NCBI RefSeq assembly: GCF_001417735.1
Contig: NZ_BBUZ01000032.1
Span: 124,001 to 188,000 of the forward strand
Direction: 5' to 3'
Origin: Streptomyces sp. NBRC 110028
GTDB lineage: Bacteria; Actinomycetota; Actinomycetes; Streptomycetales; Streptomycetaceae
Length of the DNA: 64,000 nt
Part shown: positions 1 to 64,000 of the stretch, piece after piece
Layout of the letters: each line of letters starts with the position of its first letter
Numbering within the stretch: position 1 is the first letter of the stretch
Program-made: the position numbers and the translations under genes
Notes under the pieces: model-generated
Seen by the model: the letters and a program-made list of their open reading frames with translations, nothing else
Database searches by the model: none
What the model was told of the DNA's origin: nothing

Positions 1-87
1 CGCCGGGGCGGGGGCCGCGAGATCGGCCAAGGCGTGCTCCAACTGTCCCTCCGCGGACTGCTCTTCTTCATCATTCCGGTAGTTCAT
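1..87 (-). CDS. N-terminus of a probable anti-sigma factor (cut by window edge)
   Basis: The first 29 residues of a leftward gene are visible, beginning MNYRNDEEEQ. The start codon overlaps the stop of the ECF sigma gene as ATGA, and a strong GGGAGGTGA ribosome site sits just upstream, so translational coupling is likely. A short acidic cytoplasmic start directly downstream of an ECF sigma gene is typical of a zinc-finger or membrane anti-sigma factor. That identity is inferred from position; no zinc-binding motif lies within the visible part. Confidence 0.55.
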   Translation of the reverse strand, partial: MNYRNDEEEQSAEGQLEHALADLAAPAPA

Positions 88-671
88 CTCGTCACCTCCC
101 CCAACACCGACGCCTCGGGTGTCAAAATCTCGCGAAGCGTGCCGATCCCTCTCGATACTTGTGCCTTGACCGTGCCCACAGGACACCCCTGGGCCTCCGC
201 CATATCGCTGTAACTCATCCCGATGACATGGCGCATCACCACCGCGACGCGATGTTTCTCGGGCAGTTCGGTGAGTGCCTTGACCAAAATCGTACGGTCG
301 GCGGATGCCGCCGCCCGCTCCTCCGGGCCCGGACTCTCGTCCGGCCAGCCGTCGCAGGCGTCCTCCGCACGGGTGGCCGACACCGGGTGACGGACTCTGG
401 TACGCACATGATTGCGCCAGACGTTCGCCGCGATCGTCATCAGCCAGGCGCGCGGTTTCAGCTTGCGCCGACGCTCCGGGGAGTAGGTCTGCAGCGCCGA
501 ATAGGCGCGTAAGAAGGTGTCCTGGCCCAGGTCGTCCGCCTCGGCGGCCGATCCTGAGACCCGGAACAGAAAGGCACGCACCGCCGAGGCGTGGACCCTG
601 ACCAGCTCCGTGAAGCCGTCATCGAGGTCCGACGCCAGGCGCTCGGTCAGCTGCTCCGCCGTATCGTCCAT
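84..671 (-). CDS. ECF (sigma-70 family, SigE-like) RNA polymerase sigma factor
   Basis: The 195-residue protein has the two-domain ECF layout. Sigma2 covers about residues 20-95 (ADDLGQDTFLRAYSAL, then the WLMTIAANVWRNH region that meets the -10 element). Sigma4 covers about 130-185 (LPEKHRVAVVMRHVIGMSYS, then a GCPVGTVKAQVSRG helix-turn-helix). It should direct core polymerase to a small stress-type regulon and be held by the product of the overlapping downstream gene. The Leu codon in DTFLRAYS is TTA (plus-strand bases 510-512), so translation may depend on the bldA tRNA. No strong ribosome site precedes the ATG at 671. Confidence 0.92.
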   Translation of the reverse strand: MDDTAEQLTERLASDLDDGFTELVRVHASAVRAFLFRVSGSAAEADDLGQDTFLRAYSALQTYSPERRRKLKPRAWLMTIAANVWRNHVRTRVRHPVSATRAEDACDGWPDESPGPEERAAASADRTILVKALTELPEKHRVAVVMRHVIGMSYSDMAEAQGCPVGTVKAQVSRGIGTLREILTPEASVLGEVTR

Positions 672-679
672 CAGCTACA

Positions 680-707
680 GAAACACCAGGACTTCCGCAA
701 TGGTTGC
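680..707 (-). promoter_or_regulatory. Possible ECF-type autoregulated promoter of the sigma gene
   Basis: Reading leftward, GCAACC (707-702) is followed after about 17 bases by GTTTC (684-680), shortly before the sigma start at 671. An AAC-type -35 with a short -10 is the usual ECF layout, and such genes often autoregulate. The match is by eye only. The rest of 672-991 holds nothing else recognised apart from the strong ribosome site of the next gene. Confidence 0.3.
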
Positions 708-991
708 ACAGCGCCCGTCGGGCTGCCCGGGAGCCGAGCCGGACCCGCATGACACAGCACCGCGCCAGGGCGTACGGGTCAGTCGGGCAGCTGCACCGAC
801 TGGCTGTGCCGGGAGCCGTCGGCCACTGGCTTCCGCGGTGATGCAACCCCCCGGCGGCCGACGGTGTTTCTCCTCCGTCGGTTCGATCACGAGCCGCGCC
901 GTGGGCCGTGGGGCCATGACCGGCCCTCGAGACACCAAGCGGCGCGGGGCGAGCCGGCGGACGTGAGAGTCACCGGAGGAGAGGCAAAGCG

Positions 992-2455
992 ATGACCGAG
1001 CTCCATGCCATCAGTGAGGCGCGGGACAAACCCGCCGAGGAGCGGATGACGCCCCGGCACCGGCTGATTCTGGTTCTCCTGCTCGGTGCCCAGTTCATGC
1101 TCGCGGTCGACTTCTCCGTGCTCAACATCGCCGTGCCGACCATCGGGGCCGACCTCGGCTTCGAGCTGAGCACCCTGCAGTGGATCGTCACCGGCTTCAT
1201 GCTGCCCGCCGCGGGCTTCACGCTGCTGTTCGGCCGCATCGCCGACCTCTTCGGCCGGCGGAATCTCTTCCTGGCGGGCATGCTCATCCTCGGCGCCTCG
1301 TCGCTGGTCGGCGGCCTTGCCCAGTCGCCCGGCATGCTCCTGGCCGGCCGCACCGGACAGGGGCTCGCCACGGCCATGGCGACGCCCGCGGCGATGTCGC
1401 TGCTCACCACGTCATTCCCCGAAGGCCCCTTCCGCCAGCGCGCGCTGGGGCTCAACGGCACCCTTCTCACCGGCGGCTTCGCGCTGGGTTCGGTGCTCGG
1501 CGGGGTGCTGACGGAGCTGTTGAGCTGGCGCTGGGCGTTCCTCATCAACTTGCCGGTCGTCGTGGTGATCCTGGTGTTCGCCCCGCGTGTCCTGAGCGAC
1601 ACCGGCGACCGGACCCGCAGCCGTCTCGACGTTCCCGGCGCGGTCGCGGTCACCGGTGCTCTGGTCAGCATGGTCTACGGCATCTCCGCGACCGAGCAGG
1701 ACGGCTGGGGGGACCCCGTCGTCATCGGCTGCCTGATCCTCGCCGCGGTACTGCTGGTCGCCTTCTGGTTCATCGAGCTGCGCAGCTCCAACCCGCTGGC
1801 GCCGGTCAGCGTGCTCCAGCGGCCCACCGTGCGCTGGGGCAACTTCGCCGGGCTCCTCGTCGTCAGCATGCCGAGTGCCGTGGTCTTCCAGATGACGCTC
1901 TACCTGCAGGACGTCCTCGACTACAAGCCGCTCGCCGCCGGTCTGGCGTTCGGTGGGTCCAGCATCGCCGCCATCGCGGGCGGACTTCTCGCCCCCAAGG
2001 TGATCGGTGCCATCGGCAGCAAGCGCACCCTCGTCACCGCCCTCACCATTCAGGGGCTCGGCCTCATGGGGCTGCTCACCGTGGACCAGGGTGACGCCGG
2101 GATCTACATCGTCCTCGTCGCCGTCGCGGTCGCCTTCTTCGGCCACGCCATGGGTCTCGTCTCCTACACGGTCATCGCCACCTCCGGCCTGCCGAACGAG
2201 GAGCAGGGCCTGGCGACCGGTCTGAGCACGATGAGCCAGCAGATCGCCCTGACGCTCGGCACCCCGGTGCTGGCAGCCGTCGCGGTCTTCGGTGCCGACA
2301 CGGCCGAGGGTGCGAAGGCGAGCATCACCGACACCCTCGACGGCATGCACCTGGCGGTGCTCGTGGGCGCGGTGGCGAGCCTGGCGGTCGCCGGTCTCGT
2401 GGCCGTCTTCTTCCGCTCCGGGGCGGCGGCCCGGAGCGAGGAGTCGACTGCCTGA
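992..2455 (+). CDS. MFS drug/solute exporter, DHA2 (EmrB/QacA) family, 14 TM
   Basis: The 487-residue membrane protein has DHA2 signatures. They include a motif A-like loop (GRIADLFGRRNLF), motif C-like glycine-rich helices (GFALGSVLGGVLTELLSWRWAFLINLP) and a length that fits 14 helices. It would export a hydrophobic compound in exchange for protons. GGAGGAGAGG about ten bases upstream fixes the ATG at 992. It stands alone, divergent from the ECF sigma gene, with a hairpin after it. The substrate cannot be read from sequence. Confidence 0.88.
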   Translation: MTELHAISEARDKPAEERMTPRHRLILVLLLGAQFMLAVDFSVLNIAVPTIGADLGFELSTLQWIVTGFMLPAAGFTLLFGRIADLFGRRNLFLAGMLILGASSLVGGLAQSPGMLLAGRTGQGLATAMATPAAMSLLTTSFPEGPFRQRALGLNGTLLTGGFALGSVLGGVLTELLSWRWAFLINLPVVVVILVFAPRVLSDTGDRTRSRLDVPGAVAVTGALVSMVYGISATEQDGWGDPVVIGCLILAAVLLVAFWFIELRSSNPLAPVSVLQRPTVRWGNFAGLLVVSMPSAVVFQMTLYLQDVLDYKPLAAGLAFGGSSIAAIAGGLLAPKVIGAIGSKRTLVTALTIQGLGLMGLLTVDQGDAGIYIVLVAVAVAFFGHAMGLVSYTVIATSGLPNEEQGLATGLSTMSQQIALTLGTPVLAAVAVFGADTAEGAKASITDTLDGMHLAVLVGAVASLAVAGLVAVFFRSGAAARSEESTA

Positions 2456-2567
2456 GTCCGGCTCCTCGCCCGCTCTGTTCTTCCTCCCCTTGTTGTCCAC
2501 TCCGGCTCCGGCCGGTTCCATGTCGGCGCTATCGGCGTCAGCGGCGGAATGGGGGACGAGGACCTGA

Positions 2568-2591
2568 CCGTCGCTCGCGCGGGAGCGACGG
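2568..2591 (+). terminator. Hairpin downstream of the MFS exporter
   Basis: CCGTCGCTC and GAGCGACGG form a perfect 9-bp stem around a 6-base loop. It lies between the rightward exporter and the leftward repair operon and could serve both. No long T-run follows, which is common in Streptomyces. Confidence 0.5.
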
Positions 2592-2694
2592 CCATCGTCT
2601 GACCGACGGGCGGTGGTGAATGCGAGGGCAAGAATGTGAGTGCGCGGCGTTGCCGAATCGACCGTGGCCTCGGGACTCCGGACCACACTCGGCA

Positions 2695-3387
2695 TCATCT
2701 TCCACAACGCCCGCTGACCTCGACCGCCCGGTCCGTGAGACCGGTGACGCGCATGGTGATGTTCAGGCGCCCGGAGGCGAGCCCCGCGGCGGGGTCGGCG
2801 GTGCCCTCGTAGACCTTGGGCACGCCGTGGTAGATGTACCGGGAGGGGCCGCCGAAGACGAACAGGTCGCCGGAGGCCAGCTCGATGTCGGTGTAGGGCC
2901 TGGTGCGGGTCTCGGTGTTGCCGACGCGGAAGACGCAGGTGTCGCCGATGGACAGCGAGACGACCGGTGCGGAGGACCTCTCGTCCTTGTCCTGGTGCAT
3001 GCCCAGTCTGGCCTGACCGTCGTAGAAGTTGATCAGCGCGGTGTCCGGTGTGTAACCGGCCGCGCCCTGTGCGTCGCCGTACGCGTCCAGCAGGGCGCGG
3101 CGGCCCAACCGGACCATCCAGTCGGGAAACGCGGCGACACGCTCGCCGTTCACATCGCCGGCGGTGCGGGTGTACTTGTAGGGCTGCCAGTGCCAGCCGA
3201 CGCACACCGTCTGCACCGACATCACACCGCCGCGCGGCAGACGGGTATGGCGGATGGGTACCGGGCCGGTGGCCCAGGCGCGGCAGGCGGTGACGAGCTC
3301 GCGCTGCTGTTCCAGGGTGAGCCAGCCGGGCAGGTGCACGGCCCCGGGGGCGACCTCCATGGGCGGGCGGGGGATCAGGGCGGTCAT
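2695..3387 (-). CDS. alkB: AlkB-type 2-oxoglutarate/Fe(II) DNA dealkylase
   Basis: This 230-residue protein is last in the repair operon. It carries the AlkB jelly-roll signature: iron ligands H131 and D133 (MHQDKDE) and H187 (YIYHGVP), followed by an RLNITMR segment with the arginines that bind 2-oxoglutarate. AlkB oxidatively removes methyl groups from N1-methyladenine and N3-methylcytosine. The ATG at 3387 overlaps the upstream stop as ATGA, so it is translationally coupled. Length is normal for the family (about 215-230). Confidence 0.95.
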   Translation of the reverse strand: MTALIPRPPMEVAPGAVHLPGWLTLEQQRELVTACRAWATGPVPIRHTRLPRGGVMSVQTVCVGWHWQPYKYTRTAGDVNGERVAAFPDWMVRLGRRALLDAYGDAQGAAGYTPDTALINFYDGQARLGMHQDKDERSSAPVVSLSIGDTCVFRVGNTETRTRPYTDIELASGDLFVFGGPSRYIYHGVPKVYEGTADPAAGLASGRLNITMRVTGLTDRAVEVSGRCGR

Positions 3388-4247
3388 GCGCTCCTCCCGG
3401 CCGGCGGGTACGAGGTGACCCAGCGCCGGCGTACCTCCCAGGTGCCGCCCTCGGCGGTGGCGCCGCGCAGGCCGTGCAGCGTGTCCGGACCGGTCAGCGC
3501 GGGGAGGCGGGAGTCCTTGAGGGCGGCGAAGGCGACCGTGCGGGCCGGGTCCCAGTCGGTGGAGTGCCGCAGCCGGCGGGCCAGCTGGGCGAGGCCGAGC
3601 GGGGCCGCGGCCATGACCCAGGCGTCGGGCTCCTCGGCGGTCAGCCGGCGCGCCGGCCGCAGCCAGGACGCGGCGCTCTCCGGCCAGTCCACCGTGGCGA
3701 GGACCTTTCCGCCGCGCCCCTTCCACGCGGCCGCGAAGGCCTCGGCGGCGGCGCGGGAGGCCGGGTCCCGGCTGTGGCCGACGGCGACGGTCTCGACGCG
3801 GCCCTCCCTGGAGGCCAACAGGCCCAGCAGGGCGTCGAGTTCGGCGGCGGTGTGCGGGGCGGGGCTGGGCAGGTCGCCGTACGCGTCCAGGTCCTCCGCG
3901 CGGATCAGGGGCGATCGGGACGCCGGTGGTCCCGTGAGGGGGCTCATGGTGTGGGTGTTCTCCCAGTCGGCTTTCCACCGGGCGTACCGCTGGGGGAGGC
4001 ACACGTCGCACGCCCGGTATCCGGCGGCGGTCGCGGTGGCCTCGTCCACGAAGAACACCCGGTGCTTCACGTAGTGGCCGCGGGCGATGGCCCGCAGCGC
4101 GGAGGGGCAGTCCAGACGCCCGTACAGCCGCAGGCGCCGGTGCCCGCCGAGACTACCGGGCGTGGCGCTGCGATACGGCGCCCCCTCGGGGCCGATCAAT
4201 GTGCGGTGCTTCCCGTGCGGGGCGCGGCCGGACGGGGCGGGCGTCAT
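3384..4247 (-). CDS. Ada metal-binding-domain protein with an unassigned C-terminal region
   Basis: Residues about 25-95 resemble the zinc-binding N-domain of Ada (YGRLDCPSALRAIARG, then ACDVCLPQRYARWK). Only three cysteines are present (C47, C80, C83). E. coli Ada uses four, and the position matching methyl-acceptor Cys38 appears to be Gly, so methylphosphotriester repair is doubtful. Residues 101-287 match nothing I recognise and show no AraC-type helix-turn-helix. An internal ATG at residue 101, with GGGAGAAC upstream, could give a separate protein. Both ends overlap neighbours as ATGA. Confidence 0.75.
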   Translation of the reverse strand: MTPAPSGRAPHGKHRTLIGPEGAPYRSATPGSLGGHRRLRLYGRLDCPSALRAIARGHYVKHRVFFVDEATATAAGYRACDVCLPQRYARWKADWENTHTMSPLTGPPASRSPLIRAEDLDAYGDLPSPAPHTAAELDALLGLLASREGRVETVAVGHSRDPASRAAAEAFAAAWKGRGGKVLATVDWPESAASWLRPARRLTAEEPDAWVMAAAPLGLAQLARRLRHSTDWDPARTVAFAALKDSRLPALTGPDTLHGLRGATAEGGTWEVRRRWVTSYPPAGRSA

Positions 4248-4975
4248 GAGGCGTCGTGGAAGACGAGGCCGAGGGTGTGGCGGTGTCCGGAGCGTACGGT
4301 GCTCACACCGTGCCGCATGGGGCCGTTCGCCCAGCCGCGCTTGGAGGCCACCGGGCGGTCCCGGGTGGTGAAGATCAGCCCGTGGCCCTTGGGCAGGGTG
4401 GTGGACGATCCCCTCGACTGTGCGCGGGGGCGCTGCTCGGTCATGATGAACTCGCCGCCGGTGAAGTCCTCGCCGGGCGCGTCGAGACCCACCACGACCT
4501 GGAGCGGAAACAGCATGTCCCCGAACACGTCCCGGTGCAGGGCGTTCCAGTCGCCGGGGCCGTAGCGCAGCAGGATCTGGGCGGACGTGGCCTGCCCCGC
4601 CTCGTGGCACATCGCCAGCCACTCCTCGAGCGTGTCCGGCCACGGCGCGGGCCGGTTCAGCTTGCGGGCCCAGTCGCGGGCGATGGGCAGCAGCCGCGGG
4701 TAGAACGCCTCGCGCAGCTCGCGCACCAGGTCGGGGAGGTCGTGGGTGAAGTAGCGGTACTGGCCCGAACCGAAGCGGTAGCGGGCCATGTCGATGGTCG
4801 TGCGGAAGCGTCCGGTCTCGTCGTACAGTCCGGCGATCCGGCGGCATTCGGCGGGGGTGAGCAGTGGTCCGGTGAGCGCGTTGCCATGCTCGTCGAGTTC
4901 GGCGGTGAGCGCGTCCCAGTCGTCCGCCGCGACGCGGTCGGCCACCTGGCTCGCGGAGCGGGTGGTGTCGGTCAT
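4244..4975 (-). CDS. 2OG-Fe(II) oxygenase of the alkylation-repair operon
   Basis: The 243-residue protein has prolyl-hydroxylase-like oxygenase motifs: HRD at 147-149 as the HxD iron pair, FTGGEFIMTEQRPRAQSR as the core strand region, and GPMRHGV giving the distal His222, followed by nearby arginines. Placement between ogt and the Ada-like gene suggests a role in repairing or sensing alkylation damage. A protein hydroxylase is the alternative. Ribosome site GAAGGAACC precedes the ATG at 4975; a second possible start codon is not in frame. Confidence 0.85.
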   Translation of the reverse strand: MTDTTRSASQVADRVAADDWDALTAELDEHGNALTGPLLTPAECRRIAGLYDETGRFRTTIDMARYRFGSGQYRYFTHDLPDLVRELREAFYPRLLPIARDWARKLNRPAPWPDTLEEWLAMCHEAGQATSAQILLRYGPGDWNALHRDVFGDMLFPLQVVVGLDAPGEDFTGGEFIMTEQRPRAQSRGSSTTLPKGHGLIFTTRDRPVASKRGWANGPMRHGVSTVRSGHRHTLGLVFHDAS

Positions 4976-5037
4976 GATGTGCGGTTCCTTCGGTGTGCTT
5001 CGTCCGGCGGCCGGGTGCGGGCGCCCCGGCCCACAGG

Positions 5038-5541
5038 TCAGATGAGTGTCGGCTGCAGTGCGCCCTCGTGGGTGAGGAGCCACACCTTGCGCTCGACGCC
5101 TCCCGCGTAGCCGCGCATCGTCCCGTCCGCGCCGATCACCCGGTGGCAGGGCCGTACCAGCAGCAGCGGGTTCGCGCCGATCGCCGCGCCCACGGCCTGG
5201 ACCTGCTCGCGCGGCACGCCCAGCCCTTCGGCGAGCTGCCCGTAGGTGGTCGAGGTGCCGTAGGGGATGTGCTCCAGCGCCTGCCATACGCGCCGCTGGA
5301 AGTCCGTGCCGCCGGGCGTGAACGGGATGTCGAAGGCGGTGAGCCCGCCGTCGAAGTACGCGCCCAGCTGCCGGACGATCTCCGTGAACCGGCCGGGCGC
5401 GTGGTGCCGGCCGGGCCGTACGGCCGGGGCGTTCTTCTGCCCGGGCATGGACAGCGAGGTCAGTGTGGCGCCGTCCGGTGTCTCGTCGCCCACCAGCAGC
5501 AGTTCGCCCAGGGGGCTGTCCCATGTGGTGTAGATGGTCAT
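5038..5541 (-). CDS. ogt: Methylated-DNA--protein-cysteine S-methyltransferase (Ogt/MGMT)
   Basis: This 167-residue suicide enzyme transfers the methyl group from O6-methylguanine to its own cysteine. The active-site motif PCHRVIG is intact with C132, and the DNA-binding region [20 protein letters not shown] is canonical. It is the first gene of the leftward four-gene operon. The gap to the oxygenase gene is about 60 bases; the remaining three genes overlap. In E. coli the equivalent activities sit on the single Ada protein plus AlkB. Confidence 0.95.
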
Positions 5542-5694
5542 CGTCGCGCTCTCTCATCCTCTGGGGCTTCACTGTCGACGATGCGGGGTCGTGACAGGGA
5601 ATGCTGGCGGTATTCGGACATCACGCTGAGTGGCGCGAGCATCCCCGGGCCGTCGTGGGATGACTCGTGCCCGCTCCGTCCGGGTAGGCGTGCT

Positions 5695-5857
5695 GTGCGG
5701 AACGAGGAGGCGGCCGCGTTCGCCGCGGCCGCCGAGGCGCAGCTGACCGGGCGGCTCGCCGTGTGCGCGGGCAACTGCGGGCCCGGCAACACCCGCGGCC
5801 GTCATCCTCGACGAACTCGCCGACGACGACGCCGTGTTCACCGCCGACACCCCCTGA
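5695..5857 (+). pseudogene. Remnant of a TPP-dependent pyruvate oxidase (PoxB-like)
   Basis: Two fragments in different frames are joined. Bases from 5695 encode [20 protein letters not shown] and [10 protein letters not shown], the N-terminal TPP-site region of PoxB-type enzymes. Bases to 5857 encode [17 protein letters not shown] then a stop, which resembles the start of the C-terminal TPP domain. Several hundred intervening residues are missing. There is no plausible start. Nothing else was recognised in 5542-5948. Confidence 0.75.
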
Positions 5858-5948
5858 TGGGCTTCCTGCCACATACCTTCGCACCTGGCGGGTACCTGGG
5901 GCGCGGCCCGGTCGGGTCCGGGGGCCCTCCGTAGTGAATGGAGACACC

Positions 5949-6176
5949 ATGCTGATGGCACACCCTGCGGTGCTGCGCAATCTCGTCGAGCAGTACGAAA
6001 CCCTCCGGGCCCTCCACACCGACGCGGGCGGTCCTGAGGTGCGGCGGCGCATGGACGACGTGGCCTACACGCTATGCGTCTCCACCGGGACCCGGGACGT
6101 GGACACCGCACTGGCAACCGCCCAGGACCGGCTCAGCAGCGCACTGGCGCGCGACGACTCCGTCGTCGACCTCTGA
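5949..6176 (+). CDS. DUF5133 domain small protein
   Basis: The 75-residue protein begins MLMAHPAVLRNLVEQYETLR and matches the Streptomyces DUF5133 family in length and pattern: an N-terminal helix and a TLCVSTGTRD core. Family function is unknown; members often sit near stress or sigma-factor genes, as here. ATGGAGAC upstream is a weak ribosome site. The protein is cytoplasmic with no membrane segment. Confidence 0.8.
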   Translation: MLMAHPAVLRNLVEQYETLRALHTDAGGPEVRRRMDDVAYTLCVSTGTRDVDTALATAQDRLSSALARDDSVVDL

Positions 6177-6495
6177 GGAAACCGCGAGGCGCGGCGGCGC
6201 GCACCGACTGGTGCGCCGTCACCGCGCGGCTGCCGCTGGGTGACTTCGACGCCACCCCCGACGCCGCGAGCATCCGCGTGCCGGGCCGGTGGCGTTGATT
6301 CCGCGCTGTGCCCCCGGCTGGCGGATGAGTTTGTTTGGGGGTGTGGGCGCGGGGCAGGCGCTGGTTGTGCTTCGGACTGGAGGCACGCCCAAGGGAGCAG
6401 TTCGGCTGCTCGGGGTGTGCTCTGTCCGGCACCCCCCGGCAGGCGGATTTTCACTCCCGTGGTGCTACCGACCATGTGATGAGGGAGACCGCGCC
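6177..6495. other. No recognised gene between DUF5133 and the sigma factor
   Basis: About 320 bases. An open stretch ending near 6298 reads TDWCAVTARLPLGDFDATPD in one frame, but I cannot assign it and it has no start. The last 100 bases presumably hold the sigma-gene promoter; GAGGGAGACC just before 6496 is its ribosome site. Confidence 0.4.
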
Positions 6496-7290
6496 ATGAC
6501 TGCCGTACGCGCACGCAGCAAGCACTCACACGACGACGCTCCCGACACCACCGCCGAGTTCGAGCGCATCGCCGCTTTGCCCGATGGTCCCGAAAAGGAG
6601 GCGCTGCGGCAAGAGGTCGTACGCGCCTGGATGCCGATGGCGGAGCGGCTGGCGAGGCAGTTCCGCAACCGCGGTGAGTCCGCGGAGGATCTGCGGCAGG
6701 TCGCCATGCTCGGCTTGGTCAAGGCCGTCAAGCGTTATGAGCCGGACCGCGGCAGTGCCTTCGCGAGCTTCGCCGTGCCGACCGTTGTGGGGGAGATCAA
6801 GCGCCACTTCCGGGACCACATGTGGGGCGTGCACGTGCCGCGCCGGGTTCAGGAGCTGCGCAACCGGGTGCGGGCCGCGGTGCAGGACCTCACGCGCACC
6901 CCCGATGACCGCTCCCCGAGCGTGGCCGACGTCGCCCGGCACACCGGGATGAGCGAAGAGGACGTCCTGCTGGGGATGGAGGCGATGGAAAGCTTCTCCG
7001 CGCTGTCCCTGGACGCCGAGGTCTCGGGCGCCGACGACGGGTATTCCCTGGCGGATACGCTCGGCGCGCCGGAGCCCTCCTACGACCGTGTGATTCAGCG
7101 CGAGGCCCTGAAGCCCAAGCTGCGTGCCCTGCCCGAACGGGAGCGCCGGATCCTGTACCTGCGCTTCTTCCGCGAGGAGACCCAGGGCCGGATCGCCGAA
7201 CAGCTCGGCATCTCCCAGATGCACGTCTCCCGGCTGATCAGCCGGACCTGCGCCAAGCTGCACGACCAGATCGAGGCCAAGGCGGCGTGA
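6496..7290 (+). CDS. SigB/SigF/SigG-family RNA polymerase sigma factor
   Basis: The 264-residue alternative sigma factor has all regions of the SigF group. Sigma2 reads ESAEDLRQVAMLGLVKAVKR and then SFAVPTVVGEIKRHFRDHMW. Sigma3 covers about residues 120-165 (SVADVARHTGMSEEDVLLGM). Sigma4 ends with LPERERRILYLRFFREETQG and an AEQLGISQMHVSRLI helix-turn-helix. In Streptomyces these paralogues act in stress and differentiation and are held by anti-sigma kinases. No such partner lies beside it here. Start chosen at 6496 by the ribosome site; longer in-frame starts exist upstream. Confidence 0.93.
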   Translation: MTAVRARSKHSHDDAPDTTAEFERIAALPDGPEKEALRQEVVRAWMPMAERLARQFRNRGESAEDLRQVAMLGLVKAVKRYEPDRGSAFASFAVPTVVGEIKRHFRDHMWGVHVPRRVQELRNRVRAAVQDLTRTPDDRSPSVADVARHTGMSEEDVLLGMEAMESFSALSLDAEVSGADDGYSLADTLGAPEPSYDRVIQREALKPKLRALPERERRILYLRFFREETQGRIAEQLGISQMHVSRLISRTCAKLHDQIEAKAA

Positions 7291-7355
7291 GGCTCTCCAG
7301 GCCCCTGACGTACCCCCGGCGCCCGGCGGAGCACTTCGACGGGAGGCGGGCGCGG

Positions 7356-8027
7356 TCAGTTCGTGGTGCGGCGCTGGTCCCCGCTGCCCTGCCGCAGCCG
7401 GTCGGTGTGGCGGGTCATGGTGTCGACGAGATCGGCGAGATCGGCGTGACGTGCCGTCAGGTGCTGATGGGTCTCGGCGAGCGGGGCGACGAGCCGGGCG
7501 GGGTCGTCGTGGGCGAGGGCGTCCGCCAGCCGGGCGATGTGGCCATGGGCCTCGGCGGGCAGGTCGGTGAGCGCGGTGACCTGCCCGGCGAGTCGGCGCA
7601 GGTCGGCGGCGTTGCCACGGGCCCAGGAGGTGACGGTGCGGTCGGCGGCGCGGCGGTCACGGGTGGCCTGCACGCGCTGCTCCCCGGTGGCGCCGGGGGC
7701 GCCGGGCCGTACGCGCAGATAGCGGCGCTCGGCGGCCTGGCGGCTCGCCACGCCCAGGGGGTGTGCGAGCTCGGCCCAGCTGGCGCCCGCCTCACGAGCC
7801 GTCTCGATCAGCCACGGCTCCCACCCGGCGAGCTGGTCCCGCAGCTCCCGCAGCAGCAACAGCGCGCCCAGAGCCTGCTCCGAGCTGGTCCGGTCCGGCT
7901 CCGGCGCCCGGCCCGGCGGGGTGGTGGCGCTGCGCACGGCGTCGTTGATGGCCTCCAACGCCGCCGCGGTGGCGGGGAACGAGATGGGTGCGGGGTCGGG
8001 TCCGCGGGATTCCTCCGGGCTGGTCAT
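7356..8027 (-). CDS. rheA: Probable RheA-type thermosensor repressor of hsp18
   Basis: The 223-residue protein is mostly Ala/Leu-rich helix. It contains an [23 protein letters not shown] segment, about residues 85-107, that looks like a helix-turn-helix. RheA of Streptomyces albus has almost the same length, is transcribed divergently from hsp18 and binds a TGTCATC-N5-GATGACA operator. All three features are present here. It should bind at normal temperature and release on heat shock, derepressing hsp18 and itself. GAGAGGG precedes the ATG at 8027. Confidence 0.85.
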
Positions 8028-8040
8028 GGCACACCCTCTC

Positions 8041-8086
8041 TGTCATCGCATCGACGACATCAGCGTTTGTCATCGTTTCGATGACA
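8041..8086. promoter_or_regulatory. Two RheA-type operators in the rheA/hsp18 divergent promoter
   Basis: A perfect inverted repeat TGTCATCG-TTT-CGATGACA occupies 8068-8086. A second copy with one mismatch, TGTCATCG-CAT-CGACGACA, occupies 8041-8059. The centres are 27 bases apart. Both fit the published RheA site TGTCATC-N5-GATGACA. The near copy abuts the rheA start, consistent with autorepression. Confidence 0.88.
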
Positions 8087-8152
8087 TGCTACAACGGAGG
8101 CAGGTTGCAGCGCATTGGCGGTACTGCCCAAGACCACTGGAGGTGTTTCCTG

Positions 8153-8587
8153 ATGTTGATGCGCACCGACCCCTTCCGCGAGCTCGACCGGCTCACCCAG
8201 CAGCTCGTGGGGTCCACCGGTACCTGGTCCAGGCCGTCCACGATGCCGATGGACGCCTACCGCGAGGGCGACGACTATGTGATCGCCCTCGACCTCCCCG
8301 GCGTCTCGACCGACGCCATCGACATCGACGTCGAGCGGAACATGCTCACCGTCAAGGCGGAGCGGAGGCCGCTCGCCAAGGCCGACGATGTGCAGATGGA
8401 GCTGTCCGAGCGGCCCCTGGGCGTGTTCTCCCGCCAGCTCATGCTGGCCGACACCCTCGACACCGAGCACATCAGGGCCGACTACGACGCCGGTGTCCTG
8501 ACCCTGCGCATCCCCATCGCCGAGCGGGCCAAGCCCCGCAAGATCGCCATCGGCGAGGGCGCCGGGCGCAAGCAGATCAGCGGCTGA
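8153..8587 (+). CDS. hsp18: Small heat-shock protein Hsp18 (Hsp20/alpha-crystallin family)
   Basis: This 144-residue ATP-independent holdase begins [14 protein letters not shown], typical of actinobacterial Hsp18. The alpha-crystallin domain runs from about residue 35 to 135 and ends with the signature [22 protein letters not shown] precedes the ATG at 8153. It is transcribed away from the rheA-like gene through the paired operators. Oligomerises in the cytoplasm to hold unfolding proteins under heat. Confidence 0.95.
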
Positions 8588-8600
8588 CCGTCAGTCAGCC
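8582..8600 (+). terminator. Short hairpin overlapping the hsp18 stop
   Basis: GGCTGAC and GTCAGCC form a perfect 7-bp stem with a 5-base loop, and the stop codon lies within it. This is a modest terminator candidate and could also affect mRNA decay. Confidence 0.35.
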
Positions 8601-8699
8601 ACCCCTCGCGGGCGGAGGGCGGTCGAGGCCGGTCCTCCCTTCCCGTTCTCCGCCCCGCCCTTCGCGATCACTCGCGTCACTCCCACACGACGAGCAAGC

Positions 8700-9161
8700 A
8701 TGACGAGAAAGGCGACCCAGCCAGCCATGCCGGTCCAGTTCGAATACGCCCCGGTCACCGCGGACATGACGTTCGACCAGATGCTGGAGAAAGTTCGCTA
8801 CGAAGGGGCGTACCCCACTCGGGAGCGGGCCGAGACGGTCGTGCGCGCCGTGCTGACCGGCCTGGGCCGGCAGCTCACCGGCGACGAGCGGGTCGACCTC
8901 GCCGCCCGTCTGCCCGTGGAGGCGGCCCGGATCCTCGCCGACCAGATCCCCGACCGCGAACCCCTCACGGGCTGGGGCTTCGTCAAGGACCTCGCCACCC
9001 GGCTGGGCGGCACCCCCGCCACCGCGCGCTGGGACACCGGCTCCGTCCTCAGAGTCGTCGCACACCTCGCGGGAGACGACCTGATGGACCGCATCCTCGC
9101 CCAGCTCGCCTCCGGCTACGCCCTCCTGTTCGGCCGGATCGAGCTGACGCGCGCGGCCTGA
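8700..9161 (+). CDS. DUF2267 domain protein
   Basis: The 153-residue protein has the DUF2267 pattern: TFDQMLEKVRYEGAYPTRERAETVVRAVLTGLGRQLTGDE, then AARLPVEAARILADQ. Two similar helical halves span about residues 20-80 and 90-145. Function is unknown; members commonly lie with hsp18 and other heat or stress genes in Streptomyces, as here. The start is uncertain (8700, or 8727 at MPVQFEY) because neither has a clear ribosome site. Confidence 0.8.
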   Translation: MTRKATQPAMPVQFEYAPVTADMTFDQMLEKVRYEGAYPTRERAETVVRAVLTGLGRQLTGDERVDLAARLPVEAARILADQIPDREPLTGWGFVKDLATRLGGTPATARWDTGSVLRVVAHLAGDDLMDRILAQLASGYALLFGRIELTRAA

Positions 9162-9302
9162 CGCCCGCGCCGGGCTCCTCGGTGGCCAGGGCGACGATCG
9201 CGTGTCCGCCCTCGGCTCCGGCGGCGTTCGCGGCCGCGGCGGCCACCGACGCGCCGTCGGTGACGATGGGGATCGTCATGTGTTCGATACTGGTCCTGAT
9301 GA

Positions 9303-10433
9303 CGGAGGCGGGCCACGGACAACCGACCCGCCTACGACGGACAATGGCGCCAGGCGGCCTGGGCGCTGGTCTCGCGCGGGGCGCGGATGATCGAGTACTG
9401 GCACTGGCACACGCTGCACTTCGGCACGGAGACCTACTGGGGCGGCGTGCTGCCGCACAGCGGCCGTCCCGGGCGCGTCTACCGGGAGATCGCCCGCATC
9501 GGCCAGGAGCTCGAAACCGCGGGCGACCTGGTGGCCGGGCTGACACCGGACGCGGATGTGACGATGATCTACTCCTCCGCGAGCAAGTGGGCGCTGGCGT
9601 TCCAGCCGCCGCTGGCCGGGCCGGACGGCGGCCCGGACCGGCGCTCCTACCAGGGACTGTTCGACCCCTTCTACCGGGGCGCGTTCGACGCCGGGCTTCA
9701 GGTCCGCATCCTGCACGCCGACCGCCTCGCCGACACAGGCGCGCGCGAAGCCGCCGAGCGGCACCCGGTCCTGGTCGTACCGGGCCTGTACAGCGCGGAC
9801 GACACGACGCTGGACTGGCTCTGCGACTACGCCGCCGCGGGCGGCCACCTCGTGCTCGGCCCGCGCACCGGCTACGGCGACCCGTGTGCCAGGGCCCGCA
9901 CCGACGTCATGCCCGGGCGCCTCGCCAGGGCGGCCGGAGCCCGGTACGACGAGTTCAGCAACCTCGCCGAGGACGTGCCGGTCCGCCCCGCTGCCGATTC
10001 CCCGCTCACCCTGCCGGCCGGGGCGGCCGCCACCCGCTGGGTGGACGGCCTCCAGACCGACGGCGCGCAGGTCCTGGCCGGGTACGACCACCCGCACTTC
10101 GGCCGCTGGCCCGCCGTCACCACCCATCCCCATGGTGACGGCAGGGTGACGTACGTGGGCACCGTGCCGGACCCGGTCCTGGCCAGGTCGCTGTTCCGGT
10201 GGGCCGTCCCGGAGCGGGAGGGCGGCTGGAGGTTCGCCCAGGAGAGCGTCACCTGCACGGGTGCCACCGCCCCCGACGGCCGCAGGGTGCGTTTCGTGCA
10301 CAACTGGTCCTGGGACGAGGTGCCGATCCGGCTCCCCGCGGCGGCCCGGGACGCACTCGACGGTACGGACCACGGGGTCGGGGAGGAGCTGATGCTGCGG
10401 CCCTGGGACGCCCGGGTGCTCCTGGACCGCTGA
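9303..10433 (+). pseudogene. 5'-truncated beta-galactosidase (GH42)
   Basis: The reading frame is GH42-like from about 9324 (RPAYDGQWRQAAWALVSRGA) through the barrel end IEYWHWHTLHFGTETYWGG, the trimerisation domain and the C-terminal beta domain ending at 10433. The similarity extends in frame upstream of the first ATG (9387) and meets a TGA at 9300-9302. The N-terminal half of the TIM barrel, with the acid/base glutamate, is absent. I read this as a truncated relic rather than a functional 348-residue protein. Bases 9162-9302 hold nothing assignable. Confidence 0.8.
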
Positions 10434-10574
10434 CCCGAGGTGCACCGCCGCCGCCCGGCCCGAGGACCGCCGCGTGTATCGGTCTCATGTGGTGTGTCAC
10501 GAAGTGGTACCCGTCTTGTGGTGAGCGTCCACCCGGGGGATGGGCGGCGGGGCGGTGCGCTTAGAGTTCCGATC

Positions 10575-11414
10575 ATGTCTCAGCCAAAGATCAGCGAGCG
10601 TGTCGCCCCGTACCGTCAGTCCGCCCGGACACCGTCCCGCCGCATGAAGAAGACCCTGGTCGCGGCCGTCGGCATCGGCATGGCCGTCGTCGCTGTGAGC
10701 GGATGCAACGACGACACCGGCAAGGCCACGGACAAGAGCGCCGACGCCGCGGGGTCGAAGGCGCCCTCGGCGGGGTCGTCCGCGTCCTCCGGCCCGGCGA
10801 GCCCGTCGGGCGATCAGCCGTCGGTCCCCGGATGGCAGACGCAGACCGCGCAGAAGCACCACTTCCGCTACGACGTGCCCGCCAAGGCCGCCAAGTGGAA
10901 GGTGATCGAGGAGGGCACGGCCCTGTCCTACACGGACAAGAGCGGTCAGCCGATCGTCGTCATGACCGGAACCGCCAACTACCGTGAGGGCGGCTGCGGG
11001 TCGAGCCCCAATCCGAAGGCCATCGGCGAGGCGGGCAAGGGTCAGCTCGCCACCGTCGGCACCACGGGCGGTGGCAAGGACGGCTCCCTCCAGGAAAACG
11101 CTCGTAACTGGGCGGGCAACTGGGGCTTCGCCGCGTACGGCGGCGAGGACCACAAGCCCAAGATCAAGGTCAGCCAGGCCAAGCCGATCGAGCAGGGGGG
11201 CCTCGACGGTTACACCGCGACCGCCGAGGTCACCGTCACCCACCGGCCCAGCTCCTGCGTCCCGCCGAAGGCGATCGTGCACAGCATCGCCCAAAAGCTC
11301 CCCGACGGGACCATGCACGGCTGGGTGATCTACGCGGACCAGGGAGTGCCGAACGCGCTGACAGCCGCCGAGATCAAGAAGATCATGAGCACCGTCCGGT
11401 CCACGGACGGCTGA
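10575..11414 (+). CDS. Secreted lipoprotein of unknown function
   Basis: From MKKTLVAAVGIGMAVVAVSGC the protein has a basic n-region, a hydrophobic core and a lipobox ending at cysteine (AVSGC). A Ser/Ala/Pro-rich linker and a globular domain of about 200 residues follow. The domain has two well-separated cysteines (GGCGSS and SSCVPP) that may pair. It would be lipid-anchored on the outer membrane face. The start may be 10575 (279 residues) or 10644 at MKKT (256 residues). A TTAGAG element just before 10575 could give a leaderless message. No catalytic motif was recognised. Confidence 0.75.
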   Translation: MSQPKISERVAPYRQSARTPSRRMKKTLVAAVGIGMAVVAVSGCNDDTGKATDKSADAAGSKAPSAGSSASSGPASPSGDQPSVPGWQTQTAQKHHFRYDVPAKAAKWKVIEEGTALSYTDKSGQPIVVMTGTANYREGGCGSSPNPKAIGEAGKGQLATVGTTGGGKDGSLQENARNWAGNWGFAAYGGEDHKPKIKVSQAKPIEQGGLDGYTATAEVTVTHRPSSCVPPKAIVHSIAQKLPDGTMHGWVIYADQGVPNALTAAEIKKIMSTVRSTDG

Positions 11415-11548
11415 CACCCCACGCACGGGTCGGGGCGGGGGAGCGCCCAAGCCCTTTTGCTCGAGCGGAAGTTGTGTACGCGAGATCATATCGCTGCTTT
11501 AATTGGGTGGATGATCTTGAGCCCCGGCCCCTCGGAAAGGCGATCCTG

Positions 11549-11920
11549 ATGTCCCCCGCCCTCTACCAGTCCCGCTCCCGATCCGAGGCTCCCTTCGACG
11601 TGGCCGGCGCCGGCGTTCTCCGCGTCATGTCCGACTCCCGTACTCCGGTGTTCCTCACCGTGCACGCGAACGGACGGCGCCGGTACGGCTACTGGCAGCC
11701 GTACGACTCCGCCACCAACAGGGGAGGGTGCTACGTCGCCCTGCCCACCCCCGAATGCGACAGGCTGTACGCCGAGGGACGGATCATCCTCGGTGATGCC
11801 CTGGTGGACCCGGCCAAGACCACCTACCGCGTGTGGCCCGCCCGTTCGCCGGTCACGCCGGTGCGCATCCCGGTGGCGCGCGTGCCCGCGGCGGCGGTGG
11901 CCCAGACGCTGGCCGCGTGA
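11549..11920 (+). CDS. Hypothetical protein
   Basis: The 123-residue protein begins MSPALYQSRSRSEAPF. It has a compact centre (GVLRVMSDSRTPVFLTVHANGRRRYGYW) and a C-terminal stretch rich in Pro, Val and Ala. No family, signal peptide or membrane segment was recognised. GAAAGG about eight bases upstream supports the ATG at 11549 over the longer frame from 11474. Codon bias fits a real gene. Confidence 0.6.
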   Translation: MSPALYQSRSRSEAPFDVAGAGVLRVMSDSRTPVFLTVHANGRRRYGYWQPYDSATNRGGCYVALPTPECDRLYAEGRIILGDALVDPAKTTYRVWPARSPVTPVRIPVARVPAAAVAQTLAA

Positions 11921-12023
11921 GCTGAGACCTCCGGGCAGACCGCACGCATCCGTCCGGGACGCGCTCGCCGCAGGTGAGCGGCCGGGGCACCCTTCCGGCC
12001 CGAACGCCCTTGCGGATCTGCGG

Positions 12024-12042
12024 CGTTCAGGATGCGTTCAGG
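12024..12042. promoter_or_regulatory. Tandem CGTTCAGG box upstream of the first COG4705 gene
   Basis: CGTTCAGG occurs at 12024-12031 and again at 12035-12042, one helical turn apart (11 bases). This is the geometry of OmpR-family response-regulator sites. The same pair occurs before the paralogous gene at 14684-14702. The adjacent OmpR-type regulator (16922-17584) is the likely binder, by inference. Confidence 0.6.
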
Positions 12043-12135
12043 CGTCGGCTGGGAGCGTCGGACCGTGGGCGAGGCCATCGCTGTGCGCGGTGTGTCTCGT
12101 ACCCGCCGTACGCCGACGCCCCGGAGGGACCGACA

Positions 12136-13014
12136 TTGCCCGAGCCCGAAGTCCTCACCGACATCGACGTCGCCGGCACCGACAGGTACGTGCCGCGGAA
12201 GCTGCCGGAGGTCACGCTTGCCTTCTGGGTCATGAAGGTCGCCGCGACCACGCTCGGCGAGACGGCCGGTGACCTTTTCGCCCAGACCCTCAAAATCGGC
12301 TACTTCCTGACCACCATCGCACTGTTCCTGATCTTCGTGATCACGCTGGCGGTCCAGCTCCGGTCCCGGCGGTACCACCCCTTCTGCTACTGGACCGTCA
12401 TCCTGTCCACGAGCATGGCGGGCACCACGATGTCCGACTTCATGAACCGGGACGCCAGCGCCACGTTCCTCACCGATGGCGCGACATCACTCGGCTGGGG
12501 GCCCCAGGGCCTGGGGCTGGGCTACCCGGCGGGGGCCGTCATCCTGATGTCGCTGCTGGTCGTCATCTTCGTCGTCTGGAAGTGCACCGGCCTGACCTTC
12601 GCCATCCGCGACATCGTCACCTTCCGCGCCGAAGCCCTCTTCTGGGCGGCGATCCTCGTATCGAACACGCTCGGCACCTCGATGGGCGACTTCCTCTCCG
12701 ACAGCTCCGGACTCGGTTACGCGGGCGGCGCCCTGCTCGTCACCGGAGTGCTCGCCGTACTCGTCGCCCTGATGCGGGTGCCCGCCGTACCGAATGTGGT
12801 GCTGTTCTGGATCGCCTTCGTACTCACCCGCCCCCTCGGGGCCACCGCCGGCGACTTCCTCACCAAGCCGATCGCCAAGGGCGGCCTCGACCTCGGCACA
12901 GCCGGCTCGTCGGCCGTGCTGCTCATGGTCCTGGTCGGCCTCATGGGCTGCGCCCATGGTCGGGAACGCCGTACCGCCGCCGCCCAGGACACGACCCTGA
13001 CGGGCGTCTCCTGA
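12136..13014 (+). CDS. COG4705-family integral membrane protein, copy 1
   Basis: The protein of 292 residues starts at TTG, supported by GGAGGG eight bases upstream; a longer frame begins at 11974. It has about eight transmembrane helices. A motif of aromatic-Trp, then Gly-Thr/Glu and a conserved Asp recurs four times (LAFWVMKVAATTLGETAGD, YWTVILSTSMAGTTMSD, LFWAAILVSNTLGTSMGD, LFWIAFVLTRPLGATAGD), suggesting an ancient duplication and intramembrane acidic sites. Family function is unknown. The paralogue at 14726 shares the four-fold pattern and the upstream box. Confidence 0.8.
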   Translation: MPEPEVLTDIDVAGTDRYVPRKLPEVTLAFWVMKVAATTLGETAGDLFAQTLKIGYFLTTIALFLIFVITLAVQLRSRRYHPFCYWTVILSTSMAGTTMSDFMNRDASATFLTDGATSLGWGPQGLGLGYPAGAVILMSLLVVIFVVWKCTGLTFAIRDIVTFRAEALFWAAILVSNTLGTSMGDFLSDSSGLGYAGGALLVTGVLAVLVALMRVPAVPNVVLFWIAFVLTRPLGATAGDFLTKPIAKGGLDLGTAGSSAVLLMVLVGLMGCAHGRERRTAAAQDTTLTGVS

Positions 13015-13141
13015 GGGCTGCCGGAGCGGCGGAGGCCGCTTCACTCGTTTTCTTACCGCTTTCATGCCTTCTCCGCATCCGGCTCTCACCCCGCGCCCCG
13101 TAGGCTTTTCCGACCCCGCAGCCAGGAGGAACGAAGGGCGG

Positions 13142-14653
13142 ATGATGACCGGGACCGTGAACATCCCGCTCGCCGGTACCGAGCGCCGCACCTCACCGTC
13201 GGCCGCCCGGACATCGCGGCGCGCCGAAGGCCAGTACTGGCTCGCCCTCGTGGCGGGCGCCTTCACGCTCGCGCAACTGGTCCTGGTGCGGCCGGGGATG
13301 GGCCTCGGCTGGGACGAGGCGGTCTACGTCAGCCAGGTCAGCGGACACGCCCCGGCGGCGTTCTTCAGCGCGCCGCGCGCCCGTGGGATCTCGCTGCTGG
13401 TCGCGCCGATCGCCGAGTGGTCGTCGTCCACGGCACTGCTGCGGGGCTATCTGGCGCTGCTGTCCGGACTGGCGCTGTTCCTCGCGCTGCGCGTGTGGCG
13501 CGGACTGTTCCCCCCGCGCGTACTGGCCCTGGCGGGCGCCCTGTTCGCGACGCTCTGGGTGACCCTGTTCTACGGCCCGCAGGCCATGCCCAACTACTGG
13601 GTCGCGGTCGGGGCCCTGGCGGGCGTGGGCTGTTTCCTGCGCGCGCGGGCCGACCGCCTCGACCGGGCCGCGCTGTGGGGCGTGGCCGCGAACGCCGCGC
13701 TGATGGCGTGGATGCGGCCCACGGACGCGGTCTGGGTGAGCCTGCCACTGCTCGCCCTCTCGGTGGGCGTACGACGCCGGGGGTGGCACATCCGGCTGCC
13801 GCTCGCACTCGGCGCCGGGCTGGCGGCCGGGGCGGCGGAGTGGATCGTCGAGGCATACGTCAGATACGGCGGCCCCTTGCAGCGCCTGTCCGACGGCTCT
13901 CGCATCCAAGGCGGCCTCGGCTGGCACATCGCCATCGGTGACCAGCTGCGGAGTCTCGGCGGGCGCGCCCTGTGCCGCCCGTGCACCGGGCCGATGCCGA
14001 GTGCGGCGGTCACCGCGTGGTGGTACGCCCTTCCCCTGGTGGTGGTGGCCGGGCTCGTGGTCGCGGTGAAGGCCCGGCGCGCCGCGGCCACCCTCGTGCC
14101 GCTGGCCTGCGCCACGACGGCGGCGATCCCCTACCTGTTCATGATCGGGTACGCCGCGCCCCGCTTCCTGCTCCCTGCCTACGCGCTGCTCGCGATACCC
14201 GCCGCCGACGCCCTCGTCCACCTGGTCACCGCCTCCAGCCGGGCCTGGCGCCCGGTGGCCGTGGCCTTCGTGGCGCTCGGTCTCGCCGGGCACCTGGCCG
14301 TGCAGTTCGCGGTGCTGGACCACGCCGTGGACCGCACCACCGCCACCCACCGCGAGTGGGCCCGTACCGCGGCCGAGCTGCACCACCTCGGCGTACGCCC
14401 GCCGTGCCTCCTGACGGGACACGACGCCATCCCGATCGCCTTCTACGCCGGCTGTTCCTCCGCGCAGACCCGGGGCCACAACGCCGACACCACCCGGGCT
14501 CACCTCCTGCGGACCGCGCGCCGGACGCCGGTGGCCGCCCTCGCCACGGCGCACGGCGAGCCACCGGCGTACGCCCTGGGCTGGCCCCTCCATGCGTTCG
14601 GCGGGCTGCGCCTCTATGTGGACCCGGCCGCGCGCAAGGGCGTACCCGGATGA
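13142..14653 (+). CDS. GT-C-fold polytopic glycosyltransferase (mannosyltransferase-like)
   Basis: The 503-residue protein has about ten to twelve hydrophobic helices. An early extracytoplasmic loop carries LGWDEAVYVSQVSGH; an acidic pair after the first helix is the expected catalytic site of GT-C enzymes using polyprenyl-phosphate sugars. It probably glycosylates an envelope lipid or exported protein. AGGAGGAACGAAGGGCGG precedes ATG 13142. It lies between the two COG4705 genes, and with the PAP2 phosphatase nearby suggests envelope work. Acceptor unknown. Confidence 0.78.
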   Translation: MMTGTVNIPLAGTERRTSPSAARTSRRAEGQYWLALVAGAFTLAQLVLVRPGMGLGWDEAVYVSQVSGHAPAAFFSAPRARGISLLVAPIAEWSSSTALLRGYLALLSGLALFLALRVWRGLFPPRVLALAGALFATLWVTLFYGPQAMPNYWVAVGALAGVGCFLRARADRLDRAALWGVAANAALMAWMRPTDAVWVSLPLLALSVGVRRRGWHIRLPLALGAGLAAGAAEWIVEAYVRYGGPLQRLSDGSRIQGGLGWHIAIGDQLRSLGGRALCRPCTGPMPSAAVTAWWYALPLVVVAGLVVAVKARRAAATLVPLACATTAAIPYLFMIGYAAPRFLLPAYALLAIPAADALVHLVTASSRAWRPVAVAFVALGLAGHLAVQFAVLDHAVDRTTATHREWARTAAELHHLGVRPPCLLTGHDAIPIAFYAGCSSAQTRGHNADTTRAHLLRTARRTPVAALATAHGEPPAYALGWPLHAFGGLRLYVDPAARKGVPG

Positions 14654-14683
14654 GCCCGTGGGCGCGACGGCCGCGCCGCGCAC

Positions 14684-14702
14684 CGGTCAGGAAACGTTCA
14701 GG
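14684..14702. promoter_or_regulatory. Tandem CGGTCAGG/CGTTCAGG box upstream of the second COG4705 gene
   Basis: CGGTCAGG (14684-14691) and CGTTCAGG (14695-14702) are again 11 bases apart, with one mismatch to the copy at 12024-12042. The box ends 24 bases before the ATG at 14726, which lacks a ribosome site and may be leaderless. Confidence 0.6.
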
Positions 14703-14725
14703 TATGCGGTGACACGGTCGGGTCT

Positions 14726-15556
14726 ATGACATCCGAGACTTCCGAGACCTCCACGGTCCACAACCCCGCCGCCGCCCCGCCCGGTCACCGCCTCCGCCTG
14801 AACAAGGTGCCCGAAGTCACCGTGTACTTCTGGGTCATCAAGGTGTTGTGCACGACGGTGGGCGAGACCGCGGCCGACATGCTGAACGAGAAGCTGGGCT
14901 TGGGCCTGACCGGTGTGTCGCTGCTGATGAGCGCGTTGCTGGCGGTCGTGCTCGTCGTCCAGTTCCGCACCTCGGCCTACCGCCCGGGCGTGTACTGGCT
15001 CGCCGTGGCCCTGATCAGCATCGTCGGCACGCTGATCAGTGACAACCTCACGGACAACATGGGCGTACCGCTGACCACGAGCACCACGGTGTTCGCGGTC
15101 GTCCTCGCGATCGTGTTCGCCGTCTGGTACCGCCGGGAGCGGACCCTGTCCATCCACGGCATCGACTCCATGAGCCGCGAGTCCTTCTACTGGCTCGCGG
15201 TGCTGTTCACCTTCGCCCTCGGCACCGCCGCCGGCGACCTGGTCGCCGAGCGCATGGACCTGGGCTACTGGGTGTCCGCGGCGCTGTTCGCCCTGGCGAT
15301 CGCCGCCGTCGCGGTGGCACACCTCGCGCTCGGCCTGAACGCGGTGGGGAGCTTCTGGATCGCGTACGTGCTCACCCGCCCGCTCGGCGCCTCGGTGGGC
15401 GACTACCTCTCCCAGCCGTCCGGGAGCGGAGGACTGGGCCTTGGCACCGTGGTCACCAGTGTGCTGTTCCTCGCGGTCATCCTCGGCCTGGTGGTGTATC
15501 TGGCGATGACACGCAAGGATGTCATCGAGACCCGGGTCAGCCGGTCGGCAGGCTGA
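14726..15556 (+). CDS. COG4705-family integral membrane protein, copy 2
   Basis: The 276-residue paralogue of the 12136 gene shows the same four repeats (VYFWVIKVLCTTVGETAAD, GVYWLAVALISIVGTLISD, FYWLAVLFTFALGTAAGD, FWIAYVLTRPLGASVGD) and a short hydrophilic N-terminus. Its 3' end overlaps the convergent histidine kinase by 20 bases. The shared upstream box and adjacency to the two-component genes suggest the pair is an output of that system. Biochemical role unknown. Confidence 0.8.
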   Translation: MTSETSETSTVHNPAAAPPGHRLRLNKVPEVTVYFWVIKVLCTTVGETAADMLNEKLGLGLTGVSLLMSALLAVVLVVQFRTSAYRPGVYWLAVALISIVGTLISDNLTDNMGVPLTTSTTVFAVVLAIVFAVWYRRERTLSIHGIDSMSRESFYWLAVLFTFALGTAAGDLVAERMDLGYWVSAALFALAIAAVAVAHLALGLNAVGSFWIAYVLTRPLGASVGDYLSQPSGSGGLGLGTVVTSVLFLAVILGLVVYLAMTRKDVIETRVSRSAG

Positions 15557-16925
15557 CGATGAACCTCGCCCCGGGCGCGTGCCCGCTGTCGTAGGACACC
15601 TCGCCACCGGCCGCGCGGGCCAGACGCCGTGCGAGCGGCAGCCCCAGACCCGCTCCGCCGTGTCCGTCACCGGGATCGGCCCGCCGGCCCGGCGCGAAGA
15701 GCTGCCCGGCGAACGGCCTCGGTACGCCGGGCCCGTCGTCGGTGACGTCGATGCGTACGCTGCCGGATTCGCGGGCCGTGCGCACGACCACGCTGGACCG
15801 GGCATACCGGAGGGCGTTGGCGAGCAGGGGGCTCACGATGCGTTCGAGAAGGGCCGGCGGGATTCCGGCTTCCAGGCCCCCGGCGGTGTCGCCTCCCTGG
15901 TGGGCGCGGTGATCGGCGAGATCGATCGTCACATGTGCGGGGACGTCGAGGCGTTCGAGGAGTTGGCGCAGTACGGGCCGGACCTCGGCCGTGCCCGCGG
16001 TGGACGTGCCGCCGCGGGCGTCATCCAGGAGGGTCTCGCAGATCGTCAGCATGGACCGCGCGGCGTCGGCGATGACCTGGTGGGTGGCGTGGGTCTCGGC
16101 GGCGGAGCGCGGACGGGTCTGCCACCAGTCCAGTTCGGCGACGATCCGGCTGAGCGGGGTGCGCAGTTCGTGCGAGAGTTCCCCGGTGAGCTGCCGCTCG
16201 TGGCGCAGCACCGCGCGGATGCGGTCCAGGAGTGTGTCCAGGGAGGCGCCCAGGCGGGCGAGTTCGCTCGGCAGCCGCACCGCGCCGAAGCGCTCCTCGG
16301 AGGCGACCGTGCTCCGCTGGGTGGCCTGGTCGGTCATGGTGCGTACGGGACGCAGCGCGCGGCCCACCGCCAGCCGGGTGAGGACGTAGGTGCAGCCGAG
16401 CATCGCCGCGTCCAGGGCGAGTGAACCAAGGAGCAGCGTGTCCGCCGAACTGTCGTACGGGGCCAGGTCGAGGGCCGTGACCACCGTGGCCGGCTTGCCG
16501 CCGCCGCGCACGGGCCGGGCACAGAGCCTTATGCCCCCGGACCCGTGGCCCGCGGCGGCGACGGTGGCGCAGTCACGCCCGCCGCGGGCGACGAGCCGTC
16601 CGGTGGCGCGGGTGAGCGAAGCGGCGGGTGACGGCGGCTGTTCGAGCAACCGGGTGCCCGCGTAGATCCACACGTTCGCGTCGAGGAGCCCGTCGTCGGA
16701 GGCTTCGAGGACCCGCACCCTCGGGCCGCTCGTGTCGACGGTCGTGGCGACGGCGGCCGCCCGGGTGCGCAGCTCGTCGTCCGCCTGGCGCTGGAGGTGG
16801 TGGCGGACCGCGGTGTTGAACACCACGGTCAGGAGTGTCATCAGCAGCGCGGCGGTGGTCAGGGCGACCAGGGAGAGGCGGCCGCGCAAGGTGCGCGGCG
16901 CGAGCCGGGTAAGCACGGTGGTCAT
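15537..16925 (-). CDS. Two-component sensor histidine kinase
   Basis: The 462-residue membrane kinase has a first helix at about 17-38, an extracytoplasmic sensor region of about 120 residues, a second helix at about 163-185 and HAMP at 186-238. HisKA carries phospho-acceptor H252 (ELSHELRTPLSR), and the ATPase domain has DDGPGVP and GGAGLGLPLARRLARAAGG boxes. The ATG overlaps the regulator stop as ATGA. The sensor region is not recognisable, so the signal is unknown. Confidence 0.93.
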   Translation of the reverse strand: MTTVLTRLAPRTLRGRLSLVALTTAALLMTLLTVVFNTAVRHHLQRQADDELRTRAAAVATTVDTSGPRVRVLEASDDGLLDANVWIYAGTRLLEQPPSPAASLTRATGRLVARGGRDCATVAAAGHGSGGIRLCARPVRGGGKPATVVTALDLAPYDSSADTLLLGSLALDAAMLGCTYVLTRLAVGRALRPVRTMTDQATQRSTVASEERFGAVRLPSELARLGASLDTLLDRIRAVLRHERQLTGELSHELRTPLSRIVAELDWWQTRPRSAAETHATHQVIADAARSMLTICETLLDDARGGTSTAGTAEVRPVLRQLLERLDVPAHVTIDLADHRAHQGGDTAGGLEAGIPPALLERIVSPLLANALRYARSSVVVRTARESGSVRIDVTDDGPGVPRPFAGQLFAPGRRADPGDGHGGAGLGLPLARRLARAAGGEVSYDSGHAPGARFIVSLPTG

Positions 16926-17584
16926 GACAGCCGGTGCCCGATCCCGCGGGCGGTGCTGATCGTCAGCTCACTGCGGACCGCACCCAGTTTGCGGCGCAGC
17001 CGGGTCATGTACTGGTCGAGGGTGTTGTCACTGACCTGCGCGCCCTCGGGCCAGCCCGCCCGGACCAGCTCACGCCGGCGCACGATGCCGCCGGAGGCCG
17101 CGATGAGGGTGGCCAGTAGACGGAACTCCGTCGGGGTCAGGTCCACCTGCGCGCCACCGACGGTGGCGCTGTGCCGGACGGGGTCGAGGACCAGGTCCCC
17201 GGCGCCGGCCGCGGGGCCGGGCCCGGCGCGCTTGAGCGCGGCGCGCAGCCGGGCGGCGAGTTCGGCGAGGTGGAACGGCTTGGGCAGATAGTCGTCGCCC
17301 CCGGCGGAGAACCCGGACAACCGGTCGGCGAGTTTGTGACGGGCGGTCAGGAAGACGACGGGGGAGAGGAACCCGCCTGCCCGCATCGCCTGGCACACGT
17401 CCCGCCCGTCCGCGTCGGGCAGCCCGACGTCGATCACGGCCGCGGTGATGTCGCCGAAGGCCAGGCGCAGGGCGGTGGCGCCGTCGGGGGCCGGCACCGG
17501 GTCGAAGTCTTCCTCCCGCAGCCCGCGCAGCAGTACGTCACGCAGGGCGTGATCGTCCTCGACGACCAGGATCCTGTGGCGCAT
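16922..17584 (-). CDS. OmpR/PhoB-family response regulator
   Basis: The 220-residue regulator has a receiver domain with the acidic pocket (VVEDDHALRD), phospho-acceptor D52 in VIDVGLPDADG and the conserved K in the YLPKPF loop, followed by a winged-helix DNA-binding domain ending ISTARGIGHRL. GGGAGGACC immediately before ATG 17584 fixes the start. It is translated first and coupled to the kinase. Likely binder of the CGTTCAGG direct repeats. Confidence 0.95.
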   Translation of the reverse strand: MRHRILVVEDDHALRDVLLRGLREEDFDPVPAPDGATALRLAFGDITAAVIDVGLPDADGRDVCQAMRAGGFLSPVVFLTARHKLADRLSGFSAGGDDYLPKPFHLAELAARLRAALKRAGPGPAAGAGDLVLDPVRHSATVGGAQVDLTPTEFRLLATLIAASGGIVRRRELVRAGWPEGAQVSDNTLDQYMTRLRRKLGAVRSELTISTARGIGHRLS

Positions 17585-17657
17585 GGTCCTCCCTCGCTCC
17601 TTCGTCCGCGAGCCGTGGTTTCCGTGATGAACCGTGTGGGCGGCCACCGGCAGCGCT

Positions 17658-18287
17658 TCACGGCATCAGCAGCGGCCGCAGCCGGGTGGCCGCGATCCGC
17701 CGGGCCAGGGCATGGGAGGACCGCTTGAGCGCACCCTGCGCGCCCAGCGCCACGAGCGTGCCGACCACGGCACCGGCCACCACGTCGTGCGGATAGTGGA
17801 CACCGATCCAGACCCGGGACGCCGCCATCGCGACGGTGGCCACGGCGGCGAGAGCGCCGAGCCGGCGGGAGACGAAGAACAGGGCGACCGCGGCCGCGGC
17901 GGCGATGGCCACGTGGTTGCTGGGGAAGGACCAGTCGCCCGGCGCGGGGCACGCCTCCAGCGTGCTCATGTGCAGGCTCCGGCAGGGCCGGTCCTCGCGC
18001 ACCACCAGCTTCAGCACCGAGTCCACGGCATACGCCAGCACGGCGGCCACCGGCACCGCCAGGGCCGTCAACGCGGCCCCGGCCCCGGCGCGGCGCGCCC
18101 GCCACCAGCCCAGCACCATGAGCACGGCGAACACCACGAGCCCGTAGGCCGACCACGCGGAGATCGCGCCGTCCAGCCAGCCGGGGGCGCGATGCGACAG
18201 GTCCACGACGGCCGTGTAGGCCGACGCGTCGAGGGACGAGCCGTCGACCGCGAGCTGTGATGCTTCGGCGAAGGGGGGTGCTGCCAT
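17658..18287 (-). CDS. PAP2-superfamily membrane phosphatase
   Basis: The 209-residue polytopic enzyme has the three phosphatase motifs in order: KLVVREDRP, FPSNHVA (the PSGH variant with Asn) and SRVWIGVHYPHD. It would hydrolyse a lipid phosphate or pyrophosphate such as phosphatidate or undecaprenyl pyrophosphate at the membrane surface. GAGAGGG supports ATG 18287; ATG 18305 is an alternative. It ends 73 bases upstream of the response regulator in the same direction and may be cotranscribed with it. Confidence 0.9.
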   Translation of the reverse strand: MAAPPFAEASQLAVDGSSLDASAYTAVVDLSHRAPGWLDGAISAWSAYGLVVFAVLMVLGWWRARRAGAGAALTALAVPVAAVLAYAVDSVLKLVVREDRPCRSLHMSTLEACPAPGDWSFPSNHVAIAAAAAVALFFVSRRLGALAAVATVAMAASRVWIGVHYPHDVVAGAVVGTLVALGAQGALKRSSHALARRIAATRLRPLLMP

Positions 18288-18341
18288 CGGCGCGGGCCCT
18301 CTCATACTGGACGGACGGGCGCCGAAACGGCACCCGAGTGA

Positions 18342-18376
18342 CTACAATCCTGTAGACGGTCTACTGAACTGTAGAC
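18342..18376. promoter_or_regulatory. BlaI-type operator cluster
   Basis: Overlapping palindromes are present: CTACA-N4-TGTAG (18342-18355), GTAGAC-G-GTCTAC (18352-18364) and GTCTAC-N6-GTAGAC (18359-18376). BlaI/MecI proteins bind TACA/TGTA dyads of this type. The cluster sits between the PAP2 gene and blaI-like gene and could control both. Confidence 0.7.
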
Positions 18377-18400
18377 GATGGCGGGGTGAGGATCGTTCCC

Positions 18401-18772
18401 ATGACCGACGAGAAGGACGAACGGCGCCCGGCGGGCGAGCTGGAAGCCGCCGTCATGGCCGCCCTGTGGGCCGCTGACGCGCCGCTCACCCCCGGCCGCG
18501 TGCAGCTCGAACTCGGCGTCGGCCTGGCGCGTACGACGGTGACGACGATCCTGTCCCGCCTGCACGACAAGGGCGTGGTCGGCCGCGAGCGGCAGGGCCG
18601 CGGCTACGCGTACTTCCCCGTCCAGGACGCCCCCGGGCTCACCGCCCGGCGCATGCACGGGGAACTGGCGCGGGACACCGACCGGGAGACGGTCCTGGCC
18701 CGGTTCGTCGCCCAGCTCAGCGCCGACGACGAGCAGGTGCTGCGCCGGCTGCTGGAAGCGGAGGAGCGGTGA
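18401..18772 (+). CDS. BlaI/MecI/CopY-family repressor
   Basis: The 123-residue winged-helix repressor begins MTDEKDERRPAGELEAAVMAAL, with recognition region ARTTVTTILSRLHDKGVVGRERQGR, the hallmark of the family, and a C-terminal dimerisation helix. GAGG nine bases upstream favours ATG 18401 over GTG 18386. It is coupled to the following M56 peptidase gene, which would cleave or trigger loss of the repressor. Confidence 0.92.
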   Translation: MTDEKDERRPAGELEAAVMAALWAADAPLTPGRVQLELGVGLARTTVTTILSRLHDKGVVGRERQGRGYAYFPVQDAPGLTARRMHGELARDTDRETVLARFVAQLSADDEQVLRRLLEAEER

Positions 18773-19698
18773 GCGCCCTGCTGCTGGTCCCCCTGCTGCT
18801 GCCCTTCGCGGCACCGCCGTCGGCCCGGCACACCCTCGCCCGCCTGGACCCGGTCACCGCGCTGTGGGTGCTGACCGCCTCCGCCCTGCTGCTGGCCGGC
18901 GCGTGCGTGGCCGCCCTGGGCGCCCTGGTGCTGACCGGACTGCTCACGTTCCCCCCGTTCGCGGCGCTCGGCGAGCTGGTCCACCCCCTGCGCACCCCCT
19001 CCGGCCTGCTCGTCCTGCCCGCGGCCGCGCTGGCCACCGGCGCGCTCACCGTCTGCGTCTGGACCCTCGGACGTTCGGCCCTCCGTCAGGCCCGCACCTT
19101 CCGCACCGCCCGTAGCCAGGCCGAAAGCCGCCCCGCCGCGGGGGACCTGTGCGTCATCGACTCGCCCCACCCGGACGCGTACGCGCTGCCCGGCCGCCCG
19201 CAGCGCATCGTCGTCACCACCGCCATGCTGCGCAGCCTCGACCCGGCCGAGCGCGAGGCGCTCTTCGCCCATGAGCGCGCCCACAACCGGGCCGGCCACC
19301 ACTACTTCCTCGCCGCCGCCGAACTCGCCGCCCACTGCCACCCCGCCCTGCGCGGGCTGCGCGCCGACATCCGGCTCGCCGCCGAACGCGCCGCCGACGA
19401 GGCCGCCGCCGGGGCCGTCGGCGACCGGCACCTCACGGCCAGGGCCATCGCCCGGGCCGCGCTGGCCGGTCATGCCTCGCCTTCCGCCCGCCCGGACTTC
19501 GCGGCCGCGGCGGCCGCCGGCCCGGTCCCGCGGCGCGTCGCCGCGCTCCTGGCGCCCGGGGGGCGACCGGCCCCGGTCAGGCGCGGCGCCGCCCTGCTCC
19601 TGGCCGTCTGCGCGCTCCTGTCGGCAGGCGCCGCGACGACCGATGTGCTCGCCTTCCATCACGACGTCGAAGTCGCCCAAGGGGAGGAGAGCCGCTGA
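18769..19698 (+). CDS. M56 (BlaR1-like) membrane metallopeptidase
   Basis: The 309-residue protein has N-terminal helices, a cytoplasmic zinc peptidase loop with HERAH (HExxH form) and an E-rich helix downstream (RLAAERAADEAAAG) that can give the third ligand, then a C-terminal helix. The GTG start overlaps the blaI-like stop. There is no penicillin-binding sensor domain after the last helix, so the signal is probably not a beta-lactam bound covalently. It works with the repressor as a proteolytic switch. Confidence 0.88.
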   Translation: MSALLLVPLLLPFAAPPSARHTLARLDPVTALWVLTASALLLAGACVAALGALVLTGLLTFPPFAALGELVHPLRTPSGLLVLPAAALATGALTVCVWTLGRSALRQARTFRTARSQAESRPAAGDLCVIDSPHPDAYALPGRPQRIVVTTAMLRSLDPAEREALFAHERAHNRAGHHYFLAAAELAAHCHPALRGLRADIRLAAERAADEAAAGAVGDRHLTARAIARAALAGHASPSARPDFAAAAAAGPVPRRVAALLAPGGRPAPVRRGAALLLAVCALLSAGAATTDVLAFHHDVEVAQGEESR

Positions 19699-19763
19699 CA
19701 GCCGCTGACCAGCCGGCCGCGGATTCCCTCGCACAGCTCGTTCACTTGGAAGGCGGCCGCACG

Positions 19764-20552
19764 ATGCGTCCGAGCGCAGCCTCCTCTCTTCTGCCGGTCA
19801 ACACCACGCTGGCCGTGCTGCTCGTCCTGCTCCTCCTGGCCGCGACCGGAGCCGTCGCCCTCTTCCGCCTGTCGCCGGACGCGCGCACGCACCGGGCCCG
19901 GCAGGTCCTGCTGGCCGGGGTGCGTGCCGCGCTCCAGCTGGCCGTCGTCTCCACGATCATCGCGTGGGTGGTGCGCTCGCCCCTCGCGACGGTGGCCTTC
20001 CTGGTCGTGATGCTGGGCGTGGCGGTGCGGACCGCCGGGCGGCGCCTGACCACGGACGGATCGTGGTGGGTGACGCTGTGGCCCATCGGCTTGAGCGTGC
20101 TGCCGGTCGTGAGCGTGCTGCTGCTGAGCGGCCTGGTACCGCCGAAGGGCATCGTGCTGATTCCGGTGACCGGGATCTTCATCGGCGGGGCGCTGACCGC
20201 GACCGTGCTGTCGGGCCGGCGGGCGCTGGACGAACTCAACCTGCGGTACGGCGAGTTCGAGGCAGGGCTGGCCGTGGGGATGTCGGACCGGGACGCCCGC
20301 ATGGAGATCGCGCGCCCGGCCGCGTCGGACGCCCTGCTGCCAGGTCTCGACCAGACGCGCACCGTTGGCCTGGTGACGCTCCCGGGCGCCTTCGTCGGCA
20401 TGCTGCTGGGCGGCGCCAGTCCCGTCGCCGCGGGAGCGGTCCAACTGTTCGTCCTCGTCGCCCTGATGGCGATCCAGGCGGTGGCCGTCGCCTGCACCGT
20501 TGAACTCATCGCCCGTGGCCACCTGCACCGCCCCAAGGACCATCGCAGGTGA
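19764..20552 (+). CDS. FetB/UPF0014-family ABC permease
   Basis: The 262-residue protein has about seven helices and UPF0014 features: RQVLLAGVRAALQLAVVSTIIAWVV, IPVTGIFIGGALTATVLSGRRALDE and LVTLPGAFVGMLLGGASPVAAG. Family members work as permease of a putative iron or metal-export ABC transporter with a FetA-type ATPase. No ATPase gene is adjacent, so it must use one elsewhere. GGAAGG precedes ATG 19764; a TTG at 19746 is less likely. Confidence 0.85.
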   Translation: MRPSAASSLLPVNTTLAVLLVLLLLAATGAVALFRLSPDARTHRARQVLLAGVRAALQLAVVSTIIAWVVRSPLATVAFLVVMLGVAVRTAGRRLTTDGSWWVTLWPIGLSVLPVVSVLLLSGLVPPKGIVLIPVTGIFIGGALTATVLSGRRALDELNLRYGEFEAGLAVGMSDRDARMEIARPAASDALLPGLDQTRTVGLVTLPGAFVGMLLGGASPVAAGAVQLFVLVALMAIQAVAVACTVELIARGHLHRPKDHRR

Positions 20553-20607
20553 GGGCGCCGCATATTCCGATGGCACCCCGGCTCGTGGTCTTCGTACACT
20601 GACCGGC

Positions 20608-21006
20608 ATGGCATGCCGCATCAGTGAGCTGGTCATCGACTGCGCCGATCCCGACCGGCTCGCCGCGTTCTGGAGCGAGGTCCTGGGCTACGTCGAACTC
20701 GGCCGGGAGGACGACGGAAGCATCGAGATCGGCCCGCCCGTCGGCTTCGGCGGCCCGCAGCCCACCCTCGTCCTCAGCCCCAGCGGCGACCCGCGGCCCG
20801 GCAAGCTCCGGCTGCACATCGACGTCAACGCCACCGACCGCGACCAGGACGCCGAGCTGGAGCGGCTGCTCGCTCTCGGCGCCAGGCCCGCCGACGTCGG
20901 CCAGACCGGCACCGAGAACTGGCACGTCCTGGCCGACCCGGAAGGCAACGAATTCTGCCTCCTGCACGCCCGGATCCAGCCCCTGGGGGATCCGCGCCGG
21001 ATCTGA
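20608..21006 (+). CDS. VOC-superfamily (glyoxalase/bleomycin-resistance fold) protein
   Basis: The 132-residue protein has two beta-alpha-beta-beta-beta modules. It opens CRISELVIDCADPDRLAAFW and ends DPEGNEFCLL, the typical VOC boundaries. Such proteins are metal-dependent lyases or dioxygenases, or ligand binders. The C-terminal Glu of GNEFC is a likely metal ligand. It is monocistronic, and substrate cannot be predicted. Confidence 0.85.
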   Translation: MACRISELVIDCADPDRLAAFWSEVLGYVELGREDDGSIEIGPPVGFGGPQPTLVLSPSGDPRPGKLRLHIDVNATDRDQDAELERLLALGARPADVGQTGTENWHVLADPEGNEFCLLHARIQPLGDPRRI

Positions 21007-21065
21007 GTACGTCCTGAGTATCCGAGCGGATACGGAGCCGGTCAGGCCCCCCGATCCTTGTCCGC

Positions 21066-21353
21066 ATGAGTGAGACACCGGTCAAACAGCAGAGCACGGC
21101 CGCGTTCCACGGCCAGGCGATCGCCTCCTTCGCCGTCGCGATGGCGGCCACCGCCATCGGCATCTTCCAGCTGAACGCCGACGCCTGGGTGCGCGGCTTC
21201 CTGGCCATCGCGGTCCTCTACCTGGTGACGTCCGCCTTCACCCTCGCCAAGGTGATCCGGGACCGGCAGGAGGCCGGGCAGATCGTCAGCCGGGTCGACC
21301 AGGCGCGTGTGGAGAAGCTGCTCGCCGAGCACGATCCCTTCGAAAAGCTGTGA
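21066..21353 (+). CDS. YiaA/YiaB-family small inner membrane protein
   Basis: The 95-residue protein has two hydrophobic helices (about residues 16-36 and 45-65) separated by LNADAW, then a charged amphipathic C-terminus. The pattern fits the yiaA/B domain, whose role is unknown. An 8-base tandem repeat starts in its last codons. Confidence 0.85.
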   Translation: MSETPVKQQSTAAFHGQAIASFAVAMAATAIGIFQLNADAWVRGFLAIAVLYLVTSAFTLAKVIRDRQEAGQIVSRVDQARVEKLLAEHDPFEKL

Positions 21354-21368
21354 AGCTGTGAAGCTGTA
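21345..21368 (+). repeat. Triplicate 8-bp tandem repeat AAGCTGTG
   Basis: Three near-perfect copies of AAGCTGTG span the stop codon of the YiaA-like gene; the last copy ends in A. Probably replication slippage. Confidence 0.75.
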
Positions 21369-21484
21369 AACCCGTTCCCAGCCCCCCACTCCTGGGGATC
21401 CCGCTGGTCAGGTCCATGGCCGGTTGAGGGAACCACACCGGACTTTTCTTCCGCCACACCTCTTGACGTGCCCCACGGCACGGT

Positions 21485-21514
21485 TGTGCAATCGATGCCG
21501 TCATCGATTGCACA
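21485..21514. promoter_or_regulatory. Perfect inverted repeat, LacI-type operator before the aldolase operon
   Basis: TGTGCAATCGAT (21485-21496) and ATCGATTGCACA (21503-21514) are perfect 12-base arms with a 6-base spacer, 12 bases before the ATG at 21527. One arm also precedes the LacI gene at 24139. Repressor binding here would block both initiation and the ribosome site region. Confidence 0.85.
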
Positions 21515-21526
21515 GGAGTGTGTCTC

Positions 21527-22447
21527 ATGAATCCCATGGATCTGCGCGGTCTCGTCCCCGCCCCGGTCACCGCGTTCACGGCCGACGGCGAGGTCGACCA
21601 CACGGCCAATGCCGGCCTGGCCCGCTGGCTGGTGTCCGTCGAGGGGGTCAAGGGGCTGGTCTGCCTCGGGCACGCCGGTGAGGGCACGTACCTCACCGCG
21701 GAGGAGCAGGTGGCACTCATCGGCACGCTCGTCGAGGCGGTGGACGGCCGGGTCCCGATCATCGCGGGCATCACCGGTGAGGGCACGAAGACCGCGGCGC
21801 TGGAGGCCCGCCGGGCGGCCGACGCCGGCGCTGTCGGCGCCCTGGTCTACCCCTCGCACGGCTGGCTGCGCTTCGGGTTCCAGCCCGGCGCGCCGCAGGA
21901 GCGCTACCGGGCCATCCACGAGGAGTCCGGCCTGCAGTGCATCCTCTTCCAGTACCCGGACGCCACCAAGGCCACCTACGACCTTCAGACGCAGCTGGAC
22001 ATCGCGGCCCAGCCCGGCGTCGTCGCGACCAAGAACGGCGTGCGCAACATGCGCCGCTGGGACACCGAGATCCCGGTGCTGCGCGAGCGGTTCCCGGATC
22101 TGCAGATCCTGACCTGCCACGACGAATACCTGCTGCACACCATGTTCGACGTGGACGGCGCCCTGGTGGGCTACGGCGGTCTGGCGCCCGAGCCGCTGGT
22201 GGAGTTCATCGCCGCCGGTAAGGCGAAGGACTACCCCACGGCGCGGGAGATCCACGACCGGCTGCTGCCGGTGACCAAGGCGGTCTACCACCGCGGCTCA
22301 CACATGGAGGGCACCGTCGCGCTCAAGCTCGGCCTGGTCGCCCGCGGCGTCCTCGAGGACGCCACCGTCCGCCAGCCGCTGCGGCCGCTGTCCGATGGTG
22401 CCGCCGCGGAGATCGAGCTCGCCCTCAAGCAGGCGGGGCTCGTCTGA
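21527..22447 (+). CDS. DapA-family (dihydrodipicolinate synthase/NAL) class I aldolase
   Basis: The 306-residue (beta/alpha)8 aldolase keeps Schiff-base lysine K169 in GVVATKNGVRN and a tyrosine at Y143 (LFQYP). The substrate loop GHAGEGTYLT replaces the usual GTTGE of true DapA, so it is unlikely to be lysine biosynthesis. It probably cleaves or forms a 2-oxo acid in catabolism, alongside the MFS transporter and LacI repressor. AGGAG precedes ATG 21527. Confidence 0.85.
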   Translation: MNPMDLRGLVPAPVTAFTADGEVDHTANAGLARWLVSVEGVKGLVCLGHAGEGTYLTAEEQVALIGTLVEAVDGRVPIIAGITGEGTKTAALEARRAADAGAVGALVYPSHGWLRFGFQPGAPQERYRAIHEESGLQCILFQYPDATKATYDLQTQLDIAAQPGVVATKNGVRNMRRWDTEIPVLRERFPDLQILTCHDEYLLHTMFDVDGALVGYGGLAPEPLVEFIAAGKAKDYPTAREIHDRLLPVTKAVYHRGSHMEGTVALKLGLVARGVLEDATVRQPLRPLSDGAAAEIELALKQAGLV

Positions 22448-22616
22448 GCGGCGCCCGCCGAGAAGCACGACATGAGGACCCGGCAGTCTCTCCCGCCTGC
22501 CGGGTCAGGCAGGATCGGCAGCGCAGTCCGCCCATCCCGCGTCCCGCCCGCCGCCGCGTGTTCCCCTCCGGACCGGCCGGCACCACCTCCCACCGCAATG
22601 GCGAGGAACGAACGAC

Positions 22617-24002
22617 ATGACCACCACTTCGGTTGCCGATGAGGCAACGGCGAGGGCTTCCCACGCCGCCCTCGTCGCCCGCCTCGAGCGGCTTCCCGTC
22701 ACCCGCCGGCTGATGCTGATCCGCGTGATCGTCGGCAGCGCCACCTTCTTCGACGCCTACACCGTCCTGGCCATCGCGTTCGCGATGCCGCAACTGGTGG
22801 ACGCATGGCACCTGGGATCCGCCCAGGTCGGCCTCATCCTGTCCGCCGGCTACGTGGGCCAGCTCGTCGGAGCGCTGGTCTTCGGAGCGCTGGCGGAGAA
22901 GGTCGGCCGCCTGCCCACGCTGCTCATCACCCTCGTGCTCTTCGCCTCCATGGACATCGCCTGCCTGTTCGCGTGGAGCGGCACGTCCATGATGGTGTTC
23001 CGCTTTGTGCAGGGCATCGGCACCGGCGGTGAGGTGCCGGTGGCCAGCGCCTACATCAACGAGTTCATCGGCGCCCGCAAGCGGGGCCGCTTCTTCCTCC
23101 TGTACGAGGTCATCTTCCCGGCCGGTCTGATGTTCGCCGGCATCGCCGGATACTTCCTGGTGCCGATGTTCGGCTGGAAGGCCCTGTTCGTCGTCGGCAT
23201 CGTCCCGTCGGTGCTGGCCATCCCGCTGCGCCGGCTGATGCCCGAATCCCCGCGCTGGCTCGCCTCCAAGGGCCGCTTCGAGGAGGCCGAGGCGGTGGTG
23301 GCGAAGCTGGAGAAGGACGCGGCCGGGCAGGGTCTGCCGCTGCCCGAGCCGAGGGTCCGTCCGCTCGCCGCCACGGCCACGGCCCGGTCCGGCTGGCGGG
23401 AGCTGTTCACCGGCGTCTACCGCAAGCGGACCCTGATGATCTGGGTCCTGTGGATCTGCGTCTACATGGTCAACAACGGCCTGGTGACCTGGCTGCCCAC
23501 CCTCTACAAGCAGGTGTTCCACCTTCCGCTGGAAACCAGCCTCGCCTACGGATGGATCACCTCCGGCGCCGGCGTCGTCGCCTCGGTCATCTGCGCCCTG
23601 CTGATCGACAAGGTCGGCCGCAAGCGCTGGTACTCCGCCGCGTTCCTGGCCGCCACCATTCCGCTCCTGCTCCTCACGGCGCTGGGCGCCACGACGGCCA
23701 CCCAGGTCGTGATCCTCGCCCCGATCGCCTACGCGATCCTGCAGACGATCTCCTTCTCGCTCTACCTCTACTCCGCCGAGCTCTACCCCACCCGGCTCCG
23801 CGCGATCGGCACCGGCTTCGGCAGCGCCTGGCTCAGGGCGGGCTCGTCCCTCGGCCCGGTCATGGTGGGCTGGATCGTCGCCGACCTGGGCGTTCGCTAC
23901 GTCTTCAGCGCCTTCGCCGCCGTGGCACTCATCGGTGGCCTGGTCACGACGGTCTTCGCGGTCGAGACCAGGGGCAGGGTCCTGGAGGAACTCTCACCCT
24001 GA
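22617..24002 (+). CDS. MFS transporter (sugar/organic-acid porter type)
   Basis: The 461-residue, 12-helix porter has the loop motif GALAEKVGRLPTLL, an RFVQGIGTGGEVPVASAYINE helix typical of the sialate/aromatic-acid/sugar porter group, PESPRWLASKGRFEEAEAV in the central loop and a second-half VGRKRW motif. It likely imports the substrate of the upstream aldolase. GAGGAACGAACGAC precedes ATG 22617. The gap from the aldolase gene is about 170 bases, so they may or may not share a transcript. Confidence 0.88.
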   Translation: MTTTSVADEATARASHAALVARLERLPVTRRLMLIRVIVGSATFFDAYTVLAIAFAMPQLVDAWHLGSAQVGLILSAGYVGQLVGALVFGALAEKVGRLPTLLITLVLFASMDIACLFAWSGTSMMVFRFVQGIGTGGEVPVASAYINEFIGARKRGRFFLLYEVIFPAGLMFAGIAGYFLVPMFGWKALFVVGIVPSVLAIPLRRLMPESPRWLASKGRFEEAEAVVAKLEKDAAGQGLPLPEPRVRPLAATATARSGWRELFTGVYRKRTLMIWVLWICVYMVNNGLVTWLPTLYKQVFHLPLETSLAYGWITSGAGVVASVICALLIDKVGRKRWYSAAFLAATIPLLLLTALGATTATQVVILAPIAYAILQTISFSLYLYSAELYPTRLRAIGTGFGSAWLRAGSSLGPVMVGWIVADLGVRYVFSAFAAVALIGGLVTTVFAVETRGRVLEELSP

Positions 24003-24057
24003 CCACCGCTCGTCCCGTCCGCCGGCGCCCCTGCTCCCGCGGGCGGGACGAGACGGA

Positions 24058-24070
24058 TGTGCAATCGATT
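24058..24070. promoter_or_regulatory. Third copy of the TGTGCAATCGAT operator
   Basis: TGTGCAATCGAT recurs at 24058-24069, about 70 bases before the LacI gene and identical to the arms at 21485-21514. It implies that the repressor controls itself and the aldolase operon. Confidence 0.8.
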
Positions 24071-24138
24071 CCCTTATCTGTTGCGCGAACGGTAGGCTTC
24101 TTTTGCCGAAGCGGGCCGACGGAAGGGGACACGGGACC

Positions 24139-25194
24139 ATGAACGGGCCGGACAACGGTGGATCGACGACTCCGGCAGGGGAAAGCAAGCCGCCGACCAT
24201 CGCCGACGTGGCCCGGGCCGCCGGAGTCAGTCCATCGACGGTCTCACGCGCCCTCAACCGTGAGCACCGCTTCTACCGCAGCCCGTCCGCCGCACGGATC
24301 CGCGAGGTCGCCGCCGAGATCGGTTACGCGCCCAACCCCGTGGCGGCCAACCTGCGCCGCCGGCAGACCAACACCATCGGTGTGCTGGTGCCCCGCCTCA
24401 CCGACACCGTGATGGCGATGCTCTACGAGGAGATCGCCTCCGCCGGCCTCAACCGCGGCTACCACACGCTCGTCGCCACCACCCACGACGACCCCGGCCG
24501 CGAACGGGAGAACGGCGAGGTCCTCCTCCAGCGCCGCGTCGACGGCCTGGTGCTCACCACCGCCCGCACCGACGGCGGCTTCTGCCAGGACCTCGCCCAC
24601 AAGGGCATCCCGTATGTGCTGGCCCTGCGGACGTACGGGGACAGCGCGGCCGCGGTGGGCGACGACCGCCTCGGCGGCTACCTCGCCACCCGCCACCTCA
24701 TCGACCTCGGCCACCAGCGCATCGCCCTGATCGCCGGACCGGGCTACGCCTCCAGCGCCCTCGGGCGGCGCGCCGGGTACGAGGACGCCCTGCGCGAGGC
24801 GGGCCTCCCGCTCGAGGAGGAGCTGATCCTGCCCTCCACGTTCAGCATGGAGAGCGGCGAGGACGCGGGCCGGCGGCTGCTCGGCCTCGCCCCCCGGCCC
24901 ACCGCGGTGTTCGCGGTCAACGACAACACGGCCATCGGCGTGCTCGCCGCCGTCCAGCGCGCGGGCCTGCGCGTGCCCGAGGACCTGTCCGTCGTCGGGT
25001 ACAACGACATCCCCCTGGCCTCCCGGCTCGCACTGCCGCTGACCACCGTCCGCGTCCCCTTCGGCACCATCGCCGCCGCGGCCGTCGACCAGCTCATCGA
25101 CCGCATCGCCGGTACCCCCGCCGGCACCCGCACCTTCGCCCCCACGCTCATCCCGCGCCGCACCACGGTCCGCGCGCGGGCTACTCCCGTGTGA
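24139..25194 (+). CDS. LacI/GalR-family repressor of the aldolase-MFS locus
   Basis: The 351-residue protein has a helix-turn-helix (TIADVARAAGVSPSTVSRAL) and hinge (NPVAANLRRRQT) in residues 20-75, then a periplasmic-binding-like sensor domain with VNDNTAIGVLAAVQRAGLRVPEDLSVVGYND. It would bind the TGTGCAATCGAT boxes and release on an intermediate of the pathway. Start 24139 is chosen by GGAAGGGGAC. Its 3' end overlaps the convergent glycosidase by 14 bases. Confidence 0.92.
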   Translation: MNGPDNGGSTTPAGESKPPTIADVARAAGVSPSTVSRALNREHRFYRSPSAARIREVAAEIGYAPNPVAANLRRRQTNTIGVLVPRLTDTVMAMLYEEIASAGLNRGYHTLVATTHDDPGRERENGEVLLQRRVDGLVLTTARTDGGFCQDLAHKGIPYVLALRTYGDSAAAVGDDRLGGYLATRHLIDLGHQRIALIAGPGYASSALGRRAGYEDALREAGLPLEEELILPSTFSMESGEDAGRRLLGLAPRPTAVFAVNDNTAIGVLAAVQRAGLRVPEDLSVVGYNDIPLASRLALPLTTVRVPFGTIAAAAVDQLIDRIAGTPAGTRTFAPTLIPRRTTVRARATPV

Positions 25195-27871
25195 GCGGTG
25201 TGACGGCGATCTGGTCGATGACCGGGGCGTACGGGGACCGCTGGCCGTGCTGGTTGTAGGTGTCGCCGTTGAAGTCCGGCAGTTCCTCCGCGGTGAAGGT
25301 GATCCGGTTCGTGCCCTTCTTCAGGGTGACGGGGACGGTCAGTTCCCGGAAGTCGTTGAAGTGGAAGGTGGTCGGGAAGAGCACTCGGCGGGCCGCCCCG
25401 CCGTTCACCGAGACGTCGGCGTGGCGCGCGATCGGGTCGGGGTTGTAGTGGGTGGCGGGCGCCTGTTCGCCGTTGGAGTAGCGGATGGTCATCGCGTGCC
25501 GTCCGGACCGCCCGGCGACGACGTCGAGTGAGAGCGCGTTGGCCTTGCCGTCGCCGACATCGGTGACCGCCTTTCCACCGGTGGCGAAGGTATGGGTGTC
25601 GGTCACCTTCGCGGCGCCCGTCAGCGTGCCGTCCTCCGCCTGGTACACCGCGGTCGCCGGGGCGCCGCGGGCCGGCGTGACCCGCAGCCGGTCGAGGAGC
25701 AGTTCGCGCGAGGCACCGGTGAGGGTGATCTTGTTGATGCCACCGGAGAGGAAGACCCGGACATGGTCCGTGCCCTTCTCGGACCCGCCGACCGTGGGCA
25801 CCTCCAGCTTCTCGCCGCCCAGCGACAGCGCCGCCCGGCCGCCGCCGAGGTGGTCGACGGATACGGTCGACTCGCCGTCGGCGCGGGAGTAGACCCAGAA
25901 GCTCGCGGAAGCACCCCTGCTCAGCGGCACCGTGCCGGGACCCGAGGCGCCGGGCCGGGTGTAGTCCGGCCTCGCTCCCTCCAGGGCCGCGTACTCGGCC
26001 TCGTAGACCGCGGGCGCGGTCACCTTCCGGTCGCGCAGGGACAGGTCCAACTTGTCGATGATGACGTCGCCCTTGGTGACGCCCAGTCGCGGGTCCTCGG
26101 CGGCGAGAGTGATCCGGTGTTTCCCGGCGGTGAGCCTCACCGTGGTGTCGGTGTGGCCCCAGACCACCCACTTGTAGCCGAGCGGCATCCGCAGCTCCCG
26201 CGGATCCTTGCCGTCGACGCGCAGGAAGACATTGGTCGGACCCTGCTCCTTCACCCGTTCGTGGAGGTTGTGGGAGTTGGCGAACACGCTCAGGTCGTAC
26301 GTGCCGTCCCGCGGGACCTCCACGTCGAAGGCGAGCACGCCGTCGGATCCGGTGCGCAGGCCTCCCACGTCGTAGGCGCCGGAGGTCGCGAACCCGCCGA
26401 CGTTCGAGGGCGTGCCCTCGGGGCCGTTCCTGGAGTAGCCGCCGCCGGTGTACGTGGCGTTCTCGGCCTCGTACGTCGTGCGCCAGCTCACCGAGGGTTC
26501 GGCCGGTACTCCGCCGTTGCCGCCGGGGGAGAGGATGACCTGGTACGCCGACATCTCGTTCATCCCGCTCATCGGCAGGGTCACGTTACCGTCCGCGCCG
26601 ACCGTGATTTCCTGGTCCGCCAGCCGGATCGGCTGGGCCGAGTCGCCGACCTGACCGCTCCAGGGGATCTCCTGCACGGTGGCCCGCACGGTCGTGCCGA
26701 ACAGCTCGGGATCGACGTTCTCGAACACGACGTCGGCGTCACCGCTCTTGCCGCCGAAGAGCGCCCGGGACTGCTTCTTGGCGGAGTCGAGCGTGGCGAC
26801 CCCCTGGAGGGTGTACTGCTGGTTGGCGTGGGGAGCCGTCACCTTCACGGTGTGACCGGACATCTGGCCGTAGGCGTTGAACAGCCACCATTGCCCGTTG
26901 CCCCTGTTGGCCTCGACGGCGGAGTCGTTGAGGTTGCCGTCGATGTTCCAGTACGCCAGGTCGGCGTCGATCTTGGACTCCTCGATGGCGGACACCCACT
27001 GGACGACCTGGCCGGGCACCGAGAGGTGGTAGTTGTGGCCGTACTCGTTGACGTTGATCGGCAGCGGGCCGATCCCGGCCTCCCTCTCCATCTGCCGGTA
27101 CGCGGCCACGCTCGTGCGGACCGCGGCGGGCGAGGACAGCTCGTGCCAGGTCATCACGTCCGGGACCACGTCGTTGGCCTTGGCGTACCGCAGGAAGCCC
27201 TTGACCTGGTCGTAGAGCACGCTGGTGTTCGGACCGGCGATGCGGGCCCGCGGGTCGAGGCCCTTGATGAGGCGGTAGACCTTCTTCCAGGCCGCGAAGT
27301 AGTACTGCGGGTCATCCAGCCAGGAGACCTTGTTGTAGCTCCACTCGCCCGAGCCGAACATGTTGCCCTCGGGCTCGTTGAAGGGCACGTAGACGACGTG
27401 GTCCTGGTAACCGCCCATGGTCAGGACCTGTTCGACCTGCTTCTTGATCTTCGCCTCGAAGTCGGCGAGCCGCGCGGGGCCGTCCGCCCCCGGCCACTGG
27501 TAGGGGAAGCCGCGGTAGATGTCGGTCATGTAGATGTAGACGTCCTTGCCGCCGGAGTCCACGAACGGCGGAAGGATCTCCAGCGCGTCCGCCCCCGGAT
27601 GCTGGGGGCCGTCCTGCGCCTTCGTCGAGACCGTACGGACGTGCATCCCCTCGACGACGTTACGGCTCGGCACGCCATCGCCGTAGATCCCGTACAGCGA
27701 GCCGGAGGCACCGCCGTGGAAGGCGCCGGTGTCCGTGGCGAGGTCGATCGTGAGGCGCTCCGGCTCCGCCGCGCGGGCGGTGCCCGCGGTGGGTACGGCG
27801 AGCAGGGCGGCGAGGGCGGTCATGGCCGCGGCGCCGGCGGTTGCTCTGCTTCTGCTGTGTCTGCGTCGCAT
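25181..27871 (-). CDS. Secreted clan GH-A glycoside hydrolase with three CBM-like modules
   Basis: The 896-residue protein has an N-terminal signal peptide (cleavage near residue 34, TARA/AEPE). The catalytic barrel shows E166 in FNEPEG as acid/base and E276 in VNEYGHN as nucleophile, the GH-A arrangement (GH39/GH5-like). Three beta-sandwich modules with the CBM6/CBM35 opening (TYEAENATYTG, VYEAEYAALEG, VYQAEDGTLTG) follow from about residue 470. It should hydrolyse an extracellular polysaccharide or glycoside. GGAG precedes ATG 27871. It is divergent from the second LacI gene, with a shared operator. Confidence 0.85.
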   Translation of the reverse strand: MRRRHSRSRATAGAAAMTALAALLAVPTAGTARAAEPERLTIDLATDTGAFHGGASGSLYGIYGDGVPSRNVVEGMHVRTVSTKAQDGPQHPGADALEILPPFVDSGGKDVYIYMTDIYRGFPYQWPGADGPARLADFEAKIKKQVEQVLTMGGYQDHVVYVPFNEPEGNMFGSGEWSYNKVSWLDDPQYYFAAWKKVYRLIKGLDPRARIAGPNTSVLYDQVKGFLRYAKANDVVPDVMTWHELSSPAAVRTSVAAYRQMEREAGIGPLPINVNEYGHNYHLSVPGQVVQWVSAIEESKIDADLAYWNIDGNLNDSAVEANRGNGQWWLFNAYGQMSGHTVKVTAPHANQQYTLQGVATLDSAKKQSRALFGGKSGDADVVFENVDPELFGTTVRATVQEIPWSGQVGDSAQPIRLADQEITVGADGNVTLPMSGMNEMSAYQVILSPGGNGGVPAEPSVSWRTTYEAENATYTGGGYSRNGPEGTPSNVGGFATSGAYDVGGLRTGSDGVLAFDVEVPRDGTYDLSVFANSHNLHERVKEQGPTNVFLRVDGKDPRELRMPLGYKWVVWGHTDTTVRLTAGKHRITLAAEDPRLGVTKGDVIIDKLDLSLRDRKVTAPAVYEAEYAALEGARPDYTRPGASGPGTVPLSRGASASFWVYSRADGESTVSVDHLGGGRAALSLGGEKLEVPTVGGSEKGTDHVRVFLSGGINKITLTGASRELLLDRLRVTPARGAPATAVYQAEDGTLTGAAKVTDTHTFATGGKAVTDVGDGKANALSLDVVAGRSGRHAMTIRYSNGEQAPATHYNPDPIARHADVSVNGGAARRVLFPTTFHFNDFRELTVPVTLKKGTNRITFTAEELPDFNGDTYNQHGQRSPYAPVIDQIAVTPLTRE

Positions 27872-27906
27872 GGAGGTCTCCGTCGGGTGATCCATCTCAT
27901 CCACGA

Positions 27907-27922
27907 TGCGAACCGGTTCGAC
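27907..27922. promoter_or_regulatory. LacI-type operator in front of the secreted glycosidase
   Basis: TGCGAACCGGTTCGAC contains a perfect 12-base palindrome, CGAACCGGTTCG (27909-27920), 36-50 bases upstream of the glycosidase start. CG-centred palindromes of this size are typical LacI/GalR sites. Confidence 0.82.
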
Positions 27923-28038
27923 GGAAGCTAGCACCGCCTGAAAACAGCCAGCAATACCTCCGGCGCGGATCGAAGTGCGGGTTCTCGAAGTGTGCGCGGG
28001 GATTGACGGCGACGGACAGCCGGTCCTAACGTCCCTTT

Positions 28039-28055
28039 ATGCGAACCGATTCGAC
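28039..28055. promoter_or_regulatory. Second copy of the operator, in front of the LacI gene
   Basis: ATGCGAACCGATTCGAC is identical to the site at 27906-27922 except for one base (A for G in the centre). It lies about 40 bases before the repressor's GTG start. The two sites, about 133 bases apart, bracket the divergent promoters, so looping is possible. Confidence 0.82.
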
Positions 28056-28094
28056 AACCGGTCCGCTTCCGGACCGGGTCGGCGAAGGGGCGCC

Positions 28095-29123
28095 GTGAAC
28101 ATCGGGGAGATCGCCAAGCGGGCCGGTGTCTCGCGCAGCACCGTCTCCTACGCCCTGAGCGGCAAGCGCTCGGTGTCGGACGAAACCCGGCAAAAGATCC
28201 AGCGGGTCATCGACGAACTGGGATACCGCCCCAACGCGAGTGCGCGCGCCCTGGCCAACGGCCGGACCAGCACGATCGGCCTGGTCTTCCCTCCGGCCGG
28301 CAATCACTACACCGGCATGCAACTGGACTTCATCGGCAGCGTGGTGGAGGCCGCCGCTGCCTACGACTACGACGTCCTGCTCTCGCCGAGCGGCGTGGAC
28401 AGCGACCGTTCGTTCCAGCGGCTGCTGGCCGAGCGGCGGGTCGACGGCGTGATCCTGATGGAGATCAGGCTCCGGGACGACCGGATCGACCACCTCGCAG
28501 CCGAGGACTTCCCCGCCATCTGCATCGGCCGCACCGCGCACCCGGACGGCCACTGGTGGGTCGGCCTGGACCACACCGCGCTGGCGGCGGCCTGTGTGCG
28601 TCACCTCGCCGACCTGGGCCACCGCAGGATCGCCCTGGTGAACCGGCCCGAACACCTGCTGCGCGCGGGGTACGAGTCCGCGCACCGCGGGCTGGACGGC
28701 TTCACCCAGGCCGCCGCCGAGCGCGGCCTCGGTGTGCGGACGTACTGCTGCGGCGACGACGCTCCCTCCGGGCAGGCGTGCCTGGAGCGGATCCTGCGCG
28801 ACGATCCGGCCACCACCGCGCTGGTCACGCTCAACGAGGCCGCGCTGGGCGGCCTTTACCGTGGCCTGGCCGTGGCGGGCCGCCATGTGCCGCGCGATTT
28901 CTCCGTCACCGGGGTGGTGGCCAGTCGGTGGGCGGAGACGATGACCCCGCAGCTCACCGCGGCGGACGTGCCGGCGGAGCGGATGGGGCGCCTCGCCGTC
29001 GAACTGCTTGTCGAGCGGTTCGGCCGGCCCGGCGCGGCTCCTCGCCACCACCTGCTGGCGCCGCCGGTCTCCCTGCGGGCCAGCACCGGGCCCGCCCGGC
29101 ACGAGACGAGTCGCGACGCATGA
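28095..29123 (+). CDS. LacI/GalR-family repressor of the glycosidase locus
   Basis: The 342-residue repressor starts at GTG (NIGEIAKRAGVSRSTVSYALSGKRSVSD helix-turn-helix, RPNASARALANGRT hinge), followed by a sensor domain. GAAGGGG precedes the start. The next gene overlaps it as ATGA, so the repressor and intracellular glycosidase form one operon. It probably recognises the CGAACCGGTTCG boxes and responds to an oligosaccharide. Confidence 0.92.
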   Translation: MNIGEIAKRAGVSRSTVSYALSGKRSVSDETRQKIQRVIDELGYRPNASARALANGRTSTIGLVFPPAGNHYTGMQLDFIGSVVEAAAAYDYDVLLSPSGVDSDRSFQRLLAERRVDGVILMEIRLRDDRIDHLAAEDFPAICIGRTAHPDGHWWVGLDHTALAAACVRHLADLGHRRIALVNRPEHLLRAGYESAHRGLDGFTQAAAERGLGVRTYCCGDDAPSGQACLERILRDDPATTALVTLNEAALGGLYRGLAVAGRHVPRDFSVTGVVASRWAETMTPQLTAADVPAERMGRLAVELLVERFGRPGAAPRHHLLAPPVSLRASTGPARHETSRDA

Positions 29124-30910
29124 CCGAAGCGCGGCCCGGCCCGGCCTTCTCCGTACACGACATCCCGTTCAGCACCTACGGATCCTGGTTCGGCATCTCC
29201 CCGGTGCTGGCGGAGAAGACCCGCGCCGACGACCTTCACCTGGTGTCCCACCAGAACGGCATGCACGCCGTCCTGCGCCTCGTCCCCCTCGATCCGACGG
29301 CCCGCGAGCGGATCGCGACCCGGGTCACGGCGACACCCGGCCTCCTCAGCTGGACGACTCCCGAGGGCGGGGCGATCGGCCTCGCCTACGCGTCACCGGA
29401 CACCGTACGCCTGCGCGGAGACGGGCCGGGGCTGCGCGTCACCGCGGCGGCACAGCGGCTGACCCCGTTCACGGGTTCCTACTTCTACCGTGACCCGGTG
29501 GACGGGGCGTATGTCTTCACCTCGTACGAGACCGGCCGCCGCTACCGGGTCACCGTCCTGGCGGGCGACGTACGCGGTGTCACCGGCGACCAGGCCCTGA
29601 GCACCGCCGATCGCGGCCTCGCGATCTGCGCGCGTCCCGGCGAAACCTGGGAGGCCGCCATCGAAGAGCTGGACACCGCACGCGGCCCCTGCACCGCCGG
29701 GGCGACGTTCGGCGAGGTGGTGGCCGCGGCGGAACACAGCTTCGCGGCATTCGCCGACGCGGTGGCGCCCTGGCGCTCCTCCCGCACCCCGGCCGCCGAA
29801 CTCGCCGCGTACGTCCTGTGGTCGGCGACGGTCGCCCCGGCGGGTTTCGTCACGCGACCCGCCGTGCTGATGTCCAAGCACTGGATGGACAAGGTCTGGA
29901 GCTGGGACCACTGCTTCAACGCCCTCGCCCTGGCACCCGGAGCGCCCGCGCTGGCCTGGGACCAGTTCTCGCTGCCCTTCGACCACCAGGACGAGAGCGG
30001 GGCCCTGCCCGACTCGGTGACCCACTCGGAGGTCCTGCGCAACTTCGTCAAACCACCCATCCACGGCTGGGCCCTGGGCCACCTGCGCAGACGTCTCCCC
30101 GAACCCCCGGACCGCGCCGGACTCGCCGCGATCTACGCCAGGTTGCGGCGCTGGACGAACTTCTGGCTCACCGCGCGCCGCACGCCCGGCACCGCACTGC
30201 CCCACTACCAGCACGGCAACGACAGCGGCTGGGACAACGCCACCACCTTCGACCGCGAACGCGTCGTCGTCACCGCCGACCTCGCCGCGTTCCTCGTCCT
30301 GCAACTGCGTGAACTCGCGGCCCTGGCCACCGAACTCGGCCACCCCGACGACGCGCGGAAGTGGACACGCACCGCGCGGGAGACCCAGGCGGCCATGCTC
30401 GGCGAACTCTGGACGGGGGAGCGGTTCCTTGCCCGGGGCGCCGGGAGCGGCGAGACCTGGAGCGGCTCCAGCCTGCTCGACCTGATGCCGATCGTGCTGG
30501 GCGAGCACCTGCCCGCCGACATCGCCACCGCCCTGGCCACCCGGATCGAGGCGCATCTGACCCCCCACGGGCTGGCCACCGAGCATCCCACCTCGCCCCA
30601 CTACCGCCCGGACGGCTACTGGCGCGGCCCGATCTGGGCGCCCGCCACCATCCTCGTCGAGGACGGACTGCGGCGCGGTGGCCACCACCGGCTCGCGGAC
30701 GAGATCAGCGCCCGCTTCCGGGCCCTGTGCGAAAGCCACGGCTTCGCCGAGAATTTCGACGCCCTCACAGGCAGCGGGCTGCGCGACCGCGCCTACACCT
30801 GGACGGCCGCCGGCTACCTCCTCCTCGCCGAAGCCCACGCGTCCCGGCACGCCACCGAGGGCGCCGACGCTCCACCCGGGGGGCGCCCCGCGACCGGGTC
30901 GAGCCCCTGA
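29120..30910 (+). CDS. Intracellular (alpha/alpha)6 glycoside hydrolase, GH63/MGH1-like
   Basis: The 596-residue cytoplasmic enzyme has an N-terminal beta domain (to about residue 215) and an (alpha/alpha)6 barrel with KVWSWDHCFNALAL, HGNDSGWDNATTFD and DGYWRGPIWAPATILVEDGL. These are signatures of GH63 and mannosylglycerate-hydrolase-like enzymes, with an Asp in WDHCF as likely acid. It would process the oligosaccharide released by the divergent secreted enzyme. No transporter is in the locus. The 3' 97 bases overlap the convergent LysR gene. Confidence 0.82.
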   Translation: MTEARPGPAFSVHDIPFSTYGSWFGISPVLAEKTRADDLHLVSHQNGMHAVLRLVPLDPTARERIATRVTATPGLLSWTTPEGGAIGLAYASPDTVRLRGDGPGLRVTAAAQRLTPFTGSYFYRDPVDGAYVFTSYETGRRYRVTVLAGDVRGVTGDQALSTADRGLAICARPGETWEAAIEELDTARGPCTAGATFGEVVAAAEHSFAAFADAVAPWRSSRTPAAELAAYVLWSATVAPAGFVTRPAVLMSKHWMDKVWSWDHCFNALALAPGAPALAWDQFSLPFDHQDESGALPDSVTHSEVLRNFVKPPIHGWALGHLRRRLPEPPDRAGLAAIYARLRRWTNFWLTARRTPGTALPHYQHGNDSGWDNATTFDRERVVVTADLAAFLVLQLRELAALATELGHPDDARKWTRTARETQAAMLGELWTGERFLARGAGSGETWSGSSLLDLMPIVLGEHLPADIATALATRIEAHLTPHGLATEHPTSPHYRPDGYWRGPIWAPATILVEDGLRRGGHHRLADEISARFRALCESHGFAENFDALTGSGLRDRAYTWTAAGYLLLAEAHASRHATEGADAPPGGRPATGSSP

Positions 30911-31818
30911 CCCGCTGACGTACCGGCCGTCGCGCTGTCCCGCAGGAAGCCCGCGAAGGACTGGGCAGCGGGGGTGAGGATGTGGTCGCTCATGCGGACG
31001 AGGAGGATGCGGCGCACGGGCGCGGGGGGTTGCAGGGGCAGGACGCCGACGCCGCCCCGGATGCCTTCCAGCGCGAGGGTGGGCGCGAGGGCGACACCGA
31101 TGCCCGCGGCGACCATGGCCTGGGCCTCCTGGTAGTCGTGGGCCTCATAGGCGATCCGCGGTTCGAAACCGGCCGTGTGACAACTGCGGGCGAGAGCTTC
31201 GGCCACCGGGTGGTGGTCGGCGCGGGTGATCCAGGGATCGTCCGCGAAGTCCGCGAGGGCGGCCATCGGACGGTCGGCGAGGGGATGGTCCTTGCTGACG
31301 AGGAGGGCCGGGGGGTCGTCGGCGAGCGGGGTGACGACGATGTCCTCGCGGTCGATGCGGTTCCAGTCGTAGTCCCACATCAGGGACATCTCGATCTCCC
31401 GGTTCTCCAGCATCGCCCACAGACCCGCGATGCGGGCGCTGCGCACCGTCAGAGTGACATCCGGGTGCGCTTCCCGGAAGGCGATCACGGCCCGGGGGAG
31501 GAGGGAAGCGCCCACGGTGGGGAAGGTGCCGATGCGGAGGGTGCCTGCACGCAGTCCCGCGAAGTCGGCGAGCTCGTTCTCCGCGGCCGTCAGCTCCCGC
31601 TCGATCCGCTGCCCGCGTATCGCCAGGGCGCGTCCCGCGTCGGTGAGCGTGACACCCCGCGCATGGCGCTGCAGCAAGGGCTGCCCGGCCTCCGCCTCCA
31701 GGCGGCTGACCTGCTGGGACACCGCTGACGGCGTGTAGTTGAGAGCCCGCGCGGTCGCGGTGACCGAGCCCCGGCGGGCGACCTCGGTGAAGAGCAGGAT
31801 GCGCCGGACATCAAGCAT
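30814..31818 (-). CDS. LysR-family regulator of the prpF-dctA operon
   Basis: The 334-residue protein has an N-terminal winged helix (LLFTEVARRGSVTATARALNYTPSAVSQQVSRLE) and a two-lobe effector domain. Family members usually end near residue 300; the last 35 residues here are low-complexity and lie in the overlap with the convergent glycosidase gene. GGAGGTGG precedes ATG 31818. It is divergent from prpF and presumably activates it in response to a carboxylate. Confidence 0.9.
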   Translation of the reverse strand: MLDVRRILLFTEVARRGSVTATARALNYTPSAVSQQVSRLEAEAGQPLLQRHARGVTLTDAGRALAIRGQRIERELTAAENELADFAGLRAGTLRIGTFPTVGASLLPRAVIAFREAHPDVTLTVRSARIAGLWAMLENREIEMSLMWDYDWNRIDREDIVVTPLADDPPALLVSKDHPLADRPMAALADFADDPWITRADHHPVAEALARSCHTAGFEPRIAYEAHDYQEAQAMVAAGIGVALAPTLALEGIRGGVGVLPLQPPAPVRRILLVRMSDHILTPAAQSFAGFLRDSATAGTSAGQGLDPVAGRPPGGASAPSVACRDAWASARRR

Positions 31819-31832
31819 CGTCCACCTCCAGG

Positions 31833-31849
31833 ATTAACTTCAACTTAAT
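31833..31849. promoter_or_regulatory. Candidate LysR box in the divergent promoter
   Basis: ATTAACTTCAACTTAAT is a near-perfect AT-rich dyad (T-N11-A form) 15 bases upstream of the lysR start, conspicuous in GC-rich DNA. LysR proteins bind this kind of site when autoregulating and activating the divergent operon. Confidence 0.7.
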
Positions 31850-31949
31850 AGCCATGCAGATTTCCGTGATTGTACTTCACGCTCTCCGCGCCCACTGTGG
31901 ATCACACCCCACACGGAAGGGCCGTCGGGGTTTCCACGAGGAGTCTGTT

Positions 31950-33068
31950 GTGTTGCGTCTGCAGGGCGAGATGATCCGCGGAGGAACCAGCAAGTGCTGG
32001 ATCTTCGACCGCCGCGATGTGGTGGCGAGCGGTGTGGATGCCGACACCTTGCTGCTCGCCGCCTACAACGCCGCCGACCCCCGCCAGATCGACGGTGTCG
32101 GCGGTGCCTCCTCCACCACCTCCAAGGCCGCGATCGTGGAGGCGTCGCCCGAACCGGACATCGACGTCGAATACGCCTTCGCGCAGGTCGGCATCGGTGA
32201 CGAGCACGTGGAGTGGACCAGCAACTGCGGCAACTGCGCCACCGCCGTCGCCCTGTACGCCGTCCACAACGGCCTGGTGCGGATCACGTCGGACTCCACC
32301 ACGGTGCGGATGCTCAACGTCAACACCGGGGCGCGCCTCAGCGGCACCATCCCCACGCCCGGAGGCGCGGCCCCCGACGAGGGCGCGGCCGCGGTGCCGG
32401 GCACTGCCGCGCTCGGTGTGCCGGTCCTGCTCGGCTTCGAGGACCCGGCGGGTACGGCCACAGGGCGCGCCCTGCCGACCGGCCGGGCCCTGGACACCCT
32501 GGCCGGGCCCACCGGCCCGGTCGAGGTATCCCTGGTCGACGCCGGCGCCCCGGCCGCCTTGTTCGAGGCCAAGGCCTTCGGCCTCGACGGCACCGAATCC
32601 CCGGCCGAGTTCTCCGCCGCGGTGCCCGCGCTCACCGTGCTGCGCCGCCGGGCCGCCCTGACCATGGGGCTGGCCGAGGAGAGCGATCCCGTCGGCCACG
32701 CCGTACCGAAGGTCGGTGTCGTCGCGGAGCCTGCCCCGTACCGCACCACGCATGGCACCCTGGTCGCACAGGACGAGTACGACCTGGCCGTGCGCATGGT
32801 CTCCATGCACGCACCCCACCCGGCGATCGGTCTCACCTCGGCCGTCGCCCTGGCCACCGCGGCCGCCATCCCCGGCACGCTCGCCCACCGCCTCGCCCGG
32901 CAGACCGCCGACGGCACGCTGCGTCTGGGCACCCCGGCAGGTGTCATCACCGCCCAAGCCGTCCCCGCGGTGGGCGGCGCGTCCCCCACGGTGCTGCTGC
33001 ACCGTGCCGCCCGCCGCATCGCCCGAGCCGAACTTCTCGTTCCCGTCCTGGAAGGACGCCCCGCATGA
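31950..33068 (+). CDS. PrpF-family isomerase (aconitate/oxalomesaconate type)
   Basis: The 372-residue protein starts at GTG 31950, six bases after GAGGAG. It carries PrpF landmarks: MIRGGTSKCWIFD with the catalytic-region cysteine, VGGASSTTSKAAIV and SNCGNCATAVALYAV. PrpF proteins move a double bond or isomerise unsaturated tricarboxylates such as methylaconitate or 4-oxalomesaconate. Coupled to DctA by ATGA. There is no prpC/prpD here, so a tricarboxylate or aromatic-derived acid is more likely than propionate. Confidence 0.88.
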   Translation: MLRLQGEMIRGGTSKCWIFDRRDVVASGVDADTLLLAAYNAADPRQIDGVGGASSTTSKAAIVEASPEPDIDVEYAFAQVGIGDEHVEWTSNCGNCATAVALYAVHNGLVRITSDSTTVRMLNVNTGARLSGTIPTPGGAAPDEGAAAVPGTAALGVPVLLGFEDPAGTATGRALPTGRALDTLAGPTGPVEVSLVDAGAPAALFEAKAFGLDGTESPAEFSAAVPALTVLRRRAALTMGLAEESDPVGHAVPKVGVVAEPAPYRTTHGTLVAQDEYDLAVRMVSMHAPHPAIGLTSAVALATAAAIPGTLAHRLARQTADGTLRLGTPAGVITAQAVPAVGGASPTVLLHRAARRIARAELLVPVLEGRPA

Positions 33069-34492
33069 GCCGCAACGACGCCGCGCCGGGTACCGGCACC
33101 GCTCCACCGCGCCGTATCCGACGGCTACTGTCCCTGCTCTATGTGCAGTGCCTGATCGGTGTCCTCGCCGGGGCCGCCGTCGGCTGGCTGTGGCCGGCGT
33201 TCGGAGCCGACCTGAAACCCCTGGGCGACGGTTTCATCGCCCTGGTGCGCATGATGATCGCGCCGATCATCTTCTGTACCGTCGTCCATGGCATCGCCTC
33301 CATGGGCAACGCGCGCGCCGTCGGCCGGGTCAGCCTCAAGGCGCTGATCTACTTCGAGGTGCTGACCACCGTCGCCATGGTGATCGGGCTGATCGTCGTC
33401 AACGTCGTCCAGCCCGGCAGCGGACTGCACGTCGACGTCTCCACCCTGTCCACCGAGGGGCTGCCGCCGGAGGCGACCGCGAGCCACGAGAGCTTCGCCG
33501 CGTTCGTGCTCGCCATGATTCCGGACACCCTGGTCGGCGCGCTGACCGGTCACGAGATCCTGCCGGTCCTCCTGATCTCGGTGCTGTTCGGCTTCGGCCT
33601 GAACGCCGCCGGCGAGGCGGGTCAGGGGATCACCCAGGGCATCGAGAAGCTGTCCAAGGTCCTGTTCACGCTCATCCGCTGGATCATGCGGCTGGCCCCG
33701 GTCGGCGCCTTCGGCTCCATGGCCTTCACCATCGGCAACTACGGGCTGGACACCCTGCGCCACCTCTTCCTGCTGGTCGGCTCCTTCTGGCTCACCGCCC
33801 TGTTCTTCGTCCTGGTCGTCCTGGGCACGGTCATGCGGATCAACGGACTGCGTCTGCTGCCCTTCCTCCGCTACATCAGGGAAGAGCTGCTGATCGTCCT
33901 GGGCACCTCGTCCAGCGAGCCGGTGCTGCCGCGCATGATGGGCAAGCTGGAGCACGCGGGCGCCTCCAAGCCGGTCGTCGGCATCACGCTGCCCGCCGGG
34001 TACTCCTTCAATCTCGACGGCACCGCCATCTACCTGACCATGGGCTCGGTCTTCCTCGGCCAGGCCCTCGGCATCGACCTCAGCCTCACCCAGCAGCTGT
34101 CGATGCTCGCCGTCATGCTGGTCACCTCCAAGGGCGCCGCCGGGGTCACCGGCTCCGGCTTCATCGCCCTGGCCGCCACCCTCAGCGCGGTTCCCCACGT
34201 ACCCGCCGCCGCGCTGGCGCTCATCTTCGGCGTCGACCGCTTCATGTCCGAGGCCCGCGCCCTGACCAGCGTGGTCGGCAACGGTGTCGCCACCCTGGCG
34301 GTGGCCAAGTGGGAGGGGCAGCTCGACGAGGACCGCGCCAAGGCCGTCCTCCGTGGCGAGATCCCCTACACCTCCGCTTCCGATCACACCCCCGAGCCGC
34401 AGGCCGCCCCCGCACCGGGTGAGAAGCCCGCGGAGCCCGACCCGAAGCCGGCGGCCGGGACGGATCGTGAGCCCGTGGCCGCCGCCGGCTGA
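33065..34492 (+). CDS. dctA: DctA-family dicarboxylate:cation symporter
   Basis: The 475-residue transporter has the DAACS core: MMIAPIIFCTVVHGIASM, LGTSSSEPVLPRMM (serine-rich hairpin), LPAGYSFNLDGTAIYLTMGS and KGAAGVTGSGFIALA. It imports C4-dicarboxylates or related acids with protons or sodium. An unusual Pro/Ala/Glu-rich tail of about 40 residues ends the protein. It overlaps prpF and is followed by a strong terminator. Confidence 0.93.
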   Translation: MSRNDAAPGTGTAPPRRIRRLLSLLYVQCLIGVLAGAAVGWLWPAFGADLKPLGDGFIALVRMMIAPIIFCTVVHGIASMGNARAVGRVSLKALIYFEVLTTVAMVIGLIVVNVVQPGSGLHVDVSTLSTEGLPPEATASHESFAAFVLAMIPDTLVGALTGHEILPVLLISVLFGFGLNAAGEAGQGITQGIEKLSKVLFTLIRWIMRLAPVGAFGSMAFTIGNYGLDTLRHLFLLVGSFWLTALFFVLVVLGTVMRINGLRLLPFLRYIREELLIVLGTSSSEPVLPRMMGKLEHAGASKPVVGITLPAGYSFNLDGTAIYLTMGSVFLGQALGIDLSLTQQLSMLAVMLVTSKGAAGVTGSGFIALAATLSAVPHVPAAALALIFGVDRFMSEARALTSVVGNGVATLAVAKWEGQLDEDRAKAVLRGEIPYTSASDHTPEPQAAPAPGEKPAEPDPKPAAGTDREPVAAAG

Positions 34493-34506
34493 CGTACATC
34501 CCCACG

Positions 34507-34546
34507 GCACAGCCGGTCCGGAGCCTCTGCTCCGGGCCGGCTGTGC
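34507..34546 (+). terminator. Strong hairpin after dctA
   Basis: Two 18-base arms (34507-34524 and 34529-34546) pair with one G-U wobble around a CTCT loop. It starts 15 bases after the dctA stop and closes the prpF-dctA transcript. Confidence 0.88.
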
Positions 34547-34662
34547 CGTCCGCGCCGGCCGGACTCGCCGCCGACGACCTCCCCCACACGGCGACGATCA
34601 CGGTCGGCACCCAGGTCACACGCCGGTCCTCCCGCCCGACGAAGTGAAGTACGGTCTGGCGA

Positions 34663-35286
34663 ATGACGAACCAGCGGAAGCCCCGGGGCCCGTATCGCAA
34701 GAGCGCGGAGCGACGGGAACGGATCCTCCAGGCCGCCTACGAGGCGATCGACGAGCACGGCGAACGAGCCTCCCTGCAGGACATCGCCGACCGGGTCGGG
34801 GTGACGCAGCCCGCGCTGACGTACTACTTCCCCACCCGCGACGACTTGCTCCTCGCGGTCCTGGACCGGCGGGACGTGCTGGGCAAGTCGCTCGCCCGTG
34901 GCGCCGGAGAGGACCGGAGCATGATCGACAACATGGTGGCGAGCACGCGTCACACCACCGATCACCCCGCTCTTGCCAAGCTGTACGTCACGCTCTCGGC
35001 GGCGGCCACCGATCCGGAGAGTCCCGCGCACGGTTACTTCGCCGAACGCTACCGGGACCTCGCGGCGGAGGTCACGCAGGACTTGCAGGAGGCGCAGCGG
35101 GCCGGGGTGGTCCGGGCCGACCTGCCGGCCGAGCACCTGGCCAGGGCGGTGCTGGCGGTGCTGGACGGCCTGCAGATCCAGTGGATGCACGACCCCGCGG
35201 TGGACATCGCCGCGGTCGCCGAGTCCTTCACGCGGATGCTGGTGCCACCGCCCGGTTCCGGGCCGGAAACGGAGCCGGAAGAGTGA
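34663..35286 (+). CDS. TetR/AcrR-family regulator
   Basis: The 207-residue regulator has an N-terminal helix-turn-helix (ILQAAYEAIDEHGERASLQDIADRVGVTQPALTYYFPTRDDLL) and a helical ligand domain. The basic opening RKPRGPYRKSAERRERIL closely resembles that of the TetR at 40401, suggesting related subfamilies. The neighbouring target is unclear: downstream are only an esterase remnant and an aldo/keto reductase. Confidence 0.9.
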   Translation: MTNQRKPRGPYRKSAERRERILQAAYEAIDEHGERASLQDIADRVGVTQPALTYYFPTRDDLLLAVLDRRDVLGKSLARGAGEDRSMIDNMVASTRHTTDHPALAKLYVTLSAAATDPESPAHGYFAERYRDLAAEVTQDLQEAQRAGVVRADLPAEHLARAVLAVLDGLQIQWMHDPAVDIAAVAESFTRMLVPPPGSGPETEPEE

Positions 35287-35289
35287 TCG

Positions 35290-35311
35290 GCCGGGCCTCG
35301 ACCGGCCCGGC
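35290..35311 (+). terminator. Hairpin after the tetR gene
   Basis: GCCGGGCC and GGCCCGGC form a perfect 8-bp stem with a 6-base loop, followed by TTT, four bases after the stop codon. Confidence 0.7.
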
Positions 35312-35385
35312 TTTCGCGCGGCGGCCTCTCGCCGTAAATTCTCAAGATTGCTGGATTTCGGGTGCGGCAGACCACGGGAGCCCCC

Positions 35386-35609
35386 ATGCCGCTTGATCCT
35401 TTCCTCGCCGGGAAGACGCACCTTCTCCAGGGCCTCGGCTGGGAGGACGCCCAGGCCGACCCGGAGGCCATGGCCAGGTTCACGGAAATACTTCCGCGAT
35501 GAAATACTTCCGCGATCCGGGCGAGTGGACCATGCCGGTTGTCTCCGTCGAGAACCACACCGTCCCCGGGCCCCACGGAGAGGTCCCCATCCGGACCTGC
35601 GCCCTGTAG
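35386..35609 (+). pseudogene. Remnant of an alpha/beta-hydrolase (esterase) gene
   Basis: The start MPLDPFLAGKTHLLQGLGW and the later segment WTMPVVSVENHTVPGPHGEV match the N-terminal cap of lipase/esterase family hydrolases. They are in different frames because of a 16-base tandem duplication at the junction, which creates an early TGA; at least one more base change is needed to restore the frame. Homology stops near 35600 at a TAG and the catalytic domain is missing. Confidence 0.72.
35485..35516 (+). repeat. Perfect 16-bp tandem duplication
   Basis: GAAATACTTCCGCGAT occurs twice back to back (35485-35500 and 35501-35516). Its length is not a multiple of three and it disrupts the esterase remnant. 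Confidence 0.95.
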
Positions 35610-35671
35610 TGGAACTGGGGCATGAGGGCGACACCGGCGGCCACCACGGTGCGGCCTTCGGGACTGGTGGG

Positions 35672-35803
35672 CCGGGGTTCGCGGTGCGGCTGGCAACGGT
35701 CCGTTGCACGGGCGGGTTCTTCGACGATCCGCTCGATGGGGTGCCGCCGGAGCTGGTGAAGTGCCTGGCCGAGCAACTGGACATCGATGATCCGTCTACG
35801 CGG
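35672..35803 (+). pseudogene. Fragment of a Tn3-family transposase (DUF4158 region)
   Basis: One frame reads GFAVRLATVRCTGGFFDD and DGVPPELVKCLAEQLDIDDP, which fits the DUF4158 N-terminal domain of Tn3-type transposases (usual form: LATVRYLGTFL, DPL, VPxxVVxxLAxQLGI). Only about 45 residues survive, with no start and no inverted repeats seen. It follows directly on the esterase remnant, hinting at an old insertion. Confidence 0.6.
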
Positions 35804-35981
35804 TGTCCGGGCCCTGTGGCGACCTGTTGCCGGCGGACCGTTTCACCCTCACCCTGACCCGCCGGCGGGGGCCGGCCGGTCCTCCTGCTTGACTTCGAGC
35901 GCGCTCCAAATCCTAGTGTCGAAGGCGTTCGTCAGCCCTCGAGGTACCGCCCGGTCCGCCGGGCAGGAGGAGTATCCGCGC

Positions 35982-36971
35982 ATGATCACCCGAATCACGC
36001 TCGGCTCGCCCGGGCTCACCGTCAGCGCGATGGGCCTGGGGTGCATGGGGATGAGCGAGAGCTACGGCGCCGCCGACTGGGACGGCGGCCTGGCCACCAT
36101 CAACCGGGCCCTGGAGCTGGGCATCACGTTCCTGGACACCGCCGACGCCTACGGCACCGGGCACAACGAGGTGCTGGTGGGCCGGGCCATCCACGGCCGC
36201 CGGGACCAGGTGCAGCTGGCCACCAAGTTCGGCATCGATCGCAGCGCCGGTGACCGGGCACGCCGCATCCGCGGCGCCCGGGACTACGTGCTGCGCGCCT
36301 GCGACGCTTCGCTGCTGCGGCTGGGCGTCGAGGTGATCGACCTGTACTACGCCCACCGCCCGCCCCAGGACGTGGAGATCGAGGAGACCGTCGGGGCGAT
36401 GGCCGAGCTGGTCGAGGCGGGCAAGGTCCGCCATCTGGGCCTGTCCGAGGTCGACGGCGAGCTGCTGCGCCGGGCGCACGCGGTGCACCCGATCACCGCG
36501 GTGCAGAGCGAGTACTCGCTGTGGACCCGCGATGTCGAGGCGGTGACCCCGGTGATGGCCGAGCTGGGGGTCGGGTTGGTGCCGTACTCGCCGCTGGGGC
36601 GGGGGTTCCTGACCGGCGCCCTGGACCGCTCCACGCTGGGTGAGAAGGACTTCCGGCGCACCAACCCCCGCTTCGCCGGCGAGGCGGGCGAGGCCAACGA
36701 GAAGATCGCGCAGACCGTGCGCGAGGTGGCCGACCGGCTGGGTGCCACCCCGGCCCAGGTGGCGCTGGCCTGGGTGTACGCCCAGGCCGAGCGGCTCGGG
36801 GTGGCGGTGGCGACCATTCCGGGCACCCGCAGCCCGGCCCGGCTGGAGCAGAACGCGGCCGCGCTGGAACTCACCCTGGACGCCGAGGCGCTGGCCGCGC
36901 TGGACCCGCTGAGCGACCAGGTGATGGGCGAGCGCTACCTACCCGCGTTCACCGCTGAGATCCCTCGGTGA
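35982..36971 (+). CDS. Aldo/keto reductase
   Basis: The 329-residue NADPH-dependent reductase of the AKR (YajO/Tas-like) group has DTADAYGTGHNEVLVGRAI (catalytic Asp and Tyr), LATKFG (Lys), DLYYAHRPP (His) and the NADP-binding end IPGTRSPARLEQNAAA. The catalytic tetrad is intact. AGGAGGAG about 12 bases upstream sets ATG 35982. It acts in the cytosol on an aldehyde or ketone; partner genes are not evident. Confidence 0.93.
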   Translation: MITRITLGSPGLTVSAMGLGCMGMSESYGAADWDGGLATINRALELGITFLDTADAYGTGHNEVLVGRAIHGRRDQVQLATKFGIDRSAGDRARRIRGARDYVLRACDASLLRLGVEVIDLYYAHRPPQDVEIEETVGAMAELVEAGKVRHLGLSEVDGELLRRAHAVHPITAVQSEYSLWTRDVEAVTPVMAELGVGLVPYSPLGRGFLTGALDRSTLGEKDFRRTNPRFAGEAGEANEKIAQTVREVADRLGATPAQVALAWVYAQAERLGVAVATIPGTRSPARLEQNAAALELTLDAEALAALDPLSDQVMGERYLPAFTAEIPR

Positions 36972-37086
36972 CCTCGCCGATCACGACCAGCCGGGGCACG
37001 CCGACGCTCAGCCCTGTCGGCCTCGGGGCTGGTGGCTCGCATGGTGAGGTGACGCGTGTTCCTCGTTGAGGTCGGTCCTGGTGCCA

Positions 37087-37590
37087 CCGTGTGTGGTGGC
37101 CAGGGGCGTATCGGCTCCAGGTTCCTCCGGCTTCCGTGACCAGGCGAGTGGCTGTCTTGTCGTGGTAACCGAGCGCCCTCGCGATAACGGGCGCCGGGGC
37201 TTGGAGGACGAGCCGGCGGATCGCGGAGGTCCTGCCTCGCTGCGGCGGGACACCGATCTCCCGCAGGTGGACTTGGAGGCTGACCGGGTTCATCGGCTGG
37301 CCGGGCTGTCGGCCGGGGAAGAGCCACTGGGAGCTTCTGCTGCTGGCGTAGGGCAAGCGCTGACAGGACTGGACGTATGCCCGCATGAGGTCAGCCCTTC
37401 TCCGCAGGCTCCGCATCTGGTGCCAGATGGCGAAGCGCTGGGAAAGCCGCCGGTGTTCGGGGTTCTCAATGGTGGCGAGCCTGGTGCAGCCCGTCATGGG
37501 TGAGCGGGATGCTGCCGGTGGCCAGGCCCCGGAGGAGACGGACGACGTTGGGATTGCGGAGCCAGATCAGGCGGCTTCCGGCGTTTGATC
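37087..37590 (-). pseudogene. Tyrosine-recombinase-like integrase pseudogene
   Basis: Reading leftward, one frame gives IWLRNPNVVRLLRGLATGSI and PLTHDGL. After a frameshift and deletion another gives LSQRFAIWHQMRSLRRRADL, FPGRQPGQPMNPVSLQVHLR and LGYHDKTATRLVTEAGGTWS ending RYAPGHHTR. This matches the C-terminal part of a phage-integrase-like protein common in Streptomyces. The N-terminal half and a segment between the two pieces are missing. It overlaps nothing functional. Confidence 0.72.
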
Positions 37591-37721
37591 TCGCCCGGCT
37601 CGGGCGGGGGTCTGCGGCGGCTTGCGGGCCGGTTGTCGCGGAGTTTGTGAGGCCCGATGTGGTGGTGATGATGGCAGGCAGGGCGAGGCAGGGTGAGCGG
37701 GCCGCCGCGACGCGGGAGGGC

Positions 37722-38117
37722 ATGAACCGCTGTCTGCCCGACTTGCCTGCCGAGGTGTACGAGGAGCGCGCCGCCATGACGCGCCATCTGGTCACGCAGA
37801 TGGCCGCCGAAAGGGAGCGCGCCCTCGCCGACGACGCCCCTGCCTGCTCCCGTGCCACGTGGTGCGATGTCGCCACCGGCCTCATCGACGTGATCGTCGC
37901 GTTGTGGCAGGCGCCGGTCACGCAGACCACTCCGGAACGCATCGACCCCGACACCCGGCTCGACCAGCTCGGCCTGGAGTCGCTGATGGCGGCCGAGCTG
38001 AGCTCCGTGCTGCAGCGCAGGCTGGACTGCGTCGTCCCGACGATGGAACTGGCCACCGCGGCCGGTGTCCGGCAGCTCGCCCCGCGCCTTCTCGGACGGG
38101 TCAGGCGAGGCGCATGA
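37722..38117 (+). CDS. Stand-alone acyl carrier protein-like protein
   Basis: The 131-residue protein's C-terminal 80 residues form an ACP: DPDTRLDQLGLESLMAAELS, with the phosphopantetheine serine in the LGLESL motif. The preceding 45 residues (PAEVYEERAAMTRHLVTQMA) are helical and unassigned. The ACP resembles those of modular PKS rather than fatty-acid AcpP, so the gene may be the salvaged end of a PKS. The start is uncertain (37722, 37671 or 37776). Stop overlaps the thioesterase start as ATGA. Confidence 0.68.
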   Translation: MNRCLPDLPAEVYEERAAMTRHLVTQMAAERERALADDAPACSRATWCDVATGLIDVIVALWQAPVTQTTPERIDPDTRLDQLGLESLMAAELSSVLQRRLDCVVPTMELATAAGVRQLAPRLLGRVRRGA

Positions 38118-38902
38118 CACCGCGTACGCCCTTCCCCACCCCGGAGCTCAACCGGCTCACCGACCGGCAGACCGCGCGGATCCGGCTCTACTGTGTGCCA
38201 CCGTCCGGCACCGGATCGGAGTTCTTCCTGCCCTGGACCGCCGCATTCTCCGACCTGTTCGACCTGGTGGCCGTGGACCTGCCGGGCCGCGGCACCCGCA
38301 CCGGGGAACCGTCGATCACCGACATCGGCTGGGCCGCCGCCGGCATCGCGGAAGAGATCGCCGGTGACCTGCGGCACCGGCCACCCGCCGACGGTTTCTA
38401 CGCCGTCTTCGGCCACAGCTTCGGAGCGCTGCTCGCCTTCGAGGCCACCCAGCGCCTCCGGTCGGCGTCACGCACCGAACCGGACCTGCTCGCCCTCTCC
38501 GCCGTTCCGCCACCGGACCGCGACGGCCTCGACGACCACATCGCGCGCAACCTCGGCACCGGGATCGCCGTCATCACCGAGATCATGGGCTGGGAGCCAC
38601 CGGCCGAGGACGCGCTCACACGCACCGTCTACACCCCGTTCCTCGCGGACGCGGTGGCGCTGCTGCACCATACGCGGCGGTCCTGGCCGCCGCTGCGCGC
38701 GCGGCTGAGCGTCTTCGGTGGACTCGACGACCCGATGGTCGACCCCGGGACCCAGCACGAGTGGAGCGCCTGTACGACGGCCGACGCCCGGGTCCACCGC
38801 TTCCCCGGTGGCCACCACTATCTGCGCACCCAAGTGGCCGAGGTGGTCGGCCGGCTCACGGACGATCTGCTGGCCGCGTACCGGAATCCGGCGGGCCGGT
38901 GA
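38114..38902 (+). CDS. Type II thioesterase
   Basis: The 262-residue alpha/beta hydrolase has the TEII opening RLYCVPPSGTGSEFFLPW, nucleophile motif GHSFGA, Asp in DDPMVDPGT and final His in FPGGHHYL. Such enzymes clear wrongly charged acyl carriers in PKS/NRPS systems or release a product. It is translationally coupled to the ACP-like gene, which supports a dedicated pair, but no KS, AT or NRPS gene is in the window. Its last 47 bases overlap the convergent SRAP gene. Confidence 0.9.
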   Translation: MTPRTPFPTPELNRLTDRQTARIRLYCVPPSGTGSEFFLPWTAAFSDLFDLVAVDLPGRGTRTGEPSITDIGWAAAGIAEEIAGDLRHRPPADGFYAVFGHSFGALLAFEATQRLRSASRTEPDLLALSAVPPPDRDGLDDHIARNLGTGIAVITEIMGWEPPAEDALTRTVYTPFLADAVALLHHTRRSWPPLRARLSVFGGLDDPMVDPGTQHEWSACTTADARVHRFPGGHHYLRTQVAEVVGRLTDDLLAAYRNPAGR

Positions 38903-39635
38903 CCTCGCCCAGGAGCTGCGGACCGTTGTTGCGGGTGTTGTTCACCGCCGTCGAAACGGGCCGAGCGCTCAAGTGGCCGTCCGCGGGCTGAGTGAGCAGG
39001 CCGCGCAGCTCGCCGGCGTCGTCGCGGTGAGGGTCGAGCCAGGCATCGTAGTGCTCCGGGGCCAGGGCGAGCGGCATGCGGGGGTGGACGCGGCCGGCCG
39101 CGTCGGTGGCCTCGGTGGTGATGATGGTGCAGGTCATCAGCCAGCCGCCCGGGTCGTCGTCGCCCGCTTCCGGGTCGCGCCAGTACTCGTACAGGCCGGC
39201 GAGGGCCATCACCTGCTCATCGGTGGGGTGGATGAAATACGGCTGCTTGCGCCTCTTGCCGCTCTGGTCGTTCCCGAGCTGCTGCCATTCGTAGAACCCA
39301 TCGGCCGGGAGCAGGCAGCGGCGCCGGGCGAAGGCGGTGCGGTAAGCGGGCTTCTCGTGCACGCTCTCCACCCGCGCGTTGATCATGCGGGATCCGATCT
39401 TCGGGTCTTTCGCCCAGGAGGGCACCAGCCCCCACCGCAGCGGCCGCAGCTCCCTGCGCACCGACGACGCCCCGTCGTCGTCCCGGCGCGGGGCGCGCTC
39501 GAGGACGGCATAGACCTCGTCGGTGGGGGCGACGTTCCAGTTCGGTTCCAGTGTCTCCTCGGAGCGCCAGTCGAGGACGCCGAAGAGCCGGGTCAGGTCC
39601 TGCGGGCTGCGGGTGGACACATAACGGCCGCACAT
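38856..39635 (-). CDS. HMCES/YedK-type SRAP abasic-site DNA-protein crosslinker
   Basis: The 259-residue protein begins MCGRYVST; Cys2 becomes N-terminal after Met removal and crosslinks abasic sites in single-stranded DNA. Other SRAP landmarks are NWNVAPTDEVY, RWGLVPSWAKD, MINARVESVHEKPAYR, GFYEW (catalytic Glu) and HPRMPLAL (His). It acts in DNA damage tolerance. Start 39635 is dictated by the Cys2 requirement. Confidence 0.95.
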   Translation of the reverse strand: MCGRYVSTRSPQDLTRLFGVLDWRSEETLEPNWNVAPTDEVYAVLERAPRRDDDGASSVRRELRPLRWGLVPSWAKDPKIGSRMINARVESVHEKPAYRTAFARRRCLLPADGFYEWQQLGNDQSGKRRKQPYFIHPTDEQVMALAGLYEYWRDPEAGDDDPGGWLMTCTIITTEATDAAGRVHPRMPLALAPEHYDAWLDPHRDDAGELRGLLTQPADGHLSARPVSTAVNNTRNNGPQLLGEVTGPPDSGTRPADRP

Positions 39636-39813
39636 ATCGCCACTGTGCCACGCATCCCCCCGGGACGGCGGATGGCCCACGCCACCACAGCCGCACAGCA
39701 TGCCGCGCGCCGGCCGCTTCGAAGGCGGCCGCCCTGGTAACCCGTCGCGGCGGTCCCGGCGGCCGATGAGGGCCCGCCGGTCACCACCCGCTGTGATGGC
39801 CACGCGGAGGGAC

Positions 39814-40377
39814 ATGGAACCGCTACTGATCACCTTCGGGCACGGCACCGCCGGCCGTGAACAGATCATCCGGCTGCTTCATGGAGCCGGTGTCACGTCC
39901 GTCGTCGACGTACGCATCGCCCCGGGCAGCCGTCGCGATCCGGACCTGGCCAGGGAGCGGCTGGAGGTGTGGATGCCCGCACACGGGATCGCCTACCGCT
40001 GGGAGCCCGACCTCGGCGGGTTTCGCAAACCGCCTCCTCACAGCCCGGACGTGGTCTGGCGCAACGCGTCCTTTCGCGGCTATGCCACACACACCAGAAC
40101 GCCCGGTTTCCTCGCCGCCATGGAACGGCTGCTGCACGACGCCGCGATGGCTCGTACGGCGGTGATGTGCGGCGAAGCGGTCTGGTGGCGCTGCCACCGC
40201 CGCCTGATCGCCGACTTCGCCGTCCTCGCGCGAGGGACGCCGGTGCACCATCTGATGCACGACGGGAAACCGCGCCTCCACGTGCCGACGGCGGGTGTGC
40301 GGCTGCGCGAGGACGGTCTGCTTGTCTACGACGACCTCGCGGCAGCACACGCGCCGGGCGGACCCCGCACGTCCTGA
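39814..40377 (+). CDS. DUF488 family protein
   Basis: The 187-residue protein has LITFGHGTAGREQIIRLLHGAGVTSVVDVR at the start, later EPDLGGFR and the signature MCGEAVWWRCHRRLIADF with a conserved cysteine-rich-family Cys-Glu. DUF488 proteins are of unknown function and often near stress or repair genes; here it lies next to the SRAP gene. GGAGGGAC precedes ATG 39814. Confidence 0.88.
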   Translation: MEPLLITFGHGTAGREQIIRLLHGAGVTSVVDVRIAPGSRRDPDLARERLEVWMPAHGIAYRWEPDLGGFRKPPPHSPDVVWRNASFRGYATHTRTPGFLAAMERLLHDAAMARTAVMCGEAVWWRCHRRLIADFAVLARGTPVHHLMHDGKPRLHVPTAGVRLREDGLLVYDDLAAAHAPGGPRTS

Positions 40378-40400
40378 CCGGCCGGATGGGGGGCACAGGG

Positions 40401-41021
40401 CTATGCGTCGCGAGGGAGTCGGGTACCCAGCAGATCTTCCATCGCGGCTGTCATCCCACCGACGAGGTCGAGTCGCTGGTCGATGAGCCACTGGAGCTGG
40501 AGCCCGTCCCACACGGCCACGAGGACCCCCGCGATCGCGCGGGGGTCGCGGCTGTTGGAGACGCGGCCCTTGTCCTGGTCCCGCCGGATGGTGATCGCGA
40601 GGGTGGCGATGACCCTCTCGTACCTGTCACGGAACCACTGGTGCGCGGGATGGTCCGGAGCTGAGGATTCCGCAGCCATGAGGGCGAGCAGGCGCAGCAT
40701 CTCCTGCCGCTCGAGGTTGCGACGAACGTACTGCAGCACGGCGTACGCCACGCCCTCGCTGCGGCTGTCCGACTGGAAGGAGGCGACGCTTGCGAAGTCG
40801 GCGTTCTCGAGGACGGCCACCAGGAGCGCGCTCTTGCTCGGGAAGTGGTGCACGACGCTGGTCAGGCTGAGATCGAGTTGTTTGGCGATCTCCCGCAGGG
40901 ACCCGCCTCGGTAGCCGCGCGCCGAGAAGACGGATGTGGCGGAGCTGATGATCTCGGCTCGGCGTCGCGCGCTCTTGGCGTAGGGGCCACGCCGAGCGAC
41001 TGGGCGAGTCTGTTCGGTCAT
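40401..41021 (-). CDS. TetR-family regulator of the glucuronide locus
   Basis: The 206-residue regulator has helix-turn-helix region ARGYRGGSLREIAKQLDLSLTSVVHHFPSKSALL and a helical sensor domain (LRLLALMAAESSAPDHPAHQWF). It is divergent from the ABC-uptake/beta-glucuronidase operon, so it probably represses that operon and responds to a glucuronide. The ATG at 41021 lacks a good ribosome site; GTTGATGCC lies before it. Confidence 0.9.
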   Translation of the reverse strand: MTEQTRPVARRGPYAKSARRRAEIISSATSVFSARGYRGGSLREIAKQLDLSLTSVVHHFPSKSALLVAVLENADFASVASFQSDSRSEGVAYAVLQYVRRNLERQEMLRLLALMAAESSAPDHPAHQWFRDRYERVIATLAITIRRDQDKGRVSNSRDPRAIAGVLVAVWDGLQLQWLIDQRLDLVGGMTAAMEDLLGTRLPRDA

Positions 41022-41203
41022 GGCATCAACCCTATGGCGGCGCGGCCGCGCCGCGCTCCGTCGCCTCTCCACACACGCCCCGGCTTTCGCCTTGTCGAAA
41101 CTGTGGCACCTGTTCGGTTTTCGCTGTACCGTCTCGCTCACCTACACCACGGCGTGCGGAAGAGCCGCTCACGCATCCCTCGGGTGGAGAGGAACAGGCA
41201 GGA

Positions 41204-42496
41204 ATGTTCAGATCACAAACCGCGAAGACATTCGTTCTCGGATTGGCCGCCGCGCTGCTCATGACCGGCTGCGGCCGGACCGGCACCCCCCGTGGGCAGG
41301 AGTCCGCAGGCACGCCCATCGACAGCTCTCCCGCGACCGGCGACATCACGGTATGGGCAATGGGAACGGAGGGCGAGCTGCTGCCCAAGCTCGCCGCCCG
41401 GTTCGAGAAGGCGAACCCCGACGCGAAGGTGAAGGTCACGGCCGTTCCGTGGCAGGACTACGGCAAGAAGGTCGAAACGGCGATCGCGTCCGGTGACACC
41501 CCTGACGCCACCTTGGTGGGTGCTTCGGATCTCGCGATGTTCGCGTCCACGGGCGGGCTGGAGCAGGTCCCGCCGAAGCTCGTCGACGACTCGGCTTTCT
41601 ACCGGGGTGCCGTCCGCAGCAGTGCCTTCGAAGGGGCCACGTACGGCGTCCCCTGGTACGTGGAAACCCGCTCCCTGTTCTACCGCAAGGACCTGGCGCG
41701 GGCCGCCGGAGTGTCCGCGCCGAAGACCTGGGACGAGTACGGCCCGTTCCTCAAGGCCCTCCAGAAGGAAGGCGCCAAGTGGGGCCTCTCGCTGCCCACC
41801 GGCGCGGCGCAGAGCTGGCAGAGCGTGTTGCCCTTCATGTGGCAGGCCGGCGCCCGGCTCATGAACGAGGACAAGACCGAATTCACCTTCGACACCCCTG
41901 AGGCGCTCAAGGGGCTGGAGTTCTACCAGTCGTTCTTCACCTCGAAGACCGTGAGCCGGAACGGCCCGGTGAGCCTCGGAGAGATCGAGCCGGACTTCGT
42001 CGACGGGTCCACCGCCGCACTCATTTCCGGCCCGTGGGAGCAAGGCCTGCTGAAGTCCGCCGGTGGCGCGTCCTTCGTCGACGACAAGGTGGGGATCGCG
42101 CCGCTCCCGGCGGGACCGCGTTCCAACGCCGGCTACATCGGCGGCGGGCACTGGGCGGTGTTCAAGAACGCCGAGAACCGCGAAGGGGCCTGGAAGTTCA
42201 TCCGGTGGACGGCCCGGTCCGGCAGCCAGAAGGCATGGCATGAGCTGTCCGGCGACCTTCCCGCCGTACAGTCGGCCTGGAACGAGGGAAAGCTCGCTAC
42301 GGACACCGCCCTGGGCGTCTTCCGGTCCCAGCTCAAGACCGCACAGCCGGGGCCGACGGCCATCACGTGGAAGCAAGTCACCGCGGTACTGGACGCCGAG
42401 ATCGAAAAGGTCGCCAAGGGAATCTCCTCGCCGAAATCGGCTCTCGAGCGGATCCAGGCCAAGGCCTCGACGATCGGAACCGGAAACCACCGATGA
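41204..42496 (+). CDS. ABC sugar-binding lipoprotein (CUT1 family)
   Basis: The 430-residue protein has a lipoprotein signal peptide with lipobox LMTGC (Cys23). The mature part is a two-lobe solute-binding fold: ITVWAMGTEGELLPKLAARFEKANPDAKVKV, then VPWYVETRSLFYRKDLARAAG. It captures a carbohydrate outside the cell and delivers it to the two permeases that follow. The next gene overlaps by ATGA. No ATPase gene is present; a shared MsiK-like ATPase elsewhere is expected in Streptomyces. Confidence 0.92.
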   Translation: MFRSQTAKTFVLGLAAALLMTGCGRTGTPRGQESAGTPIDSSPATGDITVWAMGTEGELLPKLAARFEKANPDAKVKVTAVPWQDYGKKVETAIASGDTPDATLVGASDLAMFASTGGLEQVPPKLVDDSAFYRGAVRSSAFEGATYGVPWYVETRSLFYRKDLARAAGVSAPKTWDEYGPFLKALQKEGAKWGLSLPTGAAQSWQSVLPFMWQAGARLMNEDKTEFTFDTPEALKGLEFYQSFFTSKTVSRNGPVSLGEIEPDFVDGSTAALISGPWEQGLLKSAGGASFVDDKVGIAPLPAGPRSNAGYIGGGHWAVFKNAENREGAWKFIRWTARSGSQKAWHELSGDLPAVQSAWNEGKLATDTALGVFRSQLKTAQPGPTAITWKQVTAVLDAEIEKVAKGISSPKSALERIQAKASTIGTGNHR

Positions 42497-43446
42497 CTCC
42501 GACCGCCGCTGCGAAAGCCCCACCGGACCGCGCCGCCATCACCCGGCGAACCGATCCGCCAAGGACCGCATCGGGACGCCTTCGGCGTACGCTGATCGCC
42601 TGGGGATTCTGCTCGCCGTTCATCGCGCTGTTCGCCACCTTCGGTCTCTGGCCCGTCGTCTCTTCCCTGTCGATGAGCGTCACCGACATCACCAGCAGGG
42701 ACGTACGGGCACCCTTCCAGGTCGACTTCGTGGGCCTCGACAACTACAGCGCCCTGTTCTCGGATCCCACGTTCGTCCGCGCGATCCTCAACACCCTCTA
42801 TTTCGTCGCCGCGGGAATCCCCCTGACGATGGTGATCGCCCTCGCTCTCGCCGTCGCACTGAACTCGGGGATCCGGCGCGCGAAGGCGCTTTTTCGGGTC
42901 GCGTACTTCGCCCCTGTGGTGACCAGCATCGTAGCCATCGCAGTGGTGTGGAGATACCTCTACAAACCGGACGGGATGATCAATTCCATCCTTGCCGGCG
43001 TAGGAATCCACGGCCCCGACTGGCTGAACGATCCGGACTGGTCGATGCCCGCGCTCATCCTGATGGCGGTGTGGCGCCACTTCGGCATCCCCATGGTGAT
43101 CTTCCTGGCGGGGCTGCAGGCGGTGCCTGCCGAACTGTACGAGGCGGCGCGCATCGATGGCGCTACCCGCTGGCGCTCCTTCCGCAGCATCACCCTGCCG
43201 CTTCTCAGGCCGACCACATTGATCGTGGCGGTACTTCTGAGCGTCAGCTACCTCCAGTTCTTCGAAGAACCGTTTGTGATGACCAGTGGCGGTCCGCTGG
43301 ACAGCACGACATCGATCAGCTACTACGCGTACCAGCAGTTCGGCTTCGGCAATTACGGCTTGGCCTCCGCCGCCTCGTACGTGCTGGTGGCCGCGATCGC
43401 GCTGCTCAGCTTCGTTCAATTCCGCATCTTCCGAGCGAAAGCCTGA
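42493..43446 (+). CDS. ABC sugar permease 1 (MalF-like)
   Basis: The 317-residue protein has six helices and the EAA loop YEAARIDGATRWRSFRSITL that docks the ATPase. The hydrophilic N-terminus of 35 residues is typical of the MalF-like partner. Coupled to the binding-protein gene. Confidence 0.92.
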   Translation: MTPTAAAKAPPDRAAITRRTDPPRTASGRLRRTLIAWGFCSPFIALFATFGLWPVVSSLSMSVTDITSRDVRAPFQVDFVGLDNYSALFSDPTFVRAILNTLYFVAAGIPLTMVIALALAVALNSGIRRAKALFRVAYFAPVVTSIVAIAVVWRYLYKPDGMINSILAGVGIHGPDWLNDPDWSMPALILMAVWRHFGIPMVIFLAGLQAVPAELYEAARIDGATRWRSFRSITLPLLRPTTLIVAVLLSVSYLQFFEEPFVMTSGGPLDSTTSISYYAYQQFGFGNYGLASAASYVLVAAIALLSFVQFRIFRAKA

Positions 43447-43447
43447 C

Positions 43448-44323
43448 ATGATCACCACGACCGCAAGGACGGTTCCGGTCAACCGCGCCGTCAGCGCACG
43501 CCGACGCATCCCGACTTCCCGCATGCTGCTGTACGGTGCCTTGACCCTGGGGCTCCTCGCGACGCTGGCTCCGTTCGCCTGGATGTTTCTCGGGTCGGTC
43601 AAGCCGACTGGCGAAATCGTCGCTCATCCGAGTTCCTGGCTCCCGGATGCTCCGACGCTCGTCAACTTCGACCAGTTGCTCTCGAAGCAGAACTTCGGAC
43701 TGTACTTCTTCAACAGCGCGCTGGTCGCCCTGGCTTGCGTCCTGGGAAATCTGCTGTTCTGCTCCATGGCCGGGTATGCGTTCGCGAAGATCGAGTTCGC
43801 CGGAAAGCGCCTTCTGTTCAGCCTCGTCCTCACCATGCTGATCATTCCGGGTGTCACCACCTTCGTACCGCTCTTCGTCCTGGTCAGCAACATGGGCCTG
43901 AGCAACTCCTATCTCGGGTTGATCCTGCCCTTCCTTGTGACGCCGCTCGGCGTGTTCCTCATGCGGCAGTTCATCCGGGACATCCCGGATTCGCTGGTCG
44001 AGGCGGCCCGCCTCGACGGTGCCGGTGAGGTGCGGACGTTTCTCCGGGTGATCCTCCCGCTCTGCCGTCCTTCTCTCGCGACGCTGGCGATCCTGACGTT
44101 CCTCGCGCAGTGGAACAACTTCCTGTGGCCACTGGTGATCGCCCAGACCGAGGAGCACTACACGCTGCCCGTCGCGCTCGCGTTGTTCTCCGTGGGCGCC
44201 AACGGCACCAACTACGGCCTGCTGCTCGCCGGCGCGGTAACCGTCGTCACACCGATCGTCCTCCTCTTCCTGGTCCTCCAGAAACATTTCGTCCAGGGAA
44301 TCGCCAACACCGGCATCAAATAG
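43448..44323 (+). CDS. ABC sugar permease 2 (MalG-like)
   Basis: The 291-residue permease has six helices and the EAA motif VEAARLDGAGEVRTFLRVIL. It starts one base after the stop of permease 1 and forms the second half of the translocation channel. Confidence 0.92.
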   Translation: MITTTARTVPVNRAVSARRRIPTSRMLLYGALTLGLLATLAPFAWMFLGSVKPTGEIVAHPSSWLPDAPTLVNFDQLLSKQNFGLYFFNSALVALACVLGNLLFCSMAGYAFAKIEFAGKRLLFSLVLTMLIIPGVTTFVPLFVLVSNMGLSNSYLGLILPFLVTPLGVFLMRQFIRDIPDSLVEAARLDGAGEVRTFLRVILPLCRPSLATLAILTFLAQWNNFLWPLVIAQTEEHYTLPVALALFSVGANGTNYGLLLAGAVTVVTPIVLLFLVLQKHFVQGIANTGIK

Positions 44324-44393
44324 CCGGAATGCCGCCGGGGCCGACTTCATCGAAACATCGCGTGACAACACGCGAAGAACAGGAGAACCGAAG

Positions 44394-46178
44394 ATGCTTC
44401 GCCCGCAGGACGGTCCCACACGCGAACGCCGCTCACTGGGCGGTCTGTGGAGGCTCCGGCTCGACCCGGAGGGAGCCGGCCGCACCGAAGGCTGGTGGCG
44501 CTCGCCCCTCACAGCGGCTGTGGACATCCCGGTACCGGCCAGCTACAACGACATCTTCCCCGACGCGACAGTCCGCGACCACGTCGGCGACGCGTGGTAC
44601 CAGACGAGCATATGGGCGCCGGCCCGGTGGGCAGGGGAGCGGATCGTCCTGCGCTTCGACGCGGCCACACACCGCGCCACCGCCTGGATCAACGACACCG
44701 AGGTCGTCACACACGAAGGCGGCTACACACCGTTCGAGGCCGACGTCACCGCACACGTGCGCCCGGGAGCCGAGAACCGTGTCACCGTCGTGGTCAACAA
44801 CGAGCTGACGTGGGAGTCGATACCGCCGGGCCGCGTCGAGGAACGTCCCGACGGCCGCCGGACACAGCGGTACTTCCACGACTTCTTCAACTACGCGGGT
44901 CTGCACCGGCCGGTCTGGCTGTACACCACCCCCCGTACGCACATCAGCGACATCACCGTGGCCACGAGCTTCGAGGCCACGACCGGCGTGGTCGACTACC
45001 GGGTGGACAGCACCGGGGAGGCGGACACGGTCCGCGTGGCGTTGCGCGACGCCTCCGGCGCCGAGGTGGCCACCGCCACCGGTGCCGTCGGCACACTACG
45101 CGTGCCCGACGTGCATCCCTGGGCACCGGGCGACGGCTACCTCTACGAACTGGTGGCCACGCTGTCGGACACGTCGGGCGGCATCGTCGACGACTACCGT
45201 CAGTCCGTCGGCGTGCGCACCGTGGAAACACGGGGCAAGCAGTTCCTGATCAACGGAGACCCCTTCTACTTCAAGGGATTCGGCAAACACGAGGACGCCG
45301 CGGTGCGCGGCAGGGGCCACGACGACGTGCTGATGGTGCATGACTTCGCACTGCTGGAGTGGACCGGCGCGAACTCGTTCCGGACCTCGCACTACCCCTA
45401 CGCGGAAGAGGTCCTCGACTATGCCGACCGCCACGGTGTGGTCGTGATCGACGAGACCGCGGCGGTCGGCCTCAACCTCAATATCGGCGGAGGTGTCTTC
45501 AAGACCGGCAAGGTGGCCACGTTCTCCTCCGACACCATCGGCGAACGCGCCCGGCACACCCATCTGCAGGCGATCCGGGAACTCGTGGCGCGCGACAAGA
45601 ACCACCCCAGCGTCGTCCTGTGGTCCATCGCGAACGAGCCCGACAACGTCCAACCGGAGGCCCGCGACTACTTCGCCCCGCTGGCGGCCGAAACCCGCCG
45701 GCTGGACCCGACCCGGCCCGTCGCCTACGTCAACGCACTGATGGGCTCACCGGACCAGTGCGCGGTCACCGACCTGTTCGACGTCGTACTCCTCAACCGC
45801 TACTACGGCTGGTACTTCGGCCCCGATGACCTGGCAGCGGCCGAGACCGAGCTGGAGGCCGAACTGCGGCAGTGGGCGGAGCGGCACGACAAGCCCATCG
45901 TCATCACCGAGTACGGCGCCGACACCTACCCCGGTCTGCACAGCGCCGTGCCCAGCCCCTGGACGGAGGAGTACCAGACGGAGCTGCTCGACGTGTATCA
46001 CCGGGTATTCGACCGGGTCGACGCGGTGGTGGGAGAACAGGTCTGGCATTTCGCCGACTTCGCCACCGCGCCCGGCGTCTTCCGCGTCGACGGCAACAAG
46101 AAGGGCGTCTTCACACGCGAGCGCCGCCCCAAGAGTGCCGCCTTCAGCCTGCGCGCCCGGTGGCGAAAGGCCGACTGA
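44394..46178 (+). CDS. uidA: Beta-glucuronidase (GH2)
   Basis: The 594-residue enzyme has a jelly-roll domain (residues about 15-180), an immunoglobulin-like domain (180-275) and a TIM barrel. The acid/base is E415 (SIANEPDN) and the nucleophile E506 (ITEYGADT). The NRYYGWY segment and a later NKKG motif (GNKKGVF) are typical of glucuronidases and bind the carboxylate, which separates it from beta-galactosidases. No signal peptide, so glucuronides are imported first. GGAGAACCGAAG precedes ATG 44394. Confidence 0.93.
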   Translation: MLRPQDGPTRERRSLGGLWRLRLDPEGAGRTEGWWRSPLTAAVDIPVPASYNDIFPDATVRDHVGDAWYQTSIWAPARWAGERIVLRFDAATHRATAWINDTEVVTHEGGYTPFEADVTAHVRPGAENRVTVVVNNELTWESIPPGRVEERPDGRRTQRYFHDFFNYAGLHRPVWLYTTPRTHISDITVATSFEATTGVVDYRVDSTGEADTVRVALRDASGAEVATATGAVGTLRVPDVHPWAPGDGYLYELVATLSDTSGGIVDDYRQSVGVRTVETRGKQFLINGDPFYFKGFGKHEDAAVRGRGHDDVLMVHDFALLEWTGANSFRTSHYPYAEEVLDYADRHGVVVIDETAAVGLNLNIGGGVFKTGKVATFSSDTIGERARHTHLQAIRELVARDKNHPSVVLWSIANEPDNVQPEARDYFAPLAAETRRLDPTRPVAYVNALMGSPDQCAVTDLFDVVLLNRYYGWYFGPDDLAAAETELEAELRQWAERHDKPIVITEYGADTYPGLHSAVPSPWTEEYQTELLDVYHRVFDRVDAVVGEQVWHFADFATAPGVFRVDGNKKGVFTRERRPKSAAFSLRARWRKAD

Positions 46179-46259
46179 GCACGGGAGAGAAGGCGGATCA
46201 CGTCAGTCGGCGCGGCCTTCATCGCGCTGCGTCCGCCTCCCGGTCATCCGGCCGGGGAC

Positions 46260-46303
46260 GACCGCGAGCGGGCGTTTCCCTCGGGAAGCGCCCGCTCGCG
46301 GTC
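46260..46303 (+). terminator. Very stable hairpin after uidA
   Basis: Two 21-base arms (46260-46280 and 46283-46303) pair with a single G-U wobble across a 2-base gap. It lies 80 bases beyond the uidA stop and should end that operon. Confidence 0.88.
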
Positions 46304-46389
46304 ATGTCAGCACGTGCGGTGAACCCACCGAGGGGCTCAGCCACTGGTCCAGTGACATTCACGCACGCGGTCAACCAGCAGCCAAGGAG

Positions 46390-46605
46390 AACCCCGGTTT
46401 CCTGCCGGGTCTGAACGCGGGAGCCTTCAACCTCGGCGCGGGCCTCGGCTTCGCCCTCGTCTACGCGGCCCGGACCGCCGCCGAGCCCGCGGACAAGACG
46501 TCCACCACCGGATACGGCGCGGGCATCATCACCGGAGCCGCACTCATCGCCACCGCCTTCGCGACGTCCTTCCTGATCCCGAAGCCGGTGGAGGCGGAAG
46601 CGACG
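46390..46605 (+). pseudogene. C-terminal remnant of an MFS (DHA2) exporter
   Basis: The frame reads PGLNAGAFNLGAGLGFALVY, then YGAGIITGAALIATAFATSF and LIPKPVEAEAT. This resembles the last two helices of DHA2 exporters. No start, no N-terminal 400 residues. Together with flanking remnants it marks an eroded resistance-type region. Confidence 0.65.
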
Positions 46606-46735
46606 CTCGTGACGCCACCGGTCGGCCGTGCATCCGAGTACCAGGGCGACGGCCACCGGTCCGGCGCGGCCAGGCGAGGCGATTGCCGGCAGCCCGTGCG
46701 GTGACCTGACTCCCGAACACCTCCGCACAAGCCCA

Positions 46736-46774
46736 CCCGCCCGGAGGGGCGTCGGTGGCGCCCCTCCGGGCGGG
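46736..46774 (-). terminator. Hairpin downstream of the flavin monooxygenase pseudogene
   Basis: A 16-bp perfect stem (46736-46751 with 46759-46774) and a 7-base loop lie just beyond the 3' end of the leftward gene at 46791. Confidence 0.8.
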
Positions 46775-46790
46775 GAAGCGACCGGACCGC

Positions 46791-47752
46791 TCAGTCCTCC
46801 GCTGCGTGCTCGTCATCGTCGGGGGAGAGCAGTGAGCCGCCGGCCGAGGGGGCCACGGTGAACATGTTGATCAGGCCGTGGGGCGCGTCGTCTCCGTAGA
46901 ACAACTCGTGGACGAAGGCGCCTTCGACGGCGGCCGCGGCGCTGCGGGGGAACATGGCCTGCTCGTATGCGGTGAGCGCGGTCTCGAGGTCGTCGGGGTG
47001 CGCGGCGAGGGCCTTGCCGAGTTCGGCGGCGTCGGTGAAGTCGATGGCCGCGAACCAGTCCCGCGGCCGGGCGAGCATCACGTAGGTGTGCAGCGTGCCG
47101 CCCTTCTCCCGGTGCGTCAGGAATCCCTTGCCGGGCGCGAGCGCGAACAGCGACCCGCCGCCGACCGCTTTCGCGGCGGCTGGGTGGAGGGTGTCGGCGT
47201 CGAACAGGTAGGTCTCGACGCCCGACATGCCGATGTACTCGGGGGTGGCGTCGGACAGCAGCGGCCGGACTCGGGACCACGCGCCGTCCGCGCCGACCAG
47301 CAGGCCGGTGGTGATGGTGGTGCCGTCGGTGAAGGTCACCTGGTGGCGGCCCCGGCCGAGGGCGCGGGTTCCGCTGACCTTGTGCCCCCACCGGACGGTG
47401 TCGGCCGGGAGCGAGCCGAGGAGCATCTGCCGCAGCTCACCGCGCAGCACACCTCGGGGCTGCCACCGGTACCGTCGTCGGCCCGGTCGAACAGAACGCT
47501 CCCGTCCCGGTCCAGGACCCGCATCGCCTGGCGGCCTTCCAGGACGAGGCCGCGGAGCTCGTCCGTCAGGCCGGCCGCCTGTAAGGCCGGCTGTCCGCTG
47601 TCCTCGTGGATGTCGAGCATCCCGCCCTGGGTGCGCGCCGTCGTGGAGGACTCCGCCTCGTAGACGGTGGCCGGGACGCCGTGCACGTGCAGGACGCGGG
47701 CGAGTGTGAGGCCGCCGAGTCCGGCACCGATGATCGTGATCTCAGGGGGCAT
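46791..47752 (-). pseudogene. TetX-like FAD monooxygenase, frameshifted and internally deleted
   Basis: The N-terminus [20 protein letters not shown] is a complete FAD-binding start. A TG dinucleotide insertion near 47452 (GAGGTGTGCTGCGC for GAGGTGCTGCGC) moves the frame; the rest continues [20 protein letters not shown]. The second FAD motif expected in this family (GDAAHLMSPFAGEGAN) is absent: AAIDFTDAAELGKALAAHPD joins two parts that are normally about 70 residues apart. A TTA codon lies at 47582-47584. It cannot be functional. Confidence 0.85.
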
Positions 47753-47863
47753 GGTGGTTCCTTGCTGTCGCACGCCTGCCGGATGGGCGCCCGGCAGGAT
47801 CTCTGTGGAAGGTGTCAGCCCCCGCGGGAAGACCACCGCCCGCCAGGTGGCCCCGGCCGTCCG

Positions 47864-48622
47864 ATGAAGGACGGCAACAAGATGGCCTACGACCGGGCGG
47901 GCGGACGAGTGCAGCGGTCCCTGGCCAGCCGGGTGCGCAACGCCGAGGAACGGCTGCGCCGCCTGCTCGACGACCCGGTCCCGCCCCCGCCCGAGCCGCT
48001 GCGCTTCACCCCCGTGCTGCGTGCCCGCCACCTCCAGAGCGTCGTACTCGACGCCGTGGACATCGCCGTCACCGACCGGCTCGACCGTGCGAGCCTCACC
48101 GTCACGGCGGGCGAACGCCTGCTGATCACGGGGCCGAACGGAGCGGGCAAGAGCACCCTGCTCGGCGTCCTGGCCGGAGAAGTCGCCCCCGACAGCGGGA
48201 GCGTCACCCGCCGCGGCAGGGTCGGGCACCTCCCCCAAGAGCCGCACCCCGGGGAGCCGGACGAGACCGTGCTGGCCGCCTTCGCCCGTGGACGGGCGGG
48301 GGAGGCCGCCGCGTACACCGAGCAACTGCTGTCCCTCGGCCTGTTCGGCCGCGACCAGCTCACGGTGCCGGTCGGCCGACTGTCCACCGGGCAGCTGCAG
48401 CGTCTCGCCCTGGCACGATTGCTCAGCGAGCCGTCCGACGTCCTGTTGCTCGACGAACCCACCAACCATCTGTCGCCCGCCCTCGTCGAGGAGCTGGAGG
48501 CCGCTCTCACCGGGTACAACGGCGCCATCGTCATCGTCAGCCATGACCGCCGGCTGCGTCGGCGCTGGCAGGGCGCCCACCTGGCCATGCGCGCCACCTC
48601 GACGTCCGCCACCCGGTGCTGA
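47864..48622 (+). pseudogene. C-terminal half of an ABC-F ATPase
   Basis: The 252-residue frame carries the ABC-F linker ([20 protein letters not shown]) and one ATPase domain with Walker [10 protein letters not shown], signature LSTGQ, Walker [11 protein letters not shown] and H-loop SHD. ABC-F proteins have two such domains (about 540 residues), and the first is missing. Resistance-type ABC-F proteins rescue antibiotic-blocked ribosomes, but a single domain would not be expected to work. It is called a truncated relic, though the remaining frame is intact. Confidence 0.75.
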
Positions 48623-48669
48623 GGCCTCCGGGCCAGCCGACACCTGTTCAGAAAGGGAAGCAACTCGTG

Positions 48670-49359
48670 ATGCCCTCTGTTCCCCCCGACCCGGCCGTGC
48701 TCCATCCGATGCCCGGGCAGCCGCGGGTGGTCCTGCTGAAGCCACTGGTCACCTCGCCGCTGATCGAGGTCGGAGAGTTCTCCTACTACGACGACCCCGA
48801 TGATCCGACGGCCTTCGAGACGCGCAACGTGCTCTATCACTACGGACCGGAAAAGCTGGTCATCGGGAAGTTCTGCGCGCTGGGCGAGGGCGTGCGGTTC
48901 ATCATGAACGGTGCCAACCACCGCATGGACGGCCCCTCGACGTTCCCCTTCCCGATCATGGGCGGTTCCTGGTCCGAGCACTTCCCCCTCATCACCGGCC
49001 TGACCGGGCGGGGAGACACCGTGGTGGGCCATGACGTCTGGTTCGGTTACCGGGCCATGGTGATGCCCGGCGTCCGCATCGGGCACGGAGCGATCATCGC
49101 TTCCGGCTCCGTCGTCGTGGACGACGTCCCCGACTACGGCATCGTCGGCGGCAACCCCGCCCGCCTCATCCGCCGCCGCTACAGCGATGCGGACGTCAAC
49201 CGCCTCCTGGCCCTGGCCTGGTGGCACTGGCCGCTCCGGCGCATCACCGAACACGTCCACACGATCATGTCCGGCAGCATCGACGACCTGGAAAACGCGG
49301 CGGCCGCGCAGCCGGCGGAGGCGCCTCAGGACCCGCCGCCGGTGGCCGGGTCCTCGTAG
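48670..49359 (+). CDS. Vat/CatB-type xenobiotic O-acetyltransferase
   Basis: The 229-residue left-handed beta-helix protein has [31 protein letters not shown] with the catalytic His, then hexapeptide repeats ([40 protein letters not shown]) and [10 protein letters not shown]. It resembles streptogramin (Vat) and chloramphenicol (CatB) acetyltransferases that use acetyl-CoA. It appears intact and directly follows the ABC-F relic. A tail of about 25 residues is low-complexity. Start 48670 (GTG at 48667 possible). Confidence 0.9.
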
Positions 49360-49416
49360 GCGGGGCTGCCCACGCACCGCGGTGAGCGGCGCCTGACCAG
49401 AGACCCAATTCTCGTA

Positions 49417-49440
49417 CCGGTATAGTATGGCCGGTATAGT
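49417..49440 (+). promoter_or_regulatory. Duplicated TATAGT promoter-like element before map
   Basis: CCGGTATAGT occurs at 49417-49426 and 49431-49440, 14 bases apart. Each copy contains TATAGT, a near-consensus -10, in otherwise GC-rich DNA. It ends 25 bases before the map start. Either two alternative -10 elements or a direct-repeat operator is possible. Confidence 0.55.
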
Positions 49441-49465
49441 TATTGGTTGCATGAGAGGGCGCCGC

Positions 49466-50248
49466 ATGATCGAGATCCTGAGCTCCACCCAGCTGGCCCG
49501 AGCAAAAGACACCGGCGCCCTGGTCGCTGACATCCTGCAGACGCTGAAGAGCCGCAGCACGATCGGCACGAACCTGCTGGACATCGACCGGTGGGCCAAG
49601 GCCATGATCGTCGAGGCGGGAGCGCTGTCCTGTTACGTCGACTACGAGCCTTCCTTCGGGCGCGGCCCGTTCGGCCACTACATCTGCACGGCTGTCAACG
49701 ACGCCGTGCTCCATGGACGGCCATACGACTACACGCTCGCCGACGGCGATCTGCTGACCCTCGACCTCGCCGTCTCCCAAGGCGGCGTAGCCGCAGACGC
49801 CGCCATCAGCTTCATCGTGGGCGACGCACAGCCCCCGGAGAGCGTCGCGATGATCAGTGCCACCGAACGCGCGCTGGCCGCGGGGATCGCCGCTGCCGGG
49901 CCCGGGGCCCGCATCGGCGACATCTCCCATGCCATCGGCACGGTCCTCGGCGAGGCGGGTTACCCGATCAACACCCAGTTCGGAGGTCATGGCATCGGGT
50001 CAACGATGCACCAGGACCCGCACGTTTCGAACGCCGGCCGGCCTGGCCGTGGATACAAACTGCGCCCTGGGCTGCTGCTGGCACTGGAGCCGTGGATCAT
50101 GGCGGACACCGCTGAACTCGTCACCGATGCCGACGGATGGACGCTCCGAAGCGCGACAGGCTGCCGGACGGCACACAGCGAGCACACGATCGCCATCACC
50201 GGCGACGGAGCCGAAATCCTCACCTTGCCCAAGCGAGCGCAGTTGTGA
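49466..50248 (+). CDS. map: Type I methionine aminopeptidase
   Basis: The 260-residue pita-bread enzyme has all five metal ligands visible: Asp in TLDLAV, Asp in AADAAISF, His in GGHGIGSTMHQDP, Glu in ALEPWI and Glu in HSEHTIAI; the substrate His is in FGHYICTAVND. It removes N-terminal Met from nascent proteins. It is probably an extra copy: it is far from ribosomal genes and lies beside resistance-like relics and a small biosynthetic-looking operon. GAGAGGG supports ATG 49466. Confidence 0.93.
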   Translation: MIEILSSTQLARAKDTGALVADILQTLKSRSTIGTNLLDIDRWAKAMIVEAGALSCYVDYEPSFGRGPFGHYICTAVNDAVLHGRPYDYTLADGDLLTLDLAVSQGGVAADAAISFIVGDAQPPESVAMISATERALAAGIAAAGPGARIGDISHAIGTVLGEAGYPINTQFGGHGIGSTMHQDPHVSNAGRPGRGYKLRPGLLLALEPWIMADTAELVTDADGWTLRSATGCRTAHSEHTIAITGDGAEILTLPKRAQL

Positions 50249-51162
50249 GGCTTTGGGGCGCGCGTCGAGAAGAGAGTCAGGAGGTGGATGGTGAGGACCG
50301 TTGCTCCTGTGGCCACATCGCCCTGGGTCTTCACCACGTTCGTGGTCAGATCGGCGTTCGAATCGAGGACCAGCCGGTGATCCGCCCAGGGCCCGATTCG
50401 GCCCGTCGCCGCTGAACCGCTTCCCAGGTCGGCTCCTCGATGCCTCAACGCCCCGGGACCGTCGCTCCCACCGCTCACGACCGGTGGCCCGACGCCCCCG
50501 CTGCCTCGCCGCCGGGAGACCGGCCATCACGATCGGCATGACGGCACTGTCGCACAACGGGCCCGATGCCGTGCAGACCGTCAAACTCCGCAAAGACAGC
50601 CATCACGGTACCGATGACTGAGCAGCCTCACCAGGTCGGCGACCTGGTTCCGGGCGAGACGAAGGGCACCTTGACGCCCATGTGCTGGACGGGGAGCTCT
50701 GGCCTGCGCATCACGAGCACACGGGCGTTCATGCCGGCTCATGACCGCTGGTGCCGCAGAGCGACATCGCGCCTGATCGCAGCGCGCACCGAGCCCTGCA
50801 GCTCACAAAACCTCCACTCAAGTTGCCTCCACATGGCCGCTATTCGCGTTTGACCGGAAGGACGGAAGCATAAGCGCTGGTCACAGCGTTGCAAGGTGCC
50901 GTTCAACGCCTCCGAGATCATCACGGAGGCCGGCTCACCTCAACAACCTCATGCGCCCCAGGCGTTGACTCCCTCCCGGGAGTGGTGGAACGTGAGCAAT
51001 GCGCGCGGTCGGCGAATGGGTCCGCCCGTCAGGGGATGAATGCGACGTGCCCGGAGTCGGTCACCCGTCGACGTCGTGCGCGCGAATTTGCATATTCCGG
51101 ATTTCACACTTGCAACGTAAGGCGCCGTGTCGGCACTGCGGTGGGTGGGCGAGGAGAATCTG
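50249..51162. other. 914 bases with no recognised gene
   Basis: Several short frames exist on both strands but none matches a family or shows convincing codon bias. TTGACT followed by the dyad ACTCCC-TCCC-GGGAGT (50965-50983) may be a promoter or operator. GAGGAG at 51151-51156 is the panB ribosome site. The stretch around 51085-51115 is locally AT-rich and may hold the panB promoter. Confidence 0.5.
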
Positions 51163-52008
51163 TTGAGTTCGGGTACGGAATCGGCGAGCGGGTTGTACGG
51201 GCGCAAATCAGGGCAGCGGGTGACAGTTCGCGAGTTGGCGCAAGCCAAGCGGCGTCAGGAACGTTGGGTGATGCTGACGGCGTACGACGCCCTCACCGCA
51301 GGGCTCTTCGATGAACAGAAGGTGCCGGCGCTGCTGGTGGGCGACAGCGCGGCGAACGTGGTCTACGGCTTCGACTCCACGGTACGTGTGGGCATGGACC
51401 ATTTGATGCCGCTGGTGCAGGCAGTGGTGCGGGGAACGCGGCATGCCCTGGTGGTGGCGGACATGCCGTTCGGTTCCTATCAGAATTCCGTTACCCAGGC
51501 GCTGACCAGTGCTACGCGGTTCCTGCAGGAAGGCGGGGCGCAGGCGGTGAAGCTGGAGGGCGGCGCCCGGGTGGTCGACCAGGTGTCGGCGCTGGTGGAG
51601 GCCGGCATCCCGGTGATGGGCCATCTGGGGCTCACCCCGCAGTCGGTCCACGCTTTGGGGGGCTACCGGGTCCAAGGCCGCGCGGAAGCCGGTGAGCAAC
51701 TGCTGGCCGATGCCAAGGCGCTGGCAGCGGCCGGGGCGTTCGCTCTGGTCCTGGAGGTGGTGCCGAGCGATCTGGCGCGTCGGGTAACCGCCGAAGTCGA
51801 CATTCCCACGATCGGCATCGGCGCGGGCGCCGACTGCGACGCCCAAGTACTCGTCTGGCAGGACCTGGCCGGACTGACTCCCGAGCCGGCACCGAAATTC
51901 GTCAAGCGCTACGCCGACATGCGCTCACAACTGGCTGCGGCGGTCGGCGAGTTCATCGACGACGTGGCCGCTGGCGGATACCCGGACTCGCAGCACTGCT
52001 ACTCGTAG
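51163..52008 (+). CDS. panB: Ketopantoate hydroxymethyltransferase (PanB)
   Basis: The enzyme of 281 residues adds a hydroxymethyl group from methylene-THF to 2-oxoisovalerate. PanB landmarks are intact: LTAYDALTAGLFDEQKVPAL, LLVGDSAANVVYGFDSTV (metal Asp), VVADMPFGSYQNSV, AVKLEGGARV, MGHLGLTPQS and LVLEVVPSDLA (catalytic Glu). TTG 51163 is six bases after GAGGAG and gives the normal N-terminus; GTG 51127 is less likely. First gene of a tight three-gene operon and possibly a second copy besides the housekeeping one. Confidence 0.9.
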   Translation: MSSGTESASGLYGRKSGQRVTVRELAQAKRRQERWVMLTAYDALTAGLFDEQKVPALLVGDSAANVVYGFDSTVRVGMDHLMPLVQAVVRGTRHALVVADMPFGSYQNSVTQALTSATRFLQEGGAQAVKLEGGARVVDQVSALVEAGIPVMGHLGLTPQSVHALGGYRVQGRAEAGEQLLADAKALAAAGAFALVLEVVPSDLARRVTAEVDIPTIGIGAGADCDAQVLVWQDLAGLTPEPAPKFVKRYADMRSQLAAAVGEFIDDVAAGGYPDSQHCYS

Positions 52009-52020
52009 GAGTCAAATCCC

Positions 52021-52980
52021 GTGAACACTACACAAACAGCCGGTGACCTCACCGCCCTGTTGAAGGACGCCCCCACCAACTGGGGCCGGTGGGGCGACAA
52101 CGACGAGGTGGGATGCCTGAACCTGCTCGACACCGGACAAGTCCTGCGCGGCGCACAGGCGATACGGCAGGGCCGCGTGGTGACGCTGCAGCAGCTCATC
52201 GGGGACGCAGCGGACGAACTGATGCACCCCAGCCGCGATCCCGCACAGCACACGATCACTCAGGACCGGCAGAGCTACCGGAACGGCAGCGCCGTGCCTT
52301 TCCCCGGCGGTCTGCAGTTTGCCGATGACACACTCTCCATGCATCTGCAGGGCACCACCCACGTCGACGGCCTCGGACACGCCTGGTTCGACGACACCAT
52401 CTACAACGGCCGCAGCGCCGACACCACCGTCGGTGGGATGCAGCATGCCGGGGCCCTGCCGCTGGCCGAACGCGGCATCGTCGGTCACGGCGTACTCATC
52501 GACATCGCCGCGCACCGCGGCAAAGAGACGCTGGAGCCGGGCGAGACCTTCGACCACCACGACATTGTCGAATGCGCCGGTGCCCAGGGCATCTCCCTCA
52601 CTCCCCGGGACATCCTGGTGATCCGCACCGGCTGGCCGCGCTATTGCACGCAGGCAGGTCCCGACGTACTGACCGACCTCAACGAGCCGGGACTGCTCTA
52701 CAGCCCCGAACTCGTCGAATGGTTCCGGAGCATGGAGATTCCGGTGCTGGTCACCGACACCATCGCCAACGAAGCAACCCGCACCCCCGGCGGCTCCCAA
52801 TTCGCCCTGCACGGTGCGCTCATGCGCAACCTCGGCGTGGTCTTCACCGAGCTGGCCGCGCTGGAAGAGCTCGCCATGGACTGTGCCCGCGACAGCCAGT
52901 ACACCTTCCTGTACGCGGCCTCACCACTGAAGATCACGGCAGCCACCGGTTCTCCCGTCAACCCCCTCGCGATCAAATGA
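52021..52980 (+). CDS. Cyclase-family (kynurenine formamidase-like) metallohydrolase
   Basis: The 319-residue protein belongs to the COG1878 cyclase family: THVDGLGHAWFDDTIYNG gives the metal-binding HxDxxxH-type motif, with HGVLIDIAAHRGKETLEPGE and ILVIRTGW further on. Known members hydrolyse N-formylkynurenine or close/open lactam or lactone rings. GTG start 52021 follows TAGGAG by nine bases. It lies 12 bases after panB and overlaps the next gene by ATGA. In context, a lactone-forming or lactone-opening step on ketopantoate or pantoate is a reasonable guess. Confidence 0.85.
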   Translation: MNTTQTAGDLTALLKDAPTNWGRWGDNDEVGCLNLLDTGQVLRGAQAIRQGRVVTLQQLIGDAADELMHPSRDPAQHTITQDRQSYRNGSAVPFPGGLQFADDTLSMHLQGTTHVDGLGHAWFDDTIYNGRSADTTVGGMQHAGALPLAERGIVGHGVLIDIAAHRGKETLEPGETFDHHDIVECAGAQGISLTPRDILVIRTGWPRYCTQAGPDVLTDLNEPGLLYSPELVEWFRSMEIPVLVTDTIANEATRTPGGSQFALHGALMRNLGVVFTELAALEELAMDCARDSQYTFLYAASPLKITAATGSPVNPLAIK

Positions 52981-53999
52981 GCAACGGTAGAGCGCAATGG
53001 ACCGTGAGCGTGATCGGCGGGGGGCGGGTCGGCACCGCACTCGGCGCGATCTTGGCCGGTGCCGGGCACCGAGTGGTGTGCGCCTCCGGATCCTCGCCGG
53101 CCTCCCGGCGTCTGATCGACGAGCGGTTGCCCGGAGCACAGATCAGCACGCCGCTGGAGGCCGCCCGTGCCGCAGAGCTTGTGCTGATCGCGGTACCCGA
53201 CGACTCTCTGCACACCCTAGTTGAGGAGCTGAAGCCCCTCCCCTGGCACGGCAAGCTCGTTGTGCACACCAGCGGCCGGTACGCCGTCCAGGATCTGGCC
53301 CCCTTGGCCGAGGCAGGCGCCGGCACCGCCGCCATCCATCCCGTGATGACGTTCACCGGGCAACGCGACGACCTTGACCGGATCGCCGGCACGCCATTCG
53401 GCCTCACCGCACCATCCGCCCTCACCGCCACCATCCGCGCCCTCATAGCCGACTTCGGAGGCACGCCCTTTTCCCTGCCAGAGGACCGCAGCCTCTACCA
53501 CGCGGCTGTCACGCACGCTGCCAATCACCTCGTCGCCCTGGTATCCGCAAGCCTTGACATGCTGCGCAGTACCGGAGTGGACGACCCCGCCGAGCTGCTC
53601 GGTCCGCTGACGCGGGCCGCCCTGGACAACACGCTGCGCCGTGGCGTGGACGCCCTGACCGGCCCCATCGCACGCGGAGACAGCCGCGTGGTCGCCGGTC
53701 ACCTCGACGCTTTGGCTCGCCACTCGGCCGAGGACCACCACGCCTACCTGGCCATGGCCCGCCACACTGTGTACCGCGCGGCAGCAGCGGGACGTCTCAC
53801 CGGCTCCGCTGTCGCCACGCTCCAGAACATCCTGAACGATTCCATAGCGAGCCATGGCCAGCAAGCGGCAACGGCGCAGACGCCGGCTCGGCATGGACGC
53901 GACCAGGTGGTGCTCGATCTGGTACCCCGTCCCAATCAACCGCTGGATGATGCACCGTCAGCAGCGTCAGAGCACCGAAACAGCACAGCGGGACGGTAG
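52977..53999 (+). CDS. Rossmann/DUF2520 NADP-dependent oxidoreductase-like protein
   Basis: The protein of 340 residues has an N-terminal Rossmann fold (VSVIGGGRVGTALGAILAGA, LVLIAVPDDSLHTLVEEL) and a C-terminal helical DUF2520 domain (LYHAAVTHAANHLVALVSAS). The fold resembles ketopantoate reductase and 6-phosphogluconate dehydrogenases. DUF2520 proteins are often beside pan genes in actinobacteria, so ketopantoate reduction is plausible. The last 40 residues are low-complexity. Overlaps the cyclase gene by ATGA. Confidence 0.85.
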   Translation: MSNGRAQWTVSVIGGGRVGTALGAILAGAGHRVVCASGSSPASRRLIDERLPGAQISTPLEAARAAELVLIAVPDDSLHTLVEELKPLPWHGKLVVHTSGRYAVQDLAPLAEAGAGTAAIHPVMTFTGQRDDLDRIAGTPFGLTAPSALTATIRALIADFGGTPFSLPEDRSLYHAAVTHAANHLVALVSASLDMLRSTGVDDPAELLGPLTRAALDNTLRRGVDALTGPIARGDSRVVAGHLDALARHSAEDHHAYLAMARHTVYRAAAAGRLTGSAVATLQNILNDSIASHGQQAATAQTPARHGRDQVVLDLVPRPNQPLDDAPSAASEHRNSTAGR

Positions 54000-54109
54000 G
54001 CGCCTCTCGTCGACGCCGCCACCTGCTGCGCATCCAGCCGGACGGTTGTCGACGTGGCAAGGCGGCGCGTACGACGAGCTCGAACAACGCGGGTGGTCCG
54101 TTTCCGGCA

Positions 54110-54490
54110 CTCGACTTTGTGCCTGCGCTTGTACATGTCGCGGTTGACGCCTGGTGGTCTGCCGCCTGCCGAACCGCGGCGGAGACGGTGTCCTGCCTGG
54201 TCACGCTTCTCCGGGATGGTGTGCGGGATCTGCCGCCGGCGCAGGTACTCGCGGATCTGGCGGGAGGAGTAGGCGCGATCGGCAAGGAGGTGGCTGGGGC
54301 GGACACGTGGTCGTCCACCAGCAGGCCGTGGAACGCGGATGCGGTCCATGACCTTGGTGAACACCGGCGCGTTGGCGCTCTGTCCGGTGGTGATCACGGC
54401 GGACAGGACGTGAAAGGAGGTTTCGACAGCGAGGTGGATCTTGGTTGTCAGGCCGCCGCGCGAGCGTCCGAGCGCGTGGTCCTCCGGCTC
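54110..54490 (-). pseudogene. IS5-family transposase fragment
   Basis: The leftward frame reads EDHALGRSRGGLTTKIHLAV, LLADRAYSSRQIREYLRRRQ and IPHTIPEKRDQAGHRLRRGS, the DDE core of IS5-type transposases. The usual N-terminal half is missing and the C-terminus degenerates after KVE. Inverted repeats were not found. Confidence 0.82.
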
Positions 54491-54546
54491 GGCCGCCAGC
54501 CCGTTGGCAGGCGGCCGGCCCGGATCGTGATCCCCTTTTTGCGGGC

Positions 54547-54636
54547 CCCGGCTTCCGCCTCCAGCTTCCGCAGCGCGTACGACAGGGCTGGCTGGCTCAC
54601 GTACAGCCGCGCTGCCGCCCGGCGGAGGAAGCGCGT
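54547..54636 (-). pseudogene. LysR helix-turn-helix remnant
   Basis: About 30 residues (AARLYVSQPALSYALRKLEA) match the DNA-binding helix of LysR regulators. The fragment abuts the transposase remnant and points away from the SDR remnant, as in a typical divergent LysR-SDR pair broken by an insertion. Confidence 0.7.
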
Positions 54637-54812
54637 TGATTTCTGTCTTGGACAACGGGAACGGGCGGTGGCCGTCATGGAGACGCGCGCCGGGACATCG
54701 CCCGGGCGTGCTCGCCGGCTGGTACCCCGTCGGCTTCCGGAACCACCCTGGAGATTTCCATGTGCGACAACGCCCGCGCCGTTTCTGCTCCCGTCGCCAC
54801 CCCGCCCGCTCC

Positions 54813-54935
54813 GCAACCGGCAAGGTCTGGCTGATCAACGGCGCCGGCTCCGGTTTCGGGCAGGCGATCGCGCGGGCAGCTCTCGGCGCCGGTGACACCG
54901 CGGTGGCCGCCGCCCGCCGCCCCGAATCCCTGACG
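54813..54935 (+). pseudogene. N-terminal remnant of a short-chain dehydrogenase
   Basis: ATGKVWLINGAGSGFGQAIA and ALGAGDTAVAAARRPESL match the first 40 residues of an SDR (cofactor motif NGAGSGFG). It ends where the convergent APH-type gene begins; no in-frame start. Confidence 0.75.
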
Positions 54936-55877
54936 TCACCTCTTCGGCGCTGGGGGACTGGAGGGGCGGATCGTCGTGGTGAGGCGTCGCAGCGCGGTCT
55001 GGGCGGGCGGGCCCCAGGTGCGCTTGCCGCCCGGACGGCCGTGGACGCCTGCCTCTCCGATGAAGATGCAAGCGAGGGCTTTCAACACGGCCCAGCCGCG
55101 GGCGCGGCGTCGGGTCGCTGCGTCGGCGGCCGGTTGGCAGGCGTCGTGGAAGCGGTCGACGGCGCCGTCCGGCAGAAGCATCCAGGCGGCAGCGAGATCG
55201 CAGGCCGGATCGCCCGCGAACAGATCGCCGAAGTCAATCACACCGCAGAAGGTGCCGTCCGCCGTGAGGACGTTGGCCGGATGCAGATCGCCATGCAGCC
55301 ACAGTGCCGGCCCCGTCCAGTCGGGTGCGGCGACGGCATCTTCCCAGACGGCGCGGACAGCGTCCGGGTCAGGGATCAGCCGCGACTCGGTGGCCGAGGC
55401 CAAGGCCTGTTCGAACCCTTCCGCCTGATCGGTCAGCGGCCCTCCGCGGTCACGACCGGTCGGCGCCCCGGCGGGGGCAGGTCGGTGAAGAGCGGTGAGG
55501 AACGCGGCCAGGGTGTCGGCCGCCTCCGCGGCGCGCGTGGCGGGGGCGCGGTCGGCGGGCGTTCCCGGCACCCAGGTGGTGACGATCCAGGGCCGCGGAA
55601 ACCGCTCGGAGGGTTCGCCGAGGCGCTGCGGTACGGGGACCGGCAGGGGAAGGTGCGGGGCGAGAGCGGGAAGCCAGGCGTGCTCCTTTCGCAGCAGCGC
55701 GTCCGCGGACAGCGTCGCCCAGGGCAGCCGGACGGCGAGGTCGTCGCCGAGCCGCCACAGCTGGTTGTCCCAGCCCCGCGCACCGAGCCGCACAGGGTGA
55801 TCTGCCAGGTCGGGGTGCTGGTCGCGTAGCAGATCCCGGACCAGTTCCGCGGTGATCTCGATCTCGGTGTGGGTCAT
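54936..55877 (-). CDS. APH-family phosphotransferase
   Basis: The 313-residue kinase-fold protein has LGARGWDNQLWRLGDDLAVR in the N-lobe, the catalytic loop LHGDLHPANVL with the base Asp, and VIDFGDLFAGDPACDLA with the metal Asp. It could phosphorylate an aminoglycoside, macrolide, or small metabolite; substrate cannot be assigned. Length and motifs are complete. The ribosome site before ATG 55877 is weak. Confidence 0.9.
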   Translation of the reverse strand: MTHTEIEITAELVRDLLRDQHPDLADHPVRLGARGWDNQLWRLGDDLAVRLPWATLSADALLRKEHAWLPALAPHLPLPVPVPQRLGEPSERFPRPWIVTTWVPGTPADRAPATRAAEAADTLAAFLTALHRPAPAGAPTGRDRGGPLTDQAEGFEQALASATESRLIPDPDAVRAVWEDAVAAPDWTGPALWLHGDLHPANVLTADGTFCGVIDFGDLFAGDPACDLAAAWMLLPDGAVDRFHDACQPAADAATRRRARGWAVLKALACIFIGEAGVHGRPGGKRTWGPPAQTALRRLTTTIRPSSPPAPKR

Positions 55878-56343
55878 GCGGAGCCACGATAGCCGGACGG
55901 TGGACCACCGTTCGTGACGTCCAGTACGCAGCAGAGTCCGGCCTGAGCATCCGGGCCGCTCGGTTGCTCGACGCGGTGATGACCGCGGTCACGATCTTGC
56001 GGGCGGCTCCAGCCTCCGGCGGGCCTCGCCGCCAGGCCCGGGTCGTTCTCGCGGGCTGTCCACGCAGGGCGATCCCCATGGAGGCATCGACATCAGCTGA
56101 CCCCCTGCGACCGCACGACACAGCGGCGGCCAGCAGGGGCCCTCCTGCCGACAAGGGCAACGAGTTCTGCCTCGGCTGAGCGTCCTCCAAGGCGGCGAGG
56201 CGGGAGCCGTCTCCCTCGGGCCTCCTTTGGCCAGGCCGCCGGCGCGCCCGATAGCCGCCGTCCGCGAGGACCGCGGTCGGGGAGGCCGGCATCGCGCAGC
56301 CGATCTCCCCCCGGTGACGGCCGCCATCGGCGCCTGTCTGGGG
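55878..56343. other. 466 bases without a recognised gene
   Basis: No family match on either strand. It separates two leftward genes and presumably holds the APH-gene promoter. Confidence 0.45.
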
Positions 56344-57564
56344 TTACCTCGCGGCCAGGAATGCGGGCAGGGTGAGGGCCGAGTGGGCCGGTCGTCCCTC
56401 CCCGGAGGGCATGGTGCTGAGATCGCGCAGCATGTCGTTGCGCCGCTCCAGGGCGCGAGCGGTGGTGGGGAAGAGCGTGGCGTCGCCCACGCCGATCCGC
56501 CCCTGGTTCAGGGTCACGAACTCACGCGTGTCGTGTTCGTAGGCGGCGAAGCCCGCGGTGGCGTCACGGTCGGCCAGGGAACCGGCCAGCATGTACGCAC
56601 CGACGAGCGCGAGGCTGGTGCCCTGTCCGGTGAGGAACGAGGGTGCGTACGCGGCGTCGCCCACCATGGCGACCCTGCCGCTGGACCAGCGAGGCATGCG
56701 GATCTGGCTGACCACGTCGATGAACAGATCATCCGCCTCGCGCATGGCGGCGATCATGCCCGGGACTTCCCATCCCGCGTCGGCGAAAAGAGTGGCCACC
56801 AGGTCCCGCTGGGCCTCTGGGTCGCGGAGCGCGTCGAGTGGCGGTTCCGGGTGGGCGAAGTTCAGGAAGGCGTGCACTTCGTCGTCGTCCCCTACGGCGT
56901 AGAGAGCCGCGGCTCTGCCGGGGGTGTTCCACATCATGGTCTCGTGGGAGAGGCCGAAGGTGTTGCGCATCGTGAACACGGCGAAGCAGTACCCGAGATA
57001 CCGGTGGAACTGCTCTTCGGGGCCGAACAGGAACTCCCGGGTACGTGAGTGCAGACCATCCGCGCCGAACACCATGTCGAACGTACGTCTGCCGCCCCCG
57101 CGGAAGGTGACATCGACCCCGTGGCCGGACTGGTCGAGGGTGGCGATGGAGTCGTTGAACATGAACTCCACGTCGTCACGGACCGCCGTGTAAAGAGCGT
57201 CGGTCAGATCCCCGCGCCGCACCTCCAGGTCCCGTCCCGCGACACTGCCGACGACGGTATGCGGGTTGACCGAGGCCACCTTGCTGCCGTCCCCGTCGAG
57301 GAAGGTGAGCCGACGCAAGTCGACGTGTGCGTCATGTAATTGTGGCAAGATTCCCATCCGCCGGACGACCTCCAGTGCGGTGCCGCGCACGTCGATGGGG
57401 TATCCACCGCTCCGTAGTGCGCCCGCCTTCTCCACCACCGTGACCGCGTATCCGTAGCGGTTCAGCCAGAACGCGAGGGCGGACCCCGCGATGCCGGCCC
57501 CCGAAATCAAGACCTCGTGCCTCGGCGTGGTGCGGATGTCCGTCAACGGATCGGTGAGGGTCAT
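56344..57564 (-). CDS. FAD-dependent aromatic-type monooxygenase
   Basis: The 406-residue flavoprotein has FAD motif LISGAGIAGSALAFWLNRYG, the DG-type motif FGADGLHSRTR and the second FAD motif VAMVGDAAYAPSFLTGQGTS. It is complete, unlike the relative at 46791. It probably hydroxylates an aromatic or polyketide, possibly a drug. A TTA leucine codon (plus-strand 57337-57339, in PQLHD) makes translation potentially bldA-dependent. Start overlaps the MFS stop as ATGA, so the pair is an oxidise-and-export unit. Confidence 0.92.
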   Translation of the reverse strand: MTLTDPLTDIRTTPRHEVLISGAGIAGSALAFWLNRYGYAVTVVEKAGALRSGGYPIDVRGTALEVVRRMGILPQLHDAHVDLRRLTFLDGDGSKVASVNPHTVVGSVAGRDLEVRRGDLTDALYTAVRDDVEFMFNDSIATLDQSGHGVDVTFRGGGRRTFDMVFGADGLHSRTREFLFGPEEQFHRYLGYCFAVFTMRNTFGLSHETMMWNTPGRAAALYAVGDDDEVHAFLNFAHPEPPLDALRDPEAQRDLVATLFADAGWEVPGMIAAMREADDLFIDVVSQIRMPRWSSGRVAMVGDAAYAPSFLTGQGTSLALVGAYMLAGSLADRDATAGFAAYEHDTREFVTLNQGRIGVGDATLFPTTARALERRNDMLRDLSTMPSGEGRPAHSALTLPAFLAAR

Positions 57565-58955
57565 GCCTTGACTCCTTTGCTCATGGTGCGGACGGCAAGC
57601 AGGGACAGCGCCGTGACGGCGCCGGCGATGACGAAGCCGGTGACGAAGGCCGATTCGGCCGGGCCTTCCATCCCGGGATGGGTCCCGGCGGTGAGGAAGG
57701 CGCCGCTGACCTGTGCGCCTGCCGCGAAGCCGATCACGCGAGTCACCAGGACCAGGCTGGTGGCGGTGCCGGTGTTGCCGTGATCGACCGAGGTGGCGGT
57801 CTTGACGACCATCGCCGTGATGCAGACACCGCTGGTCAGGGCGATCAGCGCCTTACCGACGACGAGGTGCCAGATCTCGGTGTGCACGAACGCCAGGGCG
57901 ACCAACGTGGCCGTCATGACGCCGACTCCGGCAGTGACCACGGCGCTGGAGCCGAAACGCCGCGCCGCGGCCCCGCCGAGCGGCCCGCTGATCGCCCCCG
58001 CGACGGCGCCGGGCAACAGGTACCGCCCGATGTCGGTGGAGCCGGCCCCGAACCCGTATCCGTCGGCGGACACCGCGAACAGCTGCGGAACGAGATACAT
58101 CGACACCGAGGTACCCACGCAGACGGCGAATGTGACCGCATAGGAGCTCCATATCGCTGGCTTCGCCACCAGGTTCAGATCGACCATCGGCGAGGGTGAC
58201 CGGCGTTCAACGAAGATCCATCCGGTCACGAGGAGGGCCAGGAGCACAACGAGGGCGCCGAGCGCCAGCGGCCGGCTGCCGAACTCGGGCGCCATCGAGA
58301 GCCCGAGCATGAGGGTCAGCAGAACGCCGCTCAGGAGGACCAGGCCGGGCCAGTCGATCCTGGCGTCCGACCGGGCCGGCGGATCGTTCGGCATCAGCCG
58401 GTGGACCAGCAGGGTCGCCACGGCGACCGCGATCGTCGGTATCGCGAACATCCAGTGCCGGGACAGCCCTTCCGCGATGGGCCCGGCCAACAGCGTCCCC
58501 AGCATGCCGCCGCCCACGAACAACCCGCTGACCACCCCGATGGCCACCTGGGACTCTCCCGTGGGGAGGTGCTTGCGTACCAGGATGAACGAAAGCGGCA
58601 TCGCGCCCACCATCGCGCCCTCCAGCACCTGACCGAGCAGCAGGACCGGCAGGTTCGGTGCCAGCGAGGACACCAGTCCACCGGCCGAGACCACCGCCAT
58701 CAGCCGGAGCATCATCCATTTCCCGCCGTAGCGGTCACCGAGGTTGCCCGCGACGGGCGTGACGAGAGCACCGGTGATGAGCATCGTGATGCTGAGCAGT
58801 GCCCCTTGGGCGGGACTCATGGACAATTCCCGTTGCAGCAGCGGGAGCGTCGGGGTCACCACCGACTCCAGGGTCCCGGTGGCGGCCGCCAGCATGCCGA
58901 GGGCCCCGACAGCGGCCTTCCCGATGCGGAGCGGGGGCGCCAGGGTTGTGGTCAT
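57561..58955 (-). CDS. MFS exporter, 14-TM type
   Basis: The 464-residue transporter has NLGDRYGGKWMMLRL (motif A), GGGMLGTLLAGPIAEGLSRH (motif C-like) and GAVAGAISGPLGGAAARRFG in the second half. It is the first gene of a two-gene operon with the flavin monooxygenase. GAAGGAAAGAA precedes ATG 58955. A drug-efflux role is likely but not proven. Confidence 0.88.
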   Translation of the reverse strand: MTTTLAPPLRIGKAAVGALGMLAAATGTLESVVTPTLPLLQRELSMSPAQGALLSITMLITGALVTPVAGNLGDRYGGKWMMLRLMAVVSAGGLVSSLAPNLPVLLLGQVLEGAMVGAMPLSFILVRKHLPTGESQVAIGVVSGLFVGGGMLGTLLAGPIAEGLSRHWMFAIPTIAVAVATLLVHRLMPNDPPARSDARIDWPGLVLLSGVLLTLMLGLSMAPEFGSRPLALGALVVLLALLVTGWIFVERRSPSPMVDLNLVAKPAIWSSYAVTFAVCVGTSVSMYLVPQLFAVSADGYGFGAGSTDIGRYLLPGAVAGAISGPLGGAAARRFGSSAVVTAGVGVMTATLVALAFVHTEIWHLVVGKALIALTSGVCITAMVVKTATSVDHGNTGTATSLVLVTRVIGFAAGAQVSGAFLTAGTHPGMEGPAESAFVTGFVIAGAVTALSLLAVRTMSKGVKA

Positions 58956-59349
58956 GAATGTTCTTTCCTTCGTTGTCGGACGCGTGAGGGTTCGGCAACG
59001 CGCGTAGCGCTGCCGTTTCGCCGGGCCCGGTTCGGGCACTGTGCTTGAGCACGTGCGCCCCCTTGTCCGTGTGAGCCGGCATGTTAGGAAGCGCGGCGCT
59101 CACCCCACATCACCCCCCAGAGCCACTGTTCGTGCCATACCTGGGGTGGGTCAGGGTGACAAAAGGCGGGCACGGTCGGCGCACCAGGTTTCCACCTGCG
59201 ACGCGGCGCCAAGTCGAGGAGGAGCCGGAGACCCACGAGCAGGTCAAAGGGGCTGGGGAACAGCCGTAGTGTCAGGGGGCGGGTGAGCGGCCTGTGGAGG
59301 CAGCCGGATGGCTGTTCGGCGACCAGGAGCGGACCGTTGTCACCGCCGA

Positions 59350-59760
59350 GCGCGCAGACGGGCTCGGCAGCGTGACCGCCGGCGGCCACAAGTCCTCCCG
59401 CCACCAGCAGAGGGGACTCGTCGACCTTGGATACGGCGGCACCACCAGCGAGGTGACGGCGAACAGGCCGGCCGGCGGCAGCATCCTTCTCGCCCGCGGC
59501 CAGGGGCCCCAGCGCAGCCCCTCCCGCAGGTAGAGGCCCAGAACGAGAAAGAAGGCGTTCAGGCCGCAGGTGAACAAAGCGATCAAAGCCGGCCCGCGCC
59601 TCGCAGCAGCCGAGCAGGGGCCAGCCCCCCGGCGGTGGGCGCCGGCGCGCACCCGGCGGAGGCGACCACGATGAACACATCCAGGTTGGCCAGCGGCGTG
59701 CCGACCAGCATCACCGCGAGAGCGGCCCAGCGTCGCGCCCCGGGGCATCCCCGTGACGGG
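59350..59760 (-). pseudogene. MFS (DHA2) exporter pseudogene in three frames
   Basis: Leftward fragments in separate frames are RRWAALAVMLVGTPLANLDV (first helix, near 59740-59640), LIALFTCGLNAFFLVLGLYL (59592-59499) and LLVAGGLVAAGG (near 59410-59375). Their order matches a DHA2 exporter with large deletions and frameshifts. Nothing else recognised in 58956-59835 beyond the promoter of the MFS/monooxygenase operon. Confidence 0.72.
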
Positions 59761-59835
59761 GACCGCGGCGTGAGCCGCGTCGGCTGGAGCTGACTGGGAC
59801 ATGCCCTACGGGTGAACCTGAGCGGCCATGGCCGC

Positions 59836-61395
59836 TCAGGTGTGCTCGGGAGCGGTGGCGCTGGCGCTGGTGGCGCAGTGGCCGTCGGCGCTGCCCGGGG
59901 AGTCGGTGATGGGCGGGGTGCCGGCGGCCGAGGCCCGCACGAGGCGGGGTCCGTCCGGCCCGTACACCGCGCGCGGTTCGGGAAACGCGGTCAGCAGTCC
60001 GAGGTAGCTCACGGCCGCGAGGGCGAGGCCGACCGGCAGGGAGATGTCGGCGCCGTTCGCGAGATCACCCAGCGGGCCGACGAACTGGCCCGGCAGGTTC
60101 ACGAAGAGCAGCGCCACGACGGCCGACACCAGCCAGGCGGACATCCCGCGCCAGTTCCAGCCGTGGGTGAACCAGTAACGGCCGCCGCGCTGACGGCGGT
60201 TGAAGACCTGCAGCGCCTCAGCGTCGTACCAGCCACGGCGGGTGACATAGCCGAGAACCATCACGATCATCCAGGGCGCGGTGCAGGTGACGATCAGCGT
60301 CGCGAAGGTGGAGATGGACTGGGTGAGGTTCAGGACGAACCGGCCGAGGAAGAGGAACACGATCGACAGGGCCCCGATGAGGAAGGTCGCCCTGACCCGG
60401 CTGAAGCGCGGAAAGACGCTGGAGAAGTCGAGGCCGGTGCCGTAGAGCGCTGTGGTGCCGGTCGACAGACCGCCGATCAGCGCGATCAGGCACAGTGGCA
60501 GGAAGTACCAGCCGGGTGAGATCGCCAGCAGCCCGCCGACGTAGTTGGGAGCGGCCGGGTCGACGTATGCGGCGGCCTTTGTGGCGATGACCGAGGCGGT
60601 GGCCAGGCCGAAGACGAACGGCAGCAGGGTGGCGAGCTGGGCGAGGAACGCGGCGCCCATCACCCGGCGGCGCGGTGTCGCGGCCGGGATGTAGCGGGAC
60701 CAGTCACCGAGGAAGGCGCCGAAGGAGACCGGGTTGGACAGCACGATCAGTGCGGCGCCGATGAACGAGGGCCAGAACAGCGGGTCGGCGGTGGAGGTGA
60801 AGGTGCCCGCGTAGCCGGGGTCGAAATCGCCGCCGAAGGCGACGGCGCCCAGCACGAAGAGTGCCGAAGCGGCCGTCACGGCAACCTTGTTGACCAGCAG
60901 CATGAAGCGGAAGCCGTAGACGCAGACGATGAGGACGAGGACCGCGAACACCGCGTAGGCGGCGCCGTACGAAACCTCCGACTCCGGTACACCGGCGAGC
61001 CGGTGCGCCCCGCCGATGAGCGCGTCACCCGATGACCACACCGAGATCGAGAAGAACGCGATCGCGGTGAGCAGCGAGAGGAACGAGCCGACGATCCGGC
61101 CGTGCACCCCCAGGTGCGCCGAGGATGAGACCGCGTTGTTCGTGCCGTTCGCCGGGCCGAACAGCGCCATGGGGGCGAGCAGCAGCGCCCCCGCGACCAG
61201 GCCGAAGACGGTCGCCGCGAGACCTTGCAGGAAGGACAGCCCCAACAGGACGGGAAAGGCGCCGAGTACGCACGTCGCAAAGGTGTTGGCGCCGCCGAAA
61301 GCCAGCCGGAAGAGGTCGATCGGGCGGGCCGACCGCTCCTCGTCCGGTATGCGGTCGACACCATGGGTCTCGATCTCGGTGATCGACGTGGTCAC
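59836..61395 (-). CDS. NCS1-family nucleobase/cytosine permease
   Basis: The 519-residue, 12-helix importer carries NCS1 signatures: FRLAFGGANTFATCVLGAFP, GPANGTNNAVSSSAHLGVHG and FGAFLGDWSRYIP. It imports a purine, pyrimidine, hydantoin or allantoin with a cation. GTG 61395 follows GGTGGAG; GTG 61404 is too close to the ribosome site. The last 40 residues are hydrophilic. No catabolic partner is adjacent. Confidence 0.9.
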   Translation of the reverse strand: MTTSITEIETHGVDRIPDEERSARPIDLFRLAFGGANTFATCVLGAFPVLLGLSFLQGLAATVFGLVAGALLLAPMALFGPANGTNNAVSSSAHLGVHGRIVGSFLSLLTAIAFFSISVWSSGDALIGGAHRLAGVPESEVSYGAAYAVFAVLVLIVCVYGFRFMLLVNKVAVTAASALFVLGAVAFGGDFDPGYAGTFTSTADPLFWPSFIGAALIVLSNPVSFGAFLGDWSRYIPAATPRRRVMGAAFLAQLATLLPFVFGLATASVIATKAAAYVDPAAPNYVGGLLAISPGWYFLPLCLIALIGGLSTGTTALYGTGLDFSSVFPRFSRVRATFLIGALSIVFLFLGRFVLNLTQSISTFATLIVTCTAPWMIVMVLGYVTRRGWYDAEALQVFNRRQRGGRYWFTHGWNWRGMSAWLVSAVVALLFVNLPGQFVGPLGDLANGADISLPVGLALAAVSYLGLLTAFPEPRAVYGPDGPRLVRASAAGTPPITDSPGSADGHCATSASATAPEHT

Positions 61396-61549
61396 GGACT
61401 CCACCCTCCGGTACGGCTGTGGTATCGCCCCGTGGTCGGGGACGGGGCCACAGTCTGCGTCCTATCGCTGACCAGCGGCAACCGCCCGGCGGGGGCACCC
61501 TGGCATAGGGTGGCCGTCTCATCCGACGCACTGCGACGAGGATCAGCCC

Positions 61550-61765
61550 ATGCGCGGCAGCACCAGGATCCGCCTGATCGAGCCCACCGACGCTGCCCCG
61601 ATCGCCGCGCATCGGGTGCGGGACTTCGAGGCTTTCCGGCCGTGGGAACCGGCCCAGCCGGCCGGCTTCTTCACCCCGGAGGGCCAGGCGGAACGGATCG
61701 ACAACCTGCTGGCCGGATACCGGGCCGGCGCGGTCTGGCCGGGCGTAGTGCTCGCCGACGACTGA
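61550..61765 (+). pseudogene. Truncated GNAT acetyltransferase
   Basis: The 71-residue frame (TRIRLIEPTDAAPIAAHRVR, AGYRAGAVWPGVVLADD) is the N-terminal strand-helix part of a RimJ/RimL-like GNAT enzyme. It stops at TGA before the acetyl-CoA-binding motif. No continuation was seen in any frame before 61830. Confidence 0.8.
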
Positions 61766-61830
61766 CCGATCACCTCGGCGGCGCCGCCGGAAGCACGGCT
61801 ACCAGCCCGTGGAACGCGAACGCCCGGTCG

Positions 61831-63105
61831 TCAATCGCCGGCCGACGCACTGCCGCGCGCCACCGGCCCTGGGCCGTCGTGGGCCTCGGCGTCCGGGACG
61901 AAGTCCAGCCCCGTCATCAGTTCCGCGAAGGTGCGGGCGGCGTTGCGCGAGGTGAAGAGGCGGTCGAGTCTGGCGCGGGCCAGGCCTCGCTGGAAGGGGC
62001 CGGAGTGGGTGTCGTCACCGGCGTCGTGGAGGGTCCGGGTCAGCCAGTGGGAGAACTCCTGGTCGTTCCAGACGCGGCGGAGGCAGCGGCGTGAGTAGGC
62101 GTGCAGGCCTGTGTCGTCGTGGTCGTGGACCGAGTCACGGACGGCGCGGGCGAAGAGGTCCGCGTCGTGGAGGGCGAGGTTCATGCCCTTGCCTCCCAGG
62201 GGGGAGACGATGTGGGCGGCGTCGCCGACGAGGAAGAGGCGGCCGTACCGCATGGGCTCGTGGACGACGCTGCGGAGCCGGAAGACCTCGCGGTCGGTGA
62301 TCGGGCCGGGGACGAGGGCGGGGTCGGCGAGCCGGGTGCGCAGGGCCTCCCAGATACGGCTGTCGGGCCAGGCGTCGGGCCGGTCCTCGGGCGGGCACTG
62401 AAGGTAGTAGCGGCTGGTGTGCGGGCCGCGGGCGAAGTGGGCGGCGAAGCCGTGCGCACTGACGGCGAGGAGGGGGCGGGCCGGCGGCGGGGCGTCGGCG
62501 AGGACGGTGAGCCAGCCGATGCCGTGATCGAAGGCGTGGGCGGTGAGAACACCGTCGGGGACGGCGGCGCGGCTGACGCCATGGTCGCCGTCGCAACCGG
62601 CTACGAAGGCACACGAGATGGCACGGAGAGTGCCGTCGGCGCTGCGGTAGCGGACGGTCGGGCGGTCGCCGGCCAGATCGTGCAGGGAGATGTCGGCGGC
62701 CTCGTAGCGCAGGTCGCCGCCATCGGCGAGGTATGTGGCGGTGAGCTTCTGGACCAGCACCTGCTGCGGGCACAGACGGGCCCGGGGGCCTTCGGAGCCG
62801 TCGTCATCGGACACCAGGTGGCTCTCACCATCCACCCGGAACTCCATGAGGCCATCGGACGGGGCTCCACCGAGGACTTGGTCGGCCAGCCCCCAGGAGT
62901 CGAACATCCGGACGGCGCGGGTTTCGACGATGCCGGCCCGCTGGCGCTGTGTCACGCGCCCGCGGCTCAGGCGCTCCAGGATCACGCAGTCGATACCGCT
63001 GCGCCGCAGAAGGTTGGCGACGGTCAAACCGGCCGGACCCGCACCGATCACCACGACAGTCGTGGACTCCGACGGCTCCCGCGACTCCTGGGGCCCTGCT
63101 GCCAT
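61831..63105 (-). CDS. pobA: PobA-type 4-hydroxybenzoate 3-monooxygenase
   Basis: The 424-residue flavin hydroxylase has VVVIGAGPAGLTVANLLRRS, the PHBH ribose/substrate region SRGRVTQRQRAGIVETRAVR, DG motif VAGCDGDHGVSR and LFLVGDAAHIVSPLGGKGMN. It converts 4-hydroxybenzoate to protocatechuate with NAD(P)H and O2. AGGAGG precedes ATG 63105. No protocatechuate-ring-cleavage genes are in the window. The last 30 residues differ from typical PobA. Confidence 0.9.
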   Translation of the reverse strand: MAAGPQESREPSESTTVVVIGAGPAGLTVANLLRRSGIDCVILERLSRGRVTQRQRAGIVETRAVRMFDSWGLADQVLGGAPSDGLMEFRVDGESHLVSDDDGSEGPRARLCPQQVLVQKLTATYLADGGDLRYEAADISLHDLAGDRPTVRYRSADGTLRAISCAFVAGCDGDHGVSRAAVPDGVLTAHAFDHGIGWLTVLADAPPPARPLLAVSAHGFAAHFARGPHTSRYYLQCPPEDRPDAWPDSRIWEALRTRLADPALVPGPITDREVFRLRSVVHEPMRYGRLFLVGDAAHIVSPLGGKGMNLALHDADLFARAVRDSVHDHDDTGLHAYSRRCLRRVWNDQEFSHWLTRTLHDAGDDTHSGPFQRGLARARLDRLFTSRNAARTFAELMTGLDFVPDAEAHDGPGPVARGSASAGD

Positions 63106-63705
63106 TTGACCGCCTCCTGGGTAAGCCCGGCCAAGCGCGATCATGCTCGATCCCGCCCGCGCCATGCCCTTTGACCGCCCCGTCCGGGCTTCGCCGGTCG
63201 CCGGTCGGCGGTCCAGGCACCGGCATGGGCCATCACTGTAGGGCACATCACCTACCGATCGGGGACTGGACAGGATAGGGGAAGGCGTTGTGCGGTGGCC
63301 GGCCGGCAGGAATGGTCCGTAGGCCACGACCGCCGGCAGGGAGCCGCCGAAGACCAGCAGGGCCTTGTCGCGCTGCGGCCCCCGGATACGAGGTCGTGAG
63401 GATCGACATGGCGGCGGGTCGATGAAGGCCGCCGCCACGCCGGTGGCCGGGCCGAGGCCGGCGCGGACGGCAACCGGCACGCGCACTCGGTGTGCGGCGC
63501 CACCGGACAGGGTCCTCAACGCGGCCCAGTCGGCAGTGCCGGGACGTGTCCGGGGTGCCGGTGCAGACAGCCAGGAGAACGTCCTTCACGGCAGCTCAGA
63601 AGGCATGCCTTCATCGCCGAGGCGCCGGCGGACGCTCACCGATCGGTGGAAGCGGCTTCAAGGTTTGGGCACAAATTCCACACATCCTCTCTTCAGCGGG
63701 GCCCC
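63106..63705. other. 600 bases without a recognised gene
   Basis: Upstream region of pobA. The nearby frames on both strands show no recognisable family. The pobA promoter and any regulator site should lie in the first 150 bases. Confidence 0.4.
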
Positions 63706-63721
63706 GATGGTCTAGATTGGC
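63706..63721. promoter_or_regulatory. Imperfect DasR-like (dre) site
   Basis: TGGTCTAGATTG matches 9 of 12 core bases of the DasR consensus TGGTCTAGACCA. Only one arm is perfect and no clear target gene starts within the window, so it is a weak call. Confidence 0.25.
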
Positions 63722-63974
63722 CCGTGCTTCACATGTTTGGACACCAGGCGACAAATAATGATCTATGGGTCCGGCTCTACGAGTAGCGAGCAGTCGCCTC
63801 GTCGGCGCCGGACGTGGGGGTGATCGATTTTTGGAGCCGAGGGGGGCCTTGGGTGCGGGGAGCGCCCGAGGACGCGACGGGCTCCCACGTACCTCAAGAG
63901 TCTGGCCGGACAGGCGAGTCCGCTGCCGCCAGGGTGAGTCGTTCACGTACGTCTGAGACAGCCGGCATGGCATG

Positions 63975-63998
63975 CGTGGGAGGCGGGGGCCTCCCACG
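63975..63998. terminator. Hairpin at the right edge
   Basis: CGTGGGAGGC and GCCTCCCACG form a perfect 10-bp stem with a GGGG loop. It probably ends a transcript entering from the right. Confidence 0.6.
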
Positions 63999-64000
63999 GG

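Follow-up and report, generated by a model that had tools for sequence, protein, structure and literature searches.

A TCAGG direct repeat conserved upstream of DUF347 genes in Streptomyces is a likely operator of the neighboring OmpR/PhoB-family regulator

Results

A direct repeat precedes both DUF347 genes of the window

We found that a direct repeat of TCAGG, combined with an extended -10 element at a fixed distance, marks the likely promoters of a pair of DUF347 (COG4705) genes in Streptomyces. Judging from the sequence comparisons described below, we consider it likely that this repeat is the binding site of the OmpR/PhoB-family response regulator encoded next to the pair, and that the regulator would act there to activate the DUF347 genes.

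The starting point was a 64-kb stretch of Streptomyces DNA, which we refer to as the window. The original prediction held that the same 11-bp-spaced direct repeat lies before two COG4705 paralogues beside an OmpR-type regulator and its kinase. We located CGTTCAGGATGCGTTCAGG at 12024-12042 and CGGTCAGGAAACGTTCAGG at 14684-14702, each 5' of one DUF347/COG4705 gene, and the start-to-start spacing of the half-sites is indeed 11 bp. The regulator and kinase genes (16922-17587 and 15537-16925) are directly adjacent, as had been claimed, and both are on the minus strand. The features of this region are as follows.

12024..12042, plus strand: predicted response-regulator box 5' of paralogue A (box A), CGTTCAGG-ATG-CGTTCAGG
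12050..12058, plus strand: extended -10-like element TGGGAGCGT of gene A, 7 nt past the box; putative promoter function
12136..13014, plus strand: DUF347 paralogue A, MmfC2-like, TTG start with GGAGG upstream
13142..14653, plus strand: multi-spanning glycosyltransferase-like protein (weak PF03901 match, below cut-off)
14684..14702, plus strand: predicted response-regulator box 5' of paralogue B (box B), CGGTCAGG-AAA-CGTTCAGG
14710..14718, plus strand: predicted extended -10 element TGACACGGT of gene B, 7 nt past the box
14726..15556, plus strand: DUF347 paralogue B, MmfC1-like, 8 predicted helices
15537..16925, minus strand: sensor histidine kinase (HisKA, HATPase_c) with two co-conserved extracytoplasmic cysteines
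16922..17587, minus strand: OmpR/PhoB-family response regulator (Response_reg and Trans_reg_C), recognition helix VSDNTLDQYMTRLRRKL
17658..18305, minus strand: PAP2-family phosphatase (best weak NCBIfam matches are undecaprenyl-diphosphatases, below cut-off)
18342..18376, no strand assigned: double dyad, CTACA-N4-TGTAG (18342-18355) and GTCTAC-N6-GTAGAC (18359-18376), between divergent units
18386..18772, plus strand: BlaI/CopY-type repressor (Penicillinase_R, 90.1 bits)
18769..19698, plus strand: membrane protein that we take to be an M56-like metalloprotease (weak HtpX-type match; label from gene order)

Box A ends 94 bp before the TTG at 12136, which is preceded by GGAGG, and box B ends 24 bp before the ATG at 14726. 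When both strands of the 64-kb window were searched for TCAGGN5[GT]TCAGG with at most one mismatch, the two boxes were the only matches. Looser matching proved uninformative, as the 19-base pattern at three mismatches gave 6 matches in the window against 2.3 expected from shuffles, whereas exact matches do carry meaning.

The repeat is conserved upstream of DUF347 genes

We searched the whole source genome (8.92 Mb in 96 contigs) and found TCAGGN5[GT]TCAGG at nine sites, five of which have TTCAGG as their second half. Four of these five copies of TCAGGN5TTCAGG account for all four DUF347 genes of the genome, each of which is preceded by one: two in the window and the other two on a different contig, where a second and diverged cluster copy is located. 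The fifth copy coincides with the beginning of an MFS-type reading frame and appears incidental. The earlier idea of a regulon with two outputs fits the exact repeat within the window, though four DUF347 targets, spread over two clusters, are found genome-wide.

We then assembled 82 loci, namely the best 80 DUF347 loci from a larger number of matches in named organisms, the window, and the second copy of the cluster. A motif count that assumed no motif in advance, in which all pairs of 5-mers at spacings of 8-14 were counted in 350-bp upstream regions with five shuffles as control, recovered TCAGG followed at 10 by TTCAG, which is the 11-bp repeat, in 69 of the 88 Streptomyces-type regions from the 82 loci. 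The best pair in the shuffled control reached only 5-6 regions. Three more DUF347 frames, in which the anchor motif is absent, were left out of this count, and two of the three carry the site. Among the Streptomyces regions of the 82 loci, the exact repeat is found upstream of the second paralogue (B) in 41 of 47 and of the first (A) in 20 of 25, and of the 16 Streptomyces DUF347 genes that are more distant, 5 have it; outside Streptomyces, it is found in 6 of the 37 DUF347 regions of these loci. The regions without the exact repeat are a mix of one-mismatch sites and true absences. Conservation upstream of orthologues, on which the original prediction had staked itself, is therefore what we observe, and several of the misses for A and B are one-mismatch sites.

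The repeat is also concentrated in these positions. Over the 1.24 Mb of all 82 loci, 73 of 86 sites lie no more than 350 bp upstream of an anchored DUF347 gene, which is about 300-fold over the remainder, and five of the remaining 13 sites precede unanchored or decayed DUF347 genes. In three loci (L047, L053 and L064), composite sites located 330-470 bp before the DUF347 frame lead into short frames resembling the start of gene B, which we read as decayed copies of B. Altogether, the occurrence of the repeat upstream of DUF347 genes is not due to chance. Its core across relatives is TCAGG-N6-TCAGG, and the fixed -10 element is part of the site.

The repeats stand in place of a -35 element

Among the 72 box-bearing regions of the examined loci, 56 have the extended -10 element TGNCANNNT exactly 7 nt past the second half-site, while a weaker -10 form is found at the same position in 4 and neither form in 12. 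Direct repeats that replace the -35 element and stand at a set distance from the -10 are a hallmark of PhoB-type activation. The original prediction had pointed out that a spacing of one helical turn is what OmpR-family regulators use, and the comparison bears this out, the layout being that of PhoB/OmpR-type activator promoters. Because the repeats replace the -35 at a fixed distance from the -10, a regulator bound at the boxes would, by analogy with such promoters, more likely activate than repress.

The two promoters of the window appear to differ in their leaders. The transcription start site of gene B would lie within a few nucleotides of its ATG. Because the ATG is positioned 8 nt past the final T of the extended -10 in 34 of the 44 B genes that have this element, and no evident ribosome-binding sequence precedes the ATG of B in the window, the B transcript is probably leaderless or nearly so. 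The TGGGAGCGT element of gene A is weaker than the consensus TGNCANNNT; a transcript starting from it would have a leader of about 70 nt, with GGAGG before the TTG start.

The repeat, DUF347 genes and the regulator co-occur across genomes

We surveyed 121 congeneric genomes for the composite site, defined as the repeat together with TGNCANNNT at the fixed distance, and found 34 copies in 22 genomes, compared with 0 for the reversed control. Nearly all of these sites (32 of 34) lie at most 250 bp upstream of a DUF347 match; of the two exceptions, one is farther from its DUF347 match, at about 0.5 kb upstream, and the other precedes the gene of a different OmpR-type regulator (G011). DUF347, scored as a match to protein B, is present in 31 of the 121 genomes, and these contain all 22 of the site genomes. 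An orthologue of the regulator (67-100% identity) is encoded in 24 genomes, every one with DUF347; the 90 genomes that have no DUF347 match all lack it. Orthologue and composite site are found together in 20 genomes. The site, DUF347 and the regulator thus go together across genomes. Inside the 31 DUF347 genomes the association between site and regulator is modest (P 0.012), which means that the genome-wide signal is for the most part shared with the presence of DUF347.

The genomes that break the pattern are few. Four have the orthologue and no composite site: of the two inspected, G059 has a one-mismatch site and G077 has an intact repeat with an altered -10, and the others are G068 and G080. 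The two site genomes without an orthologue are G011, where the site precedes the other regulator, and G028, which is of a divergent type. Nine of the fetched loci have no orthologous regulator nearby, and 8 of the 9 source genomes encode the orthologue elsewhere. In a class-wide sample of 296 genomes, of which 76 have DUF347, the strict composite site was found in 6, mostly confined to Streptomyces. Two of the nine class-wide composite sites lie away from DUF347 (in G150 and G158, with no DUF347 match listed), and the TCAGG repeat is not exclusive to DUF347.

The regulator has the expected domains (PF00072 at 61.8 bits and PF00486 at 70.7 bits, both above cut-off), and its recognition helix is nearly constant in box-bearing loci (VSDNTLDQYLxRLRRKL, V[SH]DNTLDxY..RLRRKL and close variants). 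The proteobacterial mmf-type loci are without the box, and the helix there is unlike this, reading EVESNAVDFLIHGVRRKL. At L065 and L084 a regulator of this type is encoded, yet neither locus has a good box. Genome co-occurrence (20 genomes of 22 and 24) and the recognition helix both favor the earlier proposal of one regulon under the adjacent regulator, a proposal that also called this regulon self-contained, which is doubtful, as described in the next section.

In the kinase, the two extracytoplasmic cysteines are kept or lost as a pair: of 39 aligned kinases, 34 have both and 5 have neither. A joint role is therefore probable, either in a disulfide or in a metal site.

A BlaI-type repressor likely controls the regulator operon

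We found no TCAGG repeat within two mismatches near the start of the PAP2-regulator-kinase operon. This operon instead begins at the conserved double dyad, beside the gene for the BlaI-type repressor. Repressors of the BlaI/MecI/CopY group have a TACA/TGTA-type dyad at their own divergent promoter, and the double dyad is a probable BlaI-type operator. Dyads of this type are found in the window, in the second cluster and in 6 other loci. In the examined loci, 21 BlaI-type genes score at least 90 bits; 8 of them have at least one dyad, and each of these 8 is transcribed divergently from the cluster's DedA/PAP2 operon. Among the 13 without a dyad, those of L060 and probably L038 also adjoin such an operon. 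The M56-like protein is a likely partner of the repressor. Because the BlaI-type repressor, by its position and dyads, likely controls the operon that encodes the regulator, the regulon would not be self-contained.

The DUF347 pair corresponds to that of the mmf cluster

Proteins A and B both belong to PF03988/DUF347. Each contains four repeat stretches, and the structure model of B (pLDDT 87.4, pTM 0.82) shows eight helices, in keeping with the DUF347 plan of four repeats of two helices. Among the conserved acidic positions of B, E47, D51, D106, D171 and D226 are candidate metal-site residues. Foldseek returned no useful relative of the B model (best E 0.64), and VIA-align with the DUF347 model gave mostly halves of MFS transporters, the best at a Z of 7.2 over 128 residues, within the range that VIA-align itself counts as uninformative. 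No PDB chain was found by sequence for the DUF347 protein. The glycosyltransferase-like neighbor recurs in 10 of the 50 Streptomyces loci examined. One locus comes from an organism with the species name plumbidurans, which hints at lead tolerance; a literature search gave no data on this.

As a reference for the mmf cluster we used plasmid pBYT1-2 (L116), in which the gene lengths equal those of the published table and the order is PepSY, PAP2 phosphatase, DUF347, small protein, DUF347, regulator, kinase. MmfC1 is 54% identical to B and MmfC2 41% identical to A. We constructed a phylogenetic tree of 69 DUF347 proteins, thinned from 116, in which the A-like and B-like groups are separate and each has actinobacterial and proteobacterial members. 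The A-like group, MmfC2 included, has support of 100/100, and MmfC1 is on a long branch, which leaves its placement among the B-like proteins less sure. By these comparisons, the paralogues A and B correspond to mmfC2 and mmfC1. The regulator is only 37% identical to MmfR and the kinase 24% identical to MmfS, and the recognition helix differs, which indicates that they are not orthologous. Given these low identities, the signal need not be the same as that of mmf.

Discussion

In the model that we favor, a signal at the kinase would lead to phosphorylation of the regulator, two molecules of which would bind head to tail to the TCAGG half-sites, one helical turn apart, at the -35 position. The bound regulator would recruit RNA polymerase to the extended -10 element 7 nt from the second half-site and so activate both DUF347 genes, B through a nearly leaderless transcript and A through a transcript whose leader measures about 70 nt. 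A and B, with the PAP2 phosphatase, would then protect against metal or envelope stress, and the regulator-kinase-phosphatase operon would itself probably be under the BlaI-type repressor.

Many OmpR-family regulators use 11-bp direct repeats, and it could be argued that another member of the family, such as the global regulators PhoP or MtrA, binds the repeat while the neighboring two-component system merely travels along. The composite site before another OmpR-type regulator gene and the modest association of site and regulator within the DUF347 genomes would fit such a reading. We regard it as unlikely, as the site and orthologue genomes overlap in 20 cases, and the complete absence of the orthologue from genomes without a DUF347 match is unlike a global regulator. 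Moreover, the Streptomyces Pho box bound by PhoP consists of 11-bp repeats of GTTCACC and MtrA-type repeats have GTnAC, and the TCAGG core differs from both; identity with the Pho box was rejected directly, as the repeats of the window read GGTCAGG or GTTCAGG. Since the box lies within the promoter region, the regulator could alternatively be a repressor that blocks polymerase until a signal removes it. This is less probable still: besides the box there is no recognizable -35, and the set distance of 7 nt to the -10 is as for an activator that replaces the -35. Finally, A and B are paralogous and the genome holds a duplicate cluster, which could mean that the repeats were co-inherited with duplicated genes and have no present function. 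That explanation is highly improbable, because the A-like and B-like groups are separate and have different flanking sequences, whereas many Streptomyces preserve the box, its spacing and the -10 in both. We therefore retain activation by the adjacent regulator as the best account of the repeat.

What the regulon is for can be approached through mmf, which is induced by Pb and Zn according to the portions consulted of two reports (PMC12029693, PMC2864759), the first of which states in those portions that its function is unknown. A plasmid study, likewise consulted in part, links mmf to Fe/V capture or uptake and to bacitracin resistance, as the mmf-carrying pHB44 gave a bacitracin MIC of 300 ug/ml compared with 40 ug/ml (PMC4914505). 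By analogy, we see about an even chance that the regulon serves, along with the PAP2 phosphatase, to shield the cell from Pb, Zn and similar divalent metals; this part is weaker than the operator-regulator part because it is based on target homology only and the regulators are not close. The output might instead be defense against cell-wall (undecaprenyl lipid) stress, with metals or bacitracin as mere triggers, a reading that is compatible with the operator model. Genes for a PAP2 phosphatase and DedA next to the regulator, the BlaI/M56 pair and the bacitracin MIC of pHB44 all speak for it, whereas the box is at the DUF347 genes and not at the phosphatase, and the reported inducers of mmf are Pb and Zn; we see it as possible, though on the doubtful side. 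Somewhat more speculative is a two-tier switch in which the BlaI-type repressor and the protease would gate the phosphatase/sensor/regulator operon, and the regulator would activate a DUF347 pair that is a new class of divalent-metal exporter, with the lipid-carrier phosphatase supplying phosphate for metal precipitation outside the membrane. The mmf clusters of Proteobacteria would then have the same pair controlled by another regulator.

DUF347 proteins are widespread and uncharacterized, and the exact, narrow operator of the Streptomyces regulon offers both a clean reporter for finding the signal and a small gene set. Because the pairing of A with MmfC2 and of B with MmfC1 is conserved under different regulators, the results suggest that the DUF347 pair is the functional unit. 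The parts of the regulon are of known kinds. In the open-licence literature that we searched (DUF347, COG4705, mmf, TTCAGG), we found no description of the regulon, its operator or the link between the Streptomyces cluster and mmf.

Comparison with known systems

With PhoB/PmrA-type activator promoters, the DUF347 promoters share a pair of 11-bp direct repeats that substitutes for the -35 at a set distance from the -10; they differ in the half-site TCAGG, the extended -10 TGNCANNNT and the DUF347 targets. The lead-induced UppP and DUF347 operons of Frankia also bring together a phosphatase and DUF347, and have been proposed to form a metal export and precipitation system (PMC4531530). Unlike the Streptomyces cluster, they come with no regulator or operator in the portion of that report consulted.

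The nearest relative is mmf, known from Tn6048 of Cupriavidus metallidurans and from IncP plasmids, which has the DUF347 pair in one-to-one correspondence (MmfC1 with B, MmfC2 with A) along with a PAP2-family phosphatase and an OmpR-type regulator and kinase. The mmf genes are arranged in a single row, whereas the Streptomyces cluster consists of two box-driven genes and a convergent regulator operon, and BlaI/M56 and DedA are seen on the Streptomyces side only. The mmf cluster also has a PepSY protein (MmfA) and MmfD, and no PepSY match was found among the 10 window proteins scanned against Pfam. Upstream of mmfA there is no 11-bp repeat of 6 exact bases, so a box for MmfR was not found, and the 11-bp repeats upstream of proteobacterial DUF347 genes look like chance only. 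With these likenesses and differences, the closest label for the Streptomyces cluster is a variant of the mmf-type module.

TCAGG boxes beyond the two promoters

The composite promoter, in which a TCAGG box (two TCAGG half-sites at 11-bp spacing) lies a fixed 7 nt from an extended -10, also precedes a gene for a different OmpR-type regulator (L129, G011:C8:152998-153028), which suggests that the box is common to related regulators, perhaps serving self-regulation. In another family, a gene for a small protein, either membrane-bound or secreted, has a threefold TCAGG-type repeat upstream (L132, G150:C3:146829-146860); its genome has no DUF347 match among the matches listed.

Upstream of the A gene of locus L027, three tandem half-sites at 11-bp spacing replace the usual two. 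At three further loci (L047, L053 and L064), the composite promoter leads into short frames similar to the initial codons of gene B; unrelated sequence and another DUF347 gene come after them. The frames appear to be decayed copies whose promoter has been preserved.

The duplicate cluster and the regulator operon of the window

In the second cluster of the same genome (L024:5439-7473), the genes for the regulator and for both DUF347 proteins appear intact. The kinase gene there spans two separate reading frames (5627-6949 and 6883-7473), so it may be broken or mis-sequenced. The window kinase (15540-16925, minus strand) has two extracytoplasmic cysteines that are retained or lost jointly: among 39 aligned kinases, both are present in 34 and both absent in five. 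Between the PAP2-regulator-kinase operon and the BlaI-type gene lies a conserved double dyad (window 18342-18376), also found in seven other loci, of which one has a single dyad.
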